Of a stretch of DNA of 64,000 bases, positions 1-64,000 are shown one piece after another. The stretch lies in NCBI RefSeq assembly GCF_000383975.1, contig NZ_KB913017.1, positions 2,159,527-2,223,526 on the forward strand, given 5' to 3'. Each line of letters begins with the position of its first letter. The first letter of the stretch is position 1. Below the pieces are notes generated by a model. The model worked only from the letters and a program-made list of their open reading frames with translations. It did not search any database and was not told the origin of the DNA. The stretch is from Natronorubrum tibetense GA33. GTDB taxonomy: Archaea > Halobacteriota > Halobacteria > Halobacteriales > Natrialbaceae. The position numbers were made by a program, and so were the translations under genes.

Positions 1-56
1 GCCCCAGCCGTTCGGGAATAACAGGATAGAAGTTCGCGGTGCCCGAACGGACGAGC

Positions 57-1355
57 ATGTACGACCGGATCAAGGGCTTTCGTGACTTCTATCCCGGCGA
101 GATGGCCGCCAGACGGGCGACCATCGACGTCGTAGAGGACACCGCTCGCGGCTACGGCTTCCGCGAGATCGGGACGCCGGCCTTAGAGCGCGCCGAGCTG
201 TGGACCGACAAGAGCGGCGACGAGATCGTCGACGAACTCTATTCGTTCGAAGACCAGGGCGGTCGCCACGTCACGCTCACGCCGGAGTTGACGCCGACCG
301 TCGCGCGGATGGTCGTCGCGAAACAACAGGCGCTCTCGAAGCCGATCAAGTGGTTCTCGACGCGGCCGTTCTGGCGCTACGAGCAGGTCCAGCAGGGCCG
401 CCAGCGTGAGTTCTACCAGACCAACGTCGACATCTTCGGCTCCTCGGAGCCCGAAGCCGACGCCGAGATTCTGGCGTGGGCCGCCGACGCGCTGACCGGG
501 CTCGGCCTGACGGGCGAGCAGTTCGAATTCCGCATCTCCCACCGGGACATTCTGGGCGGCGTCCTCGAGAGCTACGATACCGAGGTCGACACCGAAGCCG
601 CGATCCGCGCGGTCGACAAATCGGACAAGATCTCGCAGGTGGAGTACCACGACCTGCTGATCGGCGCCGGGCTGACGGCCGACCAGGCCGCCGAGTTCGA
701 CGACCTGATCGCGGGCGGCGACCTCGAGGACGTCGAAGCGTTCGCCGACACCGAGCGCGTGACCGACGCCGTCGAGAACCTCCAAAACGTGCTCGCCGCC
801 GCAGAGGACTTCGGCGCGCGGGAGTACTGTACGATCTCGCTCGAGACGGCGCGCGGACTCGACTACTACACCGGCGTCGTCTTCGAGTGCTTCGATTCGA
901 CCGGGGAGGTCTCGCGGTCGATCTTCGGCGGCGGCCGCTACGACGACCTGATCGAGAGCTTCGGCGGCCAGCCCACGCCCGCGGTCGGCGTCGCGCCCGG
1001 CCACGCCACGCTGTCGCTTTTGTGCCAGCGTGCGGGCGTCTGGCCCGAGGAGGAAGTGACCACGGACTACTACGTCCTCCAGATCGGTGACACGCGGACG
1101 GAGGCCGCTCGGATCTCCCGGGAGCTTCGTGAGGCGGGGCACGTCGTCGAGACCGACGTCGCCGGTCGATCCTTCGGCGCACAGTTGAATTACGCCGACT
1201 CGATCAATGCCGAAACCGTCGTCATCGTCGGCGAGCAGGACCTCGCAAACGACGAGGTCACGATCAAAGACATGGAGTCGGGCGACCAGACGCAGGTGCC
1301 GGTTGATTCCTTCCCCGGCGACCTCGAGCGGCCGACGTTCGACGATCTCGAGTAG
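57..1355 (+). CDS. hisS: histidyl-tRNA synthetase
   Basis: Class II aminoacyl-tRNA synthetase that charges tRNA-His with histidine in the cytoplasm, 432 aa, the normal length for the family. Visible signatures are motif 2 with the FWRYE start, the histidine-specific LDYYTG segment near residue 270 and the motif 3 region GGGRYDDL, followed by a C-terminal anticodon-binding domain. The ATG at 57 is chosen because the protein then begins MYDRIKGFRDFYP as in relatives; a GTG at 39 would add six residues. The gene stands alone here, with the upstream context outside the window. Confidence 0.96.
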   Translation: MYDRIKGFRDFYPGEMAARRATIDVVEDTARGYGFREIGTPALERAELWTDKSGDEIVDELYSFEDQGGRHVTLTPELTPTVARMVVAKQQALSKPIKWFSTRPFWRYEQVQQGRQREFYQTNVDIFGSSEPEADAEILAWAADALTGLGLTGEQFEFRISHRDILGGVLESYDTEVDTEAAIRAVDKSDKISQVEYHDLLIGAGLTADQAAEFDDLIAGGDLEDVEAFADTERVTDAVENLQNVLAAAEDFGAREYCTISLETARGLDYYTGVVFECFDSTGEVSRSIFGGGRYDDLIESFGGQPTPAVGVAPGHATLSLLCQRAGVWPEEEVTTDYYVLQIGDTRTEAARISRELREAGHVVETDVAGRSFGAQLNYADSINAETVVIVGEQDLANDEVTIKDMESGDQTQVPVDSFPGDLERPTFDDLE

Positions 1356-1575
1356 GCACTCCCCGGCTGCCGGTCGCCGATCTCGAATAGGCACCCCTTT
1401 GTCAGTCGACAATTCCGAGCGGGCCTGGTCAGCTCGAGAGTCACGTGGGTGGAATCGTCCGCAGCCGATCCCTGTTCTTCGGCAGCGACTACCCGTGTTC
1501 GCGACGGTTCCAGAAGTCGTGACGCGCCGATAGCGTCGAGAGCGAGCCGTTCGATCGGGCCATGGCTGTCTCGAC

Positions 1576-1713
1576 TTAGTGGTCGATCATCGCCCGGTTG
1601 AGATCGGTGCTCGAGTCCTCGTCCGCTCGTCGCTCCCACTCACACGCCGCACAGTACGCGATCGGCACGGTCGGTGATTCGGTGTCGATCGACTCAACGA
1701 TGGGCCTTGACAT
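1576..1713 (-). CDS. small CxxC protein, probably truncated
   Basis: A 45-aa reading frame starting MSRPIVESIDTE with a CAACEW zinc-knuckle-like motif at residues 21-26 and an LNRAMIDH end. Small haloarchaeal proteins of this kind usually continue through an 'IDH-Y-VETGH' type end. Here the expected Tyr codon is TAA, and the in-frame codons after the stop still read VETA. That suggests a nonsense mutation or a genuinely short variant. It lies alone between hisS and the sulfatase gene. Function unknown. The family resemblance is from memory of similar haloarchaeal proteins and is an inference. Confidence 0.5.
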   Translation of the reverse strand: MSRPIVESIDTESPTVPIAYCAACEWERRADEDSSTDLNRAMIDH

Positions 1714-1809
1714 AGACGGACGTTATGCTGCGAATCTCGCCTGCGGCGCTTCGCGTTCGGCTCCACTGCAGCCCCCAGCGTTAACTACGGCGTCGGCGTA
1801 GCACGCCCG

Positions 1810-3315
1810 ATGGCCGACAGCCGACCGAACGTCCTCTTCGTCCTCACCGATCAGGAGCGATACGACTGTAGCGCCCCCGACGGGCCGCCGGTCGAGACGC
1901 CGACGTTGGACCGGCTCTCGAGCGAAGGCGTGCGCTTCTCGCAGGCGTTTACCCCGATCAGCATCTGTACGAGCGCCCGCGCGTCGCTCATGACCGGGCA
2001 GTTCCCCCACGGACACGGGATGCTCAACAACAGCCACGAGGCCGACGCGATTCGGCCGAATCTCCCACCCGAGATGGAGACGTTCTCCGAACTGCTGGCC
2101 GAGGGTGGTTACGACCTGAGTTACACTGGAAAGTGGCACGTCGGCCGCGATCAGACGCCCGAGGACTTCGGCTTCTCGTATCTCGGCGGCAGCGACACAC
2201 ACCACGACGACATCGACGACGCGTTCCGCGAGTACCGCGAGGAGCGCGGCGTGCCGCTCGGCGAGGTCGATCTCGAGGAAGAACTGTACACCGGAAGCGA
2301 TCCTCGAGACGCCAGCGAGGGGACGTTCGTGGCCGCCAAAACACCGGTCGATGTCGAGGAGACCCGCGCGTACTTTCTCGCGGAGCGGACGATCGACGCG
2401 ATCGAAGCCCACGCCGTGGGCGGTCGAGCGGACGGCGAAACCGACAGCGGGAGCGACGACGCACCCTTCTTCCACCGCGCGGACTTCTACGGCCCGCACC
2501 ACCCCTACGTCGTCCCCGAACCCTACGCCTCGATGTACGATCTCGAGGCGATCGAACCGCCAGCAAGCTACGCCGAGACCTTCGAGGGCAAACCGCAGGT
2601 CCACGAGAACTACCTGCACTACCGCGGTGCAGACGGCTTCGACTGGGACCACTGGGCCGAAGCGACCGCGAAGTACTGGGGGTTCGTCACACTGATCGAC
2701 GACCAACTCGAGCGGGTTCTCGAGGCGCTCGAGGAGTACGGACTCGCGGACGAGACGGTCGTCGTCCACGCCTCTGATCACGGCGACTTCGTCGGCGCTC
2801 ACCGCCAGTTCAACAAAGGACCGCTGATGTACGATGACACCTATCGGATCCCATTACAGGTGCGCTGGCCCGGCGTCGTCGAGCCAGGAGCGGTCTGCGA
2901 GGCACCCGTCCACCTTCACGATCTGGCGGCGACGTTCCTCGAGATGGGGAATGTGGCGGTTCCGGACAACTTCGACTCGCGGAGTCTCGTACCGCTGCTC
3001 GAATCCGGCGGCGATCCGGACGCCGTCTCTGGGGGATGGCCCGACTCCGTTTTCGCGCAGTACCACGGCGACGAGTTCGGACTCTACACCCAGCGGATGG
3101 TCCGAACGCGGCGGTTCAAGTACGTCTACAACGGGCCGGATGTCGACGAACTGTACGATCTCGAGGGCGACCCCGCCGAACTGCAGAACCTGATCGACCA
3201 CCCCGAGTACGGCGAGGTGCGCCGGAAGCTGCGCGAGCGATTGATCGAGTGGATGGAGAAGACAGAGGACCCGAACCAGGGCTGGGTGCCAGACGTGCTC
3301 AGAAACGCGTCGTGA
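1810..3315 (+). CDS. sulfatase family hydrolase (alkaline phosphatase superfamily)
   Basis: A 501-aa sulfatase-type hydrolase predicted to cleave sulfate or related esters. The N-terminus has the metal-binding strand RPNVLFVLTDQ. The sulfatase signature CTSAR has Cys53, which in type I sulfatases is converted to formylglycine, and Arg57. A second metal-binding segment, HASDHGDFVGAH, lies at about residues 318-329. No signal peptide is seen, so it is probably cytoplasmic; the true substrate cannot be told from sequence. It starts at ATG 1810 about 100 bp downstream of the divergent small CxxC frame. The C-terminal DELYDLEGDPAELQNL segment is typical of the family. Confidence 0.9.
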   Translation: MADSRPNVLFVLTDQERYDCSAPDGPPVETPTLDRLSSEGVRFSQAFTPISICTSARASLMTGQFPHGHGMLNNSHEADAIRPNLPPEMETFSELLAEGGYDLSYTGKWHVGRDQTPEDFGFSYLGGSDTHHDDIDDAFREYREERGVPLGEVDLEEELYTGSDPRDASEGTFVAAKTPVDVEETRAYFLAERTIDAIEAHAVGGRADGETDSGSDDAPFFHRADFYGPHHPYVVPEPYASMYDLEAIEPPASYAETFEGKPQVHENYLHYRGADGFDWDHWAEATAKYWGFVTLIDDQLERVLEALEEYGLADETVVVHASDHGDFVGAHRQFNKGPLMYDDTYRIPLQVRWPGVVEPGAVCEAPVHLHDLAATFLEMGNVAVPDNFDSRSLVPLLESGGDPDAVSGGWPDSVFAQYHGDEFGLYTQRMVRTRRFKYVYNGPDVDELYDLEGDPAELQNLIDHPEYGEVRRKLRERLIEWMEKTEDPNQGWVPDVLRNAS

Positions 3316-3591
3316 CGATATCCGGAGAAACGATCGTCCACGTCGATCACCGGCTATCCACGTCCATTACTGACTTTCCACATGTGGTGGCGCGCGCTGT
3401 CGACGGACCCGAACGCGGTGAGGGTCCGTCTACGATATTGCGCGAGGGATGAGCGAGTGCAACGAGCGAATCGGTTGGGGAGGACGTGGCGCTCATCGTT
3501 GCCAGTATGAGAGTCGTTCGAGTCCCTCGTCCGTTGCTCTAATCCGACTCGAGTCGTTACTAGCCGTTCCAAACCCAGCTGAGATGACCGT

Positions 3592-4035
3592 TCACTCGAG
3601 AAGGAGACGCTCCCGTTCGAACCGACCCGCACCCTCGTCCTCCCGCCAGCGCCACGACCCGACCGCTAACGGCTCGAGCGAGACGATCAGATACGATCGA
3701 TCGGGCCAGGTCGCCTGCGCTTCGTCAGTCGCGCTGGGTCGCGATGGCCCCCGCGGATGGGAGTGATAGAAGCCGACGATCTCCTCGCCGCGGTCCTCGA
3801 GTTCCTCAAAAATCTCGAGTTGAGCCTCGGGATCGATCCGATACCGCGTGCGCGGCGTCTCGGCGACGTTTTCGGCGGTATACTGCGAACGAACGCGGCT
3901 CCGGCCGTCGGGGGCGGGGTCGTACTCGCCGCCGAAGATCCCGCAGATCTCCTCTGGCTGGCCCTCACGAGCACGCTCGAGGATCCGATTTCGAATCGCG
4001 GTCGGGACGACGAGTTCGTGTGGTGAACTGCTCAC
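3592..4035 (-). CDS. JAMM/MPN+ metalloprotease, likely desampylase
   Basis: A 147-aa single-domain JAMM protein. The zinc site is visible as Glu in PEEICGIFGG and the HSHP...S..D signature (YHSHPRGPSRPSATD). Archaeal one-domain JAMM enzymes such as HvJAMM1 of Haloferax remove ubiquitin-like SAMP proteins from targets, so desampylation is the likely role. The start is GTG 4035, which overlaps the TGA of the upstream BtuF-like gene by four bases (GTGA), indicating translational coupling. The longer open frame extending to 4476 is only the unused extension through the neighbour. Confidence 0.85.
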   Translation of the reverse strand: MSSSPHELVVPTAIRNRILERAREGQPEEICGIFGGEYDPAPDGRSRVRSQYTAENVAETPRTRYRIDPEAQLEIFEELEDRGEEIVGFYHSHPRGPSRPSATDEAQATWPDRSYLIVSLEPLAVGSWRWREDEGAGRFERERLLLE

Positions 4036-4991
4036 GGTTTCGGCTCTGCGTTCGCTCCGCGTCGGTCCGTCAGGGTCTCGAATGGGACGGCGACCTCCTC
4101 GAGCGCAACTGGCGGCGCTCCCTCGTCGAACAGTTCGGGCTGGACGATCGGTGCCAGCGCCTCGAGGGTGTCCACCAGCCGCGGCCCCGGCCGGTTCAGG
4201 TAGTGGTGACCGTCCATCGCCCAGACGCGGCCCTCCCGAACCGCTGTAAGGTCCTCCCAGCCCTCGCGCTCGGTGAGATCCGCCGCATTCTCGGCGGTCT
4301 GTGTGAGGCCGAAGCCACAGGGCGCGACGACGATCAGTTCGGGATCGTACTCGCGAATATCGGTCCACTCGCGAGGCCTCGAGCGCTCCCCCGGATCGGC
4401 CAATCCGTACGTCCCGCCGGCCCACTCGACCAGGTCGGCCGTCCAGTGGCCCGCGATCATGGCGGGGTCGGTCCAATCGAAGATGGCGACGCGCGGGCGT
4501 TCAGCGGGCTCGAGGTCGGCGGTTCGGTTTCGAACGGCGTCGATTCGCGACTCGAGGTCGGCACGGACCTCGCGGGCGCGGTCCTCGCGGCCCGTGGCGC
4601 GGCCGATTCGCTCGAGGTCGGAGAGCACGTCCGCGACGCTGTGGGGGTCGGTGGTGATGATTTCGGGGTTCGCGTCGATCTGCTCGACGGCGTTCTCGAT
4701 GACCGCTTCGTCGACCGCACAGACGTCACACATCCCCTGGGTGACGATCAGGTCCGGCTCGAGGTCCTCGAGGAGTTCGGTGTCGACGCTGTAGACGCCC
4801 GCTTCGGAATTGTCGAGCACCTGCTGGTCGATCTCGCCACTCGAGGCCTCGGCGTCGATTCTCGAGGCGGTGACAGACGGGAGATCCTCGACACCGGGTG
4901 GGTAGTCACACTCGTGGGAAACGCCGACCGGCTCTATGCCGAGCGCGGCCACGGTCTCGGTCGCCGAAGGGAGCGTCGTGACGATTCGCAT
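4032..4991 (-). CDS. BtuF-like cobalamin/siderophore-type substrate-binding protein
   Basis: A 319-aa protein of the periplasmic-binding fold used by vitamin B12 and iron-siderophore ABC importers. It begins MRIVTTLPSATETVAALGIE without a signal peptide, as in the cytosolic-looking 'cobalamin-binding protein' family, so a role in transport is less certain than the fold. Conserved features are the SHECDYPP loop, the CDVC cysteine pair in TQGMCDVC and the MDGHHYLNRPGPR segment near the end. No permease or ATPase is next to it. It is joined to the JAMM gene by a four-base overlap, and a decayed partial copy of it lies about 350 bp upstream. Confidence 0.85.
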   Translation of the reverse strand: MRIVTTLPSATETVAALGIEPVGVSHECDYPPGVEDLPSVTASRIDAEASSGEIDQQVLDNSEAGVYSVDTELLEDLEPDLIVTQGMCDVCAVDEAVIENAVEQIDANPEIITTDPHSVADVLSDLERIGRATGREDRAREVRADLESRIDAVRNRTADLEPAERPRVAIFDWTDPAMIAGHWTADLVEWAGGTYGLADPGERSRPREWTDIREYDPELIVVAPCGFGLTQTAENAADLTEREGWEDLTAVREGRVWAMDGHHYLNRPGPRLVDTLEALAPIVQPELFDEGAPPVALEEVAVPFETLTDRRGANAEPKP

Positions 4992-5144
4992 GGATTCACG
5001 GTAGGTCACGCACGGCAAAAAGGGCCCTCCCTCACTGCGATACGAGACCTGGTGGGGAGAGCGCACCGCGGACTGGTTTCGACCGGTACGAACGATTCGG
5101 ATCTATTTTCAAACCCCTCTCTGATAGATAATACACTGAAAGCC

Positions 5145-5360
5145 ATGGATACGATCGCAGAGCGGATTCGTCCGGAAGCGTCGCAGCGAGCAGTCGACAA
5201 AGCCGGTCACTATGCGTTCTGGCTGCTCCTCACCGTGGTCGGCGCGGACGCGATATTTGAGTTCGTTCCCGAGCAGTCAACGAGTACGATCTATCTGCTC
5301 GCTGGAACGGGCGTGTTCTGCGTATCGCTCCTCGTGGTTGGACTCATTGACAGCGATTGA
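5145..5360 (+). CDS. small two-helix membrane protein
   Basis: A 71-aa protein starting MDTIAERIRPEASQRAVDKAGHYAFW. Two hydrophobic stretches, roughly residues 25-42 and 47-66, should span the membrane, with a short exoplasmic loop FVPEQSTST between them. The start is ATG 5145; the much longer upstream open frame is antisense to the BtuF-like gene and is not used. It ends inside the downstream edge of the decayed BtuF copy. Such short two-helix proteins are common in haloarchaea; function unknown. Confidence 0.7.
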   Translation: MDTIAERIRPEASQRAVDKAGHYAFWLLLTVVGADAIFEFVPEQSTSTIYLLAGTGVFCVSLLVVGLIDSD

Positions 5361-5612
5361 CGCAGCGGTCACTCGAGTCACGGTACACACATCGCACATT
5401 CCTTTGCGTGACAGTCAGGTTCGACTCGAGGGACTCGAGAAGATTCACGTCGACGTCGTAGACGTCCGCATCGTTTTCGGCGGTTTCGAGGTTCTGTTGG
5501 CCGATCTTGCCGCTCGATGCCTCGTCGTTGATTCTCGAGTCGATAACCGACGGGAAATGCTCGATACCGGGCTGGGCGGTCGCACTCGTTGTATGACCAA
5601 ACGCAACGGACT
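5344..5612 (-). pseudogene. decayed partial duplicate of the BtuF-like gene
   Basis: The minus strand encodes a fragment matching residues about 28-105 of the BtuF-like protein at 4032-4991, including PSV.SRI..EASSG.I.QQ and VY.VD..LLE.LE. The reading frame is broken. SYNECD, matching SHECDY, is in another frame than the text before and after it. A one-base insertion after LTVTQ moves the GMCDVC match out of frame. There is no N-terminal start region and no C-terminal half. It is a remnant of a partial duplication. Confidence 0.8.
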
Positions 5613-5682
5613 CTCGATCGAAATCCTTCGGAATACTTGTGAAGAAAAACATTTACCGCTGTGATAAAAACATCCGGAGATA

Positions 5683-6402
5683 ATGGTCCCCTCCGTTCGC
5701 AGTCTCAAACAGTTTCTCCTGTCGCCAGCGTCGTTCTTCGACGAACGACCCCCGGCCGAAACGCTTCCAGTTGCGGCGGGAATCGTCGTGTTGTTCGCTC
5801 TCTGTTTCGGTGGTTCGATTCTGCTTATCGGGACGATGCTCGCTGGTTCGGTGGACGGAACGGTCACCATGGATAACCCGGATCGACCGCCCGAACAGAT
5901 TTGCAACACGCACGAGGGGATGATGAACAGCTGCAACGAACCCGAGACGATCGAACGCGATATGGGTACGATGGCACAGGAAGCGGTGCACGACTTCCTC
6001 TGGGTCGCACTGATCGGACCGTTCGTGCTCTGGCTCGTCGGCGGTGTGGTGCTGTTCGGAGCCGGGCGGCTCGCGAACGGCGATCCATCGTTCGCGGGCT
6101 CGCTGGCGCTCGCCGGCTGGGCGGCGCTCCCGGAGCTCTTCCGGCTCGCAGTCGGACTCGGCGGGTTATGGATCGCCCTCGAGAGCGTGACGATTACTGA
6201 TCCAGACCGGGCAGCAACCGTACTGGAGTCGTCGCTGGCTCCGGTACAGCCCGTGCTCGTGCTGGCGTCGCTCGTCACACTCGGCTGGCAGTGGTACCTG
6301 CTCACCGGCGGACTGACTCGAGAAGCGGAGATCTCTCGAGTTGCTGCTGGAGTCTGCGTCGGCGTTCCGCTGGGACTCTTCGGCCTGTTCGCTCTCCTGT
6401 AG
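5683..6402 (+). CDS. Yip1-domain membrane protein
   Basis: A 239-aa polytopic membrane protein. The N-terminus SLKQFLLSPASFFDERPP is the amphipathic lead typical of Yip1-family proteins, followed by about five hydrophobic segments (around residues 28-50, 104-122, 133-158, 185-205 and 220-239). The first loop contains two Cys (CNTHEGMMNSC) that could form an exoplasmic disulphide. Archaeal Yip1 proteins have no established function. Start ATG 5683. It stands alone between the BtuF fragment and the npdG gene. Confidence 0.8.
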   Translation: MVPSVRSLKQFLLSPASFFDERPPAETLPVAAGIVVLFALCFGGSILLIGTMLAGSVDGTVTMDNPDRPPEQICNTHEGMMNSCNEPETIERDMGTMAQEAVHDFLWVALIGPFVLWLVGGVVLFGAGRLANGDPSFAGSLALAGWAALPELFRLAVGLGGLWIALESVTITDPDRAATVLESSLAPVQPVLVLASLVTLGWQWYLLTGGLTREAEISRVAAGVCVGVPLGLFGLFALL

Positions 6403-6501
6403 CGGCTCACCTATCCCAGTCGGATCAAGAGGCAGGATCGTGAATTCGAGGACTTTTCAGCCATCCGTCCGTATCAGCTACCGATAAGCGAATTCCGGAT
6501 T

Positions 6502-7170
6502 TTAGTGGAACTTGACGCCGACGTCGTGCAGATCTTCGTTGTACTTCGCGATGTTGATGACGAGGGGGGTGACGCTCTCGACTTCGGCCGCGTTGGCGAG
6601 CGGGCCGACGTCGAGCGCACGCAGGCCGTCGATCTCGTTCGCGAGGTTGCGGACGGTCTCTTTCGCGTCGTCGTCGTTCGCGACGAGCAGCGTGTCGAGA
6701 TCGAGGTCGTTGTCCAGATCCGAGAGCGCATGGGCCGCGAGGTTGTGGAACGCGCCGACGACGGGCACCTCGTCGGGTGCGCGCTCGGCGACGAGTTCGG
6801 TGACGCTGCCGGTCCCCGGCGGGTGGTAGTGCAGGCCGTCCTCGTCGCCCTGCATGCCGACCGCGGGGGTGACCAGGATCGTCTCCGAGTCGAGGACGTC
6901 TTCGACGGCCTCGACGGTGTCGCCGACGTGGTAGGGCGGCACGCTGAGGATGACGACGTCCGCGCGGTCGGCCGCCATCTCGTTCCCGAAGCCCTTGACG
7001 CTCGCGTCGACGCCGCGGTCCTCGAGTTCGTCCGTGTAGCTCTCGACCGCGTCCCGGGCCTTCTCCGGATCGCGCGAGCCGATGAGGACCTCGTGGTCCG
7101 TGTCGTGTGCAAAGCGCAGGGCCAGTCCCTGCCCGATGTCGCCGGTTCCGCCGAGTAGTGCGATTCGCAT
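6502..7170 (-). CDS. npdG: F420-dependent NADP reductase
   Basis: A 222-aa NADPH:F420 oxidoreductase that exchanges hydride between reduced coenzyme F420 and NADP in the cytosol. The N-terminal Rossmann motif is GGTGDIGQGLALRFA at residues 7-21, followed by the NADP-phosphate-binding GSRDPEKA. The conserved VPPYHVGDTVEAV and PAVGMQ segments and the VGAFHNLAAH segment are present. Start ATG 7170 gives the canonical MRIALLGGTGDIG. The longer open frame upstream is not needed. It fits with the LLM-class enzyme nearby, whose family includes F420 users, though that enzyme may use FMN. Confidence 0.93.
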   Translation of the reverse strand: MRIALLGGTGDIGQGLALRFAHDTDHEVLIGSRDPEKARDAVESYTDELEDRGVDASVKGFGNEMAADRADVVILSVPPYHVGDTVEAVEDVLDSETILVTPAVGMQGDEDGLHYHPPGTGSVTELVAERAPDEVPVVGAFHNLAAHALSDLDNDLDLDTLLVANDDDAKETVRNLANEIDGLRALDVGPLANAAEVESVTPLVINIAKYNEDLHDVGVKFH

Positions 7171-7283
7171 ACGCGACTCTCGGGTCGGCATCCGAATAAA
7201 AGGGTGGGAGGTCGGCCGATCTCGCCGGGTTCTCGGATCTCCTCGAGAGTCCAAACGCAGCGACCGAGAGCCGTCCGAACTCC

Positions 7284-7541
7284 CTACGGCGCTTCGTCTT
7301 CGTCGGGATTCATCGACGCGCCCAGCCCGCTATCGTACGCGTCGCGCTCCTCGACCTGTCGAATGCGTTGATCGAGACGATCCTCGAGTTCCCGCCGTCG
7401 CTCCTCGTCGACGTCCGCGGCGGTGTCGAGATCCGCGAGGTCCTGGCGCGTCGTTCGCAGCACGGAGAGGGCCTCTTCTTCCTCGAGATCGGTCGCGCGG
7501 TCGAGGTTCCGTTCGACGTCCTCGAGCGTGGTGTCGGTCAT
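7284..7541 (-). CDS. small acidic coiled-coil protein
   Basis: An 85-aa acidic protein beginning MTDTTLEDVERNLDRATDLEE. Most of it is predicted helix with heptad-like spacing of Leu and charged residues (residues 4-70), and the tail GLGASMNPDEDEAP is disordered. Start ATG 7541 is the first Met compatible with this conserved-looking N-terminus. Haloarchaeal genomes carry similar short proteins without a known role. It is convergent with nothing and lies between npdG and the LLM gene. Confidence 0.7.
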   Translation of the reverse strand: MTDTTLEDVERNLDRATDLEEEEALSVLRTTRQDLADLDTAADVDEERRRELEDRLDQRIRQVEERDAYDSGLGASMNPDEDEAP

Positions 7542-7683
7542 GCCTACGGTTTCGACGGGGAACGTCGTGAATGCTGGGCCGTCAGTGGTCGGGCGGGGCG
7601 GCCGTCGATAGGTCGTGGTTATGCCGGTCGTCGCCGGAGTCCGAATGCGCAGACACTTCCCGGATCGAACCCCACGAAGCGGT

Positions 7684-8721
7684 ATGGAACTCTCGATCGT
7701 CGATCTCGCACCGATACCGGAGGACGGCAGCGCGACGGAGGCGTTCGAGGGCACGGTCGAGCGTGCCCAGCAGGCCGAACGGCTCGGCTACTCGCGGTTC
7801 TGGGTCGCCGAACACCACGACTTCGCGCAGTCGATCGCGAGCACGACCCCGGAGGCGCTCATCCCGCACGTCGCCGCGAAGACGTCCGAGATCCAGGTCG
7901 GCTCCGGGACGGTGCTGCTCAACCACTACAGCCCGTACAAGGTCGCGGAGACGTTCAGCGTCCTCGACGCGCTCGCTCCCGGACGCATCGATCTCGGACT
8001 CGGGCGGGCAACGGGGAATCCCACGCGCGACTACGCCCTGCAGGTCGACCGCAGCGAGCGACGCCGCGGCGGGAGCGACCACCGAGCGAAGATCGACGAA
8101 GTCACGAAACACCTCTTCGACGGCTTCGCGGACGACCACCCGTTCAGCGGGCTGGATCTGCCCCGATCACAGGAGTCTGTCCCGGAGCCGTGGGTGCTGG
8201 GCTCGAGTCTCTCCAGCGCGAAGATCGCCGGCGAACTGGGGCTGCCGTACTGCTTCGCCGCGTTCATCAGGCCCGAACCTGCCGTGCGGGCGTTCGAGGT
8301 GTACCGGGAGCAGTTCGAACCGTCTTCCCACGGTGCCGGGCCGGAGGATCCACACGGCATGCTCGCGGTGAACGCTACCTGCGCCGAGACCGACGCGGAG
8401 GCCGCACGACTCCGCGCGACGACCGAAGCCTCCTCGCGGCTGCTCCGAAGCGGGCAAATGGATCGGCTACCGATCCGCTCCGTAGAGGAGGCGATCGACG
8501 TCCTCGGCGACGTTCCCGAGCCGACGCGGCTCCCGATCGAGCCCGGCGAGTGGCCGCGGGCGATCTCCGGGAGCCCGGAGACGATGCACGCGGTACTCGA
8601 GGAACTCACGGCACAGGTCGGCGTCGACGAGATCATCGTCCAGAACCAGATCGCCGATCCCGAGGATACGCTGCAGTCGCACGAATTGCTCGCCGACGCG
8701 GTCGGACTTTCCGCGCGGTGA
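7684..8721 (+). CDS. LLM-class flavin-dependent oxidoreductase
   Basis: A 345-aa luciferase-like monooxygenase family protein (TIM barrel binding FMN or F420). Recognisable parts are the N-terminal LSIVDLAPIPEDG, the RFWVAEHH motif at about residue 39, GSGTVLLNHYSPYKVAE, and GRIDLGLGRATGNP near residue 105. These match the group often named 'MsnO8/alkanal monooxygenase-like'. Start ATG 7684 is preferred over the upstream in-frame ATG because MELSIVDL is the usual N-terminus. Substrate unknown; cofactor could be FMN or F420. Confidence 0.88.
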   Translation: MELSIVDLAPIPEDGSATEAFEGTVERAQQAERLGYSRFWVAEHHDFAQSIASTTPEALIPHVAAKTSEIQVGSGTVLLNHYSPYKVAETFSVLDALAPGRIDLGLGRATGNPTRDYALQVDRSERRRGGSDHRAKIDEVTKHLFDGFADDHPFSGLDLPRSQESVPEPWVLGSSLSSAKIAGELGLPYCFAAFIRPEPAVRAFEVYREQFEPSSHGAGPEDPHGMLAVNATCAETDAEAARLRATTEASSRLLRSGQMDRLPIRSVEEAIDVLGDVPEPTRLPIEPGEWPRAISGSPETMHAVLEELTAQVGVDEIIVQNQIADPEDTLQSHELLADAVGLSAR

Positions 8722-8775
8722 CGGCGAGACCGCAAGCGGCGAGGGCTCCGAGGCATCGACAGTCGCACGAAAAAA

Positions 8776-8781
8776 TTTATT
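8776..8781 (+). promoter_or_regulatory. TATA box of the lipoprotein gene
   Basis: TTTATT in an A-rich context, about 24-29 bp upstream of the ATG at 8805. This is the spacing expected for a leaderless or near-leaderless haloarchaeal transcript. Confidence 0.55.
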
Positions 8782-8804
8782 CTCTCACACAGGTTAGCGT
8801 CGGT

Positions 8805-9713
8805 ATGGAACGACGTTCGTATCTGGCAGCCGTCGGCACGGTAACCGCGGCCGGATTCGCGGGCTGTGTCAGTGAGCTAGGTGCCGACGACGGTGGAAAC
8901 GGCGACGACGACGACGGCGGAAACGACGACGACGGGAACGAAGACGAGACCGGAAACGGCAACGAGGAAAATGGAGCGCAAGATGACGAGCACGGCGCAG
9001 TGGAGGCGGTCGAGGCGTACATGGCGGCCGCAGCGGACGAGGACCTCGAGGCGATGGCCGACGCGATGCACACGCACCACCCGTTCGATCCGGCGGAGAT
9101 GGCGGCGGAGGCAGAGGACGACGAAGACACCACGTTCGAGATGGACGACGTCGGCGAGTACACGGTCGAACTCGCCGACGAGGCGTACGAGACCGACGAG
9201 ATTCACGATCTCCCGTACGCGGAGTTCTGGTTCCAGGACATCGACCTCGACGACGTGCTGGAAGGCGAAGACGCCGCGCTGGTGACGGTCGAGACCGAAA
9301 CGACCATCGCCGGCGAGACGGTCACGGAGTCGGAGACACTCATCGCGCTCACCGAGGACGGCGAGTGGCGCGTGTTCCTCCCGTACGAAGAGTCGACCGA
9401 GCTTCCCGACAGCGACCCCGTCGACGATGAGACGTACCGCGTCGTCGACGAACTCGAGTTCGATGCCGACGACGAAATGGTGCGGGTAACCCTCATCGAC
9501 TCGATCGACAGCAGTATCGAGGAGATCGTCGCGTACTCGGAGAGTCAGGGGCGAGGGAGCTCCGTCTACGAGCCCGAAGACAGCGACGACGACTACACGA
9601 TTCCGGCGACCTGGTTCTCCTCGCCGTTCGATCCCGACGGCGACGAGATCGTCGTGACGGTGATTGTCGACGGCGAGGAACTCGTGGTCCACCGGGAGAC
9701 GTACCAGCCCTGA
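8805..9713 (+). CDS. Tat-exported lipoprotein of unknown function
   Basis: A 302-aa secreted lipoprotein. The N-terminus has twin arginines (MERRSYLAAVG), a short hydrophobic stretch and the lipobox GFAGC with Cys21, so it should be exported folded by Tat and lipid-anchored. Residues 25-60 form a Gly/Asp/Asn/Glu spacer typical of haloarchaeal lipoproteins. The rest (about 65-302) includes a segment resembling an NTF2/DUF4864-type fold (EAVEAYMAAAADEDLEAMADAMH), then an acidic beta-rich region. Start ATG 8805 follows a TATA box at leaderless spacing. Function unknown. Confidence 0.85.
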   Translation: MERRSYLAAVGTVTAAGFAGCVSELGADDGGNGDDDDGGNDDDGNEDETGNGNEENGAQDDEHGAVEAVEAYMAAAADEDLEAMADAMHTHHPFDPAEMAAEAEDDEDTTFEMDDVGEYTVELADEAYETDEIHDLPYAEFWFQDIDLDDVLEGEDAALVTVETETTIAGETVTESETLIALTEDGEWRVFLPYEESTELPDSDPVDDETYRVVDELEFDADDEMVRVTLIDSIDSSIEEIVAYSESQGRGSSVYEPEDSDDDYTIPATWFSSPFDPDGDEIVVTVIVDGEELVVHRETYQP

Positions 9714-9793
9714 TCGGCCGCCACAGCGCGTTCGCCTCGGCCACCGTTCTCGACGAGCACAGCACCCAATAGCCTCGCCGCCGTCGTCCGACC

Positions 9794-10627
9794 ATGACCA
9801 CGCCAGCCGTCATCGCCCACCGCGGCTTCGCCGGCGTCGCCCCCGAGAACACCGTCGCGGCGGCGCTCGCCGCGGCCGAGTTCGACGAAACTGCCATGCT
9901 CGAGATCGATGTCCAACCCGCATCCTGTGGAACGCCAGTCGTCATCCACGACGAGCGATTGGACGGCACTCGAGACGGTCGCCCGCTCACCGACGCATCG
10001 GGGTTCGTCTGGGAGACCGACCTCGAGACCCTCCAGACGACTCGCGTGCTCGGCACCGATGCGACGATTCCGACGCTCGCCGAGTTCCTCGAGGCGATTC
10101 CCGAGACGCTCGGGGTCAACGTCGAATTGAAGAATCCGGGGACGACGGAGCTGCGATTCGCCGAGTCGCTCGCCCCGGACGAACGCGACGACCGACGGGG
10201 GATCTGGGAGCCGTTCGTCGAGCGCGTCGTCGAGGAGTGTCGCGCGTTCGACGGCGAAATTCTCTATTCCTCGTTCTGTGAGGGCGCGCTGGCTGCCGTC
10301 CGCGAGGCGGGCCCCACCTATCCGGCCGCGACGCTCGTCTGGGACGACCCCGAGGCGGGCCTCGAGATCGCGCGCCGGTACGACTGCGAGGCGATCCATC
10401 CGCCCAGAAACGCGATCGCCGGAACCGCACTGGCGACGACGCCGTACTACGGCCTGCCGGAGGCCGAACCGGAGATCGATATCGTCGCCGAAGCCCACGC
10501 GGAGGGACGAACGGTCAACGTCTGGACCGTCACGAACTGGCAGCAGTTCGCGCAACTCGCCGAGGCGGGGGTCGACGGCATTATCGCCGACTATCCGGGG
10601 CTGGGAACGGTCTCGCAGACGTCGTAA
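9794..10627 (+). CDS. glycerophosphodiester phosphodiesterase
   Basis: A 277-aa GDPD-family TIM-barrel enzyme predicted to hydrolyse glycerophosphodiesters to glycerol phosphate and an alcohol. The catalytic set is visible: AHRGF with PENT at residues 8-20, LEIDV with the metal-binding Glu/Asp near 37-39, and the HDERLDGT catalytic His around 51. The C-terminal VNVWTVTNW followed by GVDGIIADYPG is characteristic. No signal peptide, so intracellular. Start ATG 9794. Confidence 0.92.
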   Translation: MTTPAVIAHRGFAGVAPENTVAAALAAAEFDETAMLEIDVQPASCGTPVVIHDERLDGTRDGRPLTDASGFVWETDLETLQTTRVLGTDATIPTLAEFLEAIPETLGVNVELKNPGTTELRFAESLAPDERDDRRGIWEPFVERVVEECRAFDGEILYSSFCEGALAAVREAGPTYPAATLVWDDPEAGLEIARRYDCEAIHPPRNAIAGTALATTPYYGLPEAEPEIDIVAEAHAEGRTVNVWTVTNWQQFAQLAEAGVDGIIADYPGLGTVSQTS

Positions 10628-10639
10628 CAACCCACTCGC

Positions 10640-11245
10640 TTAGAGAACGTCCGTCCGAAAGCCGAACCAGCAGGCCCCGGCTTGCACGCCCGCGGCGACT
10701 GTCGCGGCGGTGAGATCGGTCGCTAGCCATCCGATGTCGGCGAGAAGGACCGCCGCGACGGGGATCGAGCCGAGCGCGACGGCGAAGACGGCGACGCGAA
10801 GGAAATCGTCCGGAACGAGGGCCAGTCGCTCGAGGCCGTCGTAGAACGCGAGCCAGCCTGCAAACAGTGTCGTCGCCAGCACGAACAGGGCGTCGAGTAC
10901 GCCGGGTTCGCCGACGAGGAATCCGAGCGCGAGCCGCGCCGGAAAAAAGGCAAGCGGGACGAACAGCACCGCCAGCCACGCGAACGTTGCGCCGCCGCTC
11001 GGATCGGCCCCGAGTCGCTCGTAGCCGCCGCCGACGAGCCAACTGGTGCCAACGAAGGCGACGGCGAGCACCCCGAACGCGACCAGTTCGGCCGGAACGG
11101 GGACGGCCGCCATCGACGTATCGGTGGCTCGAGCGAGGACGATCCCGGCGACGAAACAGAGCCACGAGAGACCGAAGAACGTCCCGATAGCGCGGCCGAG
11201 ATCGACGATGATACCGCCGACGCTAGCACGTCGCGTGTTCGACAT
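10640..11245 (-). CDS. polytopic membrane protein, unknown function
   Basis: A 201-aa integral membrane protein with about six hydrophobic segments and short acidic or basic loops. It starts MSNTRRASVGGIIVDLGRAIGTFFG at ATG 11245. It is convergent with the GDPD gene, 12 bp away. No domain was recognised, and the sequence contains no clear catalytic motif. Confidence 0.75.
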   Translation of the reverse strand: MSNTRRASVGGIIVDLGRAIGTFFGLSWLCFVAGIVLARATDTSMAAVPVPAELVAFGVLAVAFVGTSWLVGGGYERLGADPSGGATFAWLAVLFVPLAFFPARLALGFLVGEPGVLDALFVLATTLFAGWLAFYDGLERLALVPDDFLRVAVFAVALGSIPVAAVLLADIGWLATDLTAATVAAGVQAGACWFGFRTDVL

Positions 11246-11350
11246 CGACCGAATTTCGAACGAGATGCCACATAACTGTTCGTATTATTGACTGGTTAGA
11301 ACGGATGTAGTACGCGAAACTGTCGCCTCGAGTTCGGAACCGGTTCGGAC

Positions 11351-12961
11351 TCACTCTAGACTCAGATCCGAATCCGACGTTGGCCGTCGCGTCGGTAACG
11401 GCTCGTTCGCCGGCCCCTCGAGTACCTCGCCGTCGGGCGAAAACCGCGAGCCGTGGCAGGGACAGTCCCAGCTGGCTTCGCCGTCGTTCCACTCGACGAG
11501 ACAGTACAGGTGCGGACAGACCGCCGACGTCGCGTGGAGGTCGCCGTCGTCGTCGCGCGAGCAGGCGATCGGCTTCCCCCCGCGGCGGACGATCCGGCCC
11601 TCTCTTGGTTCGAGCGACTCGAGGTCGGGCGAGAGTAACGTCCGTGCCCAGTCGGTGACGAACTGGCTCGCCGCGTCGGCGTTCTCGGTGAGGGCCGTCC
11701 CGGCCGACGTCTTCGGCGTAAACCGCAGCGGCGAGAAGAGGTCGCGCTCCGGCGGCTCCTCGCCGGCAATGGTCGCGGCGAGCAGCTTTCCGGCGGCGAC
11801 GCCGTTGGTCATCCCCCAGCCGCGAAAACCGGTCGCGACGAGGACGTTCTCGGCGGCCCCGATTCGACCGACGAGCGGCACCTTGTCGACCGACTTGTAG
11901 TCCTGCGTCGACCACCGATAGGCGATCTCGTCGACCGGAAACCGTTCGCGCGCCCAGCGCTCGAGTCGCCGGTACCGATCCGCGGTCGAGCCACCCTGAC
12001 CCGTCTTGTGGTTCTCGCCGCCGACCAGCAGGAGGTCGCCCGCAGAATCGCGATGGGTTCGCACGGAGCGGTAGCTGCCGCTTGAGCGGTAGTACATCCC
12101 CTTTGGCGGCTCGCCGTCGAGGCGGATCCCGAGCACGTAGGAGCGTTTCGGGTGCATCCGCGCGAAGTAGCCCGCCCGGTCGAGGATGGGGAAGCCCGTC
12201 GCGATAACGACGCGCTGGGCCGTCACCGTTCCCTCGGGCGTCCGGACACGGCACGGGGATCCCGGCTCGACGTCCGTCACGCGGGTGTGTTCGTAGACTG
12301 CCGCCCCGTCGTCGTCCCGGAGCTCGTTCGTAATCCCGAGGAGGTACTTTCGCGGGTGGAACCAGGCCTGGTCGTCGAACCGAACGCCCGCTTCGGCGCG
12401 TTCGAACGGCGGAACCGAGGTTACGTAGGTTGGCTCGAGCCCCGCGGCCCGTGCGGCGTCGGCCTCGCGTCGCATCGCGTCGGTTTCGTTGCTGTAGAGG
12501 TAGGCCGGCTGGCGTTCGAACCCGCAGTCGATTCCCAACTCGTCGATCCGACGTTCGACTTCGTCGATTGCCTCCTCCTGGACCCGCGCGTACTGCCTCG
12601 CCTGCCGGCGACCGAACTCCCGGCGCAGGTGATCGTAGATCGTCCCGTGCTGGCTGGTCAGTTTCGCCGTCGACTTGCCCGTGATTCCCGTTCCCACTCG
12701 ATCGCGCTCGAGGACGGCGACCGTCCGGCCCCGCTCGCGGAGTTCGATCGCCGTCGAGAGGCCGGCGATACCACCGCCGACGACGGCGACATCGACCGAG
12801 CGATCGCCCGCGAGCGTTTCGATCTCGCGTTCGTCGGCCGTCGATTCGTCACGCCCCGGGTCGGTTTCAGTTCGGTCTCCGTCGCCCTCGGACTCGAGCG
12901 TGCTCGCGAGCCAGGGCGAGGTCGGATCGCCGGGAAGGTCGCTGCGGGTGAACTCGGGCAT
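11351..12961 (-). CDS. FAD-dependent oxidoreductase with C-terminal Rieske domain
   Basis: A 536-aa fusion of a DAO-type FAD oxidoreductase and a Rieske [2Fe-2S] domain. The dinucleotide-binding motif VVGGGIAGLSTAIELRERG lies near residues 63-81, and the FAD-contacting GFRGWGMTNGVAAGKLLA near 370. The Rieske cluster ligands are in CPHLYC and CPCHGSRF in the last 70 residues. This architecture is common in bacteria and archaea and is thought to be a soluble electron-transfer oxidoreductase; its substrate is unknown. Start ATG 12961 gives MPEFTRSDLPG; an upstream Met would add eleven residues. Confidence 0.9.
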   Translation of the reverse strand: MPEFTRSDLPGDPTSPWLASTLESEGDGDRTETDPGRDESTADEREIETLAGDRSVDVAVVGGGIAGLSTAIELRERGRTVAVLERDRVGTGITGKSTAKLTSQHGTIYDHLRREFGRRQARQYARVQEEAIDEVERRIDELGIDCGFERQPAYLYSNETDAMRREADAARAAGLEPTYVTSVPPFERAEAGVRFDDQAWFHPRKYLLGITNELRDDDGAAVYEHTRVTDVEPGSPCRVRTPEGTVTAQRVVIATGFPILDRAGYFARMHPKRSYVLGIRLDGEPPKGMYYRSSGSYRSVRTHRDSAGDLLLVGGENHKTGQGGSTADRYRRLERWARERFPVDEIAYRWSTQDYKSVDKVPLVGRIGAAENVLVATGFRGWGMTNGVAAGKLLAATIAGEEPPERDLFSPLRFTPKTSAGTALTENADAASQFVTDWARTLLSPDLESLEPREGRIVRRGGKPIACSRDDDGDLHATSAVCPHLYCLVEWNDGEASWDCPCHGSRFSPDGEVLEGPANEPLPTRRPTSDSDLSLE

Positions 12962-13113
12962 TGATCTGGGGCGGGCTACGCTGACGGGAGGCAAAAAAGG
13001 GGCGGGCGGAGGTGCAAGTCGGCCGTTCGACCGAGAACCGTCCTCGATCTCGTGCTCTCGTGGTCGATCCCGAAAACCGCGCCATTCATGCTATCGACGT
13101 TCCTCTGCGAGCC

Positions 13114-13560
13114 ATGACACCGTCGCCCGAGGATGTCGTTTCGATACTACTCGTGGAACCGGACTTCGAGGATGCGGGTCTATACGCCGATTCGTTCGCG
13201 GACATCCACACTCCAACTGAGATCCACACCGTCTCCAACGGCGCGACTGCACTCGAATACCTCCACCAGCGCGGCGAGTACGCCGACAGTCCTCGACCTG
13301 ACCTCGTGTTGCTCCCGTTCCAGCTGCCGGCAGTTAGCGGCGAAGCCGTCCTCTCGGAGCTCAACGGAGACCCGGCGCTGAAATCGATCCCCGTGATCGT
13401 ACTGACGGGCCCGGACGACGACGAGGTCCGTCGGGCGTACGATCTCCACGCAAACGCCGCCATCGAGGGGCCGAGCGGGACCGAAAAAGTCGACGTGCTC
13501 GTTCGCGCCATCGAGCACTTCTGGCTCGACTGCGTCAAATTTCCCGCCGTCGACCCGTGA
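13114..13560 (+). CDS. degenerate response-regulator receiver protein
   Basis: A 148-aa single receiver domain of the haloarchaeal halo-receiver type (residues about 8-130), followed by a short tail. The usual phospho-acceptor segment LLDLNLP reads LLPFQLP here, so the acceptor Asp is replaced by Pro. The conserved Lys of the KP motif is also gone (AIEGPSG instead of YLTKP). The acidic pocket is partly kept (VEPDFED). It therefore probably cannot be phosphorylated in the normal way. Start ATG 13114 gives MTPSPEDVVSILLVEPD. No kinase adjoins. Confidence 0.85.
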   Translation: MTPSPEDVVSILLVEPDFEDAGLYADSFADIHTPTEIHTVSNGATALEYLHQRGEYADSPRPDLVLLPFQLPAVSGEAVLSELNGDPALKSIPVIVLTGPDDDEVRRAYDLHANAAIEGPSGTEKVDVLVRAIEHFWLDCVKFPAVDP

Positions 13561-13634
13561 CCCGTCGCTCTCGGCTCGACACCATTGTTTCGACTCGAGC
13601 CGTCTCGGTTCCCTCCGACCGATCCCGATCCCAC

Positions 13635-13695
13635 CGCTCCCTCGTCACTGCCTTCATCGCTCCCTCGTCACTGCCTTCATCGCTCCCTCGTCACT
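13635..13695. repeat. 23-bp tandem repeat, 2.7 copies
   Basis: Two identical 23-bp copies (13635-13657 and 13658-13680, beginning CGCTCCCTCGTCACTG) and a 15-base partial third copy (13681-13695) lie between the receiver gene and the stop of the HAD gene. No function is evident. Confidence 0.9.
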
Positions 13696-13699
13696 CCCC

Positions 13700-14575
13700 T
13701 CACTTCTCGAGCAGCGCCGGCAACTCGTCGATCGATTCGATGACCGCCGCCGCGTCTTCGGCGGCGTACTTCTCTCGGCCCGCCTCGCCGGTGAGTCCGC
13801 CGGTCAGTACTCCAACTCCGTAATAGTCGCTGTCGGGATCCGCATCGGCCGCATTCGTCGCCGTCCGAATATCGTCCAGCGTGTCGCCGACGAAGACCAC
13901 GGTGTCCGCGTCGAACCGGTCGGCGAGCGTCGTGAGAGCTCGTGGGTGCGGTTTCCCTTCCTCCCAATCGTCCATCGTAAACCGGTGTTCGAGCGGGATC
14001 TCGCTCTCGAGTCCGACGCGCTCGAGGGCGATTTCGGCCTCGGCTTCCGGCCGACCGGTCACGACGCCGATATCGTGGTTCTCGAGCAAGTACTCGCGCG
14101 TCTCCTCTGCGAGCAGGATCGGTTCGTCGTGAATAAAGCCCCGGTTCTCGATATCGGGTTCGCCGCCCTCGAGACCGCGGTACAGGTCGGCCCCGAGGTA
14201 CAGTTGCTGGAAGACGTCCCGAAGTCGCTCGCGATCCCAGCGATTCGTCACGCGCTGGGTCGCCTGCGCGCCGAGTTCGTCCCGAACCGCGTCTTCGGCG
14301 GCCTCGAGACCGCCGCCTCGAGTTGCGATTTCGTCGGTAAACTCGTCGATCGATTGGCCGTAGTTCTCGCTCGTCGCGAGCACGTACAGCGCGGCGGCAT
14401 AGGTCAGCTCCCAGTCGTTGTTGAACCCGCCGGCGTCTTTGAACTGCTGGATGTCGGCCTTGCGGATCGTCCGGTCGTAGACGCGCTCGATGGACTCGAG
14501 GATCGCACGGCGATAGGAGTCTTCGACGTCGACGAGCACGCCGTCGATGTCGAGGACGACAGCATCTGCGTTCAT
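13700..14575 (-). CDS. HAD-superfamily hydrolase (TIGR01548-like)
   Basis: A 291-aa HAD hydrolase. Motif I is [11 protein letters not shown] with nucleophile Asp9 and acid/base Asp11, motif II is VVTGRP, the motif III Lys is in EEGKPHP, and motif IV is [10 protein letters not shown]. The large cap region between motifs I and II fits the haloarchaeal TIGR01548-type subfamily, whose substrate is not established. Start ATG 14575. It ends just next to a small tandem repeat and is transcribed away from the hairpin-rich gap at 14576-14946. Confidence 0.88.
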
Positions 14576-14946
14576 GGGTAAATAGATGTGCCGGTGGGAA
14601 TAAAGGCGGTCGGATTCCCTTCTCGATGGAATTTGTCAGGTTGGTTGCAACGGGTACTGGCTCACTCGAGCGTTCTGCTCGCGCTGGCGGCAGTGAGGTC
14701 CACGCCCTCCCCAACCGATTTCTGCTCACGGGTGCGGAGCACCCGTTTGCATGGTTCGCGGGACCTTTGGTCCCGCGCTAACGTTCGCCCACCCAGTTCG
14801 CTCACTCATCCATAGGAAGACGCTCCGCGTCTTCCACGCAGTCGCTCGTGGAACTCGCGACGACCTCGCGCAAATTCGAGTCGTGATTCGCTCGTCGCTC
14901 ACCACGACTCAGCGCGCGCCACCGCACGTGGGTTGACGCACATCCG
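14576..14946. other. gene-free gap with three perfect hairpins
   Basis: No gene is seen. Three perfect inverted repeats with three-base loops occur in 108 bp. They are 14728-14746 (8-bp stem, loop GGA), 14757-14777 (9-bp stem, loop TTT) and 14815-14835 (9-bp stem, loop TCC). The gap lies between the starts/ends of two minus-strand genes, so the array could be a palindromic element cluster or RNA structure. Confidence 0.75.
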
Positions 14947-15606
14947 TCAGAATCCGAGCGCGCCGATCGCGTAGAACGCGGCGACGCCCAGCGCCAGCGC
15001 GTAGAGCACGTCGGCCCAGAGCCACGAGAGCAGGTTCGCGAGGTAGATGACGAGGACGACGGGAACTCCGAGCAACACGACCGGCGACTGTCGCCACTCC
15101 GCTCTCGAGCGAGCCCAGAGCGTGTTCGCGTCGCCGGTGCTCGGAAACGCCTGCATGCCGACGGAAAGGCCCCACCAGCCCCAGAGCCCTGCGAGCGCGA
15201 GGGTCTCGCGCGAGGCGGTCGAGAGGGTGTCGAGAACGGCGGCCGGCGACCCAGCGTCGCCCGTCGTACTCACGAGCCACGCGAGGCCGAGGAAGGCGAC
15301 GAACGCGACGACGGTGTTCACCAGAAACGGGGCGACGCTGATGACAAACGACGTGCGATAGCGCTCGGGCTGGTGGTGCCGGACGTAGCCCGGCGGGTTT
15401 CTGAATCGGAAGTAGACGACCTCGACGACGGGGACGCCGACGAGGTCGCAGGCCTGCTTGTGGGCGAACTCGTGGACGACGACTCCGGGCGCGGTAAAGC
15501 AGACGAGCGCGAGCGTGAGCAGATAGCTGACGCCGACGATCGCGGCCGTCAGCACCACGAGCGCGACGACGGCCGCGGCCGCGATCAGCGCGTACTCGGC
15601 GGGCAT
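14947..15606 (-). CDS. M50-type (site-2-protease-like) membrane metalloprotease
   Basis: A 219-aa membrane protein with the zinc motif HEFAH at residues 45-49, embedded at the end of the second hydrophobic segment, and further hydrophobic segments around 85-110, 130-150, 175-195 and 200-219. This is the arrangement of M50/DUF3267-type intramembrane metalloproteases. A possible third zinc ligand is the Asp in FPSTGDANTLW. Target unknown. Start ATG 15606. Confidence 0.8.
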   Translation of the reverse strand: MPAEYALIAAAAVVALVVLTAAIVGVSYLLTLALVCFTAPGVVVHEFAHKQACDLVGVPVVEVVYFRFRNPPGYVRHHQPERYRTSFVISVAPFLVNTVVAFVAFLGLAWLVSTTGDAGSPAAVLDTLSTASRETLALAGLWGWWGLSVGMQAFPSTGDANTLWARSRAEWRQSPVVLLGVPVVLVIYLANLLSWLWADVLYALALGVAAFYAIGALGF

Positions 15607-15676
15607 CGATTTCCGGAACGGTTTGCATCCCGATAACTCGTTCGGACCGATTTGTCTCGGGAGCGGTTACGTCTGC

Positions 15677-16084
15677 TCACCCGTCCGCACCCATCGAGCG
15701 AGCCACGTACAGCGTCCCGGCGTCGATGGTCCGGCGCTCGACCGGCACCGCGGGCTGGTCGCCGCCGAGCGTCGTAAAGAGGAAGTCGGCATCAGCTCCG
15801 CGGGCGATATCGAGTGCCGGACGGTGGAGCTCCGGCGGGAGGTTCAGCGCGTAAATCGCGTCGGCGTCGGCGTAGAGCTCGCGGTCCGGGTCGACGACAT
15901 TGTCGCGGACGAATCGCACGTTCGCCGGACTCTTGCGGTCGTGAACGTCGGTCGCGGTGACATCGACGCCGAGATCGGCGAGCGCCGCCGCGACGTCGGT
16001 TCGGCGGCCGATTCCGACCTCGACGACCCGGTTATAGTCTGAAAGCGTCTCGAGCAGGTCCGAGTTCCGGCGAGAGTGGGCCAC
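15677..16084 (-). CDS. UPF0146 family protein
   Basis: A 135-aa protein matching the archaeal UPF0146 family, which has a small Rossmann-like, methyltransferase-like fold. Motif NRVVEVGIGRRTDVAAALAD is the conserved N-terminal loop, followed by VTATDV and ADAIYALNLPPELH. No activity is established. A GTG at 16084 is used because the family N-terminus (here VAHSRRNSDLLE) begins there and it sits just before the divergent archaemetzincin promoter. Confidence 0.85.
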   Translation of the reverse strand: MAHSRRNSDLLETLSDYNRVVEVGIGRRTDVAAALADLGVDVTATDVHDRKSPANVRFVRDNVVDPDRELYADADAIYALNLPPELHRPALDIARGADADFLFTTLGGDQPAVPVERRTIDAGTLYVARSMGADG

Positions 16085-16093
16085 GGCGGGACG

Positions 16094-16099
16094 TTTATG
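16094..16099 (+). promoter_or_regulatory. TATA box upstream of archaemetzincin
   Basis: TTTATG about 25-30 bp before ATG 16124. Its spacing supports the shorter start of the archaemetzincin gene, because the alternative ATG at 16097 lies within the box itself. Confidence 0.5.
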
Positions 16100-16123
16100 C
16101 CATCCGCGGCCATAGCCGTTTTC

Positions 16124-16645
16124 ATGCTCGTCGATATCGTGCCGGTCGGCAACGTCCCCGCGAACGTCAAGCGGGCGGCTTCCTCCGCGTTGCGATCGGT
16201 GTACGACTGCGACGTCACGATCAACGACGCCCAGTCGGTACCGAACGGCGCGTACGACGCCGACCGGAACCAGTACGCCGCCGAAACGTTCATCCAGCTC
16301 GCCGAACGGATCGGCCGCGGAGAGAAAAACATCGCCGTTACCCCCCACGACCTCTTCTACCGGCGGCGCAACTACGTCTTCGGGCTCGCCTACCTCGACG
16401 GCAGCGGGAGCGTCGTCTCGACCTACCGGCTCCAGACCTCGAGCGACGGCGGCTTCTCGAACCAGAGCGCGAACGATATCTTTCAGGATCGCGTTCGCAA
16501 GGAGATCGTCCACGAGATCGGTCACACCTATGGGTTAGAACACTGTGACAACAATCGCTGCGTAATGAACTTCTCGCCGACCGTCCGCGAGGTCGACATC
16601 AAAGAGGAGAACCTCTGTGGCAGCTGTCAGCGACTGGTTCGGTAA
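16124..16645 (+). CDS. amzA: archaemetzincin family zinc metalloprotease
   Basis: A 173-aa archaemetzincin. The extended zinc motif HEIGHTYGLEH lies at residues 130-140, directly followed by the structural-zinc cysteines (CDNNRCVMNFS and a CGSC pair near the C-terminus) that define the family. Archaemetzincins are small intracellular peptidases with narrow or unknown substrates. Start ATG 16124 follows a TATA-like box at leaderless distance. It is divergent from the UPF0146 gene, with only 39 bp between the starts. Confidence 0.93.
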   Translation: MLVDIVPVGNVPANVKRAASSALRSVYDCDVTINDAQSVPNGAYDADRNQYAAETFIQLAERIGRGEKNIAVTPHDLFYRRRNYVFGLAYLDGSGSVVSTYRLQTSSDGGFSNQSANDIFQDRVRKEIVHEIGHTYGLEHCDNNRCVMNFSPTVREVDIKEENLCGSCQRLVR

Positions 16646-16684
16646 CGGGGACCGCCGTTTTTGGACCGTATTCGGACGGGTGAA

Positions 16685-17422
16685 CTACGACAGGAGGCTT
16701 CGGACTTTGGCGACGAGCGCGGCCGGACTGAACGGTTTCGTCACGTAGTCCTCAGCTCCGAGATCGAATCCCCTGCGAACGTCCGCCTGCTGACCGCGGG
16801 ATGACAGTACGATGATCGGGACGCCCTCGAGTCGGTCGTCGTTTCGAATCCGGCCGAGCACGCGAAAGCCGTCCAGTCCGGGGACCATGACGTCCAGCAG
16901 CACCAGGTCCGGCGGTTCCCCAGTCGCCAGAAACGACCAACACTCCCGCCCGTCGGCCAGCGCCGTCGTCTCGTAGCCGCTCGACTCGAGTTTATTTTCC
17001 AGCAGCTTCCGAAGCGAGTCGTCGTCCTCGAGGAGCAAGACGTGTGGCCTGTTGGCTGGTCGGTCGGCGGCGGTGTCGGCAGAACGGTCGGCAGTGGTGT
17101 CGGCAGAACGGTCGTCGGCGGTGTCAGCAGTGGTGTCGGCAGAACGGTCAGCGGTGGTGTCGGCAGAACGGTCGGCAGTGGTGTCGGCAGAACGGTCGTC
17201 GGCGGTGTCAGCAGTGGTGTCGGCAGAACGGTCAGCGGTGGTGTCGGCAGAACGGTCGGCAGTGGTGTCGGCAGAACGGTCGTCGGCGGTGTCAGCAGTG
17301 GTGTCGGCAGAACGGTCAGCGGTGGTGTCGGCCGGTTTACTAGCGTCGTCACTCGATCGGTCGGTCGACGTTTCACTCGCGTCGCCGTCGATCCCATCCA
17401 AGCGGTGCTTTGGTGCCGTCAT
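16685..17422 (-). CDS. response regulator with repetitive N-terminal extension
   Basis: A 245-aa protein. Residues about 125-245 are an intact receiver: acidic pair in LLLEDDD, phospho-acceptor Asp in [11 protein letters not shown], and KPFS with the conserved Lys. The N-terminal half is low-complexity Ala/Asp/Thr/Arg/Ser, built from ADTTADRS and [12 protein letters not shown] units in an exact higher-order order. This region is probably disordered and may act as a linker or repeat-length variable tail. No output domain follows the receiver. Start ATG 17422; a longer frame upstream lacks support. Confidence 0.88.
17062..17335. repeat. 84-bp higher-order tandem repeat inside the response regulator gene
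   Basis: About three copies of an 84-bp (28-codon) unit, each composed of 24-, 36- and 24-bp subunits, encode the ADTTADRS / [12 protein letters not shown] / ADTTADRS pattern. The open frames on the opposite strand here are by-products of the repeat. Confidence 0.9.
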
Positions 17423-17712
17423 AGACCGCTCGAAGACACCTCGAGTCGTCCGTCCACGCGTGGACGTGGCCCGCGGCGGAACTCGTTCTCGTCGACGAAC
17501 GCGACAGCGAATCGACTCGTACCGGCGACGACGAGCCACCGGCGAGTTCGGTAGCGTCGGCTCTCCTCGCCGAGACCGCCCCCATCCGGGCGATCAGCAG
17601 TCAGCAGCCCCCAATCCATTCGACCGGACGTTCTGGCCGAACCACTATAGAAGTTGCTCAGCGAGTCGCGCGTGAAAACAAGCAGCCCGCGTTGGAGAAC
17701 AGTCAGCGGGCC

Positions 17713-19527
17713 TCAGGGTGCGTAGTAGTATTCGCCTTCGCGCTTCTGTTCGCGGTCGAGCTGGGAGTCGGGTTTGTTGATCCGCGGGCGCGACGTGCGC
17801 TCGTCCCGACGGAAGGTGACCTCGAGGTTCGCGAGGAACTCGTTCATGCCGTCGCGCATCGGCTGTGGGTTGCCGGCGCGACCGTGGACGGCGGGCTCAC
17901 CGTCGAAGACCATTAACCGATCTGCGAGCAGATCGATCATGTAGATGTCGTGGTCGATAACCAGGACGGTGGCGTCCTGCTGTTCGGCGTACCGACGGAT
18001 CGCGCTCGTCGCCTGCACGCGCTGTTCGACGTCGAGGTGTGCGGAGGGTTCGTCGAGCAGGTAGAGATCCGCGGAGTCGGAGAGGCAGGCCGCGATGGCC
18101 ACTCGCTGGCGTTCACCGCCGGAGAGATCCGCGAGGTTCTGTTCCATGATCCGCTCGAGTTGGAGCGGCTGGGCGATCTCCGTGTTCCAGTACGAGGAGC
18201 CGAACTGGTCCGTGATCGAAGAGAGGAAGGCGTCGACCCGCATATGCTGGTCGATGGTGACGTACTGCGGTTTGTAGGAGATATCTAGGTCCAGATCGGC
18301 GTCACCTTCGTCTGGCTCGAGGTTGCCGGTGAGGAGGTTCGCGAACGTCGACTTCCCGATCCCGTTCGGACCGACGATACCCAGCACCTCGTTTTGTCGG
18401 ATTTCGCCGCCCTCAACCTCCAGACTGAACTCGCCGTCGCCGTAGCTCTTGGTGAGGTCGGGGTACTCGACGAGCGTCTCGCCGCGGACCGAGGTGCGTG
18501 GTGCGTGTTCTTCGAACTCGATTGGGTTCGGCCGAATCCGCATGTTCTCGTTGTCGAGGTAGCCCGAGAGATACTCGTTGATCCCGTTACGGACCGATTT
18601 CGGTGCCGTGACGACACCGTACGCGCCGGGTTCACCGTAGGCGACGTGGAGCGTATCCGCGAGCAGGTCGAGGATCGCCAGGTCGTGTTCGACCACGAGC
18701 ATCGATCGGTTCTCCTCCTCGGCGAGCTCGCGGATGAGCCGCGCGACCGTTACTCGCTGGCCGATGTCGAGATACGGCGTGATCTCGTCGAGGAAGTAGA
18801 AGTCCGTATCGCGAGCCAGCGTCGCAGCGATCGCGACCCGCTGGAGTTCGCCGCCGGAGAGGTCGTCGATCGCCTGCTCCATGACGGGGCCGATCGAGAG
18901 CCGCTCGACCAGATAGTCGAGTTCGCCCCGCTCGTCCGTCCGCTCGAGCAGTTCGCGGGTGTTGCCGTCGAAGCTGTTCGGAATCTGGTCGACGTACTGG
19001 GGTTTTCGCGAGATGGTCATCTCGCCGTCGCGGACGTCCGCGATGTAGTCCTGAATCTCCGTCCCGCGATAGGCCTCGAGCACGTCGTCCCAATCGACGT
19101 CTTCGTCGTGACGGCCGAGGTTGGGCTCGAGTTCGCCCGCGAGGATGCGGACGGCGGTGGTCTTCCCGATCCCATTCGGACCGAGGATCCCGGTTACCTG
19201 CCCTTCCTGCGGTGCGGGCAGCCCGTACAGTGAGAACGCGTTCTCGCCGTAGCGGTGGGCCGGGTCGTCCTGCAACTCCTTGGGCAGGTTGATGATCTCG
19301 ATGGCGTCGAATGGACACTTCTCGACGCAGATACCACAGGTTTCGCCGAGACAGATCTCTTCGGAGATGTGAATCTGTTCGGGCTGGCCTTCGTCGGCTT
19401 CGTCGCCCCGCAGCGTGATGCACTCCTTGCCCGTGCGGTTCGGCGGGCAGTAGTTCTTACACTCGTAGCTACAGCGGTCGGGCTGGCACCGATCCAAGTC
19501 TACGACGGCGATGCTGTCGTCCGCCAT
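17713..19527 (-). CDS. ribosome recycling ATPase RLI/ABCE1
   Basis: A 604-aa ABCE1 (RLI) protein that splits ribosomal subunits after termination. The N-terminal domain has two [4Fe-4S] ligand sets: CQPDRCSYECKNYC and CLGETCGICVEKC. Two ABC domains follow, each with Walker A (GPNGIGKT, GPNGIGKS) and signature (LSGGELQR, LSGGERQR). ABC1 has the family's DEITPYLDIGQR and ABC2 the DEPSAHLDVEQR. Start ATG 19527 lies two bases after the stop of the EMC6-like gene, so the two are co-transcribed. Confidence 0.96.
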   Translation of the reverse strand: MADDSIAVVDLDRCQPDRCSYECKNYCPPNRTGKECITLRGDEADEGQPEQIHISEEICLGETCGICVEKCPFDAIEIINLPKELQDDPAHRYGENAFSLYGLPAPQEGQVTGILGPNGIGKTTAVRILAGELEPNLGRHDEDVDWDDVLEAYRGTEIQDYIADVRDGEMTISRKPQYVDQIPNSFDGNTRELLERTDERGELDYLVERLSIGPVMEQAIDDLSGGELQRVAIAATLARDTDFYFLDEITPYLDIGQRVTVARLIRELAEEENRSMLVVEHDLAILDLLADTLHVAYGEPGAYGVVTAPKSVRNGINEYLSGYLDNENMRIRPNPIEFEEHAPRTSVRGETLVEYPDLTKSYGDGEFSLEVEGGEIRQNEVLGIVGPNGIGKSTFANLLTGNLEPDEGDADLDLDISYKPQYVTIDQHMRVDAFLSSITDQFGSSYWNTEIAQPLQLERIMEQNLADLSGGERQRVAIAACLSDSADLYLLDEPSAHLDVEQRVQATSAIRRYAEQQDATVLVIDHDIYMIDLLADRLMVFDGEPAVHGRAGNPQPMRDGMNEFLANLEVTFRRDERTSRPRINKPDSQLDREQKREGEYYYAP

Positions 19528-19529
19528 GG

Positions 19530-19859
19530 TTACGCCGCTGCCTCCGCCGTGGTCAGCAGGATGCCCCACGTCACGAACCAGAACGAGAACGTCATGAAGA
19601 CGATGAACAGGTAGTGCTTTGCTCCGAACTCGTCGTCGCCGTAGATGCTCGTGACGTCGAAGAGGATGAACTGGGCGAGGATTGCCCCTGCGACGAGCAT
19701 GAGCGCGCGGAGATCGCTCGCCGCCGCATCCAACGAGGCGGCATCGCCCGTGATGGACATCGAGGCGAGTGCCGCGGCGACGCCGAGCAGCGCTGACAGC
19801 GATGTCACGCTGATCGAGCGGATATGCTCGCGTCGGTCACTGATCGATTCGGTCGACAT
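19530..19859 (-). CDS. EMC6-like small membrane protein
   Basis: A 109-aa protein with three hydrophobic segments (about 18-38, 52-67 and 85-104). Its N-terminus, REHIRSISVTSLSALLGVAA, resembles archaeal EMC6-like proteins, relatives of a subunit of the eukaryotic ER membrane protein complex that inserts membrane proteins. It ends two bases before the RLI start, so it is probably translated with it. That places a membrane-insertion candidate beside a ribosome-recycling factor. Family assignment is by pattern only. Confidence 0.6.
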   Translation of the reverse strand: MSTESISDRREHIRSISVTSLSALLGVAAALASMSITGDAASLDAAASDLRALMLVAGAILAQFILFDVTSIYGDDEFGAKHYLFIVFMTFSFWFVTWGILLTTAEAAA

Positions 19860-19939
19860 GAGAAAATCTCTGTCGTCGGGCGTAAAAAGGCGTTCGGGTT
19901 ACGGACCAAAAATCTGTTTCAGTCGGCCATCCCTCCTAT

Positions 19940-21015
19940 TTACGGCACCTCAAAAATTAGTTCCTGTTGTTCATCTCCGAACTCGAGTTCGAGGATGACG
20001 TGTTCTCCACTAAGCGAAGTGTCGCCGTCGTCGTTCTGGAAGCCGATAATCTCGAGCGCCACTGCTTCACCGCTCTCGATCGGCATCGAATCGTCGACGG
20101 GTTCGGATTCACCAATCTCCCAGAGGTTACCCTGTCCACGTGTATCAATTTCCCCCGCATCGCCATCGTTAAGGAGAGCTTCGGGTTGATTTCCGTTCTG
20201 TATCTCCGTCGCCGAACCGGCTTCGGTAACGGTGATCGCGTCGATAGTCTCGCTATAGTAACAACTGAAACGATTCACACACTGATCGCACAGCCGTCGT
20301 GCGATCAGGTGTGCATTGACTTTCAGTGGCTACTATAGTTTCGGCAGTGTTTGTCAACTCGATTTGTAGACTCGATCCGTCAACTCCCGTGTCGACATCG
20401 TCAACTCGGAACGTCCCTTCATTAGTTTCCTCGTCGTTGTCGGCTCCGTCAAACTCCTCGTCCTCGTCAAGGCAAACAACCGAGAGGTCACGCTCGAGTT
20501 CAACCGTTAGAGGACCGTCGTTTGTTTCGATTTCGATAGTAAAGCCAGTACTCGAACCAACTTGCTCAGCAGTCCACGATCCAAATTCGACGTCCGCGTC
20601 GCAGTTGATGTCAGCGTGAATGTCGACTTCATTGCCACTTTCTGTGAGAGTTATCGTCTCGTCTAAAAGCAATGGATAGTCCTCATTCCCGTTTTGAAGA
20701 GAGACCGATTCTTGGTCGAGTTGTATCTCTTCATCGCGACTCTGATCCGATATTGTTGCGAGGTGCTGGTCTTCGTACTCATACACACCATCAGTACAAA
20801 AACCCCAAAACCGCTGCTGGTACTCGAACGAACCGTCCTCGAGAATGACGTTATCTGGCATATCGATGCCGAGCAACGCGCTTTCCTCGTCGGTGACACC
20901 GACCCCAACGCCTCGGTCGGCAGTCAACGCGCTGAACGAACGCGCCGGTCGAAGCGAGCACTGCCCCAAGCCCAACGAGAACGAGTACAACACCAGCCGT
21001 TTTGAGTACCTTCAT
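19940..21015 (-). pseudogene. secreted DUF1102-like paralogue, frameshifted and split by a MITE
   Basis: The intact form would start at ATG 21015 with the signal sequence MKVLKTAGVVLVLVGLGAV and continue GAF-SALTADRGVGVGV. A four-base duplication (GTTC) at about 20936-20941 shifts the frame right after GAF. An 86-bp inverted-repeat element then interrupts the gene at 20253-20338 and introduces a stop. The remaining coding text resembles the intact paralogue at 25634-26224 (CTDG, LATISDQS versus LLTITDQS, CDAD). The start overlaps the stop of the DUF7344 gene by four bases (ATGA), so they formed an operon. Confidence 0.82.
20253..20338. mobile_element. 86-bp MITE-like inverted-repeat insertion
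   Basis: The ends CTATAGTAACAACTGAAA (20253-20270) and TTTCAGTGGCTACTATAG (20321-20338) are inverted repeats matching at 16 of 18 positions. The interior holds a second inverted repeat, CTGATCGCAC / GTGCGATCAG (20282-20307), giving a long hairpin. It has no coding capacity and sits inside a gene. CTATAG at both ends is itself palindromic, so the exact target duplication cannot be settled. Confidence 0.78.
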
Positions 21016-21548
21016 CGGGGTCGTTCCATCTCGCCGAGGCGCATCCGTCGGGCCTGCACCACGTGGATGACCGCCGAGACTGCAAACAGTGCGAATACCA
21101 GCGTCGCCCAGCCAAGTTCAGGTACCGTTTCGGTTGGTACCACTTCTAGCCACAGTCCGGCCATCACGATCGAACCGACTGCTGCAAGACCGAGATAGTA
21201 TGTTCCCCACGGTACAGAGTCGCCAGGGACGATATCGAGGTAGACGTCTAACTCCGTCGCTTCGTCGGTGAGTTCGATCGTGCGATCGTCGAACTCGATC
21301 ATGTCGGCTCGCTCGAGCGTCGGCAGGTGCGTCTGCTGTAAGGACGTGTAAACCCGCTTTCGCTCCGCGGAAGTGAGTTCCTGCACCTCCTTGTCGAGTT
21401 CCCAGGCAGCGACATGTTCGGCAAGGTCGCCCAGTGTTACTGGTTCGTCCTCGCGCTTGCAGTAGTGGATGGCGTACCGGCGACGGTGGTTACTCAACAG
21501 GTCGAAAATCTCCCCCCTGTTCGAGTCCTTCCCCATCTTGGCTGCCAT
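21012..21548 (-). CDS. DUF7344-type winged-helix membrane protein
   Basis: A 178-aa protein. Residues 10-100 look like the haloarchaeal DUF7344 winged helix (IFDLLSNHRRRYAIHYC, LGDLAEHVAAWE, SAERKRVYTSLQQTHLP, IEFDDRTIELT). Two hydrophobic segments follow (about 116-136 and 143-163) and a basic tail. Such proteins often sit beside secreted and signal-peptidase genes in haloarchaea and are thought to be membrane-attached regulators. Start ATG 21548; an internal ATG at 21536 is also possible. Its stop overlaps the next gene by four bases. Confidence 0.82.
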   Translation of the reverse strand: MAAKMGKDSNRGEIFDLLSNHRRRYAIHYCKREDEPVTLGDLAEHVAAWELDKEVQELTSAERKRVYTSLQQTHLPTLERADMIEFDDRTIELTDEATELDVYLDIVPGDSVPWGTYYLGLAAVGSIVMAGLWLEVVPTETVPELGWATLVFALFAVSAVIHVVQARRMRLGEMERPR

Positions 21549-21739
21549 CGAATACTTGTCTTGTAATGAAACAATGCCTTTCTGATATATAATCCTTCTC
21601 GCCGCAGAGTGGGTGTGTCTGCCTCACATCATGTTACACCCAAATCGACTAGTTGCCGACTCATAGATAGCGAGGAAACCGTCCGTCCAGTAACTGCGTG
21701 ATCGACCGCTCGAGAACAGTTACGTCACAGGCGCGATTA

Positions 21740-22286
21740 TCACGTCTGCCAGTCATCCTCAATACACTTGGTTTCTATACTAATCTTTTCGCCACTGGCC
21801 TCAGCATCGATCGTCACCGTCGCACTACGATGCTGTTGATCGCCACTGCCAAAGGCTCCTGCTGTGAGCACTGAAAATCACCGAGCACAACGCGTGATCC
21901 ATCGTCAGTCGATTCGTGTCTAAGTTCTTTACCACCAACGATATCGTCATTATCAATATCGACTGCAAGTCATGCTCATCGATAGACAAATCACTGGGCG
22001 GTGTATTGTCTTCGAGAACGACGATCGGCATATCGTTATACGTGTACGGCAAATATAAACCAAGGAAACATCCGCCACCACCGTCGGCGTCATTACTATT
22101 TAGTTCGAGCGTTCTATCTTCCGACGGATATTCCAAACTAGGAAACGTATTTTCGTCGCTTGTCGCCTCGACGCCTACCTCTCTCTCTCTCTCCGCGTTA
22201 GACACATCGAAAGCGCCGCTCAAGGCCACAACAACGAATGCACCAACCATGAGAAATCTGATCCGGATCCAAATAATCGTACGCAT
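21740..22286 (-). pseudogene. second decayed DUF1102-like secreted paralogue
   Basis: It starts at ATG 22286 with a signal-like MRTIIWIRIRFLMVGAFVVV and the family's SGAFDVSNAERER, resembling the intact paralogue at 26224 (MRTITYLGL...SGAFDSTLADR). Downstream the coding text moves through three frames. DNDDIVGGKELRHESTDDG is out of frame with the start, and the end GSGDQQHRSATVTIDAEASG...CIEDDWQT lies in yet another frame, stopping at 21740. At least two frameshifts are therefore present. A (CT)n run at about 22181-22194 encodes the ERERE part. Confidence 0.72.
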
Positions 22287-22340
22287 CTATCTACAGTTAC
22301 CGTTTTCTAGGTTATTCGATGGAGGGCGGTACGCCGGGAG

Positions 22341-25300
22341 TTAGCCGATTACGATGTAATCGGTATCGATGTCGATCCCCGTCTCAGTCGACTGATTATC
22401 TCCCGTACTGCCATCGGACTCCCCAGTTCCAACTGAAGGGGAGTTACCTGCACTGGAACTGCCTTCACCGAGGTCGACATCGACGTCACCGACCTCGCCG
22501 ACACCGTCAGAGCCGCCGTGACTCACGTTAGTTTCGTCACCGCCACCGGGTATGATCGTAATACTCGGTGTGTCAGGATTGACGCCTGCACGTTCGACCT
22601 CAACGTAGACGATCAGGTCGTTGAAGTTCGGGTCGTACGTTTGATCGGGGTACTGCTCGTAGGTGTCGATCGCGTCGTCCCAGAGCGCGTCGATTCCCTC
22701 CTCCTCAGTCGAGATCGTGTTTTCGAAGAGGAACACGAACTCACCGGAATCGAGGTCGAGTTCGTCGCCACTCTCCGCGATCAGTCCCTGCTGTTCGAGC
22801 ACCTCTGTCGCGCTCTGCTGTTGGTCGTTACCCGCGGGAAGGGCGGGAATCGTGTTGTTCTCCGCGCTCCGAACTCGGACGTTCTGCAAGTTCTCGCCTT
22901 GCGAGGCGTCAATCGGCCCGAACGCTTCGCCGTGTGGTGCATCGCTACACCACATGAAGTCCCGATCGGTCGGTCCCGAGTAGTGCGGGAGCGTATCCGG
23001 ATCGGTGGACTGAGCTTGGCAAGTGTTGTGCCTCGTGTTCCGCAACGTGAGCTCGATCTCGTCGTCCACCGAGAAATTGTATTGATAACTGTCGTCGCTC
23101 TTGTCCTGCCACGTTGGGCCGGTGTTGATGTTATCTCCGCCGTCAGGGTTCTCGAAGGAGTGCACTGGGTCGTCATCCGCCAATACGTCAAGCGTCATGG
23201 GTGCTAAGTTGTGAACGTCGGGTTGCCACCACCCCCCGTCACCGGACACCTGCGAGCCGAGGACTTCGACGGTCACTTCTGCGTCTTCGACTGCGCCCAG
23301 TCCAACTCGTCCGGGATCGATTCCGGCGTCAACATCGAATTTGACACTGCCCGTGTTGTCATCTGTATGAAGTTTTGCCTCGTACTCCCCATCGATGAGG
23401 TTGCTCTCGTTGAGTTCCAGTTCGACGGTATCCGACTCGCCGAAGGATCGTTCGGTCGTGTTTTCACCGAGATAGCCGTAGGGATCCTCTCCCTCGAGCT
23501 CCTCCGGAAGCTCATCAAGATACTCAAGTTCGAAGCCGATGTCCTGAGAGCCGGATTCGACGCCGAGGTTCGTGATATTGGACGTGACTGTGACGTTCTC
23601 GTCGTCGTGTGTCGCGTTCGTCTCCGAGACCTCGAAGTACGTACCAGAGTTGCCAGCGTAGAACGTGCCGGGCGAGGTCATCGCACTGTCCTCCGTGGAG
23701 ACGTTGTACTCGTACACCGAACCGGCCTCAAAGTCGTCGGTATCGATATCGAACTCAACCGTTTCGGATTCGTTCGACTCGAGCGTCACCGTTTCGGGTT
23801 CGGGTTCGCTACCCGCTTCGCCCGGAAGCGACAGCGCCACGTCCTGCGTTTCGGTGGTGAGATTCGTGTTCGTGACCTCCGTTTCGATCGTAAACGATGA
23901 CTCTGTTACGTCGACGCGTTGATCGCCATTGTCCCCGGTTTCGTCGAGCACGCCGTGATCTGCAGTGACGACGACTCCGTCTCCCTCCTGACCACCGCCG
24001 ATATAGAGGGTCCCGCTTGCGCTGTCGTTTTCAGTTTCGATAGTGAACGGATACGCCCCTCCTGGCCATGCGCTCTCGTTTATCGTCCACTCGACCGTCC
24101 CCTCGGCTCCGTAGTCGAGTTCGAGTTCCTCGTTGACGCCTTCGATGTCGGGGTGATCAAACTCAAGCGAGATATTCTGCGCGTTGGTCCCCGTCGCGTT
24201 CTCGACACCTTGGTTCCAGATGTCCGCACTAATCGTGATGTTTTCGCCGTCTGGTGTCGTTTTGATGTCGTCGTCGGTGACGTTGAAGTGCGTTCCTGGT
24301 TTTCCGAGGTAGAACTCACTGATGTTTTCGCCGTCTGGTGTTGTGTCGAGAAGTCTGGTACCGTCCCCGAGGGTATATTGATATGAGTACGAGTGACCAG
24401 GACTCAGATTGTAGTTTCCAACTCCAACGTTGAAAGATTCCGTGTCAATCTCACCCCCTTCGAGATCGACTTCTTCCGTATCAAGCGATTCACCGTCAAC
24501 TTCGAGTACCAGACTCTGACTGACCGAATCACTGCCAGTGTTCTCCAGAACTGGTCCGAACTGAAGCGGATTATTTTCTTTGAGGCGGTACTCGCCAACC
24601 ATCTGTGATTCGGGGTTTTCGAGGCCAGGGTCCTCATCGAGAACGATCGACGAACTGGATTGTGTTTCCCGAACACCCTCTATATTCGTTTTGACCACTC
24701 CATCAGTGGAGTCGTGAGAAACATTTGTATTTTCGTTGGTTTCAGGATCAAGTGTCGTTTCGAGATGCCGATTCCACCCGTCGTGATAGGAACTCTCGAT
24801 TCGGATCGCGACATTATTTCCATCGGATTCGCTGGCTGCATTGGTGATGTTTTCGGCCAATTCGTCGCTTCGTTCGTGGTCCGCCCGCGCAACAGGATCA
24901 GAACTCGAGAGTTCGTCCTGATCGAGGAGCATAATATTGAATTGGACGGACCTGTTCTCCTCGTCGGACTCGTTATCGTAGCTGATTCCGGGCTCCGAGA
25001 CGATCCGCGTCTCCGAACCGGTGTCCTCCCAGACAGCACCGCCCTGATGCGCGATCGTTCGGTCGTCGAGTTCGAACTCGAGAGCACCGAGCTCCGCGGA
25101 CGCGGTTCGGTTATCCTCGTCCCACGGGATATCATCGGCCTCGCTGTCGTTGTACCAGACGAACTCGATCTGTCCTTCGTCGGCGACATTTATCTCGCAC
25201 TCCGAGATATCGGTCGACGGCATCGATTGCTGCTCGCCAGTCGCGGCGACCGTCGCGAGTTGGTGATCCGTTTCGTCCATACAGAGATGGGCTCGTTCGC

Positions 25301-25466
25301 GCTCGCTCTCCGATTCGAACGCGTCGAGTACCGGCGAACCGATGAGAAACAGCAGTGCCGTTGCTGCAATCACCATCCCTATGAGGAGTACGAGACCGAT
25401 GATGGGGCTGACGCCCCGTTTCTCTCGAGCGCAAGACTCCTGATTTTTCCCACCAGCACCAGTCAT
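22341..25466 (-). CDS. large pilin-like surface protein with repeated beta domains
   Basis: A 1041-aa protein. The N-terminus, basic residues then RGVSPIIGLVLLIGMVIAA (about 16-36), is a class III prepilin-like signal, and the following HLCMDETDHQLATVAATGE resembles haloarchaeal DUF7289-type proteins. From about residue 320 to 720 it carries several repeats of a CARDB-like exoplasmic beta domain (pattern GT.F.V....T.DGEN.T). The C-terminal 100 residues are Gly/Ser/Asp-rich and end DYIVIG. A TATA box 25-35 bp upstream of ATG 25466 supports this start. It is presumably a cell-surface or fibre-associated protein. Confidence 0.8.
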   Translation of the reverse strand: MTGAGGKNQESCAREKRGVSPIIGLVLLIGMVIAATALLFLIGSPVLDAFESESERERAHLCMDETDHQLATVAATGEQQSMPSTDISECEINVADEGQIEFVWYNDSEADDIPWDEDNRTASAELGALEFELDDRTIAHQGGAVWEDTGSETRIVSEPGISYDNESDEENRSVQFNIMLLDQDELSSSDPVARADHERSDELAENITNAASESDGNNVAIRIESSYHDGWNRHLETTLDPETNENTNVSHDSTDGVVKTNIEGVRETQSSSSIVLDEDPGLENPESQMVGEYRLKENNPLQFGPVLENTGSDSVSQSLVLEVDGESLDTEEVDLEGGEIDTESFNVGVGNYNLSPGHSYSYQYTLGDGTRLLDTTPDGENISEFYLGKPGTHFNVTDDDIKTTPDGENITISADIWNQGVENATGTNAQNISLEFDHPDIEGVNEELELDYGAEGTVEWTINESAWPGGAYPFTIETENDSASGTLYIGGGQEGDGVVVTADHGVLDETGDNGDQRVDVTESSFTIETEVTNTNLTTETQDVALSLPGEAGSEPEPETVTLESNESETVEFDIDTDDFEAGSVYEYNVSTEDSAMTSPGTFYAGNSGTYFEVSETNATHDDENVTVTSNITNLGVESGSQDIGFELEYLDELPEELEGEDPYGYLGENTTERSFGESDTVELELNESNLIDGEYEAKLHTDDNTGSVKFDVDAGIDPGRVGLGAVEDAEVTVEVLGSQVSGDGGWWQPDVHNLAPMTLDVLADDDPVHSFENPDGGDNINTGPTWQDKSDDSYQYNFSVDDEIELTLRNTRHNTCQAQSTDPDTLPHYSGPTDRDFMWCSDAPHGEAFGPIDASQGENLQNVRVRSAENNTIPALPAGNDQQQSATEVLEQQGLIAESGDELDLDSGEFVFLFENTISTEEEGIDALWDDAIDTYEQYPDQTYDPNFNDLIVYVEVERAGVNPDTPSITIIPGGGDETNVSHGGSDGVGEVGDVDVDLGEGSSSAGNSPSVGTGESDGSTGDNQSTETGIDIDTDYIVIG

Positions 25467-25490
25467 TGTATCCCACTAATAAGCTATCAC

Positions 25491-25500
25491 TATAAATATA
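25491..25500 (-). promoter_or_regulatory. TATA box of the pilin-like gene
   Basis: The minus strand reads TATATTTATA 25-34 bp upstream of ATG 25466, a strong AT-rich box at leaderless spacing. Confidence 0.65.
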
Positions 25501-25633
25501 TTCAGGAATGTTTACTGGTTGGTGATACCGTCTCTGCACGCTTTGAGAGTGCGATTTCAAGGTGGACTGATGGAACGTGGGTGCAGATATCGATAGGCGA
25601 CGGCCAGACGCTGTCGGATGACGGAATTGATAC

Positions 25634-26224
25634 CTAGTCGGGTTCGGTGACCGTTCCAGCCTCACATTCGACGTCAACTGTCCGGTCGAGGTCGACGGAA
25701 ATCGTTTCGCCGTTCGCCTCGAGTTCGGCCGTAGCGGGTTGCTCATTAACCGGTTGCTCGGCAGTCCCGGATCCCAAAAAGCCCCTACATGCGCTGCCGG
25801 TAATCCCACCGGTACAGTCGGCGTCACATTGGACTGTCCCTTCGACTATGTGCTGATCATCTTTTGAGATCACTTCCACGGAAGTAACTGGCGGGTCACC
25901 GTCGGGAGTGGAAATACCCGCGACGTTTACGTCCTCGAGTTCGGTTTGTGTGCTCTGATCGGTAATGGTCAGTAGTACCTCGTCGTAATTGAAGTGGCCA
26001 TCAAAACAATATGACCCAGAAGAATCGGTGCAAGTGAATTCGCCATCGTCGACCGATAAACTGAGTTCGGACCGGTCGACTCCGACAAGCGCATCCCCGT
26101 CGTCAGCAGTGTCGATACTGACGCCCCGATCGGCGAGCGTCGAATCGAATGCGCCGCTCGAGGCGACGAAAACGAGTGCCCCACAGACGAGCAGTCCCAA
26201 TCCGAGATACGTTATCGTACGCAT
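25634..26224 (-). CDS. secreted Cys-containing DUF1102-like protein (intact)
   Basis: A 196-aa secreted protein, the intact member of a local paralogue set. The signal segment is MRTITYLGLGLLVCGALVFV, followed by the family hallmark SGAFDSTLADRGVSI and an ALVGVD strand. The mature part has paired cysteines (FTCTDSSGSYCFDG, CDADCTGG, SACRG, VECEAG) that could form disulphides. Start ATG 26224, because the longer frame upstream is not signal-like. It lies between the pilin-like gene and the 65-bp element, on the minus strand. Confidence 0.78.
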   Translation of the reverse strand: MRTITYLGLGLLVCGALVFVASSGAFDSTLADRGVSIDTADDGDALVGVDRSELSLSVDDGEFTCTDSSGSYCFDGHFNYDEVLLTITDQSTQTELEDVNVAGISTPDGDPPVTSVEVISKDDQHIVEGTVQCDADCTGGITGSACRGFLGSGTAEQPVNEQPATAELEANGETISVDLDRTVDVECEAGTVTEPD

Positions 26225-26627
26225 GCTACATTCCTTCGAGCAACCGTCCACAGCGGTCAGTTCGACTTCGACCAAAGCAGCGATGATCCAGTGCTAACTC
26301 ACTGATTCCACTCAGTTGCTATCGGGATACATTCTGATTGGTTAATATATGTGCGTTCTGGCCCGGTGAATTCCGTCGGTCCCATCATCCCCGGCGAAAC
26401 GATTTCGAGAACCTTGTTCTGCCTCGAATTTGATCATATCGCCTGCGAGCAGTCAGACACCGATACAGAGGTGTTCAGGACAGTCTTGAACGAGTGTATT
26501 GCACGGCTTTCGGTACTTCTGGCAAGCTAATACAAAGTGGTTAGCGTTTCTAGTATGGGGTAAGGACTGCGTTCCGAACCCGCCTCGAGATGGTGGATAT
26601 CGGCGCGGTTGTACGGAGATCATAACC
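26225..26627. other. intergenic control region between divergent surface genes
   Basis: No gene is supported. It contains one copy of a 65-bp element (26473-26537) that recurs upstream of the gene at 28467. The AT content is higher than in neighbouring coding DNA. Confidence 0.7.
26473..26537 (+). promoter_or_regulatory. 65-bp conserved upstream element, copy 1
   Basis: Begins GTTCAGG, has CTTGAACGAG and GTATTG, then TTCTGG, and ends CTAATACAAAG. Copy 2 at 28218-28282 has exactly the same length and the same blocks. GTTCA...TGAAC at the left end is an inverted repeat. Located 90 bp upstream of the Tat-exported gene at 26628. Confidence 0.75.
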
Positions 26628-27152
26628 ATGAGAATGAATCGACGCAATGTGTTAGTTGGACTGGGTACGATTGTCGCGGGTGGCGGAGCTGCACTCGGGA
26701 CGGGCGCGTTTAGTAGTGTTGAAGCGGAACGAAATGTCGAGATTGAAGTGGCCGGTGACCAGAGCGCAGTGCTCGGTCTTGAAATTACTAACGACACGCT
26801 GAGTGGCGGTGAAAGTGGTGACGGCAGCGATGACCAAATTAAGTTCGATCCCGAAGAAAATCTCAATCAGAACTCAATTACCACATTTGACGATGCGCTC
26901 AAGATTACAAACAACGGTAGTGAGAACGTGAATGTCGATATACACGAGGCAGTTCTTGGTGAGGACTTAGATGATGGTAATAGTCTAGTCACTGATAATG
27001 GTACTGAAACTGGAATGAACTTTATAGACGATAGTAATGATCTAACTGAGCTTTCTGACACTGCAAGTTTAGACATTATATTTGACCTAGATGGTGAAGA
27101 CGACGATAGTGCTATCCCAGATAATATTGTTATTGAAGCGACCACTGAATAG
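26628..27152 (+). CDS. Tat-exported DUF1102/TasA-like protein
   Basis: A 174-aa secreted protein. The signal has twin arginines (MRMNRRNVLVGLGTIVAGGG) and the hallmark GTGAFSSVEAERNV, followed by a small beta-rich domain (LEITNDT, TTFDDALKITNNGSENVNV). This resembles DUF1102 proteins of haloarchaea, compared in recent work to TasA/CalY-type fibre subunits processed by SipW-like peptidases. The last 90 codons are unusually AT-rich for this genome. Start ATG 26628 has a GGAG eight bases upstream; ATG 26634 is also possible. Confidence 0.82.
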   Translation: MRMNRRNVLVGLGTIVAGGGAALGTGAFSSVEAERNVEIEVAGDQSAVLGLEITNDTLSGGESGDGSDDQIKFDPEENLNQNSITTFDDALKITNNGSENVNVDIHEAVLGEDLDDGNSLVTDNGTETGMNFIDDSNDLTELSDTASLDIIFDLDGEDDDSAIPDNIVIEATTE

Positions 27153-27306
27153 ATAAGTTATAACAGTCTGTTATTTTGGACACCAAATACAATCAACTCT
27201 CAAACTATAAACTCCGCATTATATCAGGTGTGGCACAAAACTAACTAATCCTACAACATGAATACAGCTCGCAGAAATAATAAAACTCGAGAACACGTTG
27301 ACTAAT

Positions 27307-28125
27307 ATGAAACGCCGAGCATTCATGGGACTGGGTGCGATGTTGGTCGGCGTCGGTGCGGTATACAGCACCGGCGCGTTCAGTTCCGTCAATGCCGGTC
27401 GCGGAGTTGGAGTCAGTGCTGCGGAGGCAGAAGACGAAGCGCTTCTCGGTATTAAAAATATTAACAGTACGGATGAGCCGGTATTCGAGAATAACACCTC
27501 TTTGCATATGGAGGTCGAACTGACTGATATAGACCCGGACACTACCGTTACGTTCGACCCGTCGGAATTTTCGTTATCGCCTGATGACGAGGAGACTGTT
27601 GCAATAGAAACTGAGGGAGATAGCACGAGTGCTGAAGTGGCGGTCACTGCGACCCTATTTGACGACGGAAACGAAACGGGACAGATAACGCTCCGGCGGG
27701 ATTTTAGTGTTCCACAAGCTGAACAAACCGAACTAACTGGCGACGTGACCAGTACCGGCGGAAGTGGACGGTTCGCGTTCACGCTCACGAACGAAGGCGA
27801 CACCGGAGTGGAGTTGGTAGCGATCGGGATCAGAGAGGCGACCGGTCCGCTCGAGCGCGTCGACGACGGCGATCTATTGCTGGATACAAGCGGAACCGGC
27901 CAAGGCGACCGCGTCGTCGACGATGCTGCTAACGAAATTCCGGTCGACGATGAAACATTCATCTCGTTCGACCCTACACAATCGCTCAGTCCCAGCGGGA
28001 GCCCTGACGACTCTATCGAACTCAGGTTCGACAAGTTCAACGATGATCCGCGGGGCGAGACGGTTACTATCGAGATCGAGTTCCCGGACGGTACCGGTGA
28101 ATACGTGCTCGAGGTTCCGGAGTAG
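27307..28125 (+). CDS. second Tat-exported DUF1102/TasA-like protein
   Basis: A 272-aa secreted protein. The N-terminus is MKRRAFMGLGAMLVGVGAV, with RR and a hydrophobic core, and then STGAFSSVNAGRGVGVS, the family hallmark. The mature part is beta-rich and acidic, with TSTGGSGRFAFTLTNEGDTGVE as a clear Ig-like strand set. It ends in ETVTIEIEFPDGTGEYVLEVP, a typical beta end for this group. The downstream 28126-28466 gap contains the second copy of the 65-bp element. Start ATG 27307 rather than the TTG at 27298. Confidence 0.82.
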   Translation: MKRRAFMGLGAMLVGVGAVYSTGAFSSVNAGRGVGVSAAEAEDEALLGIKNINSTDEPVFENNTSLHMEVELTDIDPDTTVTFDPSEFSLSPDDEETVAIETEGDSTSAEVAVTATLFDDGNETGQITLRRDFSVPQAEQTELTGDVTSTGGSGRFAFTLTNEGDTGVELVAIGIREATGPLERVDDGDLLLDTSGTGQGDRVVDDAANEIPVDDETFISFDPTQSLSPSGSPDDSIELRFDKFNDDPRGETVTIEIEFPDGTGEYVLEVPE

Positions 28126-28466
28126 ATCCAACCGAGTTACTATCAGTGAGCGCAAAAACGGAGTGTCACTGTGTTCTCGAGGTTAGCCACCTTTGTCCCG
28201 ATAGACACTAAAATGACGTTCAGGCCGGACTTGAACGAGAGTATTGGTTACCGTTCGCCGGTTCTGGGACCCTAATACAAAGACCAAAGGGCACTAGGAT
28301 CAGCATACCAGCGTCTACCGCGATGGAAACCGACGATCGCTGATGGAGGGCATGAGAGGACGCGCACCGGCCCAAAAGAGTGGGCGGAACGGGTACAGTC
28401 TTACTCGTTTGCGAAGACTGCCATCGGGCACCCAACTCGATCCGTCAGCGAACGATTGAAGCAAAA
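28126..28466. other. intergenic region with 65-bp element, copy 2
   Basis: No gene is supported. The 65-bp element copy lies at 28218-28282, and the remaining 180 bp before ATG 28467 hold no obvious frame of their own. Confidence 0.7.
28218..28282 (+). promoter_or_regulatory. 65-bp conserved upstream element, copy 2
   Basis: Same 65-bp length and block order as copy 1 (GTTCAGG, CTTGAACGAG, GTATTG, TTCTGG, CTAATACAAAG), but with different connecting bases. This pattern of conserved blocks between drifted spacers argues for selection. Confidence 0.75.
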
Positions 28467-29612
28467 ATGGTATCGACGAAAATCCTACTCACCGCCGCAG
28501 CAGCCTGCTTTCTCCTCGCGCTTGCAGTCCCAACAGTAGCAATTACGGTGGGTGAAGACACGGCATCCGACGATGTCGTCCTCGAGCCAACCTCCCAATA
28601 CGCCTCACTCGACGACAACGACGAACTCCAACTCGACCTCGAGAAACTCAACAACCAGGCACACACCACGTTCGACGACGTCTTCTCGGTAACAGTCAAC
28701 GACAATGCCGTCGAACGGGTCTGGATCGAGAACGACATCCGCGGCCTCGAGTTCTACCAGAATGGAGATCAATCGGACGTACTCGCGGAGTCCACTCCTC
28801 TCGAGCCATCAGCAGGCAAGACGACGAACGTCGGCGTCTCGGTCGACACGACCGAGAGCTACGAGGAGACGGAAACGTTCACAGTCCACGTCGAGTACGA
28901 GGACGAAGAAGTGGAAAACGAGGAGCATCCGGAGGGCGTCGAACTCACGAGCTTCGAGGTCGACCCGACCACGGTCGAAACGGGCGAGAACGTAACCGCA
29001 AACGCGACCTACGAGAACGTCGGTCAAACCACGGAAGAAACGACAGCGCAGCTCACCGTCGACGGCACCGTCGTCGACACGAAAACGCTCGAGATCGAAC
29101 CCGGGGAAAACGAATCAGCCGTCTTCGAGCGACAGATGCAGTGGCCCGGGACGTACGAGGTCGGCGTCGGAAAGGGCGCAAGCGAGACGGTTACCGTCGA
29201 AGGGCCGCCGATCGACGTCCTCGAGGCATCCGTCACTACCACCGACATCACGGCCGGCGACAGGGCAACGATCGAGGCCACAGTGTCGAATCCGACCGAG
29301 CAGCGAGTTCAGCGCACGCTCGAGCTCGCGGTCGACGGTATCGTCGTCGACACGAGGACGGTATCCATCGCGCCGAACGGGGAAACCACAGTTACGTTCG
29401 AGCGGCAGTTCGACGACGCGGAGACGTACGACATCGCGATCAGTGGCGTGGAGGCGGGGTCGGTCACCGTCGCGGAGCGAGAGACCATCACGATTCGGGA
29501 CCGCGAGCTGTCGGCGGCGGCGACGGCTGCCCTCGCGCCGCCGATGGCGATGGGCTTTCTGTTCCTGGGCATCGCCGCGAACCGGCGGTGGGTGTTCGTT
29601 CCGATGCGGTAG
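28467..29612 (+). CDS. secreted DUF1102-CARDB fusion protein with C-terminal anchor
   Basis: A 381-aa exported protein. The signal is MVSTKILLTAAAACFLLAL. Residues about 30-150 form a DUF1102-type domain (LNNQAHTTFDDVFSVTVND matches the TTFDDALKITNN of the 26628 protein). Two CARDB-like domains follow (about 155-245 and 250-345; VETGENVTANATYENVG and ITAGDRATIEATVSNPT). The C-terminus has one hydrophobic helix (LAPPMAMGFLFLGIAA) and a short basic tail, so it is membrane-anchored. It precedes the signal peptidase gene by about 120 bp and is likely its partner. Confidence 0.85.
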   Translation: MVSTKILLTAAAACFLLALAVPTVAITVGEDTASDDVVLEPTSQYASLDDNDELQLDLEKLNNQAHTTFDDVFSVTVNDNAVERVWIENDIRGLEFYQNGDQSDVLAESTPLEPSAGKTTNVGVSVDTTESYEETETFTVHVEYEDEEVENEEHPEGVELTSFEVDPTTVETGENVTANATYENVGQTTEETTAQLTVDGTVVDTKTLEIEPGENESAVFERQMQWPGTYEVGVGKGASETVTVEGPPIDVLEASVTTTDITAGDRATIEATVSNPTEQRVQRTLELAVDGIVVDTRTVSIAPNGETTVTFERQFDDAETYDIAISGVEAGSVTVAERETITIRDRELSAAATAALAPPMAMGFLFLGIAANRRWVFVPMR

Positions 29613-29736
29613 CGAATCGCCGGACGGCGATCCTGTCGGGCCAAACGCCGACTCTCGGGGAGTTTAAGGTGTTTGCTTCCAAAGTGAATCAGTAATCGAA
29701 TAGTCGTCACAGAATGACATTCTCCGAACAAACACG

Positions 29737-30906
29737 ATGACGTCGGCTACACTCCTCAAACGAGGGCTAGGGCTGGCCGTCGCCGTCTGCATCGTCCTCC
29801 TCCTGATTGGGCAACTACTGGGACAGCCGATCCTGCTCGGCTACGTCGCGACAGGCAGTATGGAGCCGACGATGAACGCCGGCGACGGCTTCGTCGCGAT
29901 CCCGAGCGTCGCGACCGGCGATGTCGAGGAAGGAGATATCGTCGTCTTCGAGGCCCGAGAGTTACACGACGGCGAACTGACGACCCATCGCGTGGTCGGC
30001 GAAACCGACGAGGGGTACGTCACCAGAGGGGACGCCAACCCATTTACCGATCAGGACGGCGGCGAACCGCACGTCACGGACGGCCAGATCGTCGCCAAAG
30101 CCTGGCAGGTAAACGGCGAGGCCGTGACGCTTCCGTATCTCGGCACGGCGATCATGGGCGTCCAGGGCGTCGTGGAGTCGGCCTACGGAACGGTCGCATC
30201 GGTGCTCGGACTGACGACGGCAGGCGATTCGGAAGGACTCGGGTCGATGCTGGTCGCCGTCGGCGTCGCCCTGCTCGGCTTCGGGATGCTCCTCGAGCGA
30301 CTCGGCCCCGGGCGACGCGAGACGCACCGTTCGCGCTCCCGCGAGAACGTCATCGCGTTCTGGACGGCGCTGGGGCTCGTTTTGCTCGTCTTCGTCACGT
30401 TCGCGACTGCGGCGATGGTCGTTCCCGCCGGCACCGCCGAGTACGAAGTCGTGAGCACGGATTCGCCGTCCGACGATCCGCAGGTGCTCGCCCCCGGGGA
30501 GACGGCGGAACTCACGCGGACCGTCGACAACGCGGGCTATCTCCCGATCGTGGCCGTCCACGACGCCGCGAGTCGAAATATCGCGGCGGATCCCGGATCC
30601 CAGACGGTTGGGATACGCTCGAGCGGGGAGACGACGGTCTCGCTCACCGCACCCGAAGAGACCGGCGAGTACACGCGACATCTCGGCGAGTACCGATATC
30701 TCGCCGTGCTTCCGCCGTCCGTGATCGTCTGGCTTCACGGGCTGCACCCGCTCGCGGCGATTGCCGCGGTCAACGGCGTCATCGTCGGCGTTACCGTCGC
30801 GGTCGTGCTCGTGGTCTTCGGCTACAACGACCTGCGCGTTCGATCCGCGGGATCGCACGTCTCGCTGTCGACTCGGCTCCACCGAAAACTCCGGGAGTGG
30901 CTGTGA
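29737..30906 (+). CDS. SipW-type signal peptidase I with exoplasmic domain
   Basis: A 389-aa type I signal peptidase of the archaeal/ER (Ser-His) kind. The catalytic Ser41 is in TGSMEPTM and His84 in LTTHRVVGET; YVTRGDANPF is the third family block. After a second hydrophobic helix (about 166-186) there is a third (about 206-230), then an extra 100-residue exoplasmic beta domain (VLAPGETAELTRTVDNAGY) and a last helix near 340-370. SipW-like peptidases process TasA/DUF1102-type proteins in bacteria and probably archaea. Start ATG 29737. Confidence 0.88.
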   Translation: MTSATLLKRGLGLAVAVCIVLLLIGQLLGQPILLGYVATGSMEPTMNAGDGFVAIPSVATGDVEEGDIVVFEARELHDGELTTHRVVGETDEGYVTRGDANPFTDQDGGEPHVTDGQIVAKAWQVNGEAVTLPYLGTAIMGVQGVVESAYGTVASVLGLTTAGDSEGLGSMLVAVGVALLGFGMLLERLGPGRRETHRSRSRENVIAFWTALGLVLLVFVTFATAAMVVPAGTAEYEVVSTDSPSDDPQVLAPGETAELTRTVDNAGYLPIVAVHDAASRNIAADPGSQTVGIRSSGETTVSLTAPEETGEYTRHLGEYRYLAVLPPSVIVWLHGLHPLAAIAAVNGVIVGVTVAVVLVVFGYNDLRVRSAGSHVSLSTRLHRKLREWL

Positions 30907-30990
30907 GAGGGCGTAACACGGGCGTGTGGCCAGTAAATTAAAATAGACGCCATCGTCAGCCAGTATCGTTATAATGGTTGCCTCGCATGA

Positions 30991-32265
30991 ATGTACGCAT
31001 ACGCGTCTTCCGATCAGTCCGGGAACGGATCGAATCGGCCGGTGCGGGGAACGGACGCCAGCGGAACTGGCTCCGGGGGAATCTACACTGTGATCGATAA
31101 TCCGCGTCTCGACCTGCTGTTCGCCGAATACGGTCGTCTGATCGTGATCGCGCTGGTCATTGTCGGCGCGCTCGCGCTCGTCGCTACCGGCTGGGCCGTC
31201 GCGAACCCGTCGACGACGACCGAGACGCAGTACGGCGAAGAACGCGTCTCGAGCGACTTGCAGACGAGCGCCGTCGTTGTCCAGGACGGACCCCTCTGGA
31301 ACGAGGGCGATCGACTCGAGAACAGCGAGGTCTACATGCTGAACGCCTCGCCGGAACTGACGCTTGAGGCCGAGACCGAACTGCGAAACGAGAGCGACGG
31401 GACGCCGATCAACGGCGGCGAAGTGAGCCACGAACTCGAGGTGCGGTACGAAGCGACTCGAAACGACCAGTCGTTCTGGAACGAGAGCCACACCGTGATC
31501 GACGGTTCGCCGGCGCTCGAGGACGGCGTCGCAACGTCCGAAACGACGGTCGACGTCGAGTCGTACCGCGACCGGCAGCAGGAACTCGAGAGCGAACTGA
31601 CCGGTGTCGGCGACGTCGACATGGCGTTCGTTCTCCACGTCGAGTACGACACTGGGACCAATCAGGGTACCCAGCGCGAGTCGACCACGTTTCGCGTGAC
31701 CGACACCGCCTACTGGCTCGAGGAGTCGGTGTCCGCGTCCGACACGCACACGCACCGGACGGGAACGCTAGAGACGACCGAGTCACAGAATCTCGCGGCT
31801 ATCGCGGGGCTCTCGCTGCTCGGTACGCTTTCGCTCGCGGCCGGTGCGTTCGTCGCCAGGCGATCGCCAATCGACGAGGACGCTGCCCGGCGTGCGGTCC
31901 ACGAACGGCGTTACGCCGAGTGGATTTCGCGCGGCTCGATTCCGATGTGGATCGGCGACTATCACGTTTCGCTCGACACCTTGGAGGACGTCGTCGACGT
32001 CGCGATCGACACGAACGAGCGCGTCGTTCACGACACGCAACGCGGCCTGTTCGCCGTCGTCAACGACGGCGTCGTCTACTACTACAGCGAACGCGGACTC
32101 TGGGAGGAGACCGCCTGGCCGGAGATGAATTTAGAGGAACAGCCGGCGGTCGTCGACGGCGAGCCGGCACTTTCCCCCGACGAGATGGAACTCCAGGGCA
32201 ACGAGGAGTTCGCTGATCCCGACGACGGGTTCGACGACGACGAGGACGTCTGGCAGAAGCTGTGA
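30991..32265 (+). CDS. DUF5305 family membrane protein
   Basis: A 424-aa protein. An N-terminal segment of about 45 residues precedes a first membrane helix (about 49-71). A large exoplasmic beta domain with the DUF5305 feature RLENSEVYMLNASPELTLEAE follows (residues about 80-265). A second helix (269-288) and a cytoplasmic tail end the protein. DUF5305 genes accompany SipW-type peptidase genes in haloarchaea, which supports a shared export or assembly function. Its stop is immediately followed by the TnpB element's distal end. Confidence 0.85.
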   Translation: MYAYASSDQSGNGSNRPVRGTDASGTGSGGIYTVIDNPRLDLLFAEYGRLIVIALVIVGALALVATGWAVANPSTTTETQYGEERVSSDLQTSAVVVQDGPLWNEGDRLENSEVYMLNASPELTLEAETELRNESDGTPINGGEVSHELEVRYEATRNDQSFWNESHTVIDGSPALEDGVATSETTVDVESYRDRQQELESELTGVGDVDMAFVLHVEYDTGTNQGTQRESTTFRVTDTAYWLEESVSASDTHTHRTGTLETTESQNLAAIAGLSLLGTLSLAAGAFVARRSPIDEDAARRAVHERRYAEWISRGSIPMWIGDYHVSLDTLEDVVDVAIDTNERVVHDTQRGLFAVVNDGVVYYYSERGLWEETAWPEMNLEEQPAVVDGEPALSPDEMELQGNEEFADPDDGFDDDEDVWQKL

Positions 32266-32330
32266 CTTCCTCCCCACTCTACTCGCTCACGGCTGACGCC
32301 GTTTGCTCCTTGAGGGTGGGGCTTCCTGTT
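32266..32330 (-). ncRNA. putative TnpB reRNA/omegaRNA 3' end and element right end
   Basis: Overlapping the 3' end of tnpB, a structured segment contains an inner perfect hairpin (ACGGC/GCCGT, 32289-32302) inside a stem formed by 32272-32277 and 32316-32321 (GTGGGG/CCCCAC). TnpB guide RNAs come from exactly this place, the end of tnpB and the right end of the element. The boundaries are approximate, and no RNA evidence is available. Confidence 0.45.
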
Positions 32331-33508
32331 TCGATGACGCGCTTTGCAGGAACCGAATCGGTTCCCGTAGGGAGCGCAGTCTCCGCAGGCGTTGATTCGG
32401 GACAGTCCATCCCTACTTGATTCAGACCGCGTACCAAGATGTTGTAGGCCGCGTTCCAGTCCCTGTCTGCCGTGAAGCCGCACGACGGACACGAGTGTTC
32501 GCGGACCCATAGCGGTTTGTTCGACTCGGCACCGCAGGCTGCACACTCTTTGGTCGTTCCGGTCGGATCGACAGCAACGAAGTGCGTACCTTCGCGTTCG
32601 CACTTGTATCCGAGCATTCGCAGGAACGTTCCCCACGCCGCTCCGGCGCGGTTGCGGCTGTTCGACGGGAGTTCCATCAATCCCTTGGCGTCGAGGTCTT
32701 CGACCGCCACAAGGTCGTACTCTCGAGCGTAGTGGTTCGAAAGCTTGTGCAAGAAGTCCCGACGCTTTCGCATCAGGTCGGCGTAACGTTTGGCGACTAC
32801 TCGCTGTTGCTTGCGGTAGTTCGCCGATCCGTGCTCTTTCCGAGAGAGTTTCCGTTGCTCTCGTTCCAGCCGTTCGCGTTCGTCGGAAAGGTCCGGTGAC
32901 TCGACGGCTGTTCCGTCGCTGTCGTGGGCGTACTTCAGGAGACCCACGTCGATTCCGACACAGTTCTTGAGTGTCTTGGGCTTCGGCGGCGCGTCGTCTT
33001 TGGTTTCGATCCCGAGAACAGCGAACCACTCGCCGGTCGGTTCCTGCTTGACGACGACCTCTTTGATCGTGGCGTCGTCGGGAACGTTGCGGTGGTAGAC
33101 CATCGGAATATCGCCAATTTTGGAAAGAGAAAGTACAGTGCGGCCACTCGTGTTGTTGAGTTCGAAGCCGGTTTGACTGTACTTGACCGAACGATATTCC
33201 TGTGGGCCTTTCCACTTGAGTTCGCCGACGCGGTGGCCGTTGTCCTTCCGACCTTTCAGCGTCGAGAGGTTGTCGTACAGTCGTTGTACGACCTTCTGCA
33301 ACACCTTCGAGTGGACTTGTTTCAGGTCGGTCCACTCGCGTTTGAGGTCAGGAAGGACCGACTGTTCGGAGTACGCCGATGTGTCGTCCTCTCGGTTGAG
33401 CCGGTGCAGGAAGTGGTTGTAGAGCTGTCGGCAGGTATCGACAGTCCACGCTAACCGGTCGAGGAGTTCGTCGGTTGGGTTGAGCCGATACCTGTAGTTG
33501 TAGCGCAT
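32279..33508 (-). CDS. tnpB: TnpB, RNA-guided nuclease of IS200/IS605-type element
   Basis: A 409-aa TnpB (OrfB_IS605), a transposon-encoded RNA-guided endonuclease. The RuvC residues are kept: Asp187 in VGIDVGLLKYA, Glu270 in AVEDLDAKG and the DRDWNAAYN block near 348-356. The zinc ribbon cysteines are 322/325 (CAAC) and 340/343 (CPSC). All domains appear intact, so the protein may be active. No TnpA transposase is next to it; the element is a TnpB-only (IS1341-like) type. It is preceded by a DUF2080 gene three bases upstream. Confidence 0.95.
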   Translation of the reverse strand: MRYNYRYRLNPTDELLDRLAWTVDTCRQLYNHFLHRLNREDDTSAYSEQSVLPDLKREWTDLKQVHSKVLQKVVQRLYDNLSTLKGRKDNGHRVGELKWKGPQEYRSVKYSQTGFELNNTSGRTVLSLSKIGDIPMVYHRNVPDDATIKEVVVKQEPTGEWFAVLGIETKDDAPPKPKTLKNCVGIDVGLLKYAHDSDGTAVESPDLSDERERLEREQRKLSRKEHGSANYRKQQRVVAKRYADLMRKRRDFLHKLSNHYAREYDLVAVEDLDAKGLMELPSNSRNRAGAAWGTFLRMLGYKCEREGTHFVAVDPTGTTKECAACGAESNKPLWVREHSCPSCGFTADRDWNAAYNILVRGLNQVGMDCPESTPAETALPTGTDSVPAKRVIETGSPTLKEQTASAVSE

Positions 33509-33511
33509 GAT

Positions 33512-33670
33512 CTACCCGCCAGAATCGGCGTCGGGTTCGGGTTCGGAAACGCGGACGACCTTCACGTCCGCTCCAGTCCACCGTTTCGGGACGAGAACGT
33601 GTGCGCCGTTTCCGACCGGGCGAACGTCTCGATCGAGGACTTCGTAGCCCTCGATTTCGTGCCGATCCAT
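33512..33670 (-). CDS. DUF2080 family transposase-associated protein
   Basis: A 52-aa protein, MDRHEIEGYEVLDRDVRPVG to VSEPEPDADSGG, matching the small DUF2080 proteins that commonly precede haloarchaeal tnpB genes. It starts at ATG 33670 and stops three bases before the TnpB start, so they form one unit. The AT-rich stretch TATATACTC upstream (33677-33685) may be its promoter. Role in the element unknown, possibly regulatory or RNA-related. Confidence 0.8.
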   Translation of the reverse strand: MDRHEIEGYEVLDRDVRPVGNGAHVLVPKRWTGADVKVVRVSEPEPDADSGG

Positions 33671-34149
33671 TAACTATGTATATACTCTGTTATAACATAA
33701 CGCTATCGATAGCGTGGGCTTGCGGGCCTGCAACAGTCCAGTGCAAGAAACACGAGCAGCGCTGTATCCCCTCCCTGATCGCGCCTCCCCTTCGGTTGGC
33801 GCTCCCTGGGGAAGGAGCAGTAGCGCCTCGATTTAGGTAAGCGGTCGGCGCCGAATCAGGTTGCACACGTTTGGGACGTGGAGACGATTGCAACACGGCC
33901 ACTGACGATTCACGGTCCCCGAGTTACGCGGAGTGAGACCACGACCACCGAGTGATTGACAATATGACGTACGGTCACTCGCGACTCCCGCAAGCTACGC
34001 CAGAACCTGACTATCCGGTCAAATCGATATCTCGGGAGGTACGGCCCGTCTAAATATACTTTACAGCCAATATTATATCGTAATCTTTCACGATAGTCAC
34101 GACTCGTAAGGCTCAACTTTTATGCTGCTGGGTGCTTTCGATTCGTAGT
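33671..34149. other. gene-free region after the TnpB unit, with palindrome
   Basis: No convincing gene. A perfect 14-bp palindrome CGCTATCGATAGCG lies at 33701-33714, near where the left end of the element would be. Around 33740-33840 there is a stretch that looks like element or IS remnant. A TATA box for the next gene is at 34118-34123. Confidence 0.55.
34118..34123 (+). promoter_or_regulatory. TATA box of the small winged-helix gene
   Basis: TTTTAT, 27-32 bp upstream of ATG 34150, the spacing of a leaderless transcript. Confidence 0.55.
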
Positions 34150-34443
34150 ATGGCAGAGACCGACGGGGAGGACATCGAAGATTTGCCACCGAGTGCCAAA
34201 CTCGTTTTCAAGGTACTCGAGTACGATGGGCCGTTGACCCAGAAACAGATCGTCGAGGAGTCGATGCTGTCGGCTCGGACGGTCCGATACGCCCTCGAGC
34301 GACTCGAGGAGATCGGGACCGTCGACGAGGATATCTACTTTGCTGACGCACGTCAGAGTCTCTACCGGATCGAAGAGCCTGTCGCGGCCGACGGCAACGG
34401 GGTCGAAGAGTCACCGAAAAAGGACGCCTGCTGTGCCGAATAG
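34150..34443 (+). CDS. small MarR/TrmB-like winged-helix regulator
   Basis: A 97-aa protein. Residues about 10-80 form a winged helix: PSAKLVFKVLEYDGPLTQKQIVEE, then recognition helix LSARTVRYALERLEEIGTV and a wing (DARQSLYRI). The C-terminus ends in a Lys-Asp-Ala-Cys-Cys tail (KKDACCAE). Start ATG 34150 is supported by the TATA box spacing. Target unknown; it precedes a membrane protein gene by about 50 bp. Confidence 0.82.
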   Translation: MAETDGEDIEDLPPSAKLVFKVLEYDGPLTQKQIVEESMLSARTVRYALERLEEIGTVDEDIYFADARQSLYRIEEPVAADGNGVEESPKKDACCAE

Positions 34444-34491
34444 CGGGCGACAAACGGGAGGATTCTTTTAACGGCGTAACCGTCCCCCTGC

Positions 34492-34896
34492 ATGGACAAA
34501 GAGAGGCTCCCGCGGTGGGGATGGCTGCTGATCGGTCTGTTCGCAATGGCGATCATCGCCAACACGCTCAACATTGCCGTTCTCGGACCGGCGGGACTAC
34601 CCGATGAGTATCAGGTTATCACCGTCATCACCTCGATGGCTCCGGTGTTGATCTACATCGGGGTCTGGTACGACGAGGAGCGACAGGAGTACTGGGAACA
34701 GACGCGAGAACACATCGCTGCCGATCTGGTGTTCGTCGTCACGGGGGCCGCGATCGGGTCGGCGATCGTCCTCGTCCCGATCGTCGAATTCGGCCTCCCG
34801 CGTATCGTCCAGGACATCATCGCGATGGCGGCCGGATTCATGCTCTCGTGGGGGTTGTTTTGGTGGCGCAACACGGAGGTCTACAGCGGTCTCTGA
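34492..34896 (+). CDS. small polytopic membrane protein
   Basis: A 134-aa protein with about four hydrophobic segments (11-31, 40-58, 78-100 and 108-125). It starts MDKERLPRWGWLLIGLF at ATG 34492, after a TTTTA box at about 34466-34470. A cytoplasmic loop YDEERQEYWEQTREH is charged. Function unknown. Confidence 0.7.
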   Translation: MDKERLPRWGWLLIGLFAMAIIANTLNIAVLGPAGLPDEYQVITVITSMAPVLIYIGVWYDEERQEYWEQTREHIAADLVFVVTGAAIGSAIVLVPIVEFGLPRIVQDIIAMAAGFMLSWGLFWWRNTEVYSGL

Positions 34897-34922
34897 TTCG
34901 CTGCCAGTCGTGCGTAACACCC

Positions 34923-34985
34923 CGATACTGACGGCCGCGCGTGACAGCTCGGTACTGGCGGTCGTCCGTGACAGCTCGGTACTGG
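34923..34985. repeat. 27-bp tandem repeat after the membrane protein gene
   Basis: Two full copies (34923-34949 diverged, 34950-34976) of a 27-bp unit ending GTGACAGCT, and a partial third (34977-34985). They lie between two convergent genes. Confidence 0.85.
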
Positions 34986-35042
34986 CGAACAGGGCCGTAA
35001 TCGCCTCGAGCGACGTATCCGGAAGTGGGAACTGACTGTCAG

Positions 35043-35948
35043 TCAGGAACCATCGGTTCGGCCGGCGATCCCCGGCGTCGGCGGCGTGGTCCGTTTGTGC
35101 TTCGTTTCGGCACACAGCCACGCGAGCGAGCGGGCCGTCTCGCGGTCGATACCGAGTGCATCCGCCGCGTCGTCGATCGGTTCGTTCAGTTCGACGAGTC
35201 GCTGGAGGAGCGGGTCGATGACGTCGTAGGGCGCACCGAGTTCGTCGGCGTCGGTCTGGTCCGCCCAGAACCCCGCCGTTGGCTCCTTGCTGACGATTCG
35301 TTTCGGGACCCCGATCCGTTTGGCGAGCGCGCGCACCTCCGTCTTGTAGAGGTCGCCGATCGGATACGTGTCGGCCGCACCATCGCCGTACTTGGTGAAG
35401 TAGCCGAGCAACCATTCGGAGCGGTTCGCCGTCCCGAGGACGAGCCGACGCTGGCGGTTCGCCGCGTAGTACGCACAAATCATCCGCAGGCGCGCGATGA
35501 CGTTGCCGGTCGCGTGGGTGCGCTCGTGTGGGCGGTCCTCGTCGTGCTCGATAGTATCGGACTCGAGCGACTCCACGACCGTCCCCTCGAACGCCTCGAG
35601 GATGGGACGGAGTTGGATCTCTTCGAACTCGATCCCCAGCCCTTCAGCGATGGTCCGAGCCTCGCTGACGCCCGTCTGTTCGGCTTTGTGGCAGGGGAGG
35701 CCGAGTCCGAGGACGCGGTCGCTGCCGAGCGCTTCGACGGCCAGCGCCGCCGTGACGGTCGAGTCGATCCCGCCGCTCATCGCGACGACGGCACCCTCGG
35801 CGCTCGCGTCCTCGACGGTCGACCGAATGTCGCTGACGATCCGCGAGCGCACGGTCTCGAGCCCCGGTCGACCCGTAATGAACGATCTGTCCGGTTGTCC
35901 GATGCCCGAGTAGACGACTGTCTTCCTATCTGCTCCCATAGAGGTCAA
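35043..35948 (-). CDS. nadE: NAD+ synthetase
   Basis: A 301-aa NH3-dependent NAD+ synthetase that amidates nicotinic acid adenine dinucleotide in the last step of NAD biosynthesis. The ATP pyrophosphatase P-loop is AMSGGIDSTVTAALA near residues 53-67. The substrate-binding GTANRSEWLLGYFTKYGDGAADTYPIGDLYKTEV is of the family, quoted here in part only: LGTANRSEWLLGYFTKYG. Start ATG 35948; ATG 35939 is also possible. A TATA box at 35988-35993 on the minus strand is about 40 bp upstream. Confidence 0.95.
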   Translation of the reverse strand: MTSMGADRKTVVYSGIGQPDRSFITGRPGLETVRSRIVSDIRSTVEDASAEGAVVAMSGGIDSTVTAALAVEALGSDRVLGLGLPCHKAEQTGVSEARTIAEGLGIEFEEIQLRPILEAFEGTVVESLESDTIEHDEDRPHERTHATGNVIARLRMICAYYAANRQRRLVLGTANRSEWLLGYFTKYGDGAADTYPIGDLYKTEVRALAKRIGVPKRIVSKEPTAGFWADQTDADELGAPYDVIDPLLQRLVELNEPIDDAADALGIDRETARSLAWLCAETKHKRTTPPTPGIAGRTDGS

Positions 35949-35987
35949 ACACCATGTTGTGTGATGCTCTACTCAACATTCGTCTCG

Positions 35988-35993
35988 TATAAA
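35988..35993 (-). promoter_or_regulatory. TATA box of nadE
   Basis: TTTATA on the minus strand, 40-45 bp upstream of ATG 35948, which predicts a 5' leader of about 15 bases. Confidence 0.55.
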
Positions 35994-36169
35994 TGCTTGA
36001 TCCTTAAACAGCTAGTAGTGGTGGGTTAGATTGGACGACACTCGACCAGCTCATGGGTCGTTTCATGCTAGTATGGACCTTTTTGCGCTCGGGTCGCCAC
36101 CACGACCACTCGCGCAAAAATCTCCTCCAAAAAGCCGTTCACTCACTCCGTTCGTTCACGGTTCGCTCC

Positions 36170-38047
36170 TTACGACGGCACGACCGTCACCGGCTCCTTC
36201 CGATCGACCGCCTGCTCTAATTCGTCCGCAATCGCACTTCCGCGCGACACCTGAATCTCGCCGCCACGACTGACCGTCGCGGTAAAGAGGTAGTCGCCAC
36301 CGGCCTGCACTTCGACCGTCTCGCCGTGGTTGCCGTCGACGGGGATGACAATGTGCCTCGAGGTGATTTCGGGCGTGACCATCTGGCCGGCGGCCTGTCC
36401 GCCGCCGCTTCCGCCGTCGGCGCTGGCGCTGCCGCCACCGCCGCCGGCACCGTAGTTGGGATTTTCGTCGTGGGTTCGGACGTCGATATCGATGCCGAGG
36501 CGGTTCTCGACATCGGTGATTCGACCGCCGCCCTTGCCGATGACCGTCGAGATGTCGTCGTCTTCGACGTAGACGACGGCCTTGTCCTGGCTCCTGAGTT
36601 CGACATCGACGTAGCCGCGAGCGATCGAGCGGATCTCCCGTTCGATCTCCTGTTTGGCGATCCGGTCGACGCCGGACTCGTTTGCGGGACCGCCATCCTC
36701 GTCTTTGAGCGGGACGGTGACGACCTGGCGGTTGAACGTGTAGATTTCGTACTCGGGCTCGCCGGTCCGGAAGTTCGTGATCTGGATGACCGGTCGGGCG
36801 AGATCCTCTTCCGTGAGTCCGGCGGGCACCTTGACCTCCGTCTTCACGTCGTAGACGGTGTGAACCTCACCGGCTTCGATGTAAACGACGGTGTCGACGA
36901 CTTGGGGAATCATCCCCAGTTCGACCCGGCCGACGAGTCGCTGGAGGGCGTCGATCGCCCGCGTCGCGTGGACGACGCCGATCATGCCGACGCCGGCCAG
37001 TCGCATGTCCGCGAAGACCTCGAAGTCGTTGGTCTTGCGGACCTCGTCGTAGATCGTGTAGTCGGGTCGAACCATCAGGAGGGCGTCAGCCGTGTTGGCC
37101 ATGTCGCCCGCCAGTTCGGTGTACTGGGTAATCTCGGGGCCGACCTGCAGGTCCCGCGGCTTCTCCATCGTCTTGACCGAGTAGTCGTGATCCGAAATGT
37201 AGCGGGCAACCGCCTGCGCAAAGGTCGACTTCCCGGCCCCGGGGGCTCCCGAAATCAGGACCCCGCGCTGGTGCTCGAGCAGCCGTTCTTTCAACTCGTC
37301 GGCGTGCTCGTAGTCGTCGATGTCGGTCTGGGCGATCGGGCGGACGGCCGTGATCTCGATACCGTCCGAGAAGGGAGGTCGGCCGATGGCGATCCGGTAA
37401 TCGCGGAACTGGACGATCTTCATCCCCGGTTCCGAGAGTTCGATGAAGCCCTCGGGTGCCTCCTTGGCACCGTCGACGACTTCGCGGGCGTACTCGTCCA
37501 TCGTCGCCTCATCGAGCGGTTCGTCGGCAATCGGCTCGTAGCGCATCTCGCCGAGCGTGCCCCGCTTGGCCTTCGGCACGGCACCCGTTCTGAGGTGGAC
37601 GCTCATCGTTTGATCGTCGAAGTAGTTCTCGACGGTGAGCTTGCCGACATCGCGGACCTCGGGCGAGACGTGCTCGACCGTGAGCCCCTTCGCTTCGGCG
37701 ACCTCGGCCTGAACGATGTCGCTGGTGAGGAAGGTCGCATCGAGATCCTCGGCTAGATCGCGGATCAGCGCGTCGATCTCGCCCTCGGAGGCGTGGCCCC
37801 GCTCGATGGCGCTGGGTCGCTCGCCGATGTACTCGAGATCGATGACGCCCTCGTCGGCGAGATCGGCGAGCCGCTGGAGTTCCTCCAGACCGTCCCAGCC
37901 GCTGTCGATCCCGTCGTTCGCCTGCGCCTCGAGTTCCGCGACGACGGCTTCCGGCACCGAAATCGTCGCTCCCTCGAACTGCCCGTCTTCGATCGTCGCC
38001 GAGACGCGGCCGTCGATGACCACGCTCGTATCCGGCACGACGTGCAT
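36170..38047 (-). CDS. PIN-domain / PilT-like ATPase with KH domain
   Basis: A 625-aa archaeal three-part protein. Residues 1-130 form a PIN ribonuclease domain (VPDTSVVIDGR, FLTSDIVQA with acidic residues). Residues about 205-460 are a PilT/VirB11-like ATPase (Walker A SGAPGAGKSTFAQA, Walker B-like PDYTIYDEVRK). A KH RNA-binding domain follows (AVVYVEDDDISTVIGKGGG), with a Gly/Ser-rich linker and a short C-terminal domain. The architecture is widespread in archaea and suggests an RNA-processing ATPase. Start ATG 38047 removes an N-terminal extension. Confidence 0.88.
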   Translation of the reverse strand: MHVVPDTSVVIDGRVSATIEDGQFEGATISVPEAVVAELEAQANDGIDSGWDGLEELQRLADLADEGVIDLEYIGERPSAIERGHASEGEIDALIRDLAEDLDATFLTSDIVQAEVAEAKGLTVEHVSPEVRDVGKLTVENYFDDQTMSVHLRTGAVPKAKRGTLGEMRYEPIADEPLDEATMDEYAREVVDGAKEAPEGFIELSEPGMKIVQFRDYRIAIGRPPFSDGIEITAVRPIAQTDIDDYEHADELKERLLEHQRGVLISGAPGAGKSTFAQAVARYISDHDYSVKTMEKPRDLQVGPEITQYTELAGDMANTADALLMVRPDYTIYDEVRKTNDFEVFADMRLAGVGMIGVVHATRAIDALQRLVGRVELGMIPQVVDTVVYIEAGEVHTVYDVKTEVKVPAGLTEEDLARPVIQITNFRTGEPEYEIYTFNRQVVTVPLKDEDGGPANESGVDRIAKQEIEREIRSIARGYVDVELRSQDKAVVYVEDDDISTVIGKGGGRITDVENRLGIDIDVRTHDENPNYGAGGGGGSASADGGSGGGQAAGQMVTPEITSRHIVIPVDGNHGETVEVQAGGDYLFTATVSRGGEIQVSRGSAIADELEQAVDRKEPVTVVPS

Positions 38048-38241
38048 ACAATAGCTGGTCGACGGACACGTATAAGGGTGTTCCACCGCCGGAACGGTTG
38101 CTGTGGAGGGTTGTCACGGATCGTGACTTGCGACCGCCGTCGCCCGCCAGATCGACCGAACACATTCGAAATGCAGATTGTATTCCCAGCAGATGGGAAG
38201 ACGCGCCGTCCCTTCAATCCCGGACCGAACACGTTCACGCA

Positions 38242-39879
38242 ATGAATCCGGAGCAATCGTTCGGGCAGGGTGGACTCAACGGGTTTCTCGACGTCGACGA
38301 TCTCGTCGACCGTATCGGGCTGGACGACGACGACATCGCCTGGCGAAAGGCCTATATCGGCTTCGACGCGGAAGACGAGCGACGGTTGAGCGACCTCGAG
38401 TCGCTGTTGCGCGAGAATCAACACCAGATCGCGGACGACTTCTACGACAACGTGTTTCAGTACAGCGAAACTCGGGCGATCGTCGACCGCTCGCCGAAGG
38501 GCGTCGACGCGCTCAAGGAAACCCAACGTGCGTATCTGGTTTCGCTCGCGACGGGCGACTACGACCAGCAGTTCTTCGCGAACCGCGCACGGATCGGAAA
38601 GCTTCACGAACTGCTCGATATGCCGTTAAAGCAGTACGTGGGTCAGTACGGCGTCTACTACGAGTTACTCCTTGAGCGACTCGACGAGCGCGTCCAGCAA
38701 CAGGTGGTCGACGCGATCGAGGCGTGGGCCGAGGAGCAACAGGACGACGGCGGACTCGGTGGTCTCGTCTCGGCCCTCGGATTCAGCGGTGACGACGAGG
38801 CGGGAACTCTCGACGAATCGTTCGAGGAGACCGTCAGAGCAGCCGTCGACGACGGCATGATGGACGTCCTCGCGCTGTTGCGACTCATCAATCTCGACAT
38901 GCAGATCGCGACCGAGACGTACGTCGACTCCTACGCACAGCGCCTCGAGGAGTCGATCGAGCGCCGCAAGCGACTCGCACGCGAGGTCGAGGCCGACGTC
39001 CAGCAGCCGATCGAGGAGCTACACGAGGCGAGCGAGGCGGTCGCAACCCGCGCGGAGACCATTAGCAGCCACACCGCGACGCAGGCAACGAAGACGAATC
39101 GGGCCGCGACCGAACTCGGCGAACTGAGCGCCGCGGTCGAGGAAGTCGCGAGCGTCACCGACGAGGTTCGCCAAGAGAGCGAACGGACCGAGCGACTCAC
39201 CGCCGAGGGAGTCGAGGCCGCCGACGGCGCACTGTCGGAACTCGAGGCCATCGAGGATGCGACGACGGCCGTCTCCCAATCTGTCGCCGATCTCGAGGAG
39301 CGAACGCGGGAAATCGACGCGGTCGTCGATCGCCTCGATGCGCTCGCCGAGCGAACGACCGTGCTGGCAAAGAACGCGAAGATCGAGGCCGCCCGGACGG
39401 GTGGGCAAGGGACCAGTTCGCAAACGATGGGCGTCATCGCCGACGAGGTCGAATCTTTCGCCGAGCGGACGAAACGCGACCTCGCGGCGATCGAAACCGC
39501 CGTCGAGGGGGTTCGCGAGGATGCGATCGAGACGGTCGAAACGACCGAGGAAACCGTCGATCGGATCGACGACGGCACGGATCGCGTTCGCGAGACGATG
39601 GCCTCGCTCGAGGAGATCCACGAGTCGGCGGAGACGACGGCCGTGCGGATGGAGGACGTTGCAGCGGCGACCGATCAGCAGGCGCGCAACGTCGAGACGA
39701 CGGCGACGACCGTCGAGGAGATCGCCGGAACGGCCGATCGGGTCGCCAGCGCCGCGGAGTCGGCCGCCGCGGCGAGCCAAGAACAGACAGCGAGCCTGCG
39801 CAACGTCGGCGAGACGGTCTCGAGGCTCACCGACGACGACGGTCAGGACCGGGAACCGGTGTACGAACGGGCCGAGTGA
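38242..39879 (+). CDS. hemAT: HemAT globin-coupled aerotaxis transducer
   Basis: A 545-aa soluble methyl-accepting protein. Residues about 30-180 are a globin sensor domain with proximal His122 (RARIGKLHELLDM), which binds haem for oxygen sensing. The rest is a cytoplasmic signalling coiled coil with the hairpin tip LAERTTVLAKNAKIEAARTG, which contacts CheW/CheA. No membrane helices, as in known HemAT. Start ATG 38242 after a spacer; the longer upstream frame is not needed. It is followed by a PAS kinase gene 87 bp downstream. Confidence 0.93.
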   Translation: MNPEQSFGQGGLNGFLDVDDLVDRIGLDDDDIAWRKAYIGFDAEDERRLSDLESLLRENQHQIADDFYDNVFQYSETRAIVDRSPKGVDALKETQRAYLVSLATGDYDQQFFANRARIGKLHELLDMPLKQYVGQYGVYYELLLERLDERVQQQVVDAIEAWAEEQQDDGGLGGLVSALGFSGDDEAGTLDESFEETVRAAVDDGMMDVLALLRLINLDMQIATETYVDSYAQRLEESIERRKRLAREVEADVQQPIEELHEASEAVATRAETISSHTATQATKTNRAATELGELSAAVEEVASVTDEVRQESERTERLTAEGVEAADGALSELEAIEDATTAVSQSVADLEERTREIDAVVDRLDALAERTTVLAKNAKIEAARTGGQGTSSQTMGVIADEVESFAERTKRDLAAIETAVEGVREDAIETVETTEETVDRIDDGTDRVRETMASLEEIHESAETTAVRMEDVAAATDQQARNVETTATTVEEIAGTADRVASAAESAAAASQEQTASLRNVGETVSRLTDDDGQDREPVYERAE

Positions 39880-39966
39880 TTCCGGAGCTAGCCCTCGCAC
39901 CGAGAGCCGACGCGAGTCGGCGAACTGCCACGATACTTAACTAATGGGCCCTCGATTGCATCGGTG

Positions 39967-41082
39967 ATGGACGGTCCCGGGCTCGACGGCGGTGACGAAC
40001 TCACGATCCTCTCTCGAGGGGAACTCGAGGAGCGCGTTCGCCAGCGGACGGCGGACCTCGAGAACGTCATGGACACGATGGTCGATGTGCTGGTGAAAGT
40101 CGGCCCCGACGGACGCATTCGGATGACGAATGCGGCCGCGGCAGACGTGCTCGGCTACGACCGGGACGTGCTCGTCGGGAAACCGATCGACCACGTGCTC
40201 GCGGACGGTCCGCGCGGGCCGTCCGCGTCCTCGACCGTCAGCACCGGGGAGTTCGTCGAGACGCTGGTCCGGCAGGATCGGATCACCGAGTACGAGACCG
40301 CGCTCGTGACCGCCGAGGGCGAGGAGATTCCGACGAGTCTGTCGGCGTCGGTTCTCCGGGACGATGACGGCGTCATCGAGGGTGTCGTCTGCGTCGCCAC
40401 CGATATCAGTGAACGGACGGAAGCTGAGGAGCGCGCCGCCTTTCTCCACTCGCTGTTGCGCCACGATCTGGGGAACAAGCTCACGGTCACCTACGGCTAT
40501 CTGGAACTGCTCGCGGAGTCGGCCACGGACCTCACCGAGGAGGAACGCCAGTACTGTACCTACGCTCGCGAGGGCGTTGAGGAGGCGATGAACCTCGTCG
40601 AGAACGTCCGAACGCTCAACCGCCTCGAGGAGGATGAATCGATCACTGCGGTCGATCTCCGTCCCGTCCTCGAGGAGAGCGTCGCCCGCCACACTGACCT
40701 GGCGGACAGACAGGACGTGGACATCCACATCGACGCGAACGCGGATGTCGCCGTGCTGGGCGGCGCCCTGCTCAAGGAGCTCTTTGCTAACCTGCTCGAG
40801 AACGCGCTGATCCACGCCGACGCCTCGGAGATCCGTATTACGACGGTGGCTCATGAGTCGACGGTCCGCGTCCACGTCGACGACGACGGCCGGGGCGTGC
40901 CGCCGGACCGACGGGAGGAGATCCTGGAGCGCGGCGAGACCGACGGAGAGGCGGGTGGAACCGGGCTCGGAACGTATCTCGCCGCCAGGATCGCGCACAG
41001 CTACGGCGGCGACCTCGCGGTCGACGACTCACCGATCGGCGGGGCCCGCTTTACCGTCACGCTCGGAACGCCGACGGAATGA
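39967..41082 (+). CDS. PAS-domain sensor histidine kinase
   Basis: A 371-aa soluble kinase. Residues about 20-150 are a PAS domain (VLVKVGPDGRIRMTNAAAADVLGYDRD, cited in part: VLGYDRDVLVGKPIDHVL). The phospho-acceptor is His166 in LLRHDLGNKLTVTYGYLELL. The ATPase domain has the N-box NLLENALIHA, D-box DDGRGVP and G-box GGTGLGTYLAA. No receiver or membrane helix is present. Start ATG 39967 (GTG 39964 is possible). It ends inside the 3' end of the opposite gene. Confidence 0.92.
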   Translation: MDGPGLDGGDELTILSRGELEERVRQRTADLENVMDTMVDVLVKVGPDGRIRMTNAAAADVLGYDRDVLVGKPIDHVLADGPRGPSASSTVSTGEFVETLVRQDRITEYETALVTAEGEEIPTSLSASVLRDDDGVIEGVVCVATDISERTEAEERAAFLHSLLRHDLGNKLTVTYGYLELLAESATDLTEEERQYCTYAREGVEEAMNLVENVRTLNRLEEDESITAVDLRPVLEESVARHTDLADRQDVDIHIDANADVAVLGGALLKELFANLLENALIHADASEIRITTVAHESTVRVHVDDDGRGVPPDRREEILERGETDGEAGGTGLGTYLAARIAHSYGGDLAVDDSPIGGARFTVTLGTPTE

Positions 41083-44000
41083 ACCGCTCGTTTCCTCGGA
41101 CGCCGCGTCGGCTGGCCGGTCCTCGAGACGATCTTCGAACCGGTCGGTGTACAGCGTCGCGCCGGTTTCGTTGGCGAGATCGCGTCCCACTGCTAATCGC
41201 TCGCGACGCAGTCGTTCGTCGCCACTGACTCGGTCACACGCGGCGAGTTCCAGGAGACAGCGAAGCGTGGCTTCGTTCGACATTCCCGATGCGTCTTCGA
41301 GGGCCTCCCCGAGGAGCTCTCGAGCCGCGTTTCGCTCCCCGCTGCGGCGAAGTGCCCCAGCGCGGACGATCCGGGCGGTAACGTCGATCGGCCGATAGCC
41401 GTCGGGGACGCTCTCAAGCGCGCGTCGACTCTGCTCGAGCGCCCGGTCGATCTCGCCGTCGATCCGAACCAGCGTCGCGGCGAGTTCGGTCCGGTGGGTC
41501 GCGATGTCACTGTCGCTGTCGAGTCCGCTCGCGAGGTCGAGTCCCGCCCGCTGGTCCTCCAGTGCTGCCTCGAGATTCCCGCGCTCGCGTTCGAGCACGC
41601 CCCGGGCTAGCAATCCGTTTGCGTGTAGCTTCGTGAACTCGCGGTCGATCGCTAACTCGAGGCCGGATTCGATTCGGTCGGCTGCCCGATCGAACGCGCC
41701 ACGCTGGAGATGGACCGTCCCGAGGACGATCCGGTACTTGGCGCGGTGATAGCTGCTCTGGACCCCGCCAAGCATCTCGAGCCCTCGCTCGAGTCCGTTA
41801 GTCGCCGCCTCGAGATCGCCGGTCGCTCGCTCGACGAGCGCCAGTTTCGCGTGGGTGATCGCTTCGATCTCGTCGTTGCCGACCCGTGTCGCGATATCGA
41901 AGACCTGCTCGAGGACGGGTCGGGCCTCGTCCCATTGGGCCCGCGTCACGGTGACCATTGCCAGGTTGTTCAGCGCGAGCACTTTCACGCGCGAACTACC
42001 GGTTTTCGCGGCCAGATCGCGACAGCGTTCGAACGTCTCCGTCGCACGTTGGAGTCGGTCGTCGCGGAGATAGGCGATCCCGAGATCGTTCAGACAGCGA
42101 GCGAGTTCGCGGTCGTCGCCGGCGCGCTCGAGCAGCGAGACTCCTCGATCGAAGCATTCGACGGCGCGGTCGGCGTCGCCCTGTCGCATGTAACACGTCC
42201 CCATGTTCTGGTGCGCGCGGCCGAGCAGGAGGTCGTCGTCGATCCGCGCCGCCAGCTCCCGCTGGGTCCGAAACCCCTCGAGCGCCGCCTCGATGTGGCC
42301 GCGTTTCATGTCCGCTCCCGCGCGGTAGTCGTGCAGCCAGCAGACTTCGCGCGTCACGTCGTCACCGCCGACATCGAGTCCGGCCGTCGCGTACCGTTCG
42401 GTCGCCTCGTACTCGCTCCGTTCGAACCGAACCCGGGCCTGATAGCGGTAGGTCCGACGGACTCGGTCGGGATCGGTCGTTCGATCGCGAACGTACCGGA
42501 ACTGCTTGTCCGCCGTCTCGTACTCCCCGCGCGTGTAGTGGACGTCGCCGAGGGACTCGAGCACCGTGAGGATCGTCTCGTCGCGTCCGCGCTCGTGGGC
42601 GAGCCGGAGCGCCCGCTCGTACCACGTGACGGCGTCTTCGTGCGCGTAGAGCGTCGTCGCGTGGTCGGCGGCGGCGATCCAGTGTTCGAGCGCGTGGTCG
42701 GGTTCGTCGGCGCGGCTGTAGTGGTGGGCGATCGTGGCGTCGATCTCCCGACGGTCGTCGTCGGCCATCGCATCCGCGATTCGTCGGTGGAGTCGCGTGG
42801 CGCGATCCTCGTCGACCGCGTCGCGAACGACCGACCGAACGACGTCGCTCTCGAACCGAACCGTCGTCTCGTCCGTCCGCTGCCAGAGCCCCGACTCGAC
42901 CAGCCGATCGACGTACTCCCGACAGGTCGACGCGGCGTGACGGGTCACCGTCTGCAGCAGGGAAAGCGGGACGATGTCGCCGATGACAGCGCCGGTCTCG
43001 AGCACCGCGCGGGTCGCCGCGTCGAGGCGCTCGAGTCGAGCCCCGACCGTCGTCTGGACGATGTCGGCGACGGCAATCTTGTCGGGCCGTTCGGGGTAGT
43101 AGTCGTGAGTCGGGTCGATCCGTTCCGTCTCGAGCATGTGTTCGACGGTTTCGACCACGAACAGCGGATTACCACCCGTCTCCTCGGCGATCGCATCGAC
43201 GAACGTGGGGGGTACGTCGCGGTCGCCGACGTGTCGTCCGACGAGTTCGGTGATCGGCTCGCGATCGAGCGGCTCCAGTTCCAGTCGGACGGCCGACGCA
43301 CGGCGACCGACGGCCTCGGAGATCCACACCAGTTGACCGTCGGTCTCGGGCCCCTCCGGTCGTCCGGTACAGATCACGGCGAGTGGCGCGTCGTCGACCG
43401 TCTCGAGGACGTGCGTGAGCAACTCGACCGTCGCCGTGTCGGCCCACTGAAGATCGTCGATTGCGAGCACGAGCGGACGCTCGGCTGCTCGGTCTTCGAG
43501 CCAGGCGGCCGTCCGGTCGTAGACGGCCTCGAGTCGTGCGTCGTAGGTCGCGTCGTCGTGGACCGGCGGCGAGGGTGAGTCGACGAACGGGAGCGGCTCC
43601 GCGTCGTCTCGGTCGTCGAACGCGTCGCGGAACGGATGGTACGGAGCGCCGCCGTCCCGTCGGCAGCGACCGATCGCCGTCTCGAAGCCTCGGTCGCTCG
43701 CGTCCGCACAGAGCCGTTCGACCAGCGCTGTCTTCCCGATACCGGGCCCACCCGCGAGGAGCGCGACTGACGACTGTCCGTCGCGAGCGCGCTCGAGCAG
43801 TGCCGCGAGACGATCGCGTTCGGACTCGCGGCCGACGAACGCCGGTTCGAGGGCGGACTCGAGCGAGATCGTGCCATCGGATGTTCGGGAAGCGAGCGCC
43901 CTCGAGAGAGGGATGTCGTACGCGTCGGGAACCGTACCGAGTGGCAGTTCGCAACGGTCGTCGTCGGTGACTACAACGACCCGTTCGGCCTCGAGTTGAG

Positions 44001-44382
44001 CATACCTATCGTCAGCCTGCTCGCGGCCCGCAGCGGTCAGCCGGTAGCTCGTTCCGTCGGCCGCGTCGCCGCCGTCTTCGGTCCCGTCGACAGCAGCGTC
44101 GGAGGGGGCGGGTGTGTCGGCAGTATCGCCTGACGGGGCGGTCGCTTCGGCGCCGACGTCAGTACACTCGACGTCGTCCGCCTCGAAGCTCCGACTCGTT
44201 ACGAGGCCGTCCGACTCGAGTGCCGACAGCGTCGAGGCGAGACGGAGTCGGTCAGCGAGCGTGTTCTCGAGACCCATCGCGGCCGCAATCGTTCGAATCG
44301 AGGCCTCGAAGACGGAGCCGCCGTTCGCCTCTCGTTCGCGGAGAGAGAGTAAAATGGGCGTCTCGAGGTCACACTCATCCAT
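41029..44382 (-). CDS. STAND-type AAA+/TPR regulator with winged helix
   Basis: A 1117-aa protein. The N-terminus (1-130) looks like a winged-helix DNA-binding module with an acidic insert (YRLTAAGREQADDRYAQ). Next come an AAA-type ATPase with Walker A GGPGIGKT at residues 211-218 and Walker B LVLAIDDLQWAD at 304-315, and the ENPLF-like ETGGNPLFVVETVEHML segment. From about 560 to 1090 there are tandem TPR-like helices (ALEHWIAAADHATTLYAHEDAV, LRGRAHQNMG-type repeats). STAND proteins switch on ligand binding. Its 3' end overlaps the PAS kinase by 54 bp. Confidence 0.88.
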   Translation of the reverse strand: MDECDLETPILLSLREREANGGSVFEASIRTIAAAMGLENTLADRLRLASTLSALESDGLVTSRSFEADDVECTDVGAEATAPSGDTADTPAPSDAAVDGTEDGGDAADGTSYRLTAAGREQADDRYAQLEAERVVVVTDDDRCELPLGTVPDAYDIPLSRALASRTSDGTISLESALEPAFVGRESERDRLAALLERARDGQSSVALLAGGPGIGKTALVERLCADASDRGFETAIGRCRRDGGAPYHPFRDAFDDRDDAEPLPFVDSPSPPVHDDATYDARLEAVYDRTAAWLEDRAAERPLVLAIDDLQWADTATVELLTHVLETVDDAPLAVICTGRPEGPETDGQLVWISEAVGRRASAVRLELEPLDREPITELVGRHVGDRDVPPTFVDAIAEETGGNPLFVVETVEHMLETERIDPTHDYYPERPDKIAVADIVQTTVGARLERLDAATRAVLETGAVIGDIVPLSLLQTVTRHAASTCREYVDRLVESGLWQRTDETTVRFESDVVRSVVRDAVDEDRATRLHRRIADAMADDDRREIDATIAHHYSRADEPDHALEHWIAAADHATTLYAHEDAVTWYERALRLAHERGRDETILTVLESLGDVHYTRGEYETADKQFRYVRDRTTDPDRVRRTYRYQARVRFERSEYEATERYATAGLDVGGDDVTREVCWLHDYRAGADMKRGHIEAALEGFRTQRELAARIDDDLLLGRAHQNMGTCYMRQGDADRAVECFDRGVSLLERAGDDRELARCLNDLGIAYLRDDRLQRATETFERCRDLAAKTGSSRVKVLALNNLAMVTVTRAQWDEARPVLEQVFDIATRVGNDEIEAITHAKLALVERATGDLEAATNGLERGLEMLGGVQSSYHRAKYRIVLGTVHLQRGAFDRAADRIESGLELAIDREFTKLHANGLLARGVLERERGNLEAALEDQRAGLDLASGLDSDSDIATHRTELAATLVRIDGEIDRALEQSRRALESVPDGYRPIDVTARIVRAGALRRSGERNAARELLGEALEDASGMSNEATLRCLLELAACDRVSGDERLRRERLAVGRDLANETGATLYTDRFEDRLEDRPADAASEETSGSFRRRSERDGKAGPADR

Positions 44383-44598
44383 TGCGTACTGGTAACTGCT
44401 CCATCATATAAGACCTGTTGGCAGAACTGGTCGATCGAGATCGTCGTCCGAAGCTCGCCGTCTTGACGGTGGCGAGCAGCGCCGTTACAGCGGTAGCGAG
44501 GGGAAATCCCACCGTTTAGCCGTGGAAGGATGTCTGCATCCGAAACTGGCGACGATTCAACCAGTGCAATCAACTTGCCGAGCCTCGAGGGGAGAGGT

Positions 44599-45735
44599 AT
44601 GGACGTCGTCGATCTGACCCGCGACCTCGTCTCGATTCCGAGCCACGAGGACGAGACGGCTGCGGGCGACTACATCGAGGAGTGGCTCCGAGCCGAAACC
44701 GACGCCGACGTGCGGCGGGACGAGGTGGGCAACGTGATCGCCAGAGTGGGAACCGACGAAGAAGCACATGCCGATGGGGAAACGTTGGCGCTCGTCGGCC
44801 ACCACGACGTTGTCGCGCCCGCGGCGTCACAGGTGGACGAGGACGGCGCGTACGTCCTCGAGCGACGAGACGACCGACTGTACGGTCGCGGTACGGCGGA
44901 CATGAAAGGCGCCGTCGCGGCGGCGATGCTCGCGTTTCGCGACGCCGAACTCGCGCTCTCGAACATCGACGGCGTCGGCGGCGACGATTCGGGCGCGGAC
45001 GCCCTCGTTTTCGCGAGTTTCGTCGGCGAGGAGGTCGGCGGTGTCGGCGCGCGCCACGCCATCGAGCGGGGGTTCGCACCCGACTACGCCATTGTCGGCG
45101 AGGGATCGACGAACTACTCTAAGCCGGGCGTCACCGATGTCGTCGTCGCCCACAAGGGTCGCCGCGGGAGCACGATTACCGCCAGCGGGACGGCCGCCCA
45201 CGCCAGCGAAGTCGAAGCGGGCGAGAACGCCATCTATCGGGCGACCGACGCCGTCGATATCGTTCGCGACCTCGAGGCACCGTCCGTCGATGTCGCGGGC
45301 GAAACCCTCGAGGGAAGCCTCGTCGTCACCGAAATCGACGGCGGGACGGCAATGAACGTGATCCCCGAGCGCTGCGCCCTGACGATCGACGAGCGGACGG
45401 TGCCGGGCGAACGGGCGGCTCTCGAGCGCGTCGAGTCGGTCGAGGGCGTCGAGTGGACGGTCGATCAGGACCTGCCGCCGATGCGGTGTGACGACGAAGC
45501 GTTCGCCGAGTCGGTGCTCGAGGCCGCCGACGCCGCCCAATCGGGATCCCCGGAACTGGTGACGAAACCCCACGCGACCGACGCGGGGTGGCTCGCCGAG
45601 GCCGGGACGGAGTGCGTGATCTACGGCGCGTCCGAGCCCGGTGAGGCCCACACGAAAGCCGAGAGCGTCTCGATCGAAGTGCTCGAGCGGTGTCGAGAGA
45701 CCTATCGAGCGGTCGCCGAACGCTGGCTGCGATAG
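44599..45735 (+). CDS. M20 family metallopeptidase (ArgE/DapE/LysK-like)
   Basis: A 378-aa zinc peptidase of the M20 family, with role in amide hydrolysis of amino-acid derivatives such as in lysine or arginine synthesis, or peptide use. The metal-binding LVGHHDVVAPA, GRGTADMKGAVA and FVGEEVGGVGARH motifs (Glu base and Glu ligand) are present, with the dimerisation domain in the middle and the final HTKAESVS His ligand. Start ATG 44599 has GGAG upstream; an in-frame ATG at 44530 would add 23 residues. Confidence 0.88.
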   Translation: MDVVDLTRDLVSIPSHEDETAAGDYIEEWLRAETDADVRRDEVGNVIARVGTDEEAHADGETLALVGHHDVVAPAASQVDEDGAYVLERRDDRLYGRGTADMKGAVAAAMLAFRDAELALSNIDGVGGDDSGADALVFASFVGEEVGGVGARHAIERGFAPDYAIVGEGSTNYSKPGVTDVVVAHKGRRGSTITASGTAAHASEVEAGENAIYRATDAVDIVRDLEAPSVDVAGETLEGSLVVTEIDGGTAMNVIPERCALTIDERTVPGERAALERVESVEGVEWTVDQDLPPMRCDDEAFAESVLEAADAAQSGSPELVTKPHATDAGWLAEAGTECVIYGASEPGEAHTKAESVSIEVLERCRETYRAVAERWLR

Positions 45736-45805
45736 GCGACGAACGCAGTCACGCCTGCGGAAACAGCCGTCGGTGTCCGAAAACAGAGCAGACGGGTCCG
45801 ACTCG

Positions 45806-48800
45806 CTACGAACGAGTGCGGGTCGAGAGCGCTGCGACGGCGAGCAATACGACGGCAGTGACGAGAGCACCGAATCCGGGAGTCCCGTCAGTCGTGTCGT
45901 CGTCGCTCGGCTCCTCGGGCGTCTCGCCGACGGAATCGGCTTCGACGGTCACGGTTCCGACCTCGAGGTCGTCGACGTGGACGGCGAACTCGCCGGACTC
46001 CTCGAACGTCTGCGTGAAGGTCACGACGCGTTCGGTTCCCGGGTCGACCGAGACGGATTTCGTCTCGACGACCGCGCCGTCGATCTCCAGGGCGAGATCG
46101 GTCTCGCCGGCCGCGCCGCCGTCGTTTCGCACCGTCGTCTCGACCGTTACCGTCTCTCCGACCGATAGGTCCGATGGTGACACGGACATCTCGACCACGT
46201 CGAGGTCGGGCTGGTCCCCGGCGAGGGCGAACGCGGAGAAGTGGGGCACCTCGGCGCTGTAGGTGACTTCCCACGTACCACCGGGGAAGAGTGCCTCGGG
46301 ATCGTCGACACCGGCTTCCTCCCACGTGTCACCAGGGAAGAGGTCCTCGGCTGTTTCGGCTTCCTCCCACGTGTCACCAGGGAAGAGTTCCTCGGCTGTT
46401 TCGGCCTCTTCGATCGTCTCCTCTGGGAAGAGTGCGTCCGGATCGTCTACGCCTGCTTTCGCCCAGTGATCGCCTGGGAAGAGGTCCTCGGCTGTTTCCG
46501 CTTCTTCCCAGTGATCACCCGGGAAGAGATCCTCGGCCGTCTCGGTTTCCGCCCAGTGATCGCCTGGGAAGAGGTCTTCGGCCGTCTCGGCTTCCTCCCA
46601 CATGTCACCAGGGAAGAGAACCTCGGGATCGTCGACACCGGCTTCTTCCCAGTGATCACCCGGGAAGAGATCCTCTGGTGAATCGGCTTCCTCCCACATA
46701 TCACCAGGGAAGAGTTCCTCGGCCGTCTCGGCCGCTTCGATCGTCTCCTCCGGGAAGAGTGCGTCCGGATCGTCGACACCGGCTTCCTCCCACATGTCAT
46801 CGGGGAAGAGGTCTTCGGCCGTCTCGGCTTCCGTCCAGTGATCGCCAGGGAACTGCGCAGTCGTCTCGCGATCGACCCACTCCCCGTCGACGTAGTGGTA
46901 CAACGTCACGTCCTCGGGCTCGAGCCCACGCTCTTCCAGTTCGTCGGTCGTGACGACGAATTCGAACGTCGCGTTTTCGATTGCCTCGCGCTCGAGGCTG
47001 GCGTTGATTTCGAAGTAGCGCAACTCCGCAGCGGCGTTCGGTAGCTCGTCGACGTCCGCCGGACGGTCGTCGCTGCGTTCGATCGTCACGTCGAAGTCAG
47101 CGTCCGAGCGGGGCGTTACGTTCAACTGCCTGAGGACGGTATCGTTGTCCTCGATTTCGTCGGCGACGGGAAGTGACACCGATTCGTTCGCCACCGCGTT
47201 CGTAACCGTCGCTGCCACGCTCTCGTTTATCTGTTCGAACAGTACGGTCGTCTCCGGTTCCTCGGGGGCTGGGTCGGGCGACGGTGACGGGGAAGGAGAC
47301 GGCGACGGTGACGGCGACGAGGTCGACTCCGGCTCCAGTTCGACGTCTACGTTCGTCCACTCGTCGGGGACGATCTCGATGTCCTCGACGCGCTCAGTTT
47401 CGTAGCCGTCGGCAGCCACTTCCACGTCGTACATGCCGGGCTGTTTGTCTGTCTCGTAGATGCCGTCCCCGTCCGCGATGGAGGGTTCGCCGTCAATCGA
47501 ATCGCCAGCGGGTACGACCCAGACCAACGCACCAGGGATGGGTTCATTCCTTACGCCGGTGACGGGCACTCGAAGCGTCCCGTCCTCGACCGTGACTTCC
47601 ACCGTGCCTGCCGCGACGCCGTCGACGCGCACGTCGAATTCCCCTGCGTCGTCGAAGGTGTGCGTGAACGTGACCTCTCTCGTCGAGTTGGCGTCGACCG
47701 AGACCGTTTCGGTGGCCTCGACGTCGCCCTCGATCTCGAGTTCCGCCGTGTACTCACCGGTTGCGTCGCCCGTGTTCTCGATCTGGGCTGTGATCGTTAC
47801 CTGGTCGCCCTCGTCGACATTTGTTTCGCTCAACGAGAGGTCGACGATCGAAATGTCTGGCTGTGTTTCCGGGTCGTCGGAAATTGCGACATCGTGGTGG
47901 CCAAGCGTTCCGAGTAACACGCGCGAATCTACGCTGGATCCCTCTGACCCCGTTTCCAGCGCGTAGACGTGGTCGTCGCGGCTCCCGAAGTACACCGTCC
48001 CGTCAACCACCGTCGGTCCGGTCGTTTGAATGCCAAATTCATCGTCGGTCTCGAAGGTCCAGTGTTTGGCACCGGTGTGGGCATCGAGCGCATACAGTCG
48101 GGCGTCGCTGCTACCGATGTAGACCGTGTCGTCAGCCACTGTTGGGGAAGAGAGTACGTTATCGAACGTGGCGCGTGACCACACGTACTCGCCAGTGGAA
48201 GCATTGAGCGCATAGACGTTGTTGTTGTGGCTCCCGAAGTACAGCGTGTCGTTCGCCACAGTCGGGGAGGGCGAGATATGGTTGTCGCCGACTGAGTGGC
48301 TCCACACGTACGCACCCGACTGCGCATCCAGCGCATACATGTGTCCATCCCAGCTCCCGGCGTAGACCGTCTCATTGTACACAGTCGGCGAAGAGCGTAC
48401 CTCGTCGTCGGTCTCGAAGGCCCACTCCTCGTTGCCCGACGTTGCATCGAGAGCGTACAGGTGACCGTCTTGACTTCCCACGTACACCGTGCCATTGACC
48501 ACCGTCGGCGAGGACCGCACTGTGTCGCCGGTCTCGAAGACCCACTCTTTCTCACCCGTCTCCGCGTCCACCGCGTAGATGTTTTCGTCCCAGCTGCTGA
48601 CGTACACCGTTCCGTCGTACAGGAAAGGCGAGTTGACCGTATGGTCAACCTCGAACGACCATTCCTCTGTGCCCGACTCTGCATCGACCGCGTACAGATG
48701 GTCGTCGCTGCTTCCGATGTACACCGTGCCGCTGTCTACGAACGGCGACGAGGAGATGCCGCCGCCGGTCTCGAAGGCCCATACCTCGTCGCCCGTCGCC

Positions 48801-49153
48801 ACATCGATTGCGTACAAGTGGCCGTCCCCGCCCCCGCTGCCGACGTACACCGTGCCGTCGACTATCGTCGGCGCGGAGTTCACGGTACCTCCGGCATCGA
48901 ACGCCCATTTGACCGGTGGTTCATCGGGTTCCGTCGTACTGTACAGCCTGTATGATGCGAATGCGTCGGCACCGACGGTTTCGAGTGCGACGGCGTCATG
49001 ACCACCGTCGACTGCGGGTGACTCCCCAGTCGCAGTTCCGCCGCTGACGACAGCCAGCGATGCCACTAGGAATACCGCCCCCAGTCCGACGACGGCGACC
49101 GCGAGCGTTCGAGTCCACGTCGGTGGGCCCGTGTCACTGGGGTTGGAACGCAT
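45806..49153 (-). CDS. PGF-CTERM-anchored beta-propeller surface protein with repeat array
   Basis: A 1115-aa exported protein. After a signal/hydrophobic N-terminus (TLAVAVVGLGAVFLVASLAV) there is a PQQ-like beta-propeller of about eight repeats (VYVGS..GHLYALDA.TG...W), then a CARDB domain, a carboxypeptidase-regulatory-like domain and a PGF-pre-PGF domain. That last domain is split by a 12-13 copy repeat (LFPGD.WEEAETAED). A final CARDB domain and the C-terminal PGF motif, hydrophobic helix and Arg follow, the archaeosortase A (ArtA) recognition signal. It is a membrane/S-layer surface protein. Start ATG 49153, one base after the SnoaL stop. Confidence 0.9.
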   Translation of the reverse strand: MRSNPSDTGPPTWTRTLAVAVVGLGAVFLVASLAVVSGGTATGESPAVDGGHDAVALETVGADAFASYRLYSTTEPDEPPVKWAFDAGGTVNSAPTIVDGTVYVGSGGGDGHLYAIDVATGDEVWAFETGGGISSSPFVDSGTVYIGSSDDHLYAVDAESGTEEWSFEVDHTVNSPFLYDGTVYVSSWDENIYAVDAETGEKEWVFETGDTVRSSPTVVNGTVYVGSQDGHLYALDATSGNEEWAFETDDEVRSSPTVYNETVYAGSWDGHMYALDAQSGAYVWSHSVGDNHISPSPTVANDTLYFGSHNNNVYALNASTGEYVWSRATFDNVLSSPTVADDTVYIGSSDARLYALDAHTGAKHWTFETDDEFGIQTTGPTVVDGTVYFGSRDDHVYALETGSEGSSVDSRVLLGTLGHHDVAISDDPETQPDISIVDLSLSETNVDEGDQVTITAQIENTGDATGEYTAELEIEGDVEATETVSVDANSTREVTFTHTFDDAGEFDVRVDGVAAGTVEVTVEDGTLRVPVTGVRNEPIPGALVWVVPAGDSIDGEPSIADGDGIYETDKQPGMYDVEVAADGYETERVEDIEIVPDEWTNVDVELEPESTSSPSPSPSPSPSPSPDPAPEEPETTVLFEQINESVAATVTNAVANESVSLPVADEIEDNDTVLRQLNVTPRSDADFDVTIERSDDRPADVDELPNAAAELRYFEINASLEREAIENATFEFVVTTDELEERGLEPEDVTLYHYVDGEWVDRETTAQFPGDHWTEAETAEDLFPDDMWEEAGVDDPDALFPEETIEAAETAEELFPGDMWEEADSPEDLFPGDHWEEAGVDDPEVLFPGDMWEEAETAEDLFPGDHWAETETAEDLFPGDHWEEAETAEDLFPGDHWAKAGVDDPDALFPEETIEEAETAEELFPGDTWEEAETAEDLFPGDTWEEAGVDDPEALFPGGTWEVTYSAEVPHFSAFALAGDQPDLDVVEMSVSPSDLSVGETVTVETTVRNDGGAAGETDLALEIDGAVVETKSVSVDPGTERVVTFTQTFEESGEFAVHVDDLEVGTVTVEADSVGETPEEPSDDDTTDGTPGFGALVTAVVLLAVAALSTRTRS
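46265..46855. repeat. 45/51-bp tandem repeat array encoding LFPGDxWEEA units
   Basis: About thirteen units, 15 or 17 codons each, of the pattern LFPGDxWEEAETAED or LFPGDxWEEAGVDDPDA, with two variant LFPEETIE units. The plus-strand open frames here arise from the repeat and are not genes. Confidence 0.9.
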
Positions 49154-49154
49154 C

Positions 49155-49592
49155 TCACCTCACCTCCGGAAACGTCCCGAGTTGCGCAAACAACCCAAAC
49201 GCGTCCCAGACGTCGGTCGATTCCACGAGTCGGCCGTTCGTCACTCGAGAGACGACCACGCCGTCGACTTCGATCGAGCGACCGGTCGGCGCGATGCCGA
49301 AGATATCGCCCTCGTGGGTCCCGCTCGCGGTGTACACGACGATCGCCGTGTCGTCGTCGACGTACGTCTCGCGAACAGTTTTCGTCATGTCGGGCGTTCC
49401 TTCACGGACCGTCTCGACCCACTCCCGAAACGCCGCCGGTCCCTCGAGCGAGTCCGGAAGCAGTACATCGGAGTGGACGTAGTCGTCGGTCACCAGCTCG
49501 TCGATCAGTGCCAGATCACCCGCGCTCCAGACCGCCCGAACCAACAGATGGACTGGATCCACGGTCGATTGTAATTCGTCTTCGACAGACAT
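49155..49592 (-). CDS. SnoaL-like (NTF2-fold) polyketide-cyclase-type protein
   Basis: A 145-aa single-domain NTF2-fold protein of the SnoaL/ester-cyclase type: VHLLVRAVWSAGDLALIDELV helix start, DYVHSD, GPAAFREWVETVRE, and the strand pattern VVVSRVTNGRLVESTDVWDAFGLFAQLG. Family members act as small-molecule cyclases, hydratases or binding proteins; no function is clear here. Start ATG 49592 after MNHLLFI is dropped. Upstream is a promoter motif also found before the 51.7 kb lipoprotein gene. Its stop is one base before the surface-protein gene. Confidence 0.82.
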   Translation of the reverse strand: MSVEDELQSTVDPVHLLVRAVWSAGDLALIDELVTDDYVHSDVLLPDSLEGPAAFREWVETVREGTPDMTKTVRETYVDDDTAIVVYTASGTHEGDIFGIAPTGRSIEVDGVVVSRVTNGRLVESTDVWDAFGLFAQLGTFPEVR

Positions 49593-49627
49593 TATGAATA
49601 GCAGATGATTCACGCCACGAGCATAAC

Positions 49628-49669
49628 CATAATCTGTATGAGATTACTGTAACCTCGAGTGCTATACTC
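49628..49669 (-). promoter_or_regulatory. shared promoter-like motif, copy 1
   Basis: Read forward it is CATAATCTGTATGAGATTACTGTAA (given in parts: CATAATCTGTATGA and TTACTGTAA at 49644-49652), with a TATACTC box at 49663-49669. Copy 2 at 51729-51767 keeps the first two blocks at the same spacing. TTACTGTAA is a near-palindrome. Confidence 0.65.
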
Positions 49670-49985
49670 GAGTACAGTTCAGCCAATGAGAGGTACCCAA
49701 CGGCGTCGGCAGCGACGCCCGATTTGTCGGTGCCCGAGCGCCGAACGTCCTGTCGACAGCGATTTCACGGTCTGACTCCCCGGACACTGATCACTCGTAG
49801 CGTGTCCGCGCCCGAGCCGTTCCAGTGTGATTTCGGACGATCTGTGTCCAGTCTCGATTCCGAATCTCCGTCTCGAGAACCCTCACCGCCTCGCCGTCGT
49901 TGCCGCACGGCAAACGCTGAAACGCCGATATTCTGTAGCTATCGTCCCTCTCGAGCAGCAGCCGCTGTTCATGTAAATCCACATA

Positions 49986-50001
49986 CTGTATATTATTACA
50001 G
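49986..50001 (+). promoter_or_regulatory. CTGTA-TACAG palindrome over TATA box
   Basis: CTGTATATTATTACAG has a perfect 5-bp inverted repeat with an AT spacer that itself is the TATA box, about 27-42 bp upstream of ATG 50028. An operator overlapping the TATA box would allow repression. Confidence 0.45.
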
Positions 50002-50027
50002 ACCTATCGGGAAAACACTAATATCAT

Positions 50028-51023
50028 ATGTCGTATGATACTGGTGGCATGGTATTACACTTCGGCAAGGCAACGAGCGTATTCCTGAAGACGCTGCCGT
50101 GGGTCGCAGTGCGGTTCGCGGTCGGTGTGGCCTTTGCACTGCTCGCGGTGATCTGGTTCGGACTGGTCCTCTGGATCCTGTTCGGATCGATCGGCGTCTC
50201 CGGACTGATTGGAGTCGCGTTGCTCCTCCTGGCGACCGTGGTGTTCGGCGGCCTCGTCACGCTACTGCGTCGGTACGTCCTCTACCTGGTCACCGCTGGA
50301 CACATCGCCGTCATCGCACACGTCGTCGACACGGGGGAGGTGCCGGACGACCAGCTCCAGTTCGGCAAACAGCAGGTCGCCGATCGGTTCGTCGAAGCCA
50401 GCGCGTTGTTCGCCGTCGATCAGGTCGTCAAGACGGTGATCAAGCAGTTCAACAAGGCCGTCGCCTCGATTGGACGGATGGCGGATTTCGTCCCAGCGTT
50501 GCGACAGCTGATGGGAATTGCAACACAGGCGATCGGACTCGCGGCGTCGTACATCGATCAGGCGATCCTGGCACACATGTTCCTGCACGAAGAGAAAGGA
50601 ACCTGGACGGCCGCACGCGACGGCGTCGTCCTCTACGGAAAGACCTGGAAACCCGTCCTCGGCTCGACGCTATTGATCGTGATCGGAATGCAGGGTCTGG
50701 CGCTCGCCTTTGTCGGCGTCCTGGCCGTCGTTTCGGGAGCACTCGGCGGATTCGGGACGATCGTCGAGGCCGCCGTCTGGCTCGTCGTCGGTGGCGTCGT
50801 GGCCGTCGGCTATTTCGGCGTCGTCTCACCGTGGATCAAGACGGTCGTGATCACGACGTACCTCGTCGAGGCCGAAGACAAAGTGCCGGACAGCGAGACG
50901 ATGGACTACATCGCCGACCGCTCGAGCGAGTTCTCCGACCTGGTCAAAAAAGCCGAGGACGAACCCGAACCACCCCGGTCGGACGCGCCTGCCGAAGAAC
51001 CGACTGCAGGCACGCCGAGTTGA
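50028..51023 (+). CDS. polytopic membrane protein, conserved haloarchaeal type
   Basis: A 331-aa membrane protein with about five to six hydrophobic segments (18-38, 44-64, 68-92, 215-235 and 245-268 among others). Between them is a long amphipathic segment (YLVTAGHIAVIAHVVDTGEVPDDQ) and a WTAARDGVVLYGKTWKPVLG segment. The C-terminus is acidic and proline-rich. Resembles membrane proteins seen in many haloarchaea; no function known. Start ATG 50028 lies just after a TATA box. Confidence 0.75.
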   Translation: MSYDTGGMVLHFGKATSVFLKTLPWVAVRFAVGVAFALLAVIWFGLVLWILFGSIGVSGLIGVALLLLATVVFGGLVTLLRRYVLYLVTAGHIAVIAHVVDTGEVPDDQLQFGKQQVADRFVEASALFAVDQVVKTVIKQFNKAVASIGRMADFVPALRQLMGIATQAIGLAASYIDQAILAHMFLHEEKGTWTAARDGVVLYGKTWKPVLGSTLLIVIGMQGLALAFVGVLAVVSGALGGFGTIVEAAVWLVVGGVVAVGYFGVVSPWIKTVVITTYLVEAEDKVPDSETMDYIADRSSEFSDLVKKAEDEPEPPRSDAPAEEPTAGTPS

Positions 51024-51077
51024 GGCGGCGTCCGCTGGAAACTCCGGAGAGCGTCCTGAAAGAACGTTCGAGACGTA

Positions 51078-51698
51078 CTAACTCCGCTGGCAGTCCATAT
51101 CCGGCGGGGCGATCGGATCGGTCTCCCCCCAGGAGTGCAGGTCGGCGACGCCGCTTTCACCCCACTCGTCTCGCACCCGGTACCCCGTTTGGGTGCTGAC
51201 GTACATCGTATTCATCTCGTCGACCTCGATCACGTACGCTTCTTCGCCGTCGATCGTCGTCACGTCCGTAACCGGGATCTCGTCCAGCGGCGTTCCACGG
51301 ACTGGCTCCGACGCGACGTACATGCCGTCTACGTCCTCGTGGTCGCCACGGTCCTCGGCGAAACACTGGCCGCCGTGGACGATGTAGATCGTATCGCCCA
51401 CGGCGTATCGTTCGATGCCGCTTACGTCCTCCTCGAGATAGAAGTCGTCGCCGTACACGACCTGTCTACCGGAAACCGGCGCGTCGGCGTCGACTTCGAA
51501 CTCCGCGACGAACCCGTTGACATCGTCTTCGGATACGACGTCGGCTGCCATTAGACCCTCTACGGACGTGTCGCCGTTTTCACTCGCTGGTCCGGACGGA
51601 TCGTCCTGTTCGTCACCGCTGAGACAGCCGGCAACTGTCGTGACCGCACCTGTCCCTATCAGCGCTAATACGCGACGTCGATGGCTACTATCGGACAT
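51078..51698 (-). CDS. Tat-exported lipoprotein, unknown
   Basis: A 206-aa lipoprotein: MSDSSHRRRVLALIGTGAVT then the lipobox TVAGC and Asp/Gly/Ser-rich linker (GDEQDDPSGP). Tat motif RRR and Cys25 are as expected. The mature domain (about 55-206) is beta-rich and acidic and ends in a Cys-containing tail (DMDCQRS). Start 51698 is favoured by the signal; the frame continues to ATG 51731, just downstream of the shared promoter motif, so a longer start cannot be excluded. Confidence 0.8.
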   Translation of the reverse strand: MSDSSHRRRVLALIGTGAVTTVAGCLSGDEQDDPSGPASENGDTSVEGLMAADVVSEDDVNGFVAEFEVDADAPVSGRQVVYGDDFYLEEDVSGIERYAVGDTIYIVHGGQCFAEDRGDHEDVDGMYVASEPVRGTPLDEIPVTDVTTIDGEEAYVIEVDEMNTMYVSTQTGYRVRDEWGESGVADLHSWGETDPIAPPDMDCQRS

Positions 51699-51728
51699 CG
51701 GCATCAGTTCGTCGGCCAGCGCCGTAAG

Positions 51729-51767
51729 CATAATCTGTATGATGTTACTGTAAGCCCGGTTATACTC
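51729..51767 (-). promoter_or_regulatory. shared promoter-like motif, copy 2
   Basis: Same blocks as copy 1: CATAATCTGTATGA at the left and TTACTGTAA at 51745-51753, in identical 16-bp register, followed by TATACTC at 51761-51767. It would drive the lipoprotein gene. Confidence 0.65.
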
Positions 51768-51879
51768 GACTACAATAGCTCGTACTCGGCTGTAACGAAT
51801 GCACGACGAAGACGTCGCTCACGGATGATTCGATTCGATACGGATACTCCGACCGAGAAAGACCGGTTTCGGCCCGCGG

Positions 51880-52881
51880 TTAGTCCCGGACGTACGACGT
51901 TTCTTCGACCGCTTCGACGACCGAAAGCGTCTCGTCGAGCGTCAATCGAAGCCGATCGTTCTCGCAGGGGACGGTAAGACGGATACGAAGTGGGTCTGTC
52001 TCGAGGATCTCCTCCTCGACGGATTGTGCGTGCCGGAACGTCTCCCAGGACGCGAACAGGTGTTCGATCCCGTGGTCGTAGTAGAACGCCGCCACGGCGG
52101 GGTGGGCGAGGATCGCGATTGATAGCGGGCCGCGAGCCACTGATTTGCACTGATGGCAGACTTCCCCCACTTCGATCAGATGTTGTCGGTGACAGTCTGG
52201 ACACCCACTCTGATCGCGGGGGTCGTGATTCTCACAGATGTCCAGTGACTGATCGACCGCACTCGAGCAGTCAGGGCAGATGCCGCTGATGAACGACTGG
52301 ACCCGGTTGAGGTTGAACGCGAGCGTCGCGTGAAACGCTTCGTCAGGCGTTCGACCCGATAGCCCCGTCGGCGGAAGCGGAAACGTGAACAGGACGCCCG
52401 CTTCGCCCGTCGCGTTCTGCCAGATGCCCCGACACTCACTACACGAGACGATCAGGTGGTGGTTCTCGTAGTGGGCTACGACGGGAGCGTCACACCGGGG
52501 ACAGTCGGCGTCGAGTTCCGTGGCGTCGAGATGTGGGCGTTCGCGGACCGTCCCGGCAACGACCGCGCGGGCGATCTCGAAGCCGGCTTCGGTGAGTTCG
52601 TAGCCGGCGTCCGTCCGCCGAACGAAGTGGTCGGTGAGCTGCTCGAGATGGTAGTTGAAGTTCCCGGTGTCGCCGTACCCGACCCTGTCATATAGCTCCG
52701 AAAACGTGACTGCGGTATCCGAGTCGTACAGATCCGAGAATTTGACCAGATTGGCCGGGTCGTCCGGTTCGTACAGTTCCCACAGTGTCTGGATAATCTC
52801 GAAGCGCGTTTCGTTGGCCAGGATGGCGAAGGCCTCGTCCGGCGACAGATCCCCCGATTCGTCACGGCTCTCGGGTGTCAT
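51880..52881 (-). CDS. winged-helix regulator with zinc ribbons (DUF7351-like)
   Basis: A 333-aa regulator. Residues about 14-105 are an ArsR-like winged helix (EAFAILANETRFEIIQTLWELY, VTFSELYDRVGYGDTGNFNYHL), including an insert typical of this haloarchaeal group. Several CxxC zinc ribbons follow (CPRC/CSEC, CPDC...C, CPDC/CHQC). The C-terminal part is a helical/beta domain that may bind ligand. Start ATG 52881. Upstream 52879-52905 has a weak match to the shared promoter motif, hinting at autoregulation. Confidence 0.85.
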   Translation of the reverse strand: MTPESRDESGDLSPDEAFAILANETRFEIIQTLWELYEPDDPANLVKFSDLYDSDTAVTFSELYDRVGYGDTGNFNYHLEQLTDHFVRRTDAGYELTEAGFEIARAVVAGTVRERPHLDATELDADCPRCDAPVVAHYENHHLIVSCSECRGIWQNATGEAGVLFTFPLPPTGLSGRTPDEAFHATLAFNLNRVQSFISGICPDCSSAVDQSLDICENHDPRDQSGCPDCHRQHLIEVGEVCHQCKSVARGPLSIAILAHPAVAAFYYDHGIEHLFASWETFRHAQSVEEEILETDPLRIRLTVPCENDRLRLTLDETLSVVEAVEETSYVRD

Positions 52882-52981
52882 AATACTGAATGCTCACGCT
52901 GTATTGAAAGCGTTGCGTTCCCTGCATCGCCGAAGATCGCTGTTCACTGGTCGCCGACTCGAGCGGTTCTCTCTTGGACCG

Positions 52982-53338
52982 TTACGTCCCAGGGACGCCG
53001 ACGGCCTCGAAGCCGGTGATTCCGACGGCAGCGAGCGCGTACAGCACGATCAGGACGGTCACCCAGGCGAGCAGGCCGATCATCGCCGCGGCCGTCCAGT
53101 CGCCGGGGTACCGGAAGTTGATTACCGCGATGTACGCGAGCAGGGCTAGCAACGGTCCGAGCAGTGGGATCCACCCCACAAAGAAGCCGACGACGGCCCA
53201 TATCACCGCCCCGATTAGCGCGGTGACGATCGCGTGGTCGTAGTCGCCGGCGCCGACGATGACGCGTGCGCCGACGTAGATACCCAGTGCTCCGATCAAC
53301 AGGCTGGCGAGGAAGACGATTGCTGATGCGACTACCAT
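52982..53338 (-). CDS. small polytopic membrane protein
   Basis: A 118-aa protein with four hydrophobic segments (2-25, 37-60, 60-78 and 86-108). Start ATG 53338 gives MVVASAIVFLASLLIGALG; the longer frame upstream has no signal of coding. It lies downstream of the regulator gene on the same strand. Function unknown. Confidence 0.7.
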   Translation of the reverse strand: MVVASAIVFLASLLIGALGIYVGARVIVGAGDYDHAIVTALIGAVIWAVVGFFVGWIPLLGPLLALLAYIAVINFRYPGDWTAAAMIGLLAWVTVLIVLYALAAVGITGFEAVGVPGT

Positions 53339-53597
53339 ATCATTGTGATACACGTCAGATAGCCCGAATAGCTCACTGCTTGCGAGTTCTACACCGCTAT
53401 CACGGGTTCGAGATTTCCGCCGGAGACGGCTTGCAGGTGCCACGACCCGGGTCATCAGACCGTCTCCGTAGCTGAGAGGTCCTCGAGTGTGGTCTCGTCG
53501 CCGGCACATCTCGGCTGCTGACTCGGCCGAACGGCCGGCGGCGATGGAACCACCGGAACCACGACGTTGATACGACACCCGTACGTACGAGGCCCCA

Positions 53598-55130
53598 ATG
53601 GCGACCGATCAGGCTCAGAGCGAGGCGGCTACGAGCGACACCTACGAGGAGTTCGAGCAGCGCGTGCGGCGAATTTCGAACGTATCGAACGCGGCCGGCA
53701 TTCTGCAGTGGGACCAGGAGGTCGTGATGCCCGAAGAGGGGACCCCAGCCCGAGCACAGCAGCTTTCGGCGCTCTCCTCAGTGGGACACGAACTCCTGAC
53801 CGACGACGAAACGGGCGAGTTGCTCGCGGAACTCGAGTCCGCAGAGCTCACGGACGAGCAGGCAGCCGTCGTCCGCGAGGTCCGCCGGCGCTACGACCGC
53901 GAGACCAGCGTCCCCCAGGAACTCGTCGAGGAGATTTCGGAGACGACGGCAAACGCCCACCCGAAGTGGAAGGAGGCCAAAGAGAACGACGACTTCGAGG
54001 CGTTCGCGCCCACGCTCGAGAAACTGGTCGAACTCAAACGGGAGTACGCGAACCACATCGATCCCGACGCCGACCCCTACGAAGTGCTCTTCTCGGATTA
54101 CGAGCCGTACCTCGACCTCGAAACGGCCGAACACGTGCTCGAGCAGCTGCGCGACGAACTCGTCCCGCTGATCGACGCGATCGACGACAGCGACACGGAG
54201 ATCGAGACCGACGCCTTCGCGGGCACGTTCGAGGACGACGATCAGGAAGCCCTTGCGCGGGACGTCCTCGACTCACTTGGCTACGACTGGGGTCGCGGCC
54301 GGCTGGACACGGCACCGCATCCGTTCTCCTCGGGCACGCAGTTCGACGCCCGCGTGACGACTCGGTTCGAGGAGGACGACCTGCTCGGCTCGATCACGTC
54401 GACGATCCACGAGTTCGGCCACGCGAACTACACTCTCGGGCTGCCCGACGAGGGCTACGGCACGCCACTGGGCGAGTCGCGGGACCTCTCCGTCCACGAG
54501 TCTCAGTCGCGGCTCTGGGAGAACCACGTCGGGCGCTCGCGCCCCTTCTGGGAGCACTTCCTCCCGATCGCTCGCGAGCGCTTCCCGGGCCTCGAGGACG
54601 TCTCCCCCGAAGCGGCCTACGAGGCCGCCAATCAGGTCCACGACGACAACCTCATCCGGGTCGAAGCGGACGAGCTCACCTACCACCTCCACATCGTCAT
54701 CCGGTTCGAAATCGAACGCGACCTGATCTCGGGCGACCTCGCCGTCGAAGACGTGCCCGAGGTCTGGAACGACAAGTACGAGGAGTACCTCGGCGTCCGT
54801 CCCGAGACCGACGCGGAGGGCTGTCTGCAGGACATCCACTGGTCCCACGGCTCCTTCGGCTACTTCTCGACGTACTCGCTCGGGTCGGTGCTCGCGGCGC
54901 AGCTCTACGACGCCGCCGAGGGCGAATTAGGAGATCTCGACGACGACATCCGCGCCGGCGAGTTCGGCGAACTCAACGGCTGGCTCCGCGAGAACGTCCA
55001 CCAACACGGCAAGCAGTTCACCACGCCCGAGTTGATCGAGCGCGCGACCGGCGAGGAGTACACGGCCGAGTACTTCCTCGAGTACGTGAAATCGAAATAC
55101 GGCGAGCTGTACGACCTCGAGGAGTACTGA
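53598..55130 (+). CDS. M32 family carboxypeptidase (Taq-type)
   Basis: A 510-aa metallocarboxypeptidase of family M32. The zinc motif is HEFGH at residues 271-275, inside ITSTIHEFGHANYTLGL, and ESQSRLWENHVGRSRPFW gives the third zinc ligand Glu. N-terminal helices (QRVRRISNVSNAAGILQWDQ) form the family's deep groove. It removes C-terminal residues from peptides in the cytosol. Start ATG 53598. Confidence 0.94.
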   Translation: MATDQAQSEAATSDTYEEFEQRVRRISNVSNAAGILQWDQEVVMPEEGTPARAQQLSALSSVGHELLTDDETGELLAELESAELTDEQAAVVREVRRRYDRETSVPQELVEEISETTANAHPKWKEAKENDDFEAFAPTLEKLVELKREYANHIDPDADPYEVLFSDYEPYLDLETAEHVLEQLRDELVPLIDAIDDSDTEIETDAFAGTFEDDDQEALARDVLDSLGYDWGRGRLDTAPHPFSSGTQFDARVTTRFEEDDLLGSITSTIHEFGHANYTLGLPDEGYGTPLGESRDLSVHESQSRLWENHVGRSRPFWEHFLPIARERFPGLEDVSPEAAYEAANQVHDDNLIRVEADELTYHLHIVIRFEIERDLISGDLAVEDVPEVWNDKYEEYLGVRPETDAEGCLQDIHWSHGSFGYFSTYSLGSVLAAQLYDAAEGELGDLDDDIRAGEFGELNGWLRENVHQHGKQFTTPELIERATGEEYTAEYFLEYVKSKYGELYDLEEY

Positions 55131-55405
55131 AAACCGCCGTGGTCGGGCATTGAGGAGTGGAACGAGTGATTTTGATCCATCGTTTCTGACGGCGGCCGAG
55201 TGAGCGTGTTTCTCGTCGATGGCTACGGCTATCTGACTGCCTTCGCTCGATTCGGCGTCCGAGAATGGCCTGAAGAGTTCGTACACTACTGCAATATACA
55301 ACGACCGCATCGGTCACTTGCTGGACAGACGCCAGCGGAGGTGCTAAACTAGACTATGCCGCAGTCCACTACTCATCATGAAAATAATATATAAATCTGA
55401 GGGAT

Positions 55406-56419
55406 CTACTCGTTACGCATTTCCTGGATTATCTGTCCGACTGTAGTATCGCGTTTAATCGTCAGCGATCCGGACTCGTTAAGAATTCTCAGTGGTTCCT
55501 CACCTAATAGCGCCTCTTGTTGTTCAGTTGTTATTTCGTCTTCAGTAATTCTAAGCAGTCCCTCATCGTGAAGGGACTGAGTATTCAATGAATCCGGATC
55601 CTGACAATCCGTCGGAGCATCTACAGTAAAGTTGGCGGTCGCAACCGCTGAGCTGCTCCCAATATCAGTTGCCTGCGCACTAGCATCGATATCAGCACTG
55701 TCTCCAACTCGCGTAGTCACGTCCATTCTTGCGAATACGCAACTATCTTCTGCACCTTCTCCAGGATCGCCAACATTGTTGATCCAATTCCACATTAAAT
55801 TGTAATAATGGTCATTTTCATCAGCTGTCCGTTCTGTGATATATGTGAAGGCCATAGACGCAGCGATAGCACTAACTGGATTTGCAAACGCCAAAGTCGT
55901 TCCAACTCCAACCGCACCATCAACAGCAGTCTCAACGAGATCTTCATCAACGTCACTCGACTCTTCTTCGAAGGACTCGTATGCACCTATTGCCTCATTG
56001 TGATTCTGTTGAGTAGTCTCAACTATATCACCACTGACATCAAGCACTAATTCGTTTGAGGCAAGCGAGTTTTGCGTAAGATACTCATCACCATCGTCAA
56101 CAAACGTATTTCCTGTTGCTCCGAAGTGAATTCGGTGAATATAATCACAGTAGCCCCCCTCATCATGCCAAGAGTTGTATAGCGAGGCATGAACGGTTGA
56201 TTCCAGAGTGTATTCTCCATCAAACACATCCTGAGTGACTGAACTAGAATCAGAGTCCAAGGTGGAGGATCCACCACCACCACCGCAACATGGCATATAG
56301 TTGCCCTCTGTCTCCAAATCACCACTCGCTGTTCCGACGACACTGAAGAGGCCAAGACTCGCAGTCCCAATACTTGCTAACACGTTACGTCGATCGGCAG
56401 TTCTTTTTCTTCGAGCCAC
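55406..56419 (-). CDS. Tat-exported protein of unknown function in AT-rich island
   Basis: A 337-aa protein. The N-terminus has a Tat signal (ADRRNVLASIGTASLGLFSV, residues 8-27). Just after it is an unusual Cys-Cys-Gly-Gly-Gly-Gly-Gly-Ser stretch. The mature part has a short hydrophobic segment around 180-200 (VGVGTTLAFANPVSAIAASM) that could be membrane-active. The codon use is AT-rich compared with the neighbours. No match was recognised. The hydrophobic centre and the secretion signal are compatible with a toxin-like or surface protein, but that is only an idea. Confidence 0.7.
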   Translation of the reverse strand: MARRKRTADRRNVLASIGTASLGLFSVVGTASGDLETEGNYMPCCGGGGGSSTLDSDSSSVTQDVFDGEYTLESTVHASLYNSWHDEGGYCDYIHRIHFGATGNTFVDDGDEYLTQNSLASNELVLDVSGDIVETTQQNHNEAIGAYESFEEESSDVDEDLVETAVDGAVGVGTTLAFANPVSAIAASMAFTYITERTADENDHYYNLMWNWINNVGDPGEGAEDSCVFARMDVTTRVGDSADIDASAQATDIGSSSAVATANFTVDAPTDCQDPDSLNTQSLHDEGLLRITEDEITTEQQEALLGEEPLRILNESGSLTIKRDTTVGQIIQEMRNE

Positions 56420-56568
56420 AAATTCAATATAACTTCTATATACTTAAGACCTTATCATTTATAACAAATATAAAAATGGGAGTTTGTAAATCTCACTCAA
56501 TTATTTTTCTATAAAAATTAACGTGTGAGGATAAATGACAAGTGTTAGAACACGATCAGATTAAACAC

Positions 56569-56994
56569 TCAATTGGAAAGTAGTTCACAGGGTGTTTCAG
56601 GATAGTTTTCGCAGTCTCGTTGATCAAAATAGATGTTCTCAGATTCGACCTGAATTGCAATCCATCGACATGAATCGGAATTGTCCTCGACAACATCGAC
56701 ATGATCCCACTCGTCATCACTCGCAACTCTCGCAGCGATGGAATACTGACCGTGAGCATCAGTGTCCCACTCACAGTCAATAATCTCGGTGGAAACGGTA
56801 CCCGAAGCAGAAGCAACTGAAGCAGTTGTGTTATACACCGTTTCGCTATCATCTTCGATTTTAATTTCGACAGTTATACTCTCCTCGCGAAAATTTTCCA
56901 CTCGAACACCACCAAGTTGTACATCACCCTCCGAAGAACTACATCCTCCGAGTAAGGCAGTAGTGGATAAGACTAATATTCCTCTTCGTTTCAT
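56569..56994 (-). CDS. small lipoprotein in AT-rich island
   Basis: A 141-aa lipoprotein: MKRRGILVLSTTALLGGCSS, with KRR, hydrophobic stretch and lipobox LGGC (Cys18). The rest is an Ig-like beta domain (VRVENFREESITVEIKIED, ETVYNTTASVAS) with several Cys near the end (CEWD, CRWIA, CENYPETPCELL). AT-rich like the preceding gene, in the same orientation with 149 bp between. The pair may have been acquired together. Function unknown. Confidence 0.75.
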   Translation of the reverse strand: MKRRGILVLSTTALLGGCSSSEGDVQLGGVRVENFREESITVEIKIEDDSETVYNTTASVASASGTVSTEIIDCEWDTDAHGQYSIAARVASDDEWDHVDVVEDNSDSCRWIAIQVESENIYFDQRDCENYPETPCELLSN

Positions 56995-57136
56995 ACTCGT
57001 ATTCCTTGCTTCTAGTTAATAAGTCATTCCATGATTCATCTATAGAAATAGAACAAATCGATATTTATCAGCAATTAGTGGGGACCGGGTTCCGCAAACC
57101 GCGTTTTTTAGGATTCGGTGGCCGTCTCTTCCGCAT

Positions 57137-57880
57137 ATGATCGATACGTCACTCGAGGGCAACACCGCCATCGTCACGGGCGCGAGCGCGGGCATCGGCG
57201 CGGCGACCTGTCGCGCGTTCGCGGCCGAGGGAGCGAACGTGGTCCTCGCGGCCCGCAGCGAGGACGAATTGACCGAACTCGCCGACGAACTCGAAACCGA
57301 ACACGACGTCGAGACGCTGGTCGTCCCGACGAACGTCCGCGAGGAGGACGCGGTCGACCACCTGATCGAGGAGACCGTCGACGCATTCGGCGAGATCGAC
57401 GTGCTGGTGAACAACGCGGGGCTCTCGCGGGGGAGCGACGTCGAATCGATGAGCACCGACGACTACGAGACGATGCAGGAGACAAACGTCGACGGCCTCT
57501 TCTACGCGACGCGAGCCGCGATTCCCCACGTTCGCGAGACGGACGGCCACCTCGTCTTCGTCGGGAGTTTCGCGGGGCAGTACCCCCGATCGTTCAACCC
57601 CGTCTACGCCGCCACGAAGTGGTGGACCCGCGGCTTCGCCAAGAGCGTCGCCGCGCAGGTCGGCGACGACGAGGTCGGCGTCTCGATCGTCAACCCTGCC
57701 GAGGTCCGCTCGGAGTTCGAGGCGGCCGACGGGACGACGTTCGAAGAGCACTTCGACAAGGGCGAGGCCAGCGAACCCGCGGAGGTCGCCGAGGCGATCC
57801 TCTTCGCCGCGAGTCGGGAGGGCTCGAGCGTCAGCGAGATCGATGTCAATCGCCGAGACAAGTTCGCCGACGGCTTCTGA
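57137..57880 (+). CDS. SDR family NAD(P)-dependent oxidoreductase
   Basis: A 247-aa short-chain dehydrogenase. The cofactor motif TGASAGIG is at residues 14-21, NNAG near 93, and the catalytic YAATK (Tyr/Lys) near 156-160, with a Ser in VGSFAG as the third member. The typical C-terminal NPAEVRSEF segment follows. Cytosolic oxidoreductase of unknown substrate. Start ATG 57137. Confidence 0.93.
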   Translation: MIDTSLEGNTAIVTGASAGIGAATCRAFAAEGANVVLAARSEDELTELADELETEHDVETLVVPTNVREEDAVDHLIEETVDAFGEIDVLVNNAGLSRGSDVESMSTDDYETMQETNVDGLFYATRAAIPHVRETDGHLVFVGSFAGQYPRSFNPVYAATKWWTRGFAKSVAAQVGDDEVGVSIVNPAEVRSEFEAADGTTFEEHFDKGEASEPAEVAEAILFAASREGSSVSEIDVNRRDKFADGF

Positions 57881-57972
57881 CGCGGCCGCCGCTTGGAACC
57901 GCGAGCGCGCTTAAAACGCGGCCGGCGCGTGCCGGCTGCAGACTGACCCGTAATCGCTGCCATAACTCGCGT

Positions 57973-58566
57973 ATGCGTGTTTCCATCCCGGGCGTTCCCG
58001 GCGTCTACTACGACACCGATTCGGGCTCGTCGGCGATCGGCGTGGCCATGTCGGCCGCCGGCCGAAAGGTGCCGAAACCGAAGGGGTACGTCATCCAGCT
58101 GTTGCCCTACCTCTGGTCGTTCGACGTCGACCTGTACGAAGTGCCCACCGATCATCCGATTCAGTATCTCCATCCCGAAGGAGCCCAGAGCCTCGGCGAA
58201 CTCTCGCCCGAGCGCGGCGTGCGAGAGGCGGGAACCGAACTCGAGTCGGTCCTGCGGTTCGCCTGGTCGGTCAACCAGGAGATCGAATCGACGACCAACC
58301 AGTTGATCGGCCGCCGCGAGGACCACGACGGTATCGTCATCGAAATTCAAGACGGAAGCGTCGGCGTCGACGGCGAGGAACTCCGCACGGACGAGTTCGA
58401 TATCGAGGAGAAAGCGATTGGCGAGACCGAGATCGACATCGAGGAGGGATCGATGGACGAGACGGACGCCGATTCGGACGACGAATCGATCGGCCTCGAT
58501 CATTCGACCAACGACATCGATACCGACGGTACCGACGCTGACGATTTCGAGTCGGACGAGCCGTAA
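57973..58566 (+). CDS. hypothetical acidic protein
   Basis: A 197-aa protein. The N-terminal part (1-110) has a conserved-looking MRVSIPGVPGVYYDTDSGSSA and hydrophobic YVIQLLPYLWSFDVD. The C-terminal 85 residues are nearly all Asp, Glu, Ser and Thr and are likely disordered. It follows the SDR gene by 93 bp on the same strand. No family recognised. Confidence 0.7.
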   Translation: MRVSIPGVPGVYYDTDSGSSAIGVAMSAAGRKVPKPKGYVIQLLPYLWSFDVDLYEVPTDHPIQYLHPEGAQSLGELSPERGVREAGTELESVLRFAWSVNQEIESTTNQLIGRREDHDGIVIEIQDGSVGVDGEELRTDEFDIEEKAIGETEIDIEEGSMDETDADSDDESIGLDHSTNDIDTDGTDADDFESDEP

Positions 58567-58655
58567 TCGACGCCGGTAGCTGCGTCGCTCACTGGAGAGC
58601 GCTCCCGCTCACCGCGAGAGAACCGCAAAAACGGGCGTCTCGAGTTCGGGCTTGC

Positions 58656-58925
58656 TTACGCGCCCGCGGATTCGAGGGCGTCTTCGATGTCGTCGCGCTG
58701 TGTGACGCCGACGAAGCGCTCGACGATCTCGTCGTCGTTTTCGATAATGAGCGTCGGCAGGGAGCGTACCTGGTACTCGTTGGCGATATCCTGTTGCTCG
58801 TCCACGTTTACTTTTTCGACTTCGAATCGGCCCTCCCAGTCGTCCTCGAGCTCCTCGAGGATTGGATCCTGGGTCTTGCAGGGGCCACACCAGTCTGCGT
58901 AGAAGTCCTTCAGTGTGACAGTCAT
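58656..58925 (-). CDS. thioredoxin
   Basis: An 89-aa thioredoxin with the active-site CGPC (Cys13 and Cys16, in DWCGPCK), the cis-Pro in SLPTLII and the normal thioredoxin strand order. It reduces disulphides in the cytosol. Start ATG 58925 gives the short MTVTLKDFYADW form; a longer frame reaches 58970. It is convergent with the hypothetical gene. Confidence 0.93.
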   Translation of the reverse strand: MTVTLKDFYADWCGPCKTQDPILEELEDDWEGRFEVEKVNVDEQQDIANEYQVRSLPTLIIENDDEIVERFVGVTQRDDIEDALESAGA

Positions 58926-59728
58926 CGGTTCATCGCTAGTTCCAACGCGTCGCGCATAAGGGTTTCCCACCGGTTGTGAATTGCCGCAATCGGAGGCACC
59001 GATCGCAGGTGCGTGCTGTAGCCGATCGGTGCAGAATTCGCGGGACAGGGGTACGATGGTTGAACATTTTATCGTCTCACTGACACGACGGGTGATAACG
59101 AAACAGCGTTAGCCGAAAAGGCGGGTGCGTTCGAGGGCCCGTGTCGAACTCGGTGTCGCCGCGGTTCATCAAGTCACTCGACGAGCGCGCTCTGTGGCTT
59201 CCGCCGAGAGCGCGACGTACCGCGGCGCTGTTTCGGCCGTACCGTCTCGAGGACGTGTTAATAAGATAGTTAGCACTTTCTACGAATGGTCGCTTATAAT
59301 ATGTGTGTGTGAATAATTTCGATTCGATTTCCCCGAAGAATCGGGACGGTCTGGATAAATCGATCCAGACCGATACAGCCACTCAGGAAAAGCGTCCCCG
59401 GCTGAATGAGAAAAATGGAACCATCTCGGTATCGATCGGTGAAATGATTGGCTTTGTGGAGGCAAAATCGATATTTAAAAGTCATTCACCACATAAGTCC
59501 GAATACTGGAGTATAATATGCGAGAAAATGCAGAGCTATTAGACGTTTGTCTCACCAAATTCGCCAATACTCGGTCGAACGAGGTTCGGTAGTTGATACC
59601 GAATGCTCACATTCTATATCATATATGGAAATAGGTATGTTGTCGGTCGAATGCGTCACCACAGGGCTACCGATGCCGTGTACGCGGACCGGCGGAGGCT
59701 CTCCGTCCGTCTGTGATCGAGGCCGCGT
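58926..59728. other. long AT-rich gap with a perfect hairpin
   Basis: No supported gene in about 800 bp. A perfect 10-bp stem with a six-base loop lies at 59347-59372 (CGGTCTGGAT, loop, ATCCAGACCG). AT content rises after 59250. A tiny frame from ATG 59519, preceded by GAGTATAAT, is 24 codons and is not counted as a gene. Confidence 0.65.
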
Positions 59729-61249
59729 TCACAACGTGTGCTGCCGTTCGAACGCGTTGGCACTCGAGAGCACCGTCGCGTCGGCGAAGCGCTCGCCGAT
59801 CAGCATGAGCCCGACCGGGAGATCGTTCGCCCGTCCCGCGGGCACCGAAATCGCCGGATGGCCGGTCACGTCGAACGGCGACGTGTTATGGAGCATGTTA
59901 AGCGCCCGGTCGATCGCCTCGAGTCGCGAGATCGACTCGTCGACTTCGTGGGCGGTCTGGGGCGTCGTGGGCATCGCGAGGACGTCGACATCCGAGAGCG
60001 CCTCGTCGTAGGCGTCGGTCAACTGTCGGCCCAGGTTCTTCGCCTTCGCGTAGTACTGGCCGCGGTACTCCTCGGAGAGGTACTGCCCGAGCACGAGCGT
60101 GAGTTTCAGCGTCGTCAGGTAGTCGTCGGCGTGGGCTCGCCGCGCCCGTCCGAACGCGTTCGCCAGTTGGGTGTCGTAGAACCCCTTCCCGTAGTGACCG
60201 ATACACTCGGCGTCGACCGTCGCGGCCGTCTCCTCCGTCGCGATGGCGTTCCAGATGGTAAGTCCGTCGACGTGCATCGGGACGGACACCTCCGTCACCG
60301 TCGCACCGGCGTCTTCGAACTCGGTGAGGGCGTCGCGTACGGCGTCGTCGGCCGCCGGTTCGCTGACCGCGTGGCCGAATCCCTCCTCGACGACGCCGAC
60401 GGTCACGTCGGACGGGTCCTCGGAGAGTGCCCCCGTGTAGTCGTCGGTCGGAACGGCACCCTGTCGGGGATCGAGATCGTCCTCGCCGGCGATCACGTCC
60501 AGTACGCGTGCACAGTCCTCGACGGTCGAACACATCGGCCCGGCGTGATCGAACGAGCGACCGAGACCCGCGATTCCGGTGTAGGGAACCAGTCCGTGGG
60601 TGGACTTGTGGCCGACGATCCCGCTCCAGGCGGCGGGGATGCGAATCGAGCCGCCCTGATCGCCGCCGATGGCGACGTCGACGTCGCCGTTACCCACGGC
60701 CGCGGCCGATCCCGACGAGGAACCGCCGGCGATATAATCGGAATCGACGGGGTTCAACACCGGCCCGGTCGCGGAGAGTTCGCCGCTCCCCGAGAACGCC
60801 ATGTCTTCCATGTTTAGCTTCCCGGTGATGTCCGCGCCGGCCTCGAGCAGTCGGCTGACGATCGTCGCGTCGGTCGACGGCACGTAGCCCTCGAAGAGCT
60901 TCGACCCCAGTGTCATCTCGACGCCGGCCACGTTGATATTGTCCTTGAGACCGACGTCGTAGTCCTCGAGCGGGCCATTCTCGGCTCCCTTTACCTCACA
61001 TTTGGTGACGAACGCGTTGAGGGGGTCCTCATCGCGCCCCGGTTTGTAGCCGGGATCGCGATCGGTGTACTCGACTCGAGGGCGAGGATCCGGAAGCTCG
61101 TCCAGTCGTTCGTAGCCGGCCAGCGTCTCGGTGATTGCGGCCTCGAACTCCTCGACTTCCTCGTCGGAGAGGTCGATATGGTGGTAGGCGGCGTACGCTC
61201 GAATCTCGTCCGGTGTCGGCGGTTGTACGTTCGGTGGTGACTCGGACAT
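59729..61249 (-). CDS. amidase signature family hydrolase
   Basis: A 506-aa amidase. The Ser-cisSer-Lys catalytic set is visible: Lys102 in VGLKDNINVAG, Ser177/178 in AGGSSSGSAAAVG, and nucleophile Ser201 in GGDQGGSIRIPA, followed by GHKSTHGLVPYTG. The sequence is like amidases of the nitrile-hydratase type in Rhodococcus. It hydrolyses amides to carboxylic acids in the cytosol. Start ATG 61249 is used over 61279. It sits near MBL and MaoC genes but is probably a separate transcript. Confidence 0.92.
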   Translation of the reverse strand: MSESPPNVQPPTPDEIRAYAAYHHIDLSDEEVEEFEAAITETLAGYERLDELPDPRPRVEYTDRDPGYKPGRDEDPLNAFVTKCEVKGAENGPLEDYDVGLKDNINVAGVEMTLGSKLFEGYVPSTDATIVSRLLEAGADITGKLNMEDMAFSGSGELSATGPVLNPVDSDYIAGGSSSGSAAAVGNGDVDVAIGGDQGGSIRIPAAWSGIVGHKSTHGLVPYTGIAGLGRSFDHAGPMCSTVEDCARVLDVIAGEDDLDPRQGAVPTDDYTGALSEDPSDVTVGVVEEGFGHAVSEPAADDAVRDALTEFEDAGATVTEVSVPMHVDGLTIWNAIATEETAATVDAECIGHYGKGFYDTQLANAFGRARRAHADDYLTTLKLTLVLGQYLSEEYRGQYYAKAKNLGRQLTDAYDEALSDVDVLAMPTTPQTAHEVDESISRLEAIDRALNMLHNTSPFDVTGHPAISVPAGRANDLPVGLMLIGERFADATVLSSANAFERQHTL

Positions 61250-61358
61250 TCTACTGTGATGGTCGATAACAAGGAACAAAAAGATTCACCGGGACGCCAT
61301 CTCGAGCGAAAGCGAGACGAACCGACCACAACCGCTCAGATCCACCGACTACTCCCGC

Positions 61359-62252
61359 TCAGATTCGGCCGTGGTGTCTGAGATACCCCTCCGTGAGCAG
61401 CTTCGCGAAGAAGGACTCGACCACCGGATCGTACGGCGGCGAGAGGGCGAGCAGTTCCTCGGCGACGGCTCGTTTCGTCTCCTCGAGTGAGTCCGCGGCC
61501 TCGTGCAACTCGAGGATCCGCTCGTCGTAGCGATGTAGTTCGGTTCTCGCCGTCTCGAACGCCTCTTCAGGGTCGTTCGGCCAGACGCCGAAGTGCGGGA
61601 AGATGATTCGGTCCGGTTCGAGGGTCTCGAGTCGATCGATCGTCTCCGCGATCACGTCGACGTCGAAGTTGGGGAGCGTTGCCGGCGGCAACCACTGGTC
61701 GGCCCGCCCGAAGTAGATCCCGAGACACTCGGCGGCGAACAGGAGATCACGTTCGGGGTTCCAGACCGCGAGGTGGTCCGGCGAGTGTCCGGGGGCGTGG
61801 ATCAACTCGAGGCTGTTCGCGCCGATATTGACCGTCGTCCCCTCGTCCGGAACGCCGACGACGTTCTCCGCGGGAACGGGTCCCTGTTCGCCCATCGAGT
61901 CGAAGTGGCTGCCCATCGCTTGCCTGCTGCTCTCGATCAGTCCCGCGGGATTTTCGAGGTGTGTCGCGGTCGATTCGTGGATGTAGACGTCGCAATCGGG
62001 CGCGGCGTCGACGAGCGCGCTCGCGGCGCCGGTGTGATCGACGTGGACGTGCGAAAGCACGACGTTCGACAGGTCGGCCGGCGAGACGCCACACGCCTCG
62101 AGTCCGTCCAGGAGTTCGTCGGCGGTGGCGGCCACGCCCGCGTCGACCAGCGTCGGCTCGTCGTCGTCGAAGCAGTAGACGGAAGCGACGTCCGAATCGA
62201 ACAGCTCCACGTCGATTCCGTACACTCCCTCGGTAACGCTGAACACGGTCAT
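61359..62252 (-). CDS. MBL-fold metallohydrolase
   Basis: A 297-aa metallo-beta-lactamase-fold hydrolase. The HxHxDH motif is HVHVDH at residues 68-73 and further metal ligands are His in APGHSPDH and FPHFGVWP. The C-terminal helices after residue 210 are typical of the glyoxalase II-like/RNase Z-like group. No substrate known. It ends 110 bp before the amidase gene's start on the same strand. Start ATG 62252. Confidence 0.9.
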   Translation of the reverse strand: MTVFSVTEGVYGIDVELFDSDVASVYCFDDDEPTLVDAGVAATADELLDGLEACGVSPADLSNVVLSHVHVDHTGAASALVDAAPDCDVYIHESTATHLENPAGLIESSRQAMGSHFDSMGEQGPVPAENVVGVPDEGTTVNIGANSLELIHAPGHSPDHLAVWNPERDLLFAAECLGIYFGRADQWLPPATLPNFDVDVIAETIDRLETLEPDRIIFPHFGVWPNDPEEAFETARTELHRYDERILELHEAADSLEETKRAVAEELLALSPPYDPVVESFFAKLLTEGYLRHHGRI

Positions 62253-62318
62253 ACGATAGCTGTTCGGCCGAGTTGCAAATCCGTTTCGGGTGGCCCTCGG
62301 AACCTCGTCCGCCCGCGC

Positions 62319-62798
62319 TCAGAAGTCGATTTCCGCCTGTCCGGTCTTGCACACGAAAAACTTCAGGTCGCCCCGGAAGACGTTGGTCCCCTCCTGCGTC
62401 GTCATCACCGTCTCGAAGACGACCAGTCCCACGTCGTTGCGGCTCTCGAGCGCTCTCGCCTCCGTGACCTCGATCTCGACCGAAACGGTATCACCGATGT
62501 AGGCGGGGTTCGGCAGTTCCATGGAGTCCATGCCGAGGAACGCGTAGGCGGTTCGCTCGAGAATGCCGATGCTCATGAGCATCCCGAGCGCGTAGTTGAA
62601 CGTCATCGCGCCGTGGGCAATCCGCTCGCCGAAGTCGCGTTCCTCGGCGAACTCGGCGTTCGTGTGGAGTTCGTTCCAGTCGCCGGTTAGCGCCGCCTGC
62701 ATCGTCACGTCGGTCTCGGTGATCGTTCGGCCGGGACTCCGGAACGTCTGGCCCTCCTCGAACGCTTCGAAGTGGTGTGGCTCGTAGCTGTAGGCCAT
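62319..62798 (-). CDS. MaoC family dehydratase
   Basis: A 159-aa hot-dog fold protein of the MaoC/(R)-enoyl-CoA hydratase family: FRSPGRTITETDV lead, GDWNELHTNAEFA (the hydratase 2 active-site Asp/His region) and AHGAMTFNYALG. It probably hydrates enoyl-CoA or dehydrates 3-hydroxyacyl-CoA. Start ATG 62798. The acyl-CoA dehydrogenase is divergent about 200 bp away, and a shared fatty-acid pathway is plausible. Confidence 0.9.
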   Translation of the reverse strand: MAYSYEPHHFEAFEEGQTFRSPGRTITETDVTMQAALTGDWNELHTNAEFAEERDFGERIAHGAMTFNYALGMLMSIGILERTAYAFLGMDSMELPNPAYIGDTVSVEIEVTEARALESRNDVGLVVFETVMTTQEGTNVFRGDLKFFVCKTGQAEIDF

Positions 62799-62998
62799 AC
62801 CGGCACCTCTTCGACGACCCACAAATACCTTGTCGCGACCGGTCACGCGCCGAAGACGAAACACACGAGACGTGACGAGACAAATCGCGTGCTTGCGACT
62901 GGAATGTACCGAAGCGATGCCCTCGAGAGCGGAGCGAACGGAGCCGGCGTGTTCGCGAAGAGGAACAGCTATAGGCCGATCGAATGAACACGTCTAGC

Positions 62999-64000
62999 AT
63001 GGAGTTTCGATTCACCGACGAGCAGCGACAGATCGTCGAGATGGTCGCGGAGTTCGTCGACGACGAGGTCGTCCCGATCGCCGACGAGATCGACCACGAG
63101 GACGAGTTCCCCCACGAACTCGTCGACGAACTCGCCGAACTCGGACTGATGGGGATGCCGTTCCCCGAAGAGTACGGCGGTGCCGGACTGGACTATCACG
63201 CCTATCCGGCGGCTCTCGAGGAGATTTCGCGGGGATCGGGCGGTCTCGGAACGATCGTCGCCGCCCACATTTCGTTGGCGGGGAACATGCTCTACGAGTT
63301 CGGCGACGAATCCCAGAAGGAGGAGTATCTCACGCCGGTCGCCGAGGGGACGGATATCGGCGCGTTCGCGCTCTCTGAAGCCGGGGCCGGTAGCGACGTG
63401 CCGGCGATGGACACGGTCGCCGAACGCGACTCTGCCGAGGGAACCTCGGCTGATCCCCGAGAAGCGACGAGCGCTTCTCGGGACGGCGACGGCTACCGAA
63501 TCAACGGCGGCAAACTCTGGATCTCGAACGGCTCGGTCGCGGATACGGTCACGGTGTTCGCAAAGACCGATCGAGACGCGGGGAGCAAGGGAATCTCCTC
63601 GTTCATCGTCCGTCCCGAGGCGGACGACGGCTTCATCGTCGAAGGGACGGAGGAGAAACTCGGCGATAAGGGCTGTCCGACAGCCGAACTCCGATTCGAC
63701 GACCTCTGGATCCCTGAAGACCGACTGCTCGGCGAGGAAGGCGAAGGGTTCGTCCAGGCCCTGAAGACGCTCAACGGCGGACGCATCACCATCGCCGCCC
63801 GCTCGATCGGGATCGCACAGGCGGCCTTAGACGAGGCCACGAAGTACAGCCAGGATCGAGAGCAGTTCGACCAGCCAATCTCGGACTTCCAGGCGATCCA
63901 GCACAAACTGGCCGACATGGACACGAAGACACGCGCCGCACGACTGCTCATGCACGACGCCGCCGACAAGAAGATCCGCGGCGAGAACTTCGTCAAGGAG
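62999..64000 (+). CDS. acyl-CoA dehydrogenase (3' end outside window)
   Basis: Partial gene, 334 codons to the window end without a stop. MEFRFTDEQRQIVEMVAEFV, GLMGMPFPEEYGG and FALSEAGAGSD are acyl-CoA dehydrogenase signatures; GGKLWISNGSVADTVTVFAKT is the middle domain, and the start of the C-terminal helical domain (LNGGRITIAARSIGIAQAALDEA) follows. An insertion-like segment around residues 142-160 (ERDSAEGTSADPREATS) lengthens the loop after the middle domain's start. FAD-dependent alpha,beta-dehydrogenation of acyl-CoA. Start ATG 62999; an upstream in-frame ATG at 62984 is possible. Confidence 0.93.
   Translation, partial: MEFRFTDEQRQIVEMVAEFVDDEVVPIADEIDHEDEFPHELVDELAELGLMGMPFPEEYGGAGLDYHAYPAALEEISRGSGGLGTIVAAHISLAGNMLYEFGDESQKEEYLTPVAEGTDIGAFALSEAGAGSDVPAMDTVAERDSAEGTSADPREATSASRDGDGYRINGGKLWISNGSVADTVTVFAKTDRDAGSKGISSFIVRPEADDGFIVEGTEEKLGDKGCPTAELRFDDLWIPEDRLLGEEGEGFVQALKTLNGGRITIAARSIGIAQAALDEATKYSQDREQFDQPISDFQAIQHKLADMDTKTRAARLLMHDAADKKIRGENFVKE

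Follow-up and report, generated by a model that had tools for sequence, protein, structure and literature searches.

Gene content and organization of the locus

The window, i.e., the whole stretch of 64,000 nucleotides that was analyzed, belongs to the 4.93 Mb haloarchaeal genome of Natronorubrum tibetense GA33. An ORF check recovered in place every open reading frame on which the original prediction was based. Two divergent gene sets meet in the intergenic region 26224-26628. The minus-strand set comprises 25634-26224, 22341-25466, 21825-22286, 21012-21548 and the broken gene 19940-21015, and the plus-strand set consists of the genes starting at 26628, 27307, 28470 and 29737 together with 30991-32265. 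One flank is formed by ABCE1/RLI and EMC6, the other by a TnpB element followed by an HTH protein, a small membrane protein and NadE (the latter named from its sequence). The features are the following:

19940-21015, minus strand: pseudogene of a secreted subunit-type protein, Sec-type signal without RR (A1 profile E 2e-5)
20253-20338: 86-bp MITE-like palindromic element inside the pseudogene, with 18-bp terminal inverted repeats (89%)
21012-21548, minus strand: DUF7344 winged-helix regulator with two C-terminal hydrophobic segments (PF24035 E 5e-30)
21825-22286, minus strand: small secreted protein, GAFDVSNAER signal without RR
22341-25466, minus strand: 1041-aa type IV pilin-like surface protein, class III signal KRGVSPIIG (TIGR02537, DUF7289)
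25634-26224, minus strand: secreted TafC-like/fimbrillin-type protein, signal SSGAFDSTLADR without RR
26473-26537, plus strand: upstream box GTTCAGGACAGTCTTGAAC...CTAATACAAAG, putative operator/promoter of the pilin gene
26628-27152, plus strand: positional counterpart of the Tafi pilus subunit (pilin/fimbrillin), Tat signal MRMNRRNVLVGLGTIVAGGGAALGTGAF
27307-28125, plus strand: second Tat-signal fimbrillin-type protein, 272 aa
28218-28282, plus strand: second copy (74%) of the upstream box, 5' of the anchor gene
28470-29612, plus strand: membrane anchor/base protein with a fimbrillin-like domain, CARDB-like repeats and a hydrophobic C-terminal segment
29737-30906, plus strand: SipW-type signal peptidase (Ser41/His84, archaeal/ER type) with an extra membrane-bound C-terminal half
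30991-32265, plus strand: DUF5305 membrane protein, conserved last gene of the operon (PF17231 E 8e-46)

The gene set is genuine and well beyond what chance would give, as the ordered locus recurs throughout the Natrialbaceae between ABCE1-EMC6 and HTH-NadE. Gene order is kept between the same flanks in most of the 20 relatives compared, and also in most of the named relatives, which belong to Natronorubrum, Natrinema, Natronolimnohabitans and Salinadaptatus. The DUF7344 regulator is conserved at its own position, the DUF5305 gene is likewise conserved in place, and the anchor gene (28470) is syntenic in nearly all relatives. The gene at 27307 is absent from the same slot in the nearest relative. 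For the small secreted protein 21825-22286, the counterpart in locus L031 is longer and only 45% identical, so this gene is possibly decayed. The DUF5305 protein and the secreted proteins of the minus strand would be accessory or tip components.

The core operon of Natrialba is located elsewhere. Natrialba magadii carries the same operon on plasmid pNMAG01, where no pilus is named. In Haloferax mediterranei a match was found whose gene context is uninformative. A scan of the locus for promoters and terminators of the bacterial type gave nothing above chance.

In the original prediction the gene products had been assigned to families from the sequence alone. The DUF7344 regulator and the DUF5305 protein were recovered by their Pfam models, the large pilin-like protein proved to be 22341-25466, and the two secreted proteins described as carrying RR and a GAFSSVxAxR signal are those encoded at 26628 and 27307. 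The DUF1102 label given to the secreted proteins finds no support: the Pfam search gave no match of these proteins to DUF1102 (PF06510) at E up to 1, and a genome-wide search also gave no match, with controls that were equally silent. Several of the secreted proteins match no family in Pfam. The proposed DUF1102-CARDB anchor keeps its role as an anchor and its CARDB-like repeats; its N-terminus is fimbrillin-like, and DUF1102 is not supported for it. The A1 profile, a 31-sequence profile of the 26628 protein, matches part of the N-terminal region of this anchor with E 4e-9. The C-terminal hydrophobic segment was read from the sequence, and the homologue in Natrialba magadii is annotated as "CARDB domain-containing protein."

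As for the predicted set of secreted subunits, two are intact and carry Tat signals, and 19940-21015 is a pseudogene that contains a MITE. Its start codon overlaps the stop codon of the DUF7344 regulator gene, and the ATG at 21015-21013 and the body of the gene lie in different frames. An apparent 4-bp duplication of GTTC (GTTCGTTC, 20934-20941) shifts the start side against the body, and the 86-bp palindromic element truncates the body. Because the duplication breaks the register and the insertion truncates the gene, the 19940-20993 protein is not intact. The element has about 40 copies in the genome (44 matches, a few of which are the same place on both strands), and copies also lie elsewhere in loci L034 and L035.

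Assignment to the Tat-fimbriae

The 26628 protein was compared with the NCBIfam models for Tat-fimbriae. It scores 110 bits with TafE (E 7e-32; cut-off 155) and 62 bits, again under the cut-off, with the N-terminus of TafA. In the window no Taf model (NF052520-52522) reaches its curated cut-off. Only one PDB chain was matched by the 26628 protein, namely 9p0a_C "Pilin," with a phmmer E of 1.6e-21 for the single sequence; with the A1 profile 9P0A is reached at E 9e-42. A Foldseek search with the model of 26628 returned the same entry, "Structure of Natrinema sp. J7-2 Tafi pilus" (released July 2025), at rank 1, AbpA (7UEG) at rank 2 and a Sulfolobus thread (7PNB) at rank 5. The E values are 0.009 for 9P0A and 0.018 for AbpA, with low TM-scores. 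As no match lies below E 0.001 and the mean pLDDT of the model is 70, the fold search supports the assignment without proving it.

The decisive evidence is genomic. A Natrinema gari gene is 100% identical to the 9P0A sequence over the 212 residues compared, and it is immediately followed by the anchor, peptidase and DUF5305 genes within the same RLI...NadE locus. Our locus is best read as a Tafi locus. The sub-threshold TafE score of 26628 does not exclude membership, since the solved pilin 9P0A itself reaches only 77 bits with this model, so that the cut-offs leave out known members. At the same locus in Salinadaptatus (G020/L112) TafA is found over the cut-off with 214 bits. Moreover, in two other haloarchaeal families (G040 and G055) TafA, TafE and TafC together exceed the NCBI cut-offs, and these clusters adjoin homologues of the DUF7344 regulator (53-54% identical, L120/L121) and of the peptidase (39%).

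We therefore conclude, with a probability of roughly 0.88, that the locus builds the Tat-fimbria (taf, "Tafi pilus") of the Natronorubrum species. In PMC12687288, which cites Galeva et al. (iScience 2025), Tat-fimbriae ("tafi") are reported to be filaments of haloarchaea that are exported by the Tat route and have TafA as their core component. The system is thus one that is already described and structurally solved in relatives, and not a haloarchaeal TasA operon. The general idea of the original prediction, a haloarchaeal fibre locus with subunits, an anchor and a dedicated SipW-type peptidase, was largely right, as the 26628 protein is homologous to the Tafi pilin encoded in the same locus.

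With the Tafi pilus of Natrinema sp. J7-2 the locus shares a subunit that is homologous over its length and a syntenic position together with the anchor, the SipW-type peptidase, DUF5305 and DUF7344. However, the mature domain is strongly diverged in the window, which in addition has the Tat-signal subunit 27307 in the operon and the secreted proteins on the minus strand, one of them a pseudogene. With the Tat-fimbriae defined by TafA, TafC and TafE it has in common the Tat-type signals, the fimbrillin and adapter families, DUF7344 and a SipW-type peptidase side by side, whereas its gene order differs from the G040 and G055 clusters and its scores lie under the cut-offs that those exceed.

From position, we infer that 26628 rather than 27307 encodes the major subunit. 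The 27307 protein is probably a minor or tip subunit; it matches the N-terminus of TafE with 41 bits and the A1 profile with E 1.5e-15, and the A2 profile reaches the N-terminus of 9P0A with E 0.002. Its model (pLDDT 44) is too poor for a conclusion on the fold. The 25634-26224 protein scores far under the cut-offs of both TafC (27 bits) and TafE (20 bits) and matches the A1 profile with E 3e-9.

The signal peptidase of the operon

The peptidase encoded at 29737 had been predicted as SipW-type, and this assignment stands: S41 in GSMEP and H84 in THRV can be read from the sequence, giving a Ser/His in place of a Ser/Lys pair, and TIGR02228 is matched over its cut-off with 59 bits. With the NCBIfam SipW model NF046067, a Bacillales equivalog, it scores 35 bits, under the cut-off of 190. 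The genome encodes one further TIGR02228 peptidase elsewhere, which is consistent with a housekeeping enzyme next to a dedicated 29737 peptidase.

To see how this peptidase is distributed, 61 genomes were compared. For 65 of 73 homologous peptidase genes a TafE-type gene lies within 8 kb. Both genes occur in 46 genomes and neither in 12; three genomes have the peptidase only, and none has the TafE-type gene only. This co-location makes a firmer case that Tat-fimbriae go together with a SipW-type signal peptidase of their own. Genomic linkage and the cleavage-site motif lead us to propose that the subunits are the substrates of this enzyme. The motif is highly conserved: the hydrophobic core of the signal ends in GAF in both plus-strand subunits, and across 31 proteins G26-A27-F28, A33 and R35 are invariant. 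The RR motif is present in 26628 and 27307, with R5 invariant and R6 kept in at least 90% of the 31 aligned sequences.

Relationship to TasA and alternative readings

The original prediction had placed the locus close to the Bacillus biofilm matrix. A haloarchaeal TasA/TapA/SipW operon that encodes a genuine TasA (Peptidase_M73) family protein is an unlikely reading of the locus. It could draw on the SipW-like Ser/His peptidase with its 35 bits, on the second rank of AbpA, which is described as TasA-like, and on the GAF junctions, where the phenylalanine resembles the TasA cut site (mature TasA starts with AFND). According to PMC10269814, Phe occupies P2' in TasA, and cleavage requires SipW, a dedicated peptidase of archaeal-like type. 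However, Peptidase_M73 (PF12389) is absent from the genome, with a positive B. subtilis control, and hhalign against TasA gave a probability of 0.9%, with a TasA sequence that matches 8AUR over mature residues 28-261. The PDB profile search contained no TasA chain at E up to 10, no TasA is among the 50 Foldseek matches listed, and export of the subunits is predicted to follow the Tat rather than the Sec route. In the proposed structural check against TasA and AbpA, AbpA followed 9P0A in rank, both as weak matches. At the sequence level homology to TasA was found neither with Pfam M73 nor with the PDB-chain profile search nor with hhalign. At the level of the fold, the weak match of the model to AbpA only suggests a kinship with TasA. 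That the fibre works like TasA or AbpA is plausible.

AbpA and the Sulfolobus threads are, like the proteins discussed here, beta-rich subunits of extracellular filaments, yet no sequence similarity to them is detectable, and the subunits of the window have a predicted Tat route. With tapA-sipW-tasA of Bacillus subtilis the locus shares the combination of fibre subunit, anchor or nucleator and SipW-type peptidase as well as the Phe by the cut site. In contrast to the Bacillus operon, to which no sequence homology was found, it has predicted Tat instead of Sec export and an anchor of the fimbrillin-CARDB membrane type.

The 22341-25466 protein offers another reading, in which the locus chiefly makes a type IV pilus from this class III signal protein, with all other genes accessory. 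The protein does have the N-terminal signature of type IV pilins, as it matches TIGR02537 (archaellin/pilin N-terminus) over the cut-off with 27 bits, together with DUF7289 (E 5e-19). However, its 1041 residues far exceed the size of a pilin subunit, it is found in many relatives and is missing from several syntenic loci, and the region between the flanking housekeeping genes shows no recognizable gene for a PilB/PilC-type assembly ATPase or platform. We regard this reading as very improbable; the protein is predicted from its signal to be a substrate of a PibD-type peptidase rather than of SipW. Least probable of all is a set of general secreted surface proteins with an ordinary signal peptidase and no filament, which would suit the variable subunits and those that lack a database family, but the Natrinema counterpart at the same position is a solved pilus, and the 29737 peptidase is additional to the second TIGR02228 enzyme and tracks TafE-type genes.

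Constant signal and exchanged mature domain of the pilin

The pilin gene itself was compared among 18 syntenic loci. On average the signal of 26 residues is about 92% identical, in comparison to about 26% for the mature remainder. Every degenerate codon among the invariant signal positions shows synonymous variation, and where two genes encode identical signals, 38% of their third positions differ. The signal is therefore held by selection on the protein. On the same grounds, gene conversion or recent copying is not favoured as the source of its constancy.

The other genomes from the genus include Natronorubrum texcoconense, whose peptidase is 95% identical, N. bangense, N. sulfidifaciens and N. 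halalkaliphilum. DNA similarity to N. texcoconense (about 84-91%) ends at 26732, just past the signal, and is found again from 28466 onward, where the anchor gene lies. Another Natronorubrum shows this break too. In six pairs with peptidases at least 90% identical, a small sample of whole-ORF alignments with one genome per species, the mature pilins are either 89-91% or 28-42% identical. This split looks like replacement rather than drift, and thus the mature pilin looks to have been replaced wholesale between near relatives. A constant signal together with an exchanged mature domain is the pattern expected of a surface antigen under diversifying pressure.

Upstream of the pilin gene a palindromic box, GTTCArGaCnGnCTTGAAC, is followed about 40 nt later by AATACAAAG. 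In the window and in 12 relatives the palindromic core lies about 165 nt before the RR codons of the pilin. The box at 26473-26537 is a candidate operator.

Proposed mechanism and implications

From these data the following model can be drawn. The divergent operons are probably under the control of the DUF7344 regulator, which may act via the palindromic box 5' of the pilin gene. The 26628 and 27307 proteins are predicted from their RR motif to leave the cell by the Tat route, and the membrane-bound SipW-type peptidase would cut them at the invariant GAF junction, so that the mature subunit would begin at or beside the phenylalanine. A cut just before F28 would fit the 9P0A structure, whose model chain of 188 residues is 27 shorter than the 215-residue precursor. 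The beta-rich mature subunits would then polymerize on the cell surface, each probably donating its N-terminal strand to the next. In TasA the freed N-terminal strand completes the next subunit (PMC9674648), and AbpA and the threads assemble by donor-strand complementation (PMC9715654). The base would be the fimbrillin-CARDB membrane anchor, which may provide the first site at the membrane for accepting or donating a strand, given that the fimbrillin profile matches its N-terminal part. The exposed mature domain would diversify by replacement, with selection holding the signal constant.

More speculatively, and at present rather doubtful, this could be a modular antigen-switching fibre, in which the Tat signal and the GAF site, read by the dedicated peptidase, are kept and the whole mature subunit and the neighbouring subunit genes are replaced between close relatives, possibly under pressure from viruses or grazing. 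Subunits that pass through Tat in folded form would need to be self-complemented until the peptidase frees the N-terminal donor strand, and cleavage would then be the trigger of assembly.

The present account departs from the original prediction in that export is predicted to follow the Tat route, the large protein has a signal resembling that of type IV pilins, one gene is a pseudogene, and DUF1102 is not supported. New in this analysis are the constant signal with the exchanged mature part and the palindromic box 5' of the pilin gene. An unannotated Natronorubrum locus is now placed in a recently described class of archaeal fibres. What remains of interest is the link to the peptidase, the exchange of cargo and the relationship of the fold to TasA and AbpA, and the locus poses the testable question of how donor-strand filaments may be formed from proteins that are exported folded.

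Sequence turnover within the Tat-fimbria locus

The window was compared with the nearest relative, N. texcoconense. No DNA similarity was detected in window 26733-28465, a stretch that holds the 27307 gene together with the part of the pilin gene coding for the mature domain; the flanks on both sides are 84-91% identical. Three further features mark the locus and its downstream border:

26473-26537 and 28218-28282: upstream box of 65 nt with a palindromic core, two copies
32279-33508, minus strand: TnpB gene with a small upstream ORF (whole segment 32266-33860)
20253-20338: MITE-like palindromic element of 86 bp, inside a subunit-type gene, which it interrupts

The box copy preceding the pilin gene is kept in 12 relatives; the copy preceding the anchor gene was found in the window only. 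The duplicated box is possibly the relic of a lost subunit gene.

Since N. texcoconense (locus L031) lacks the TnpB segment and has about 20 bp between the same flanks, the segment looks like a clean IS200/IS605-type insertion directly after the stop codon of the DUF5305 gene. Within the segment, no TnpA was recognised. The MITE-like element is present in about 40 copies across the N. tibetense genome and also occurs in related genomes (L034, L035).

Peptidase and putative adhesin

In comparison to Bacillus SipW, the SipW-type peptidase (29737-30906) is about twice as long (389 aa), with an additional C-terminal half consisting of an extracellular-looking segment and more hydrophobic stretches. 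In a response-regulator-like ORF of the window (16685-17539) a long repeated stretch (17 residues, not shown) precedes the receiver domain.

In G040, a haloarchaeal genome of another family, where TafA, TafC and TafE cluster above the cut-offs, the C-terminal half of TafC (L121 8687-9973) resembles a LamG/lectin-type domain, as judged from sequence, which suggests that this protein may act as an adhesin tip.
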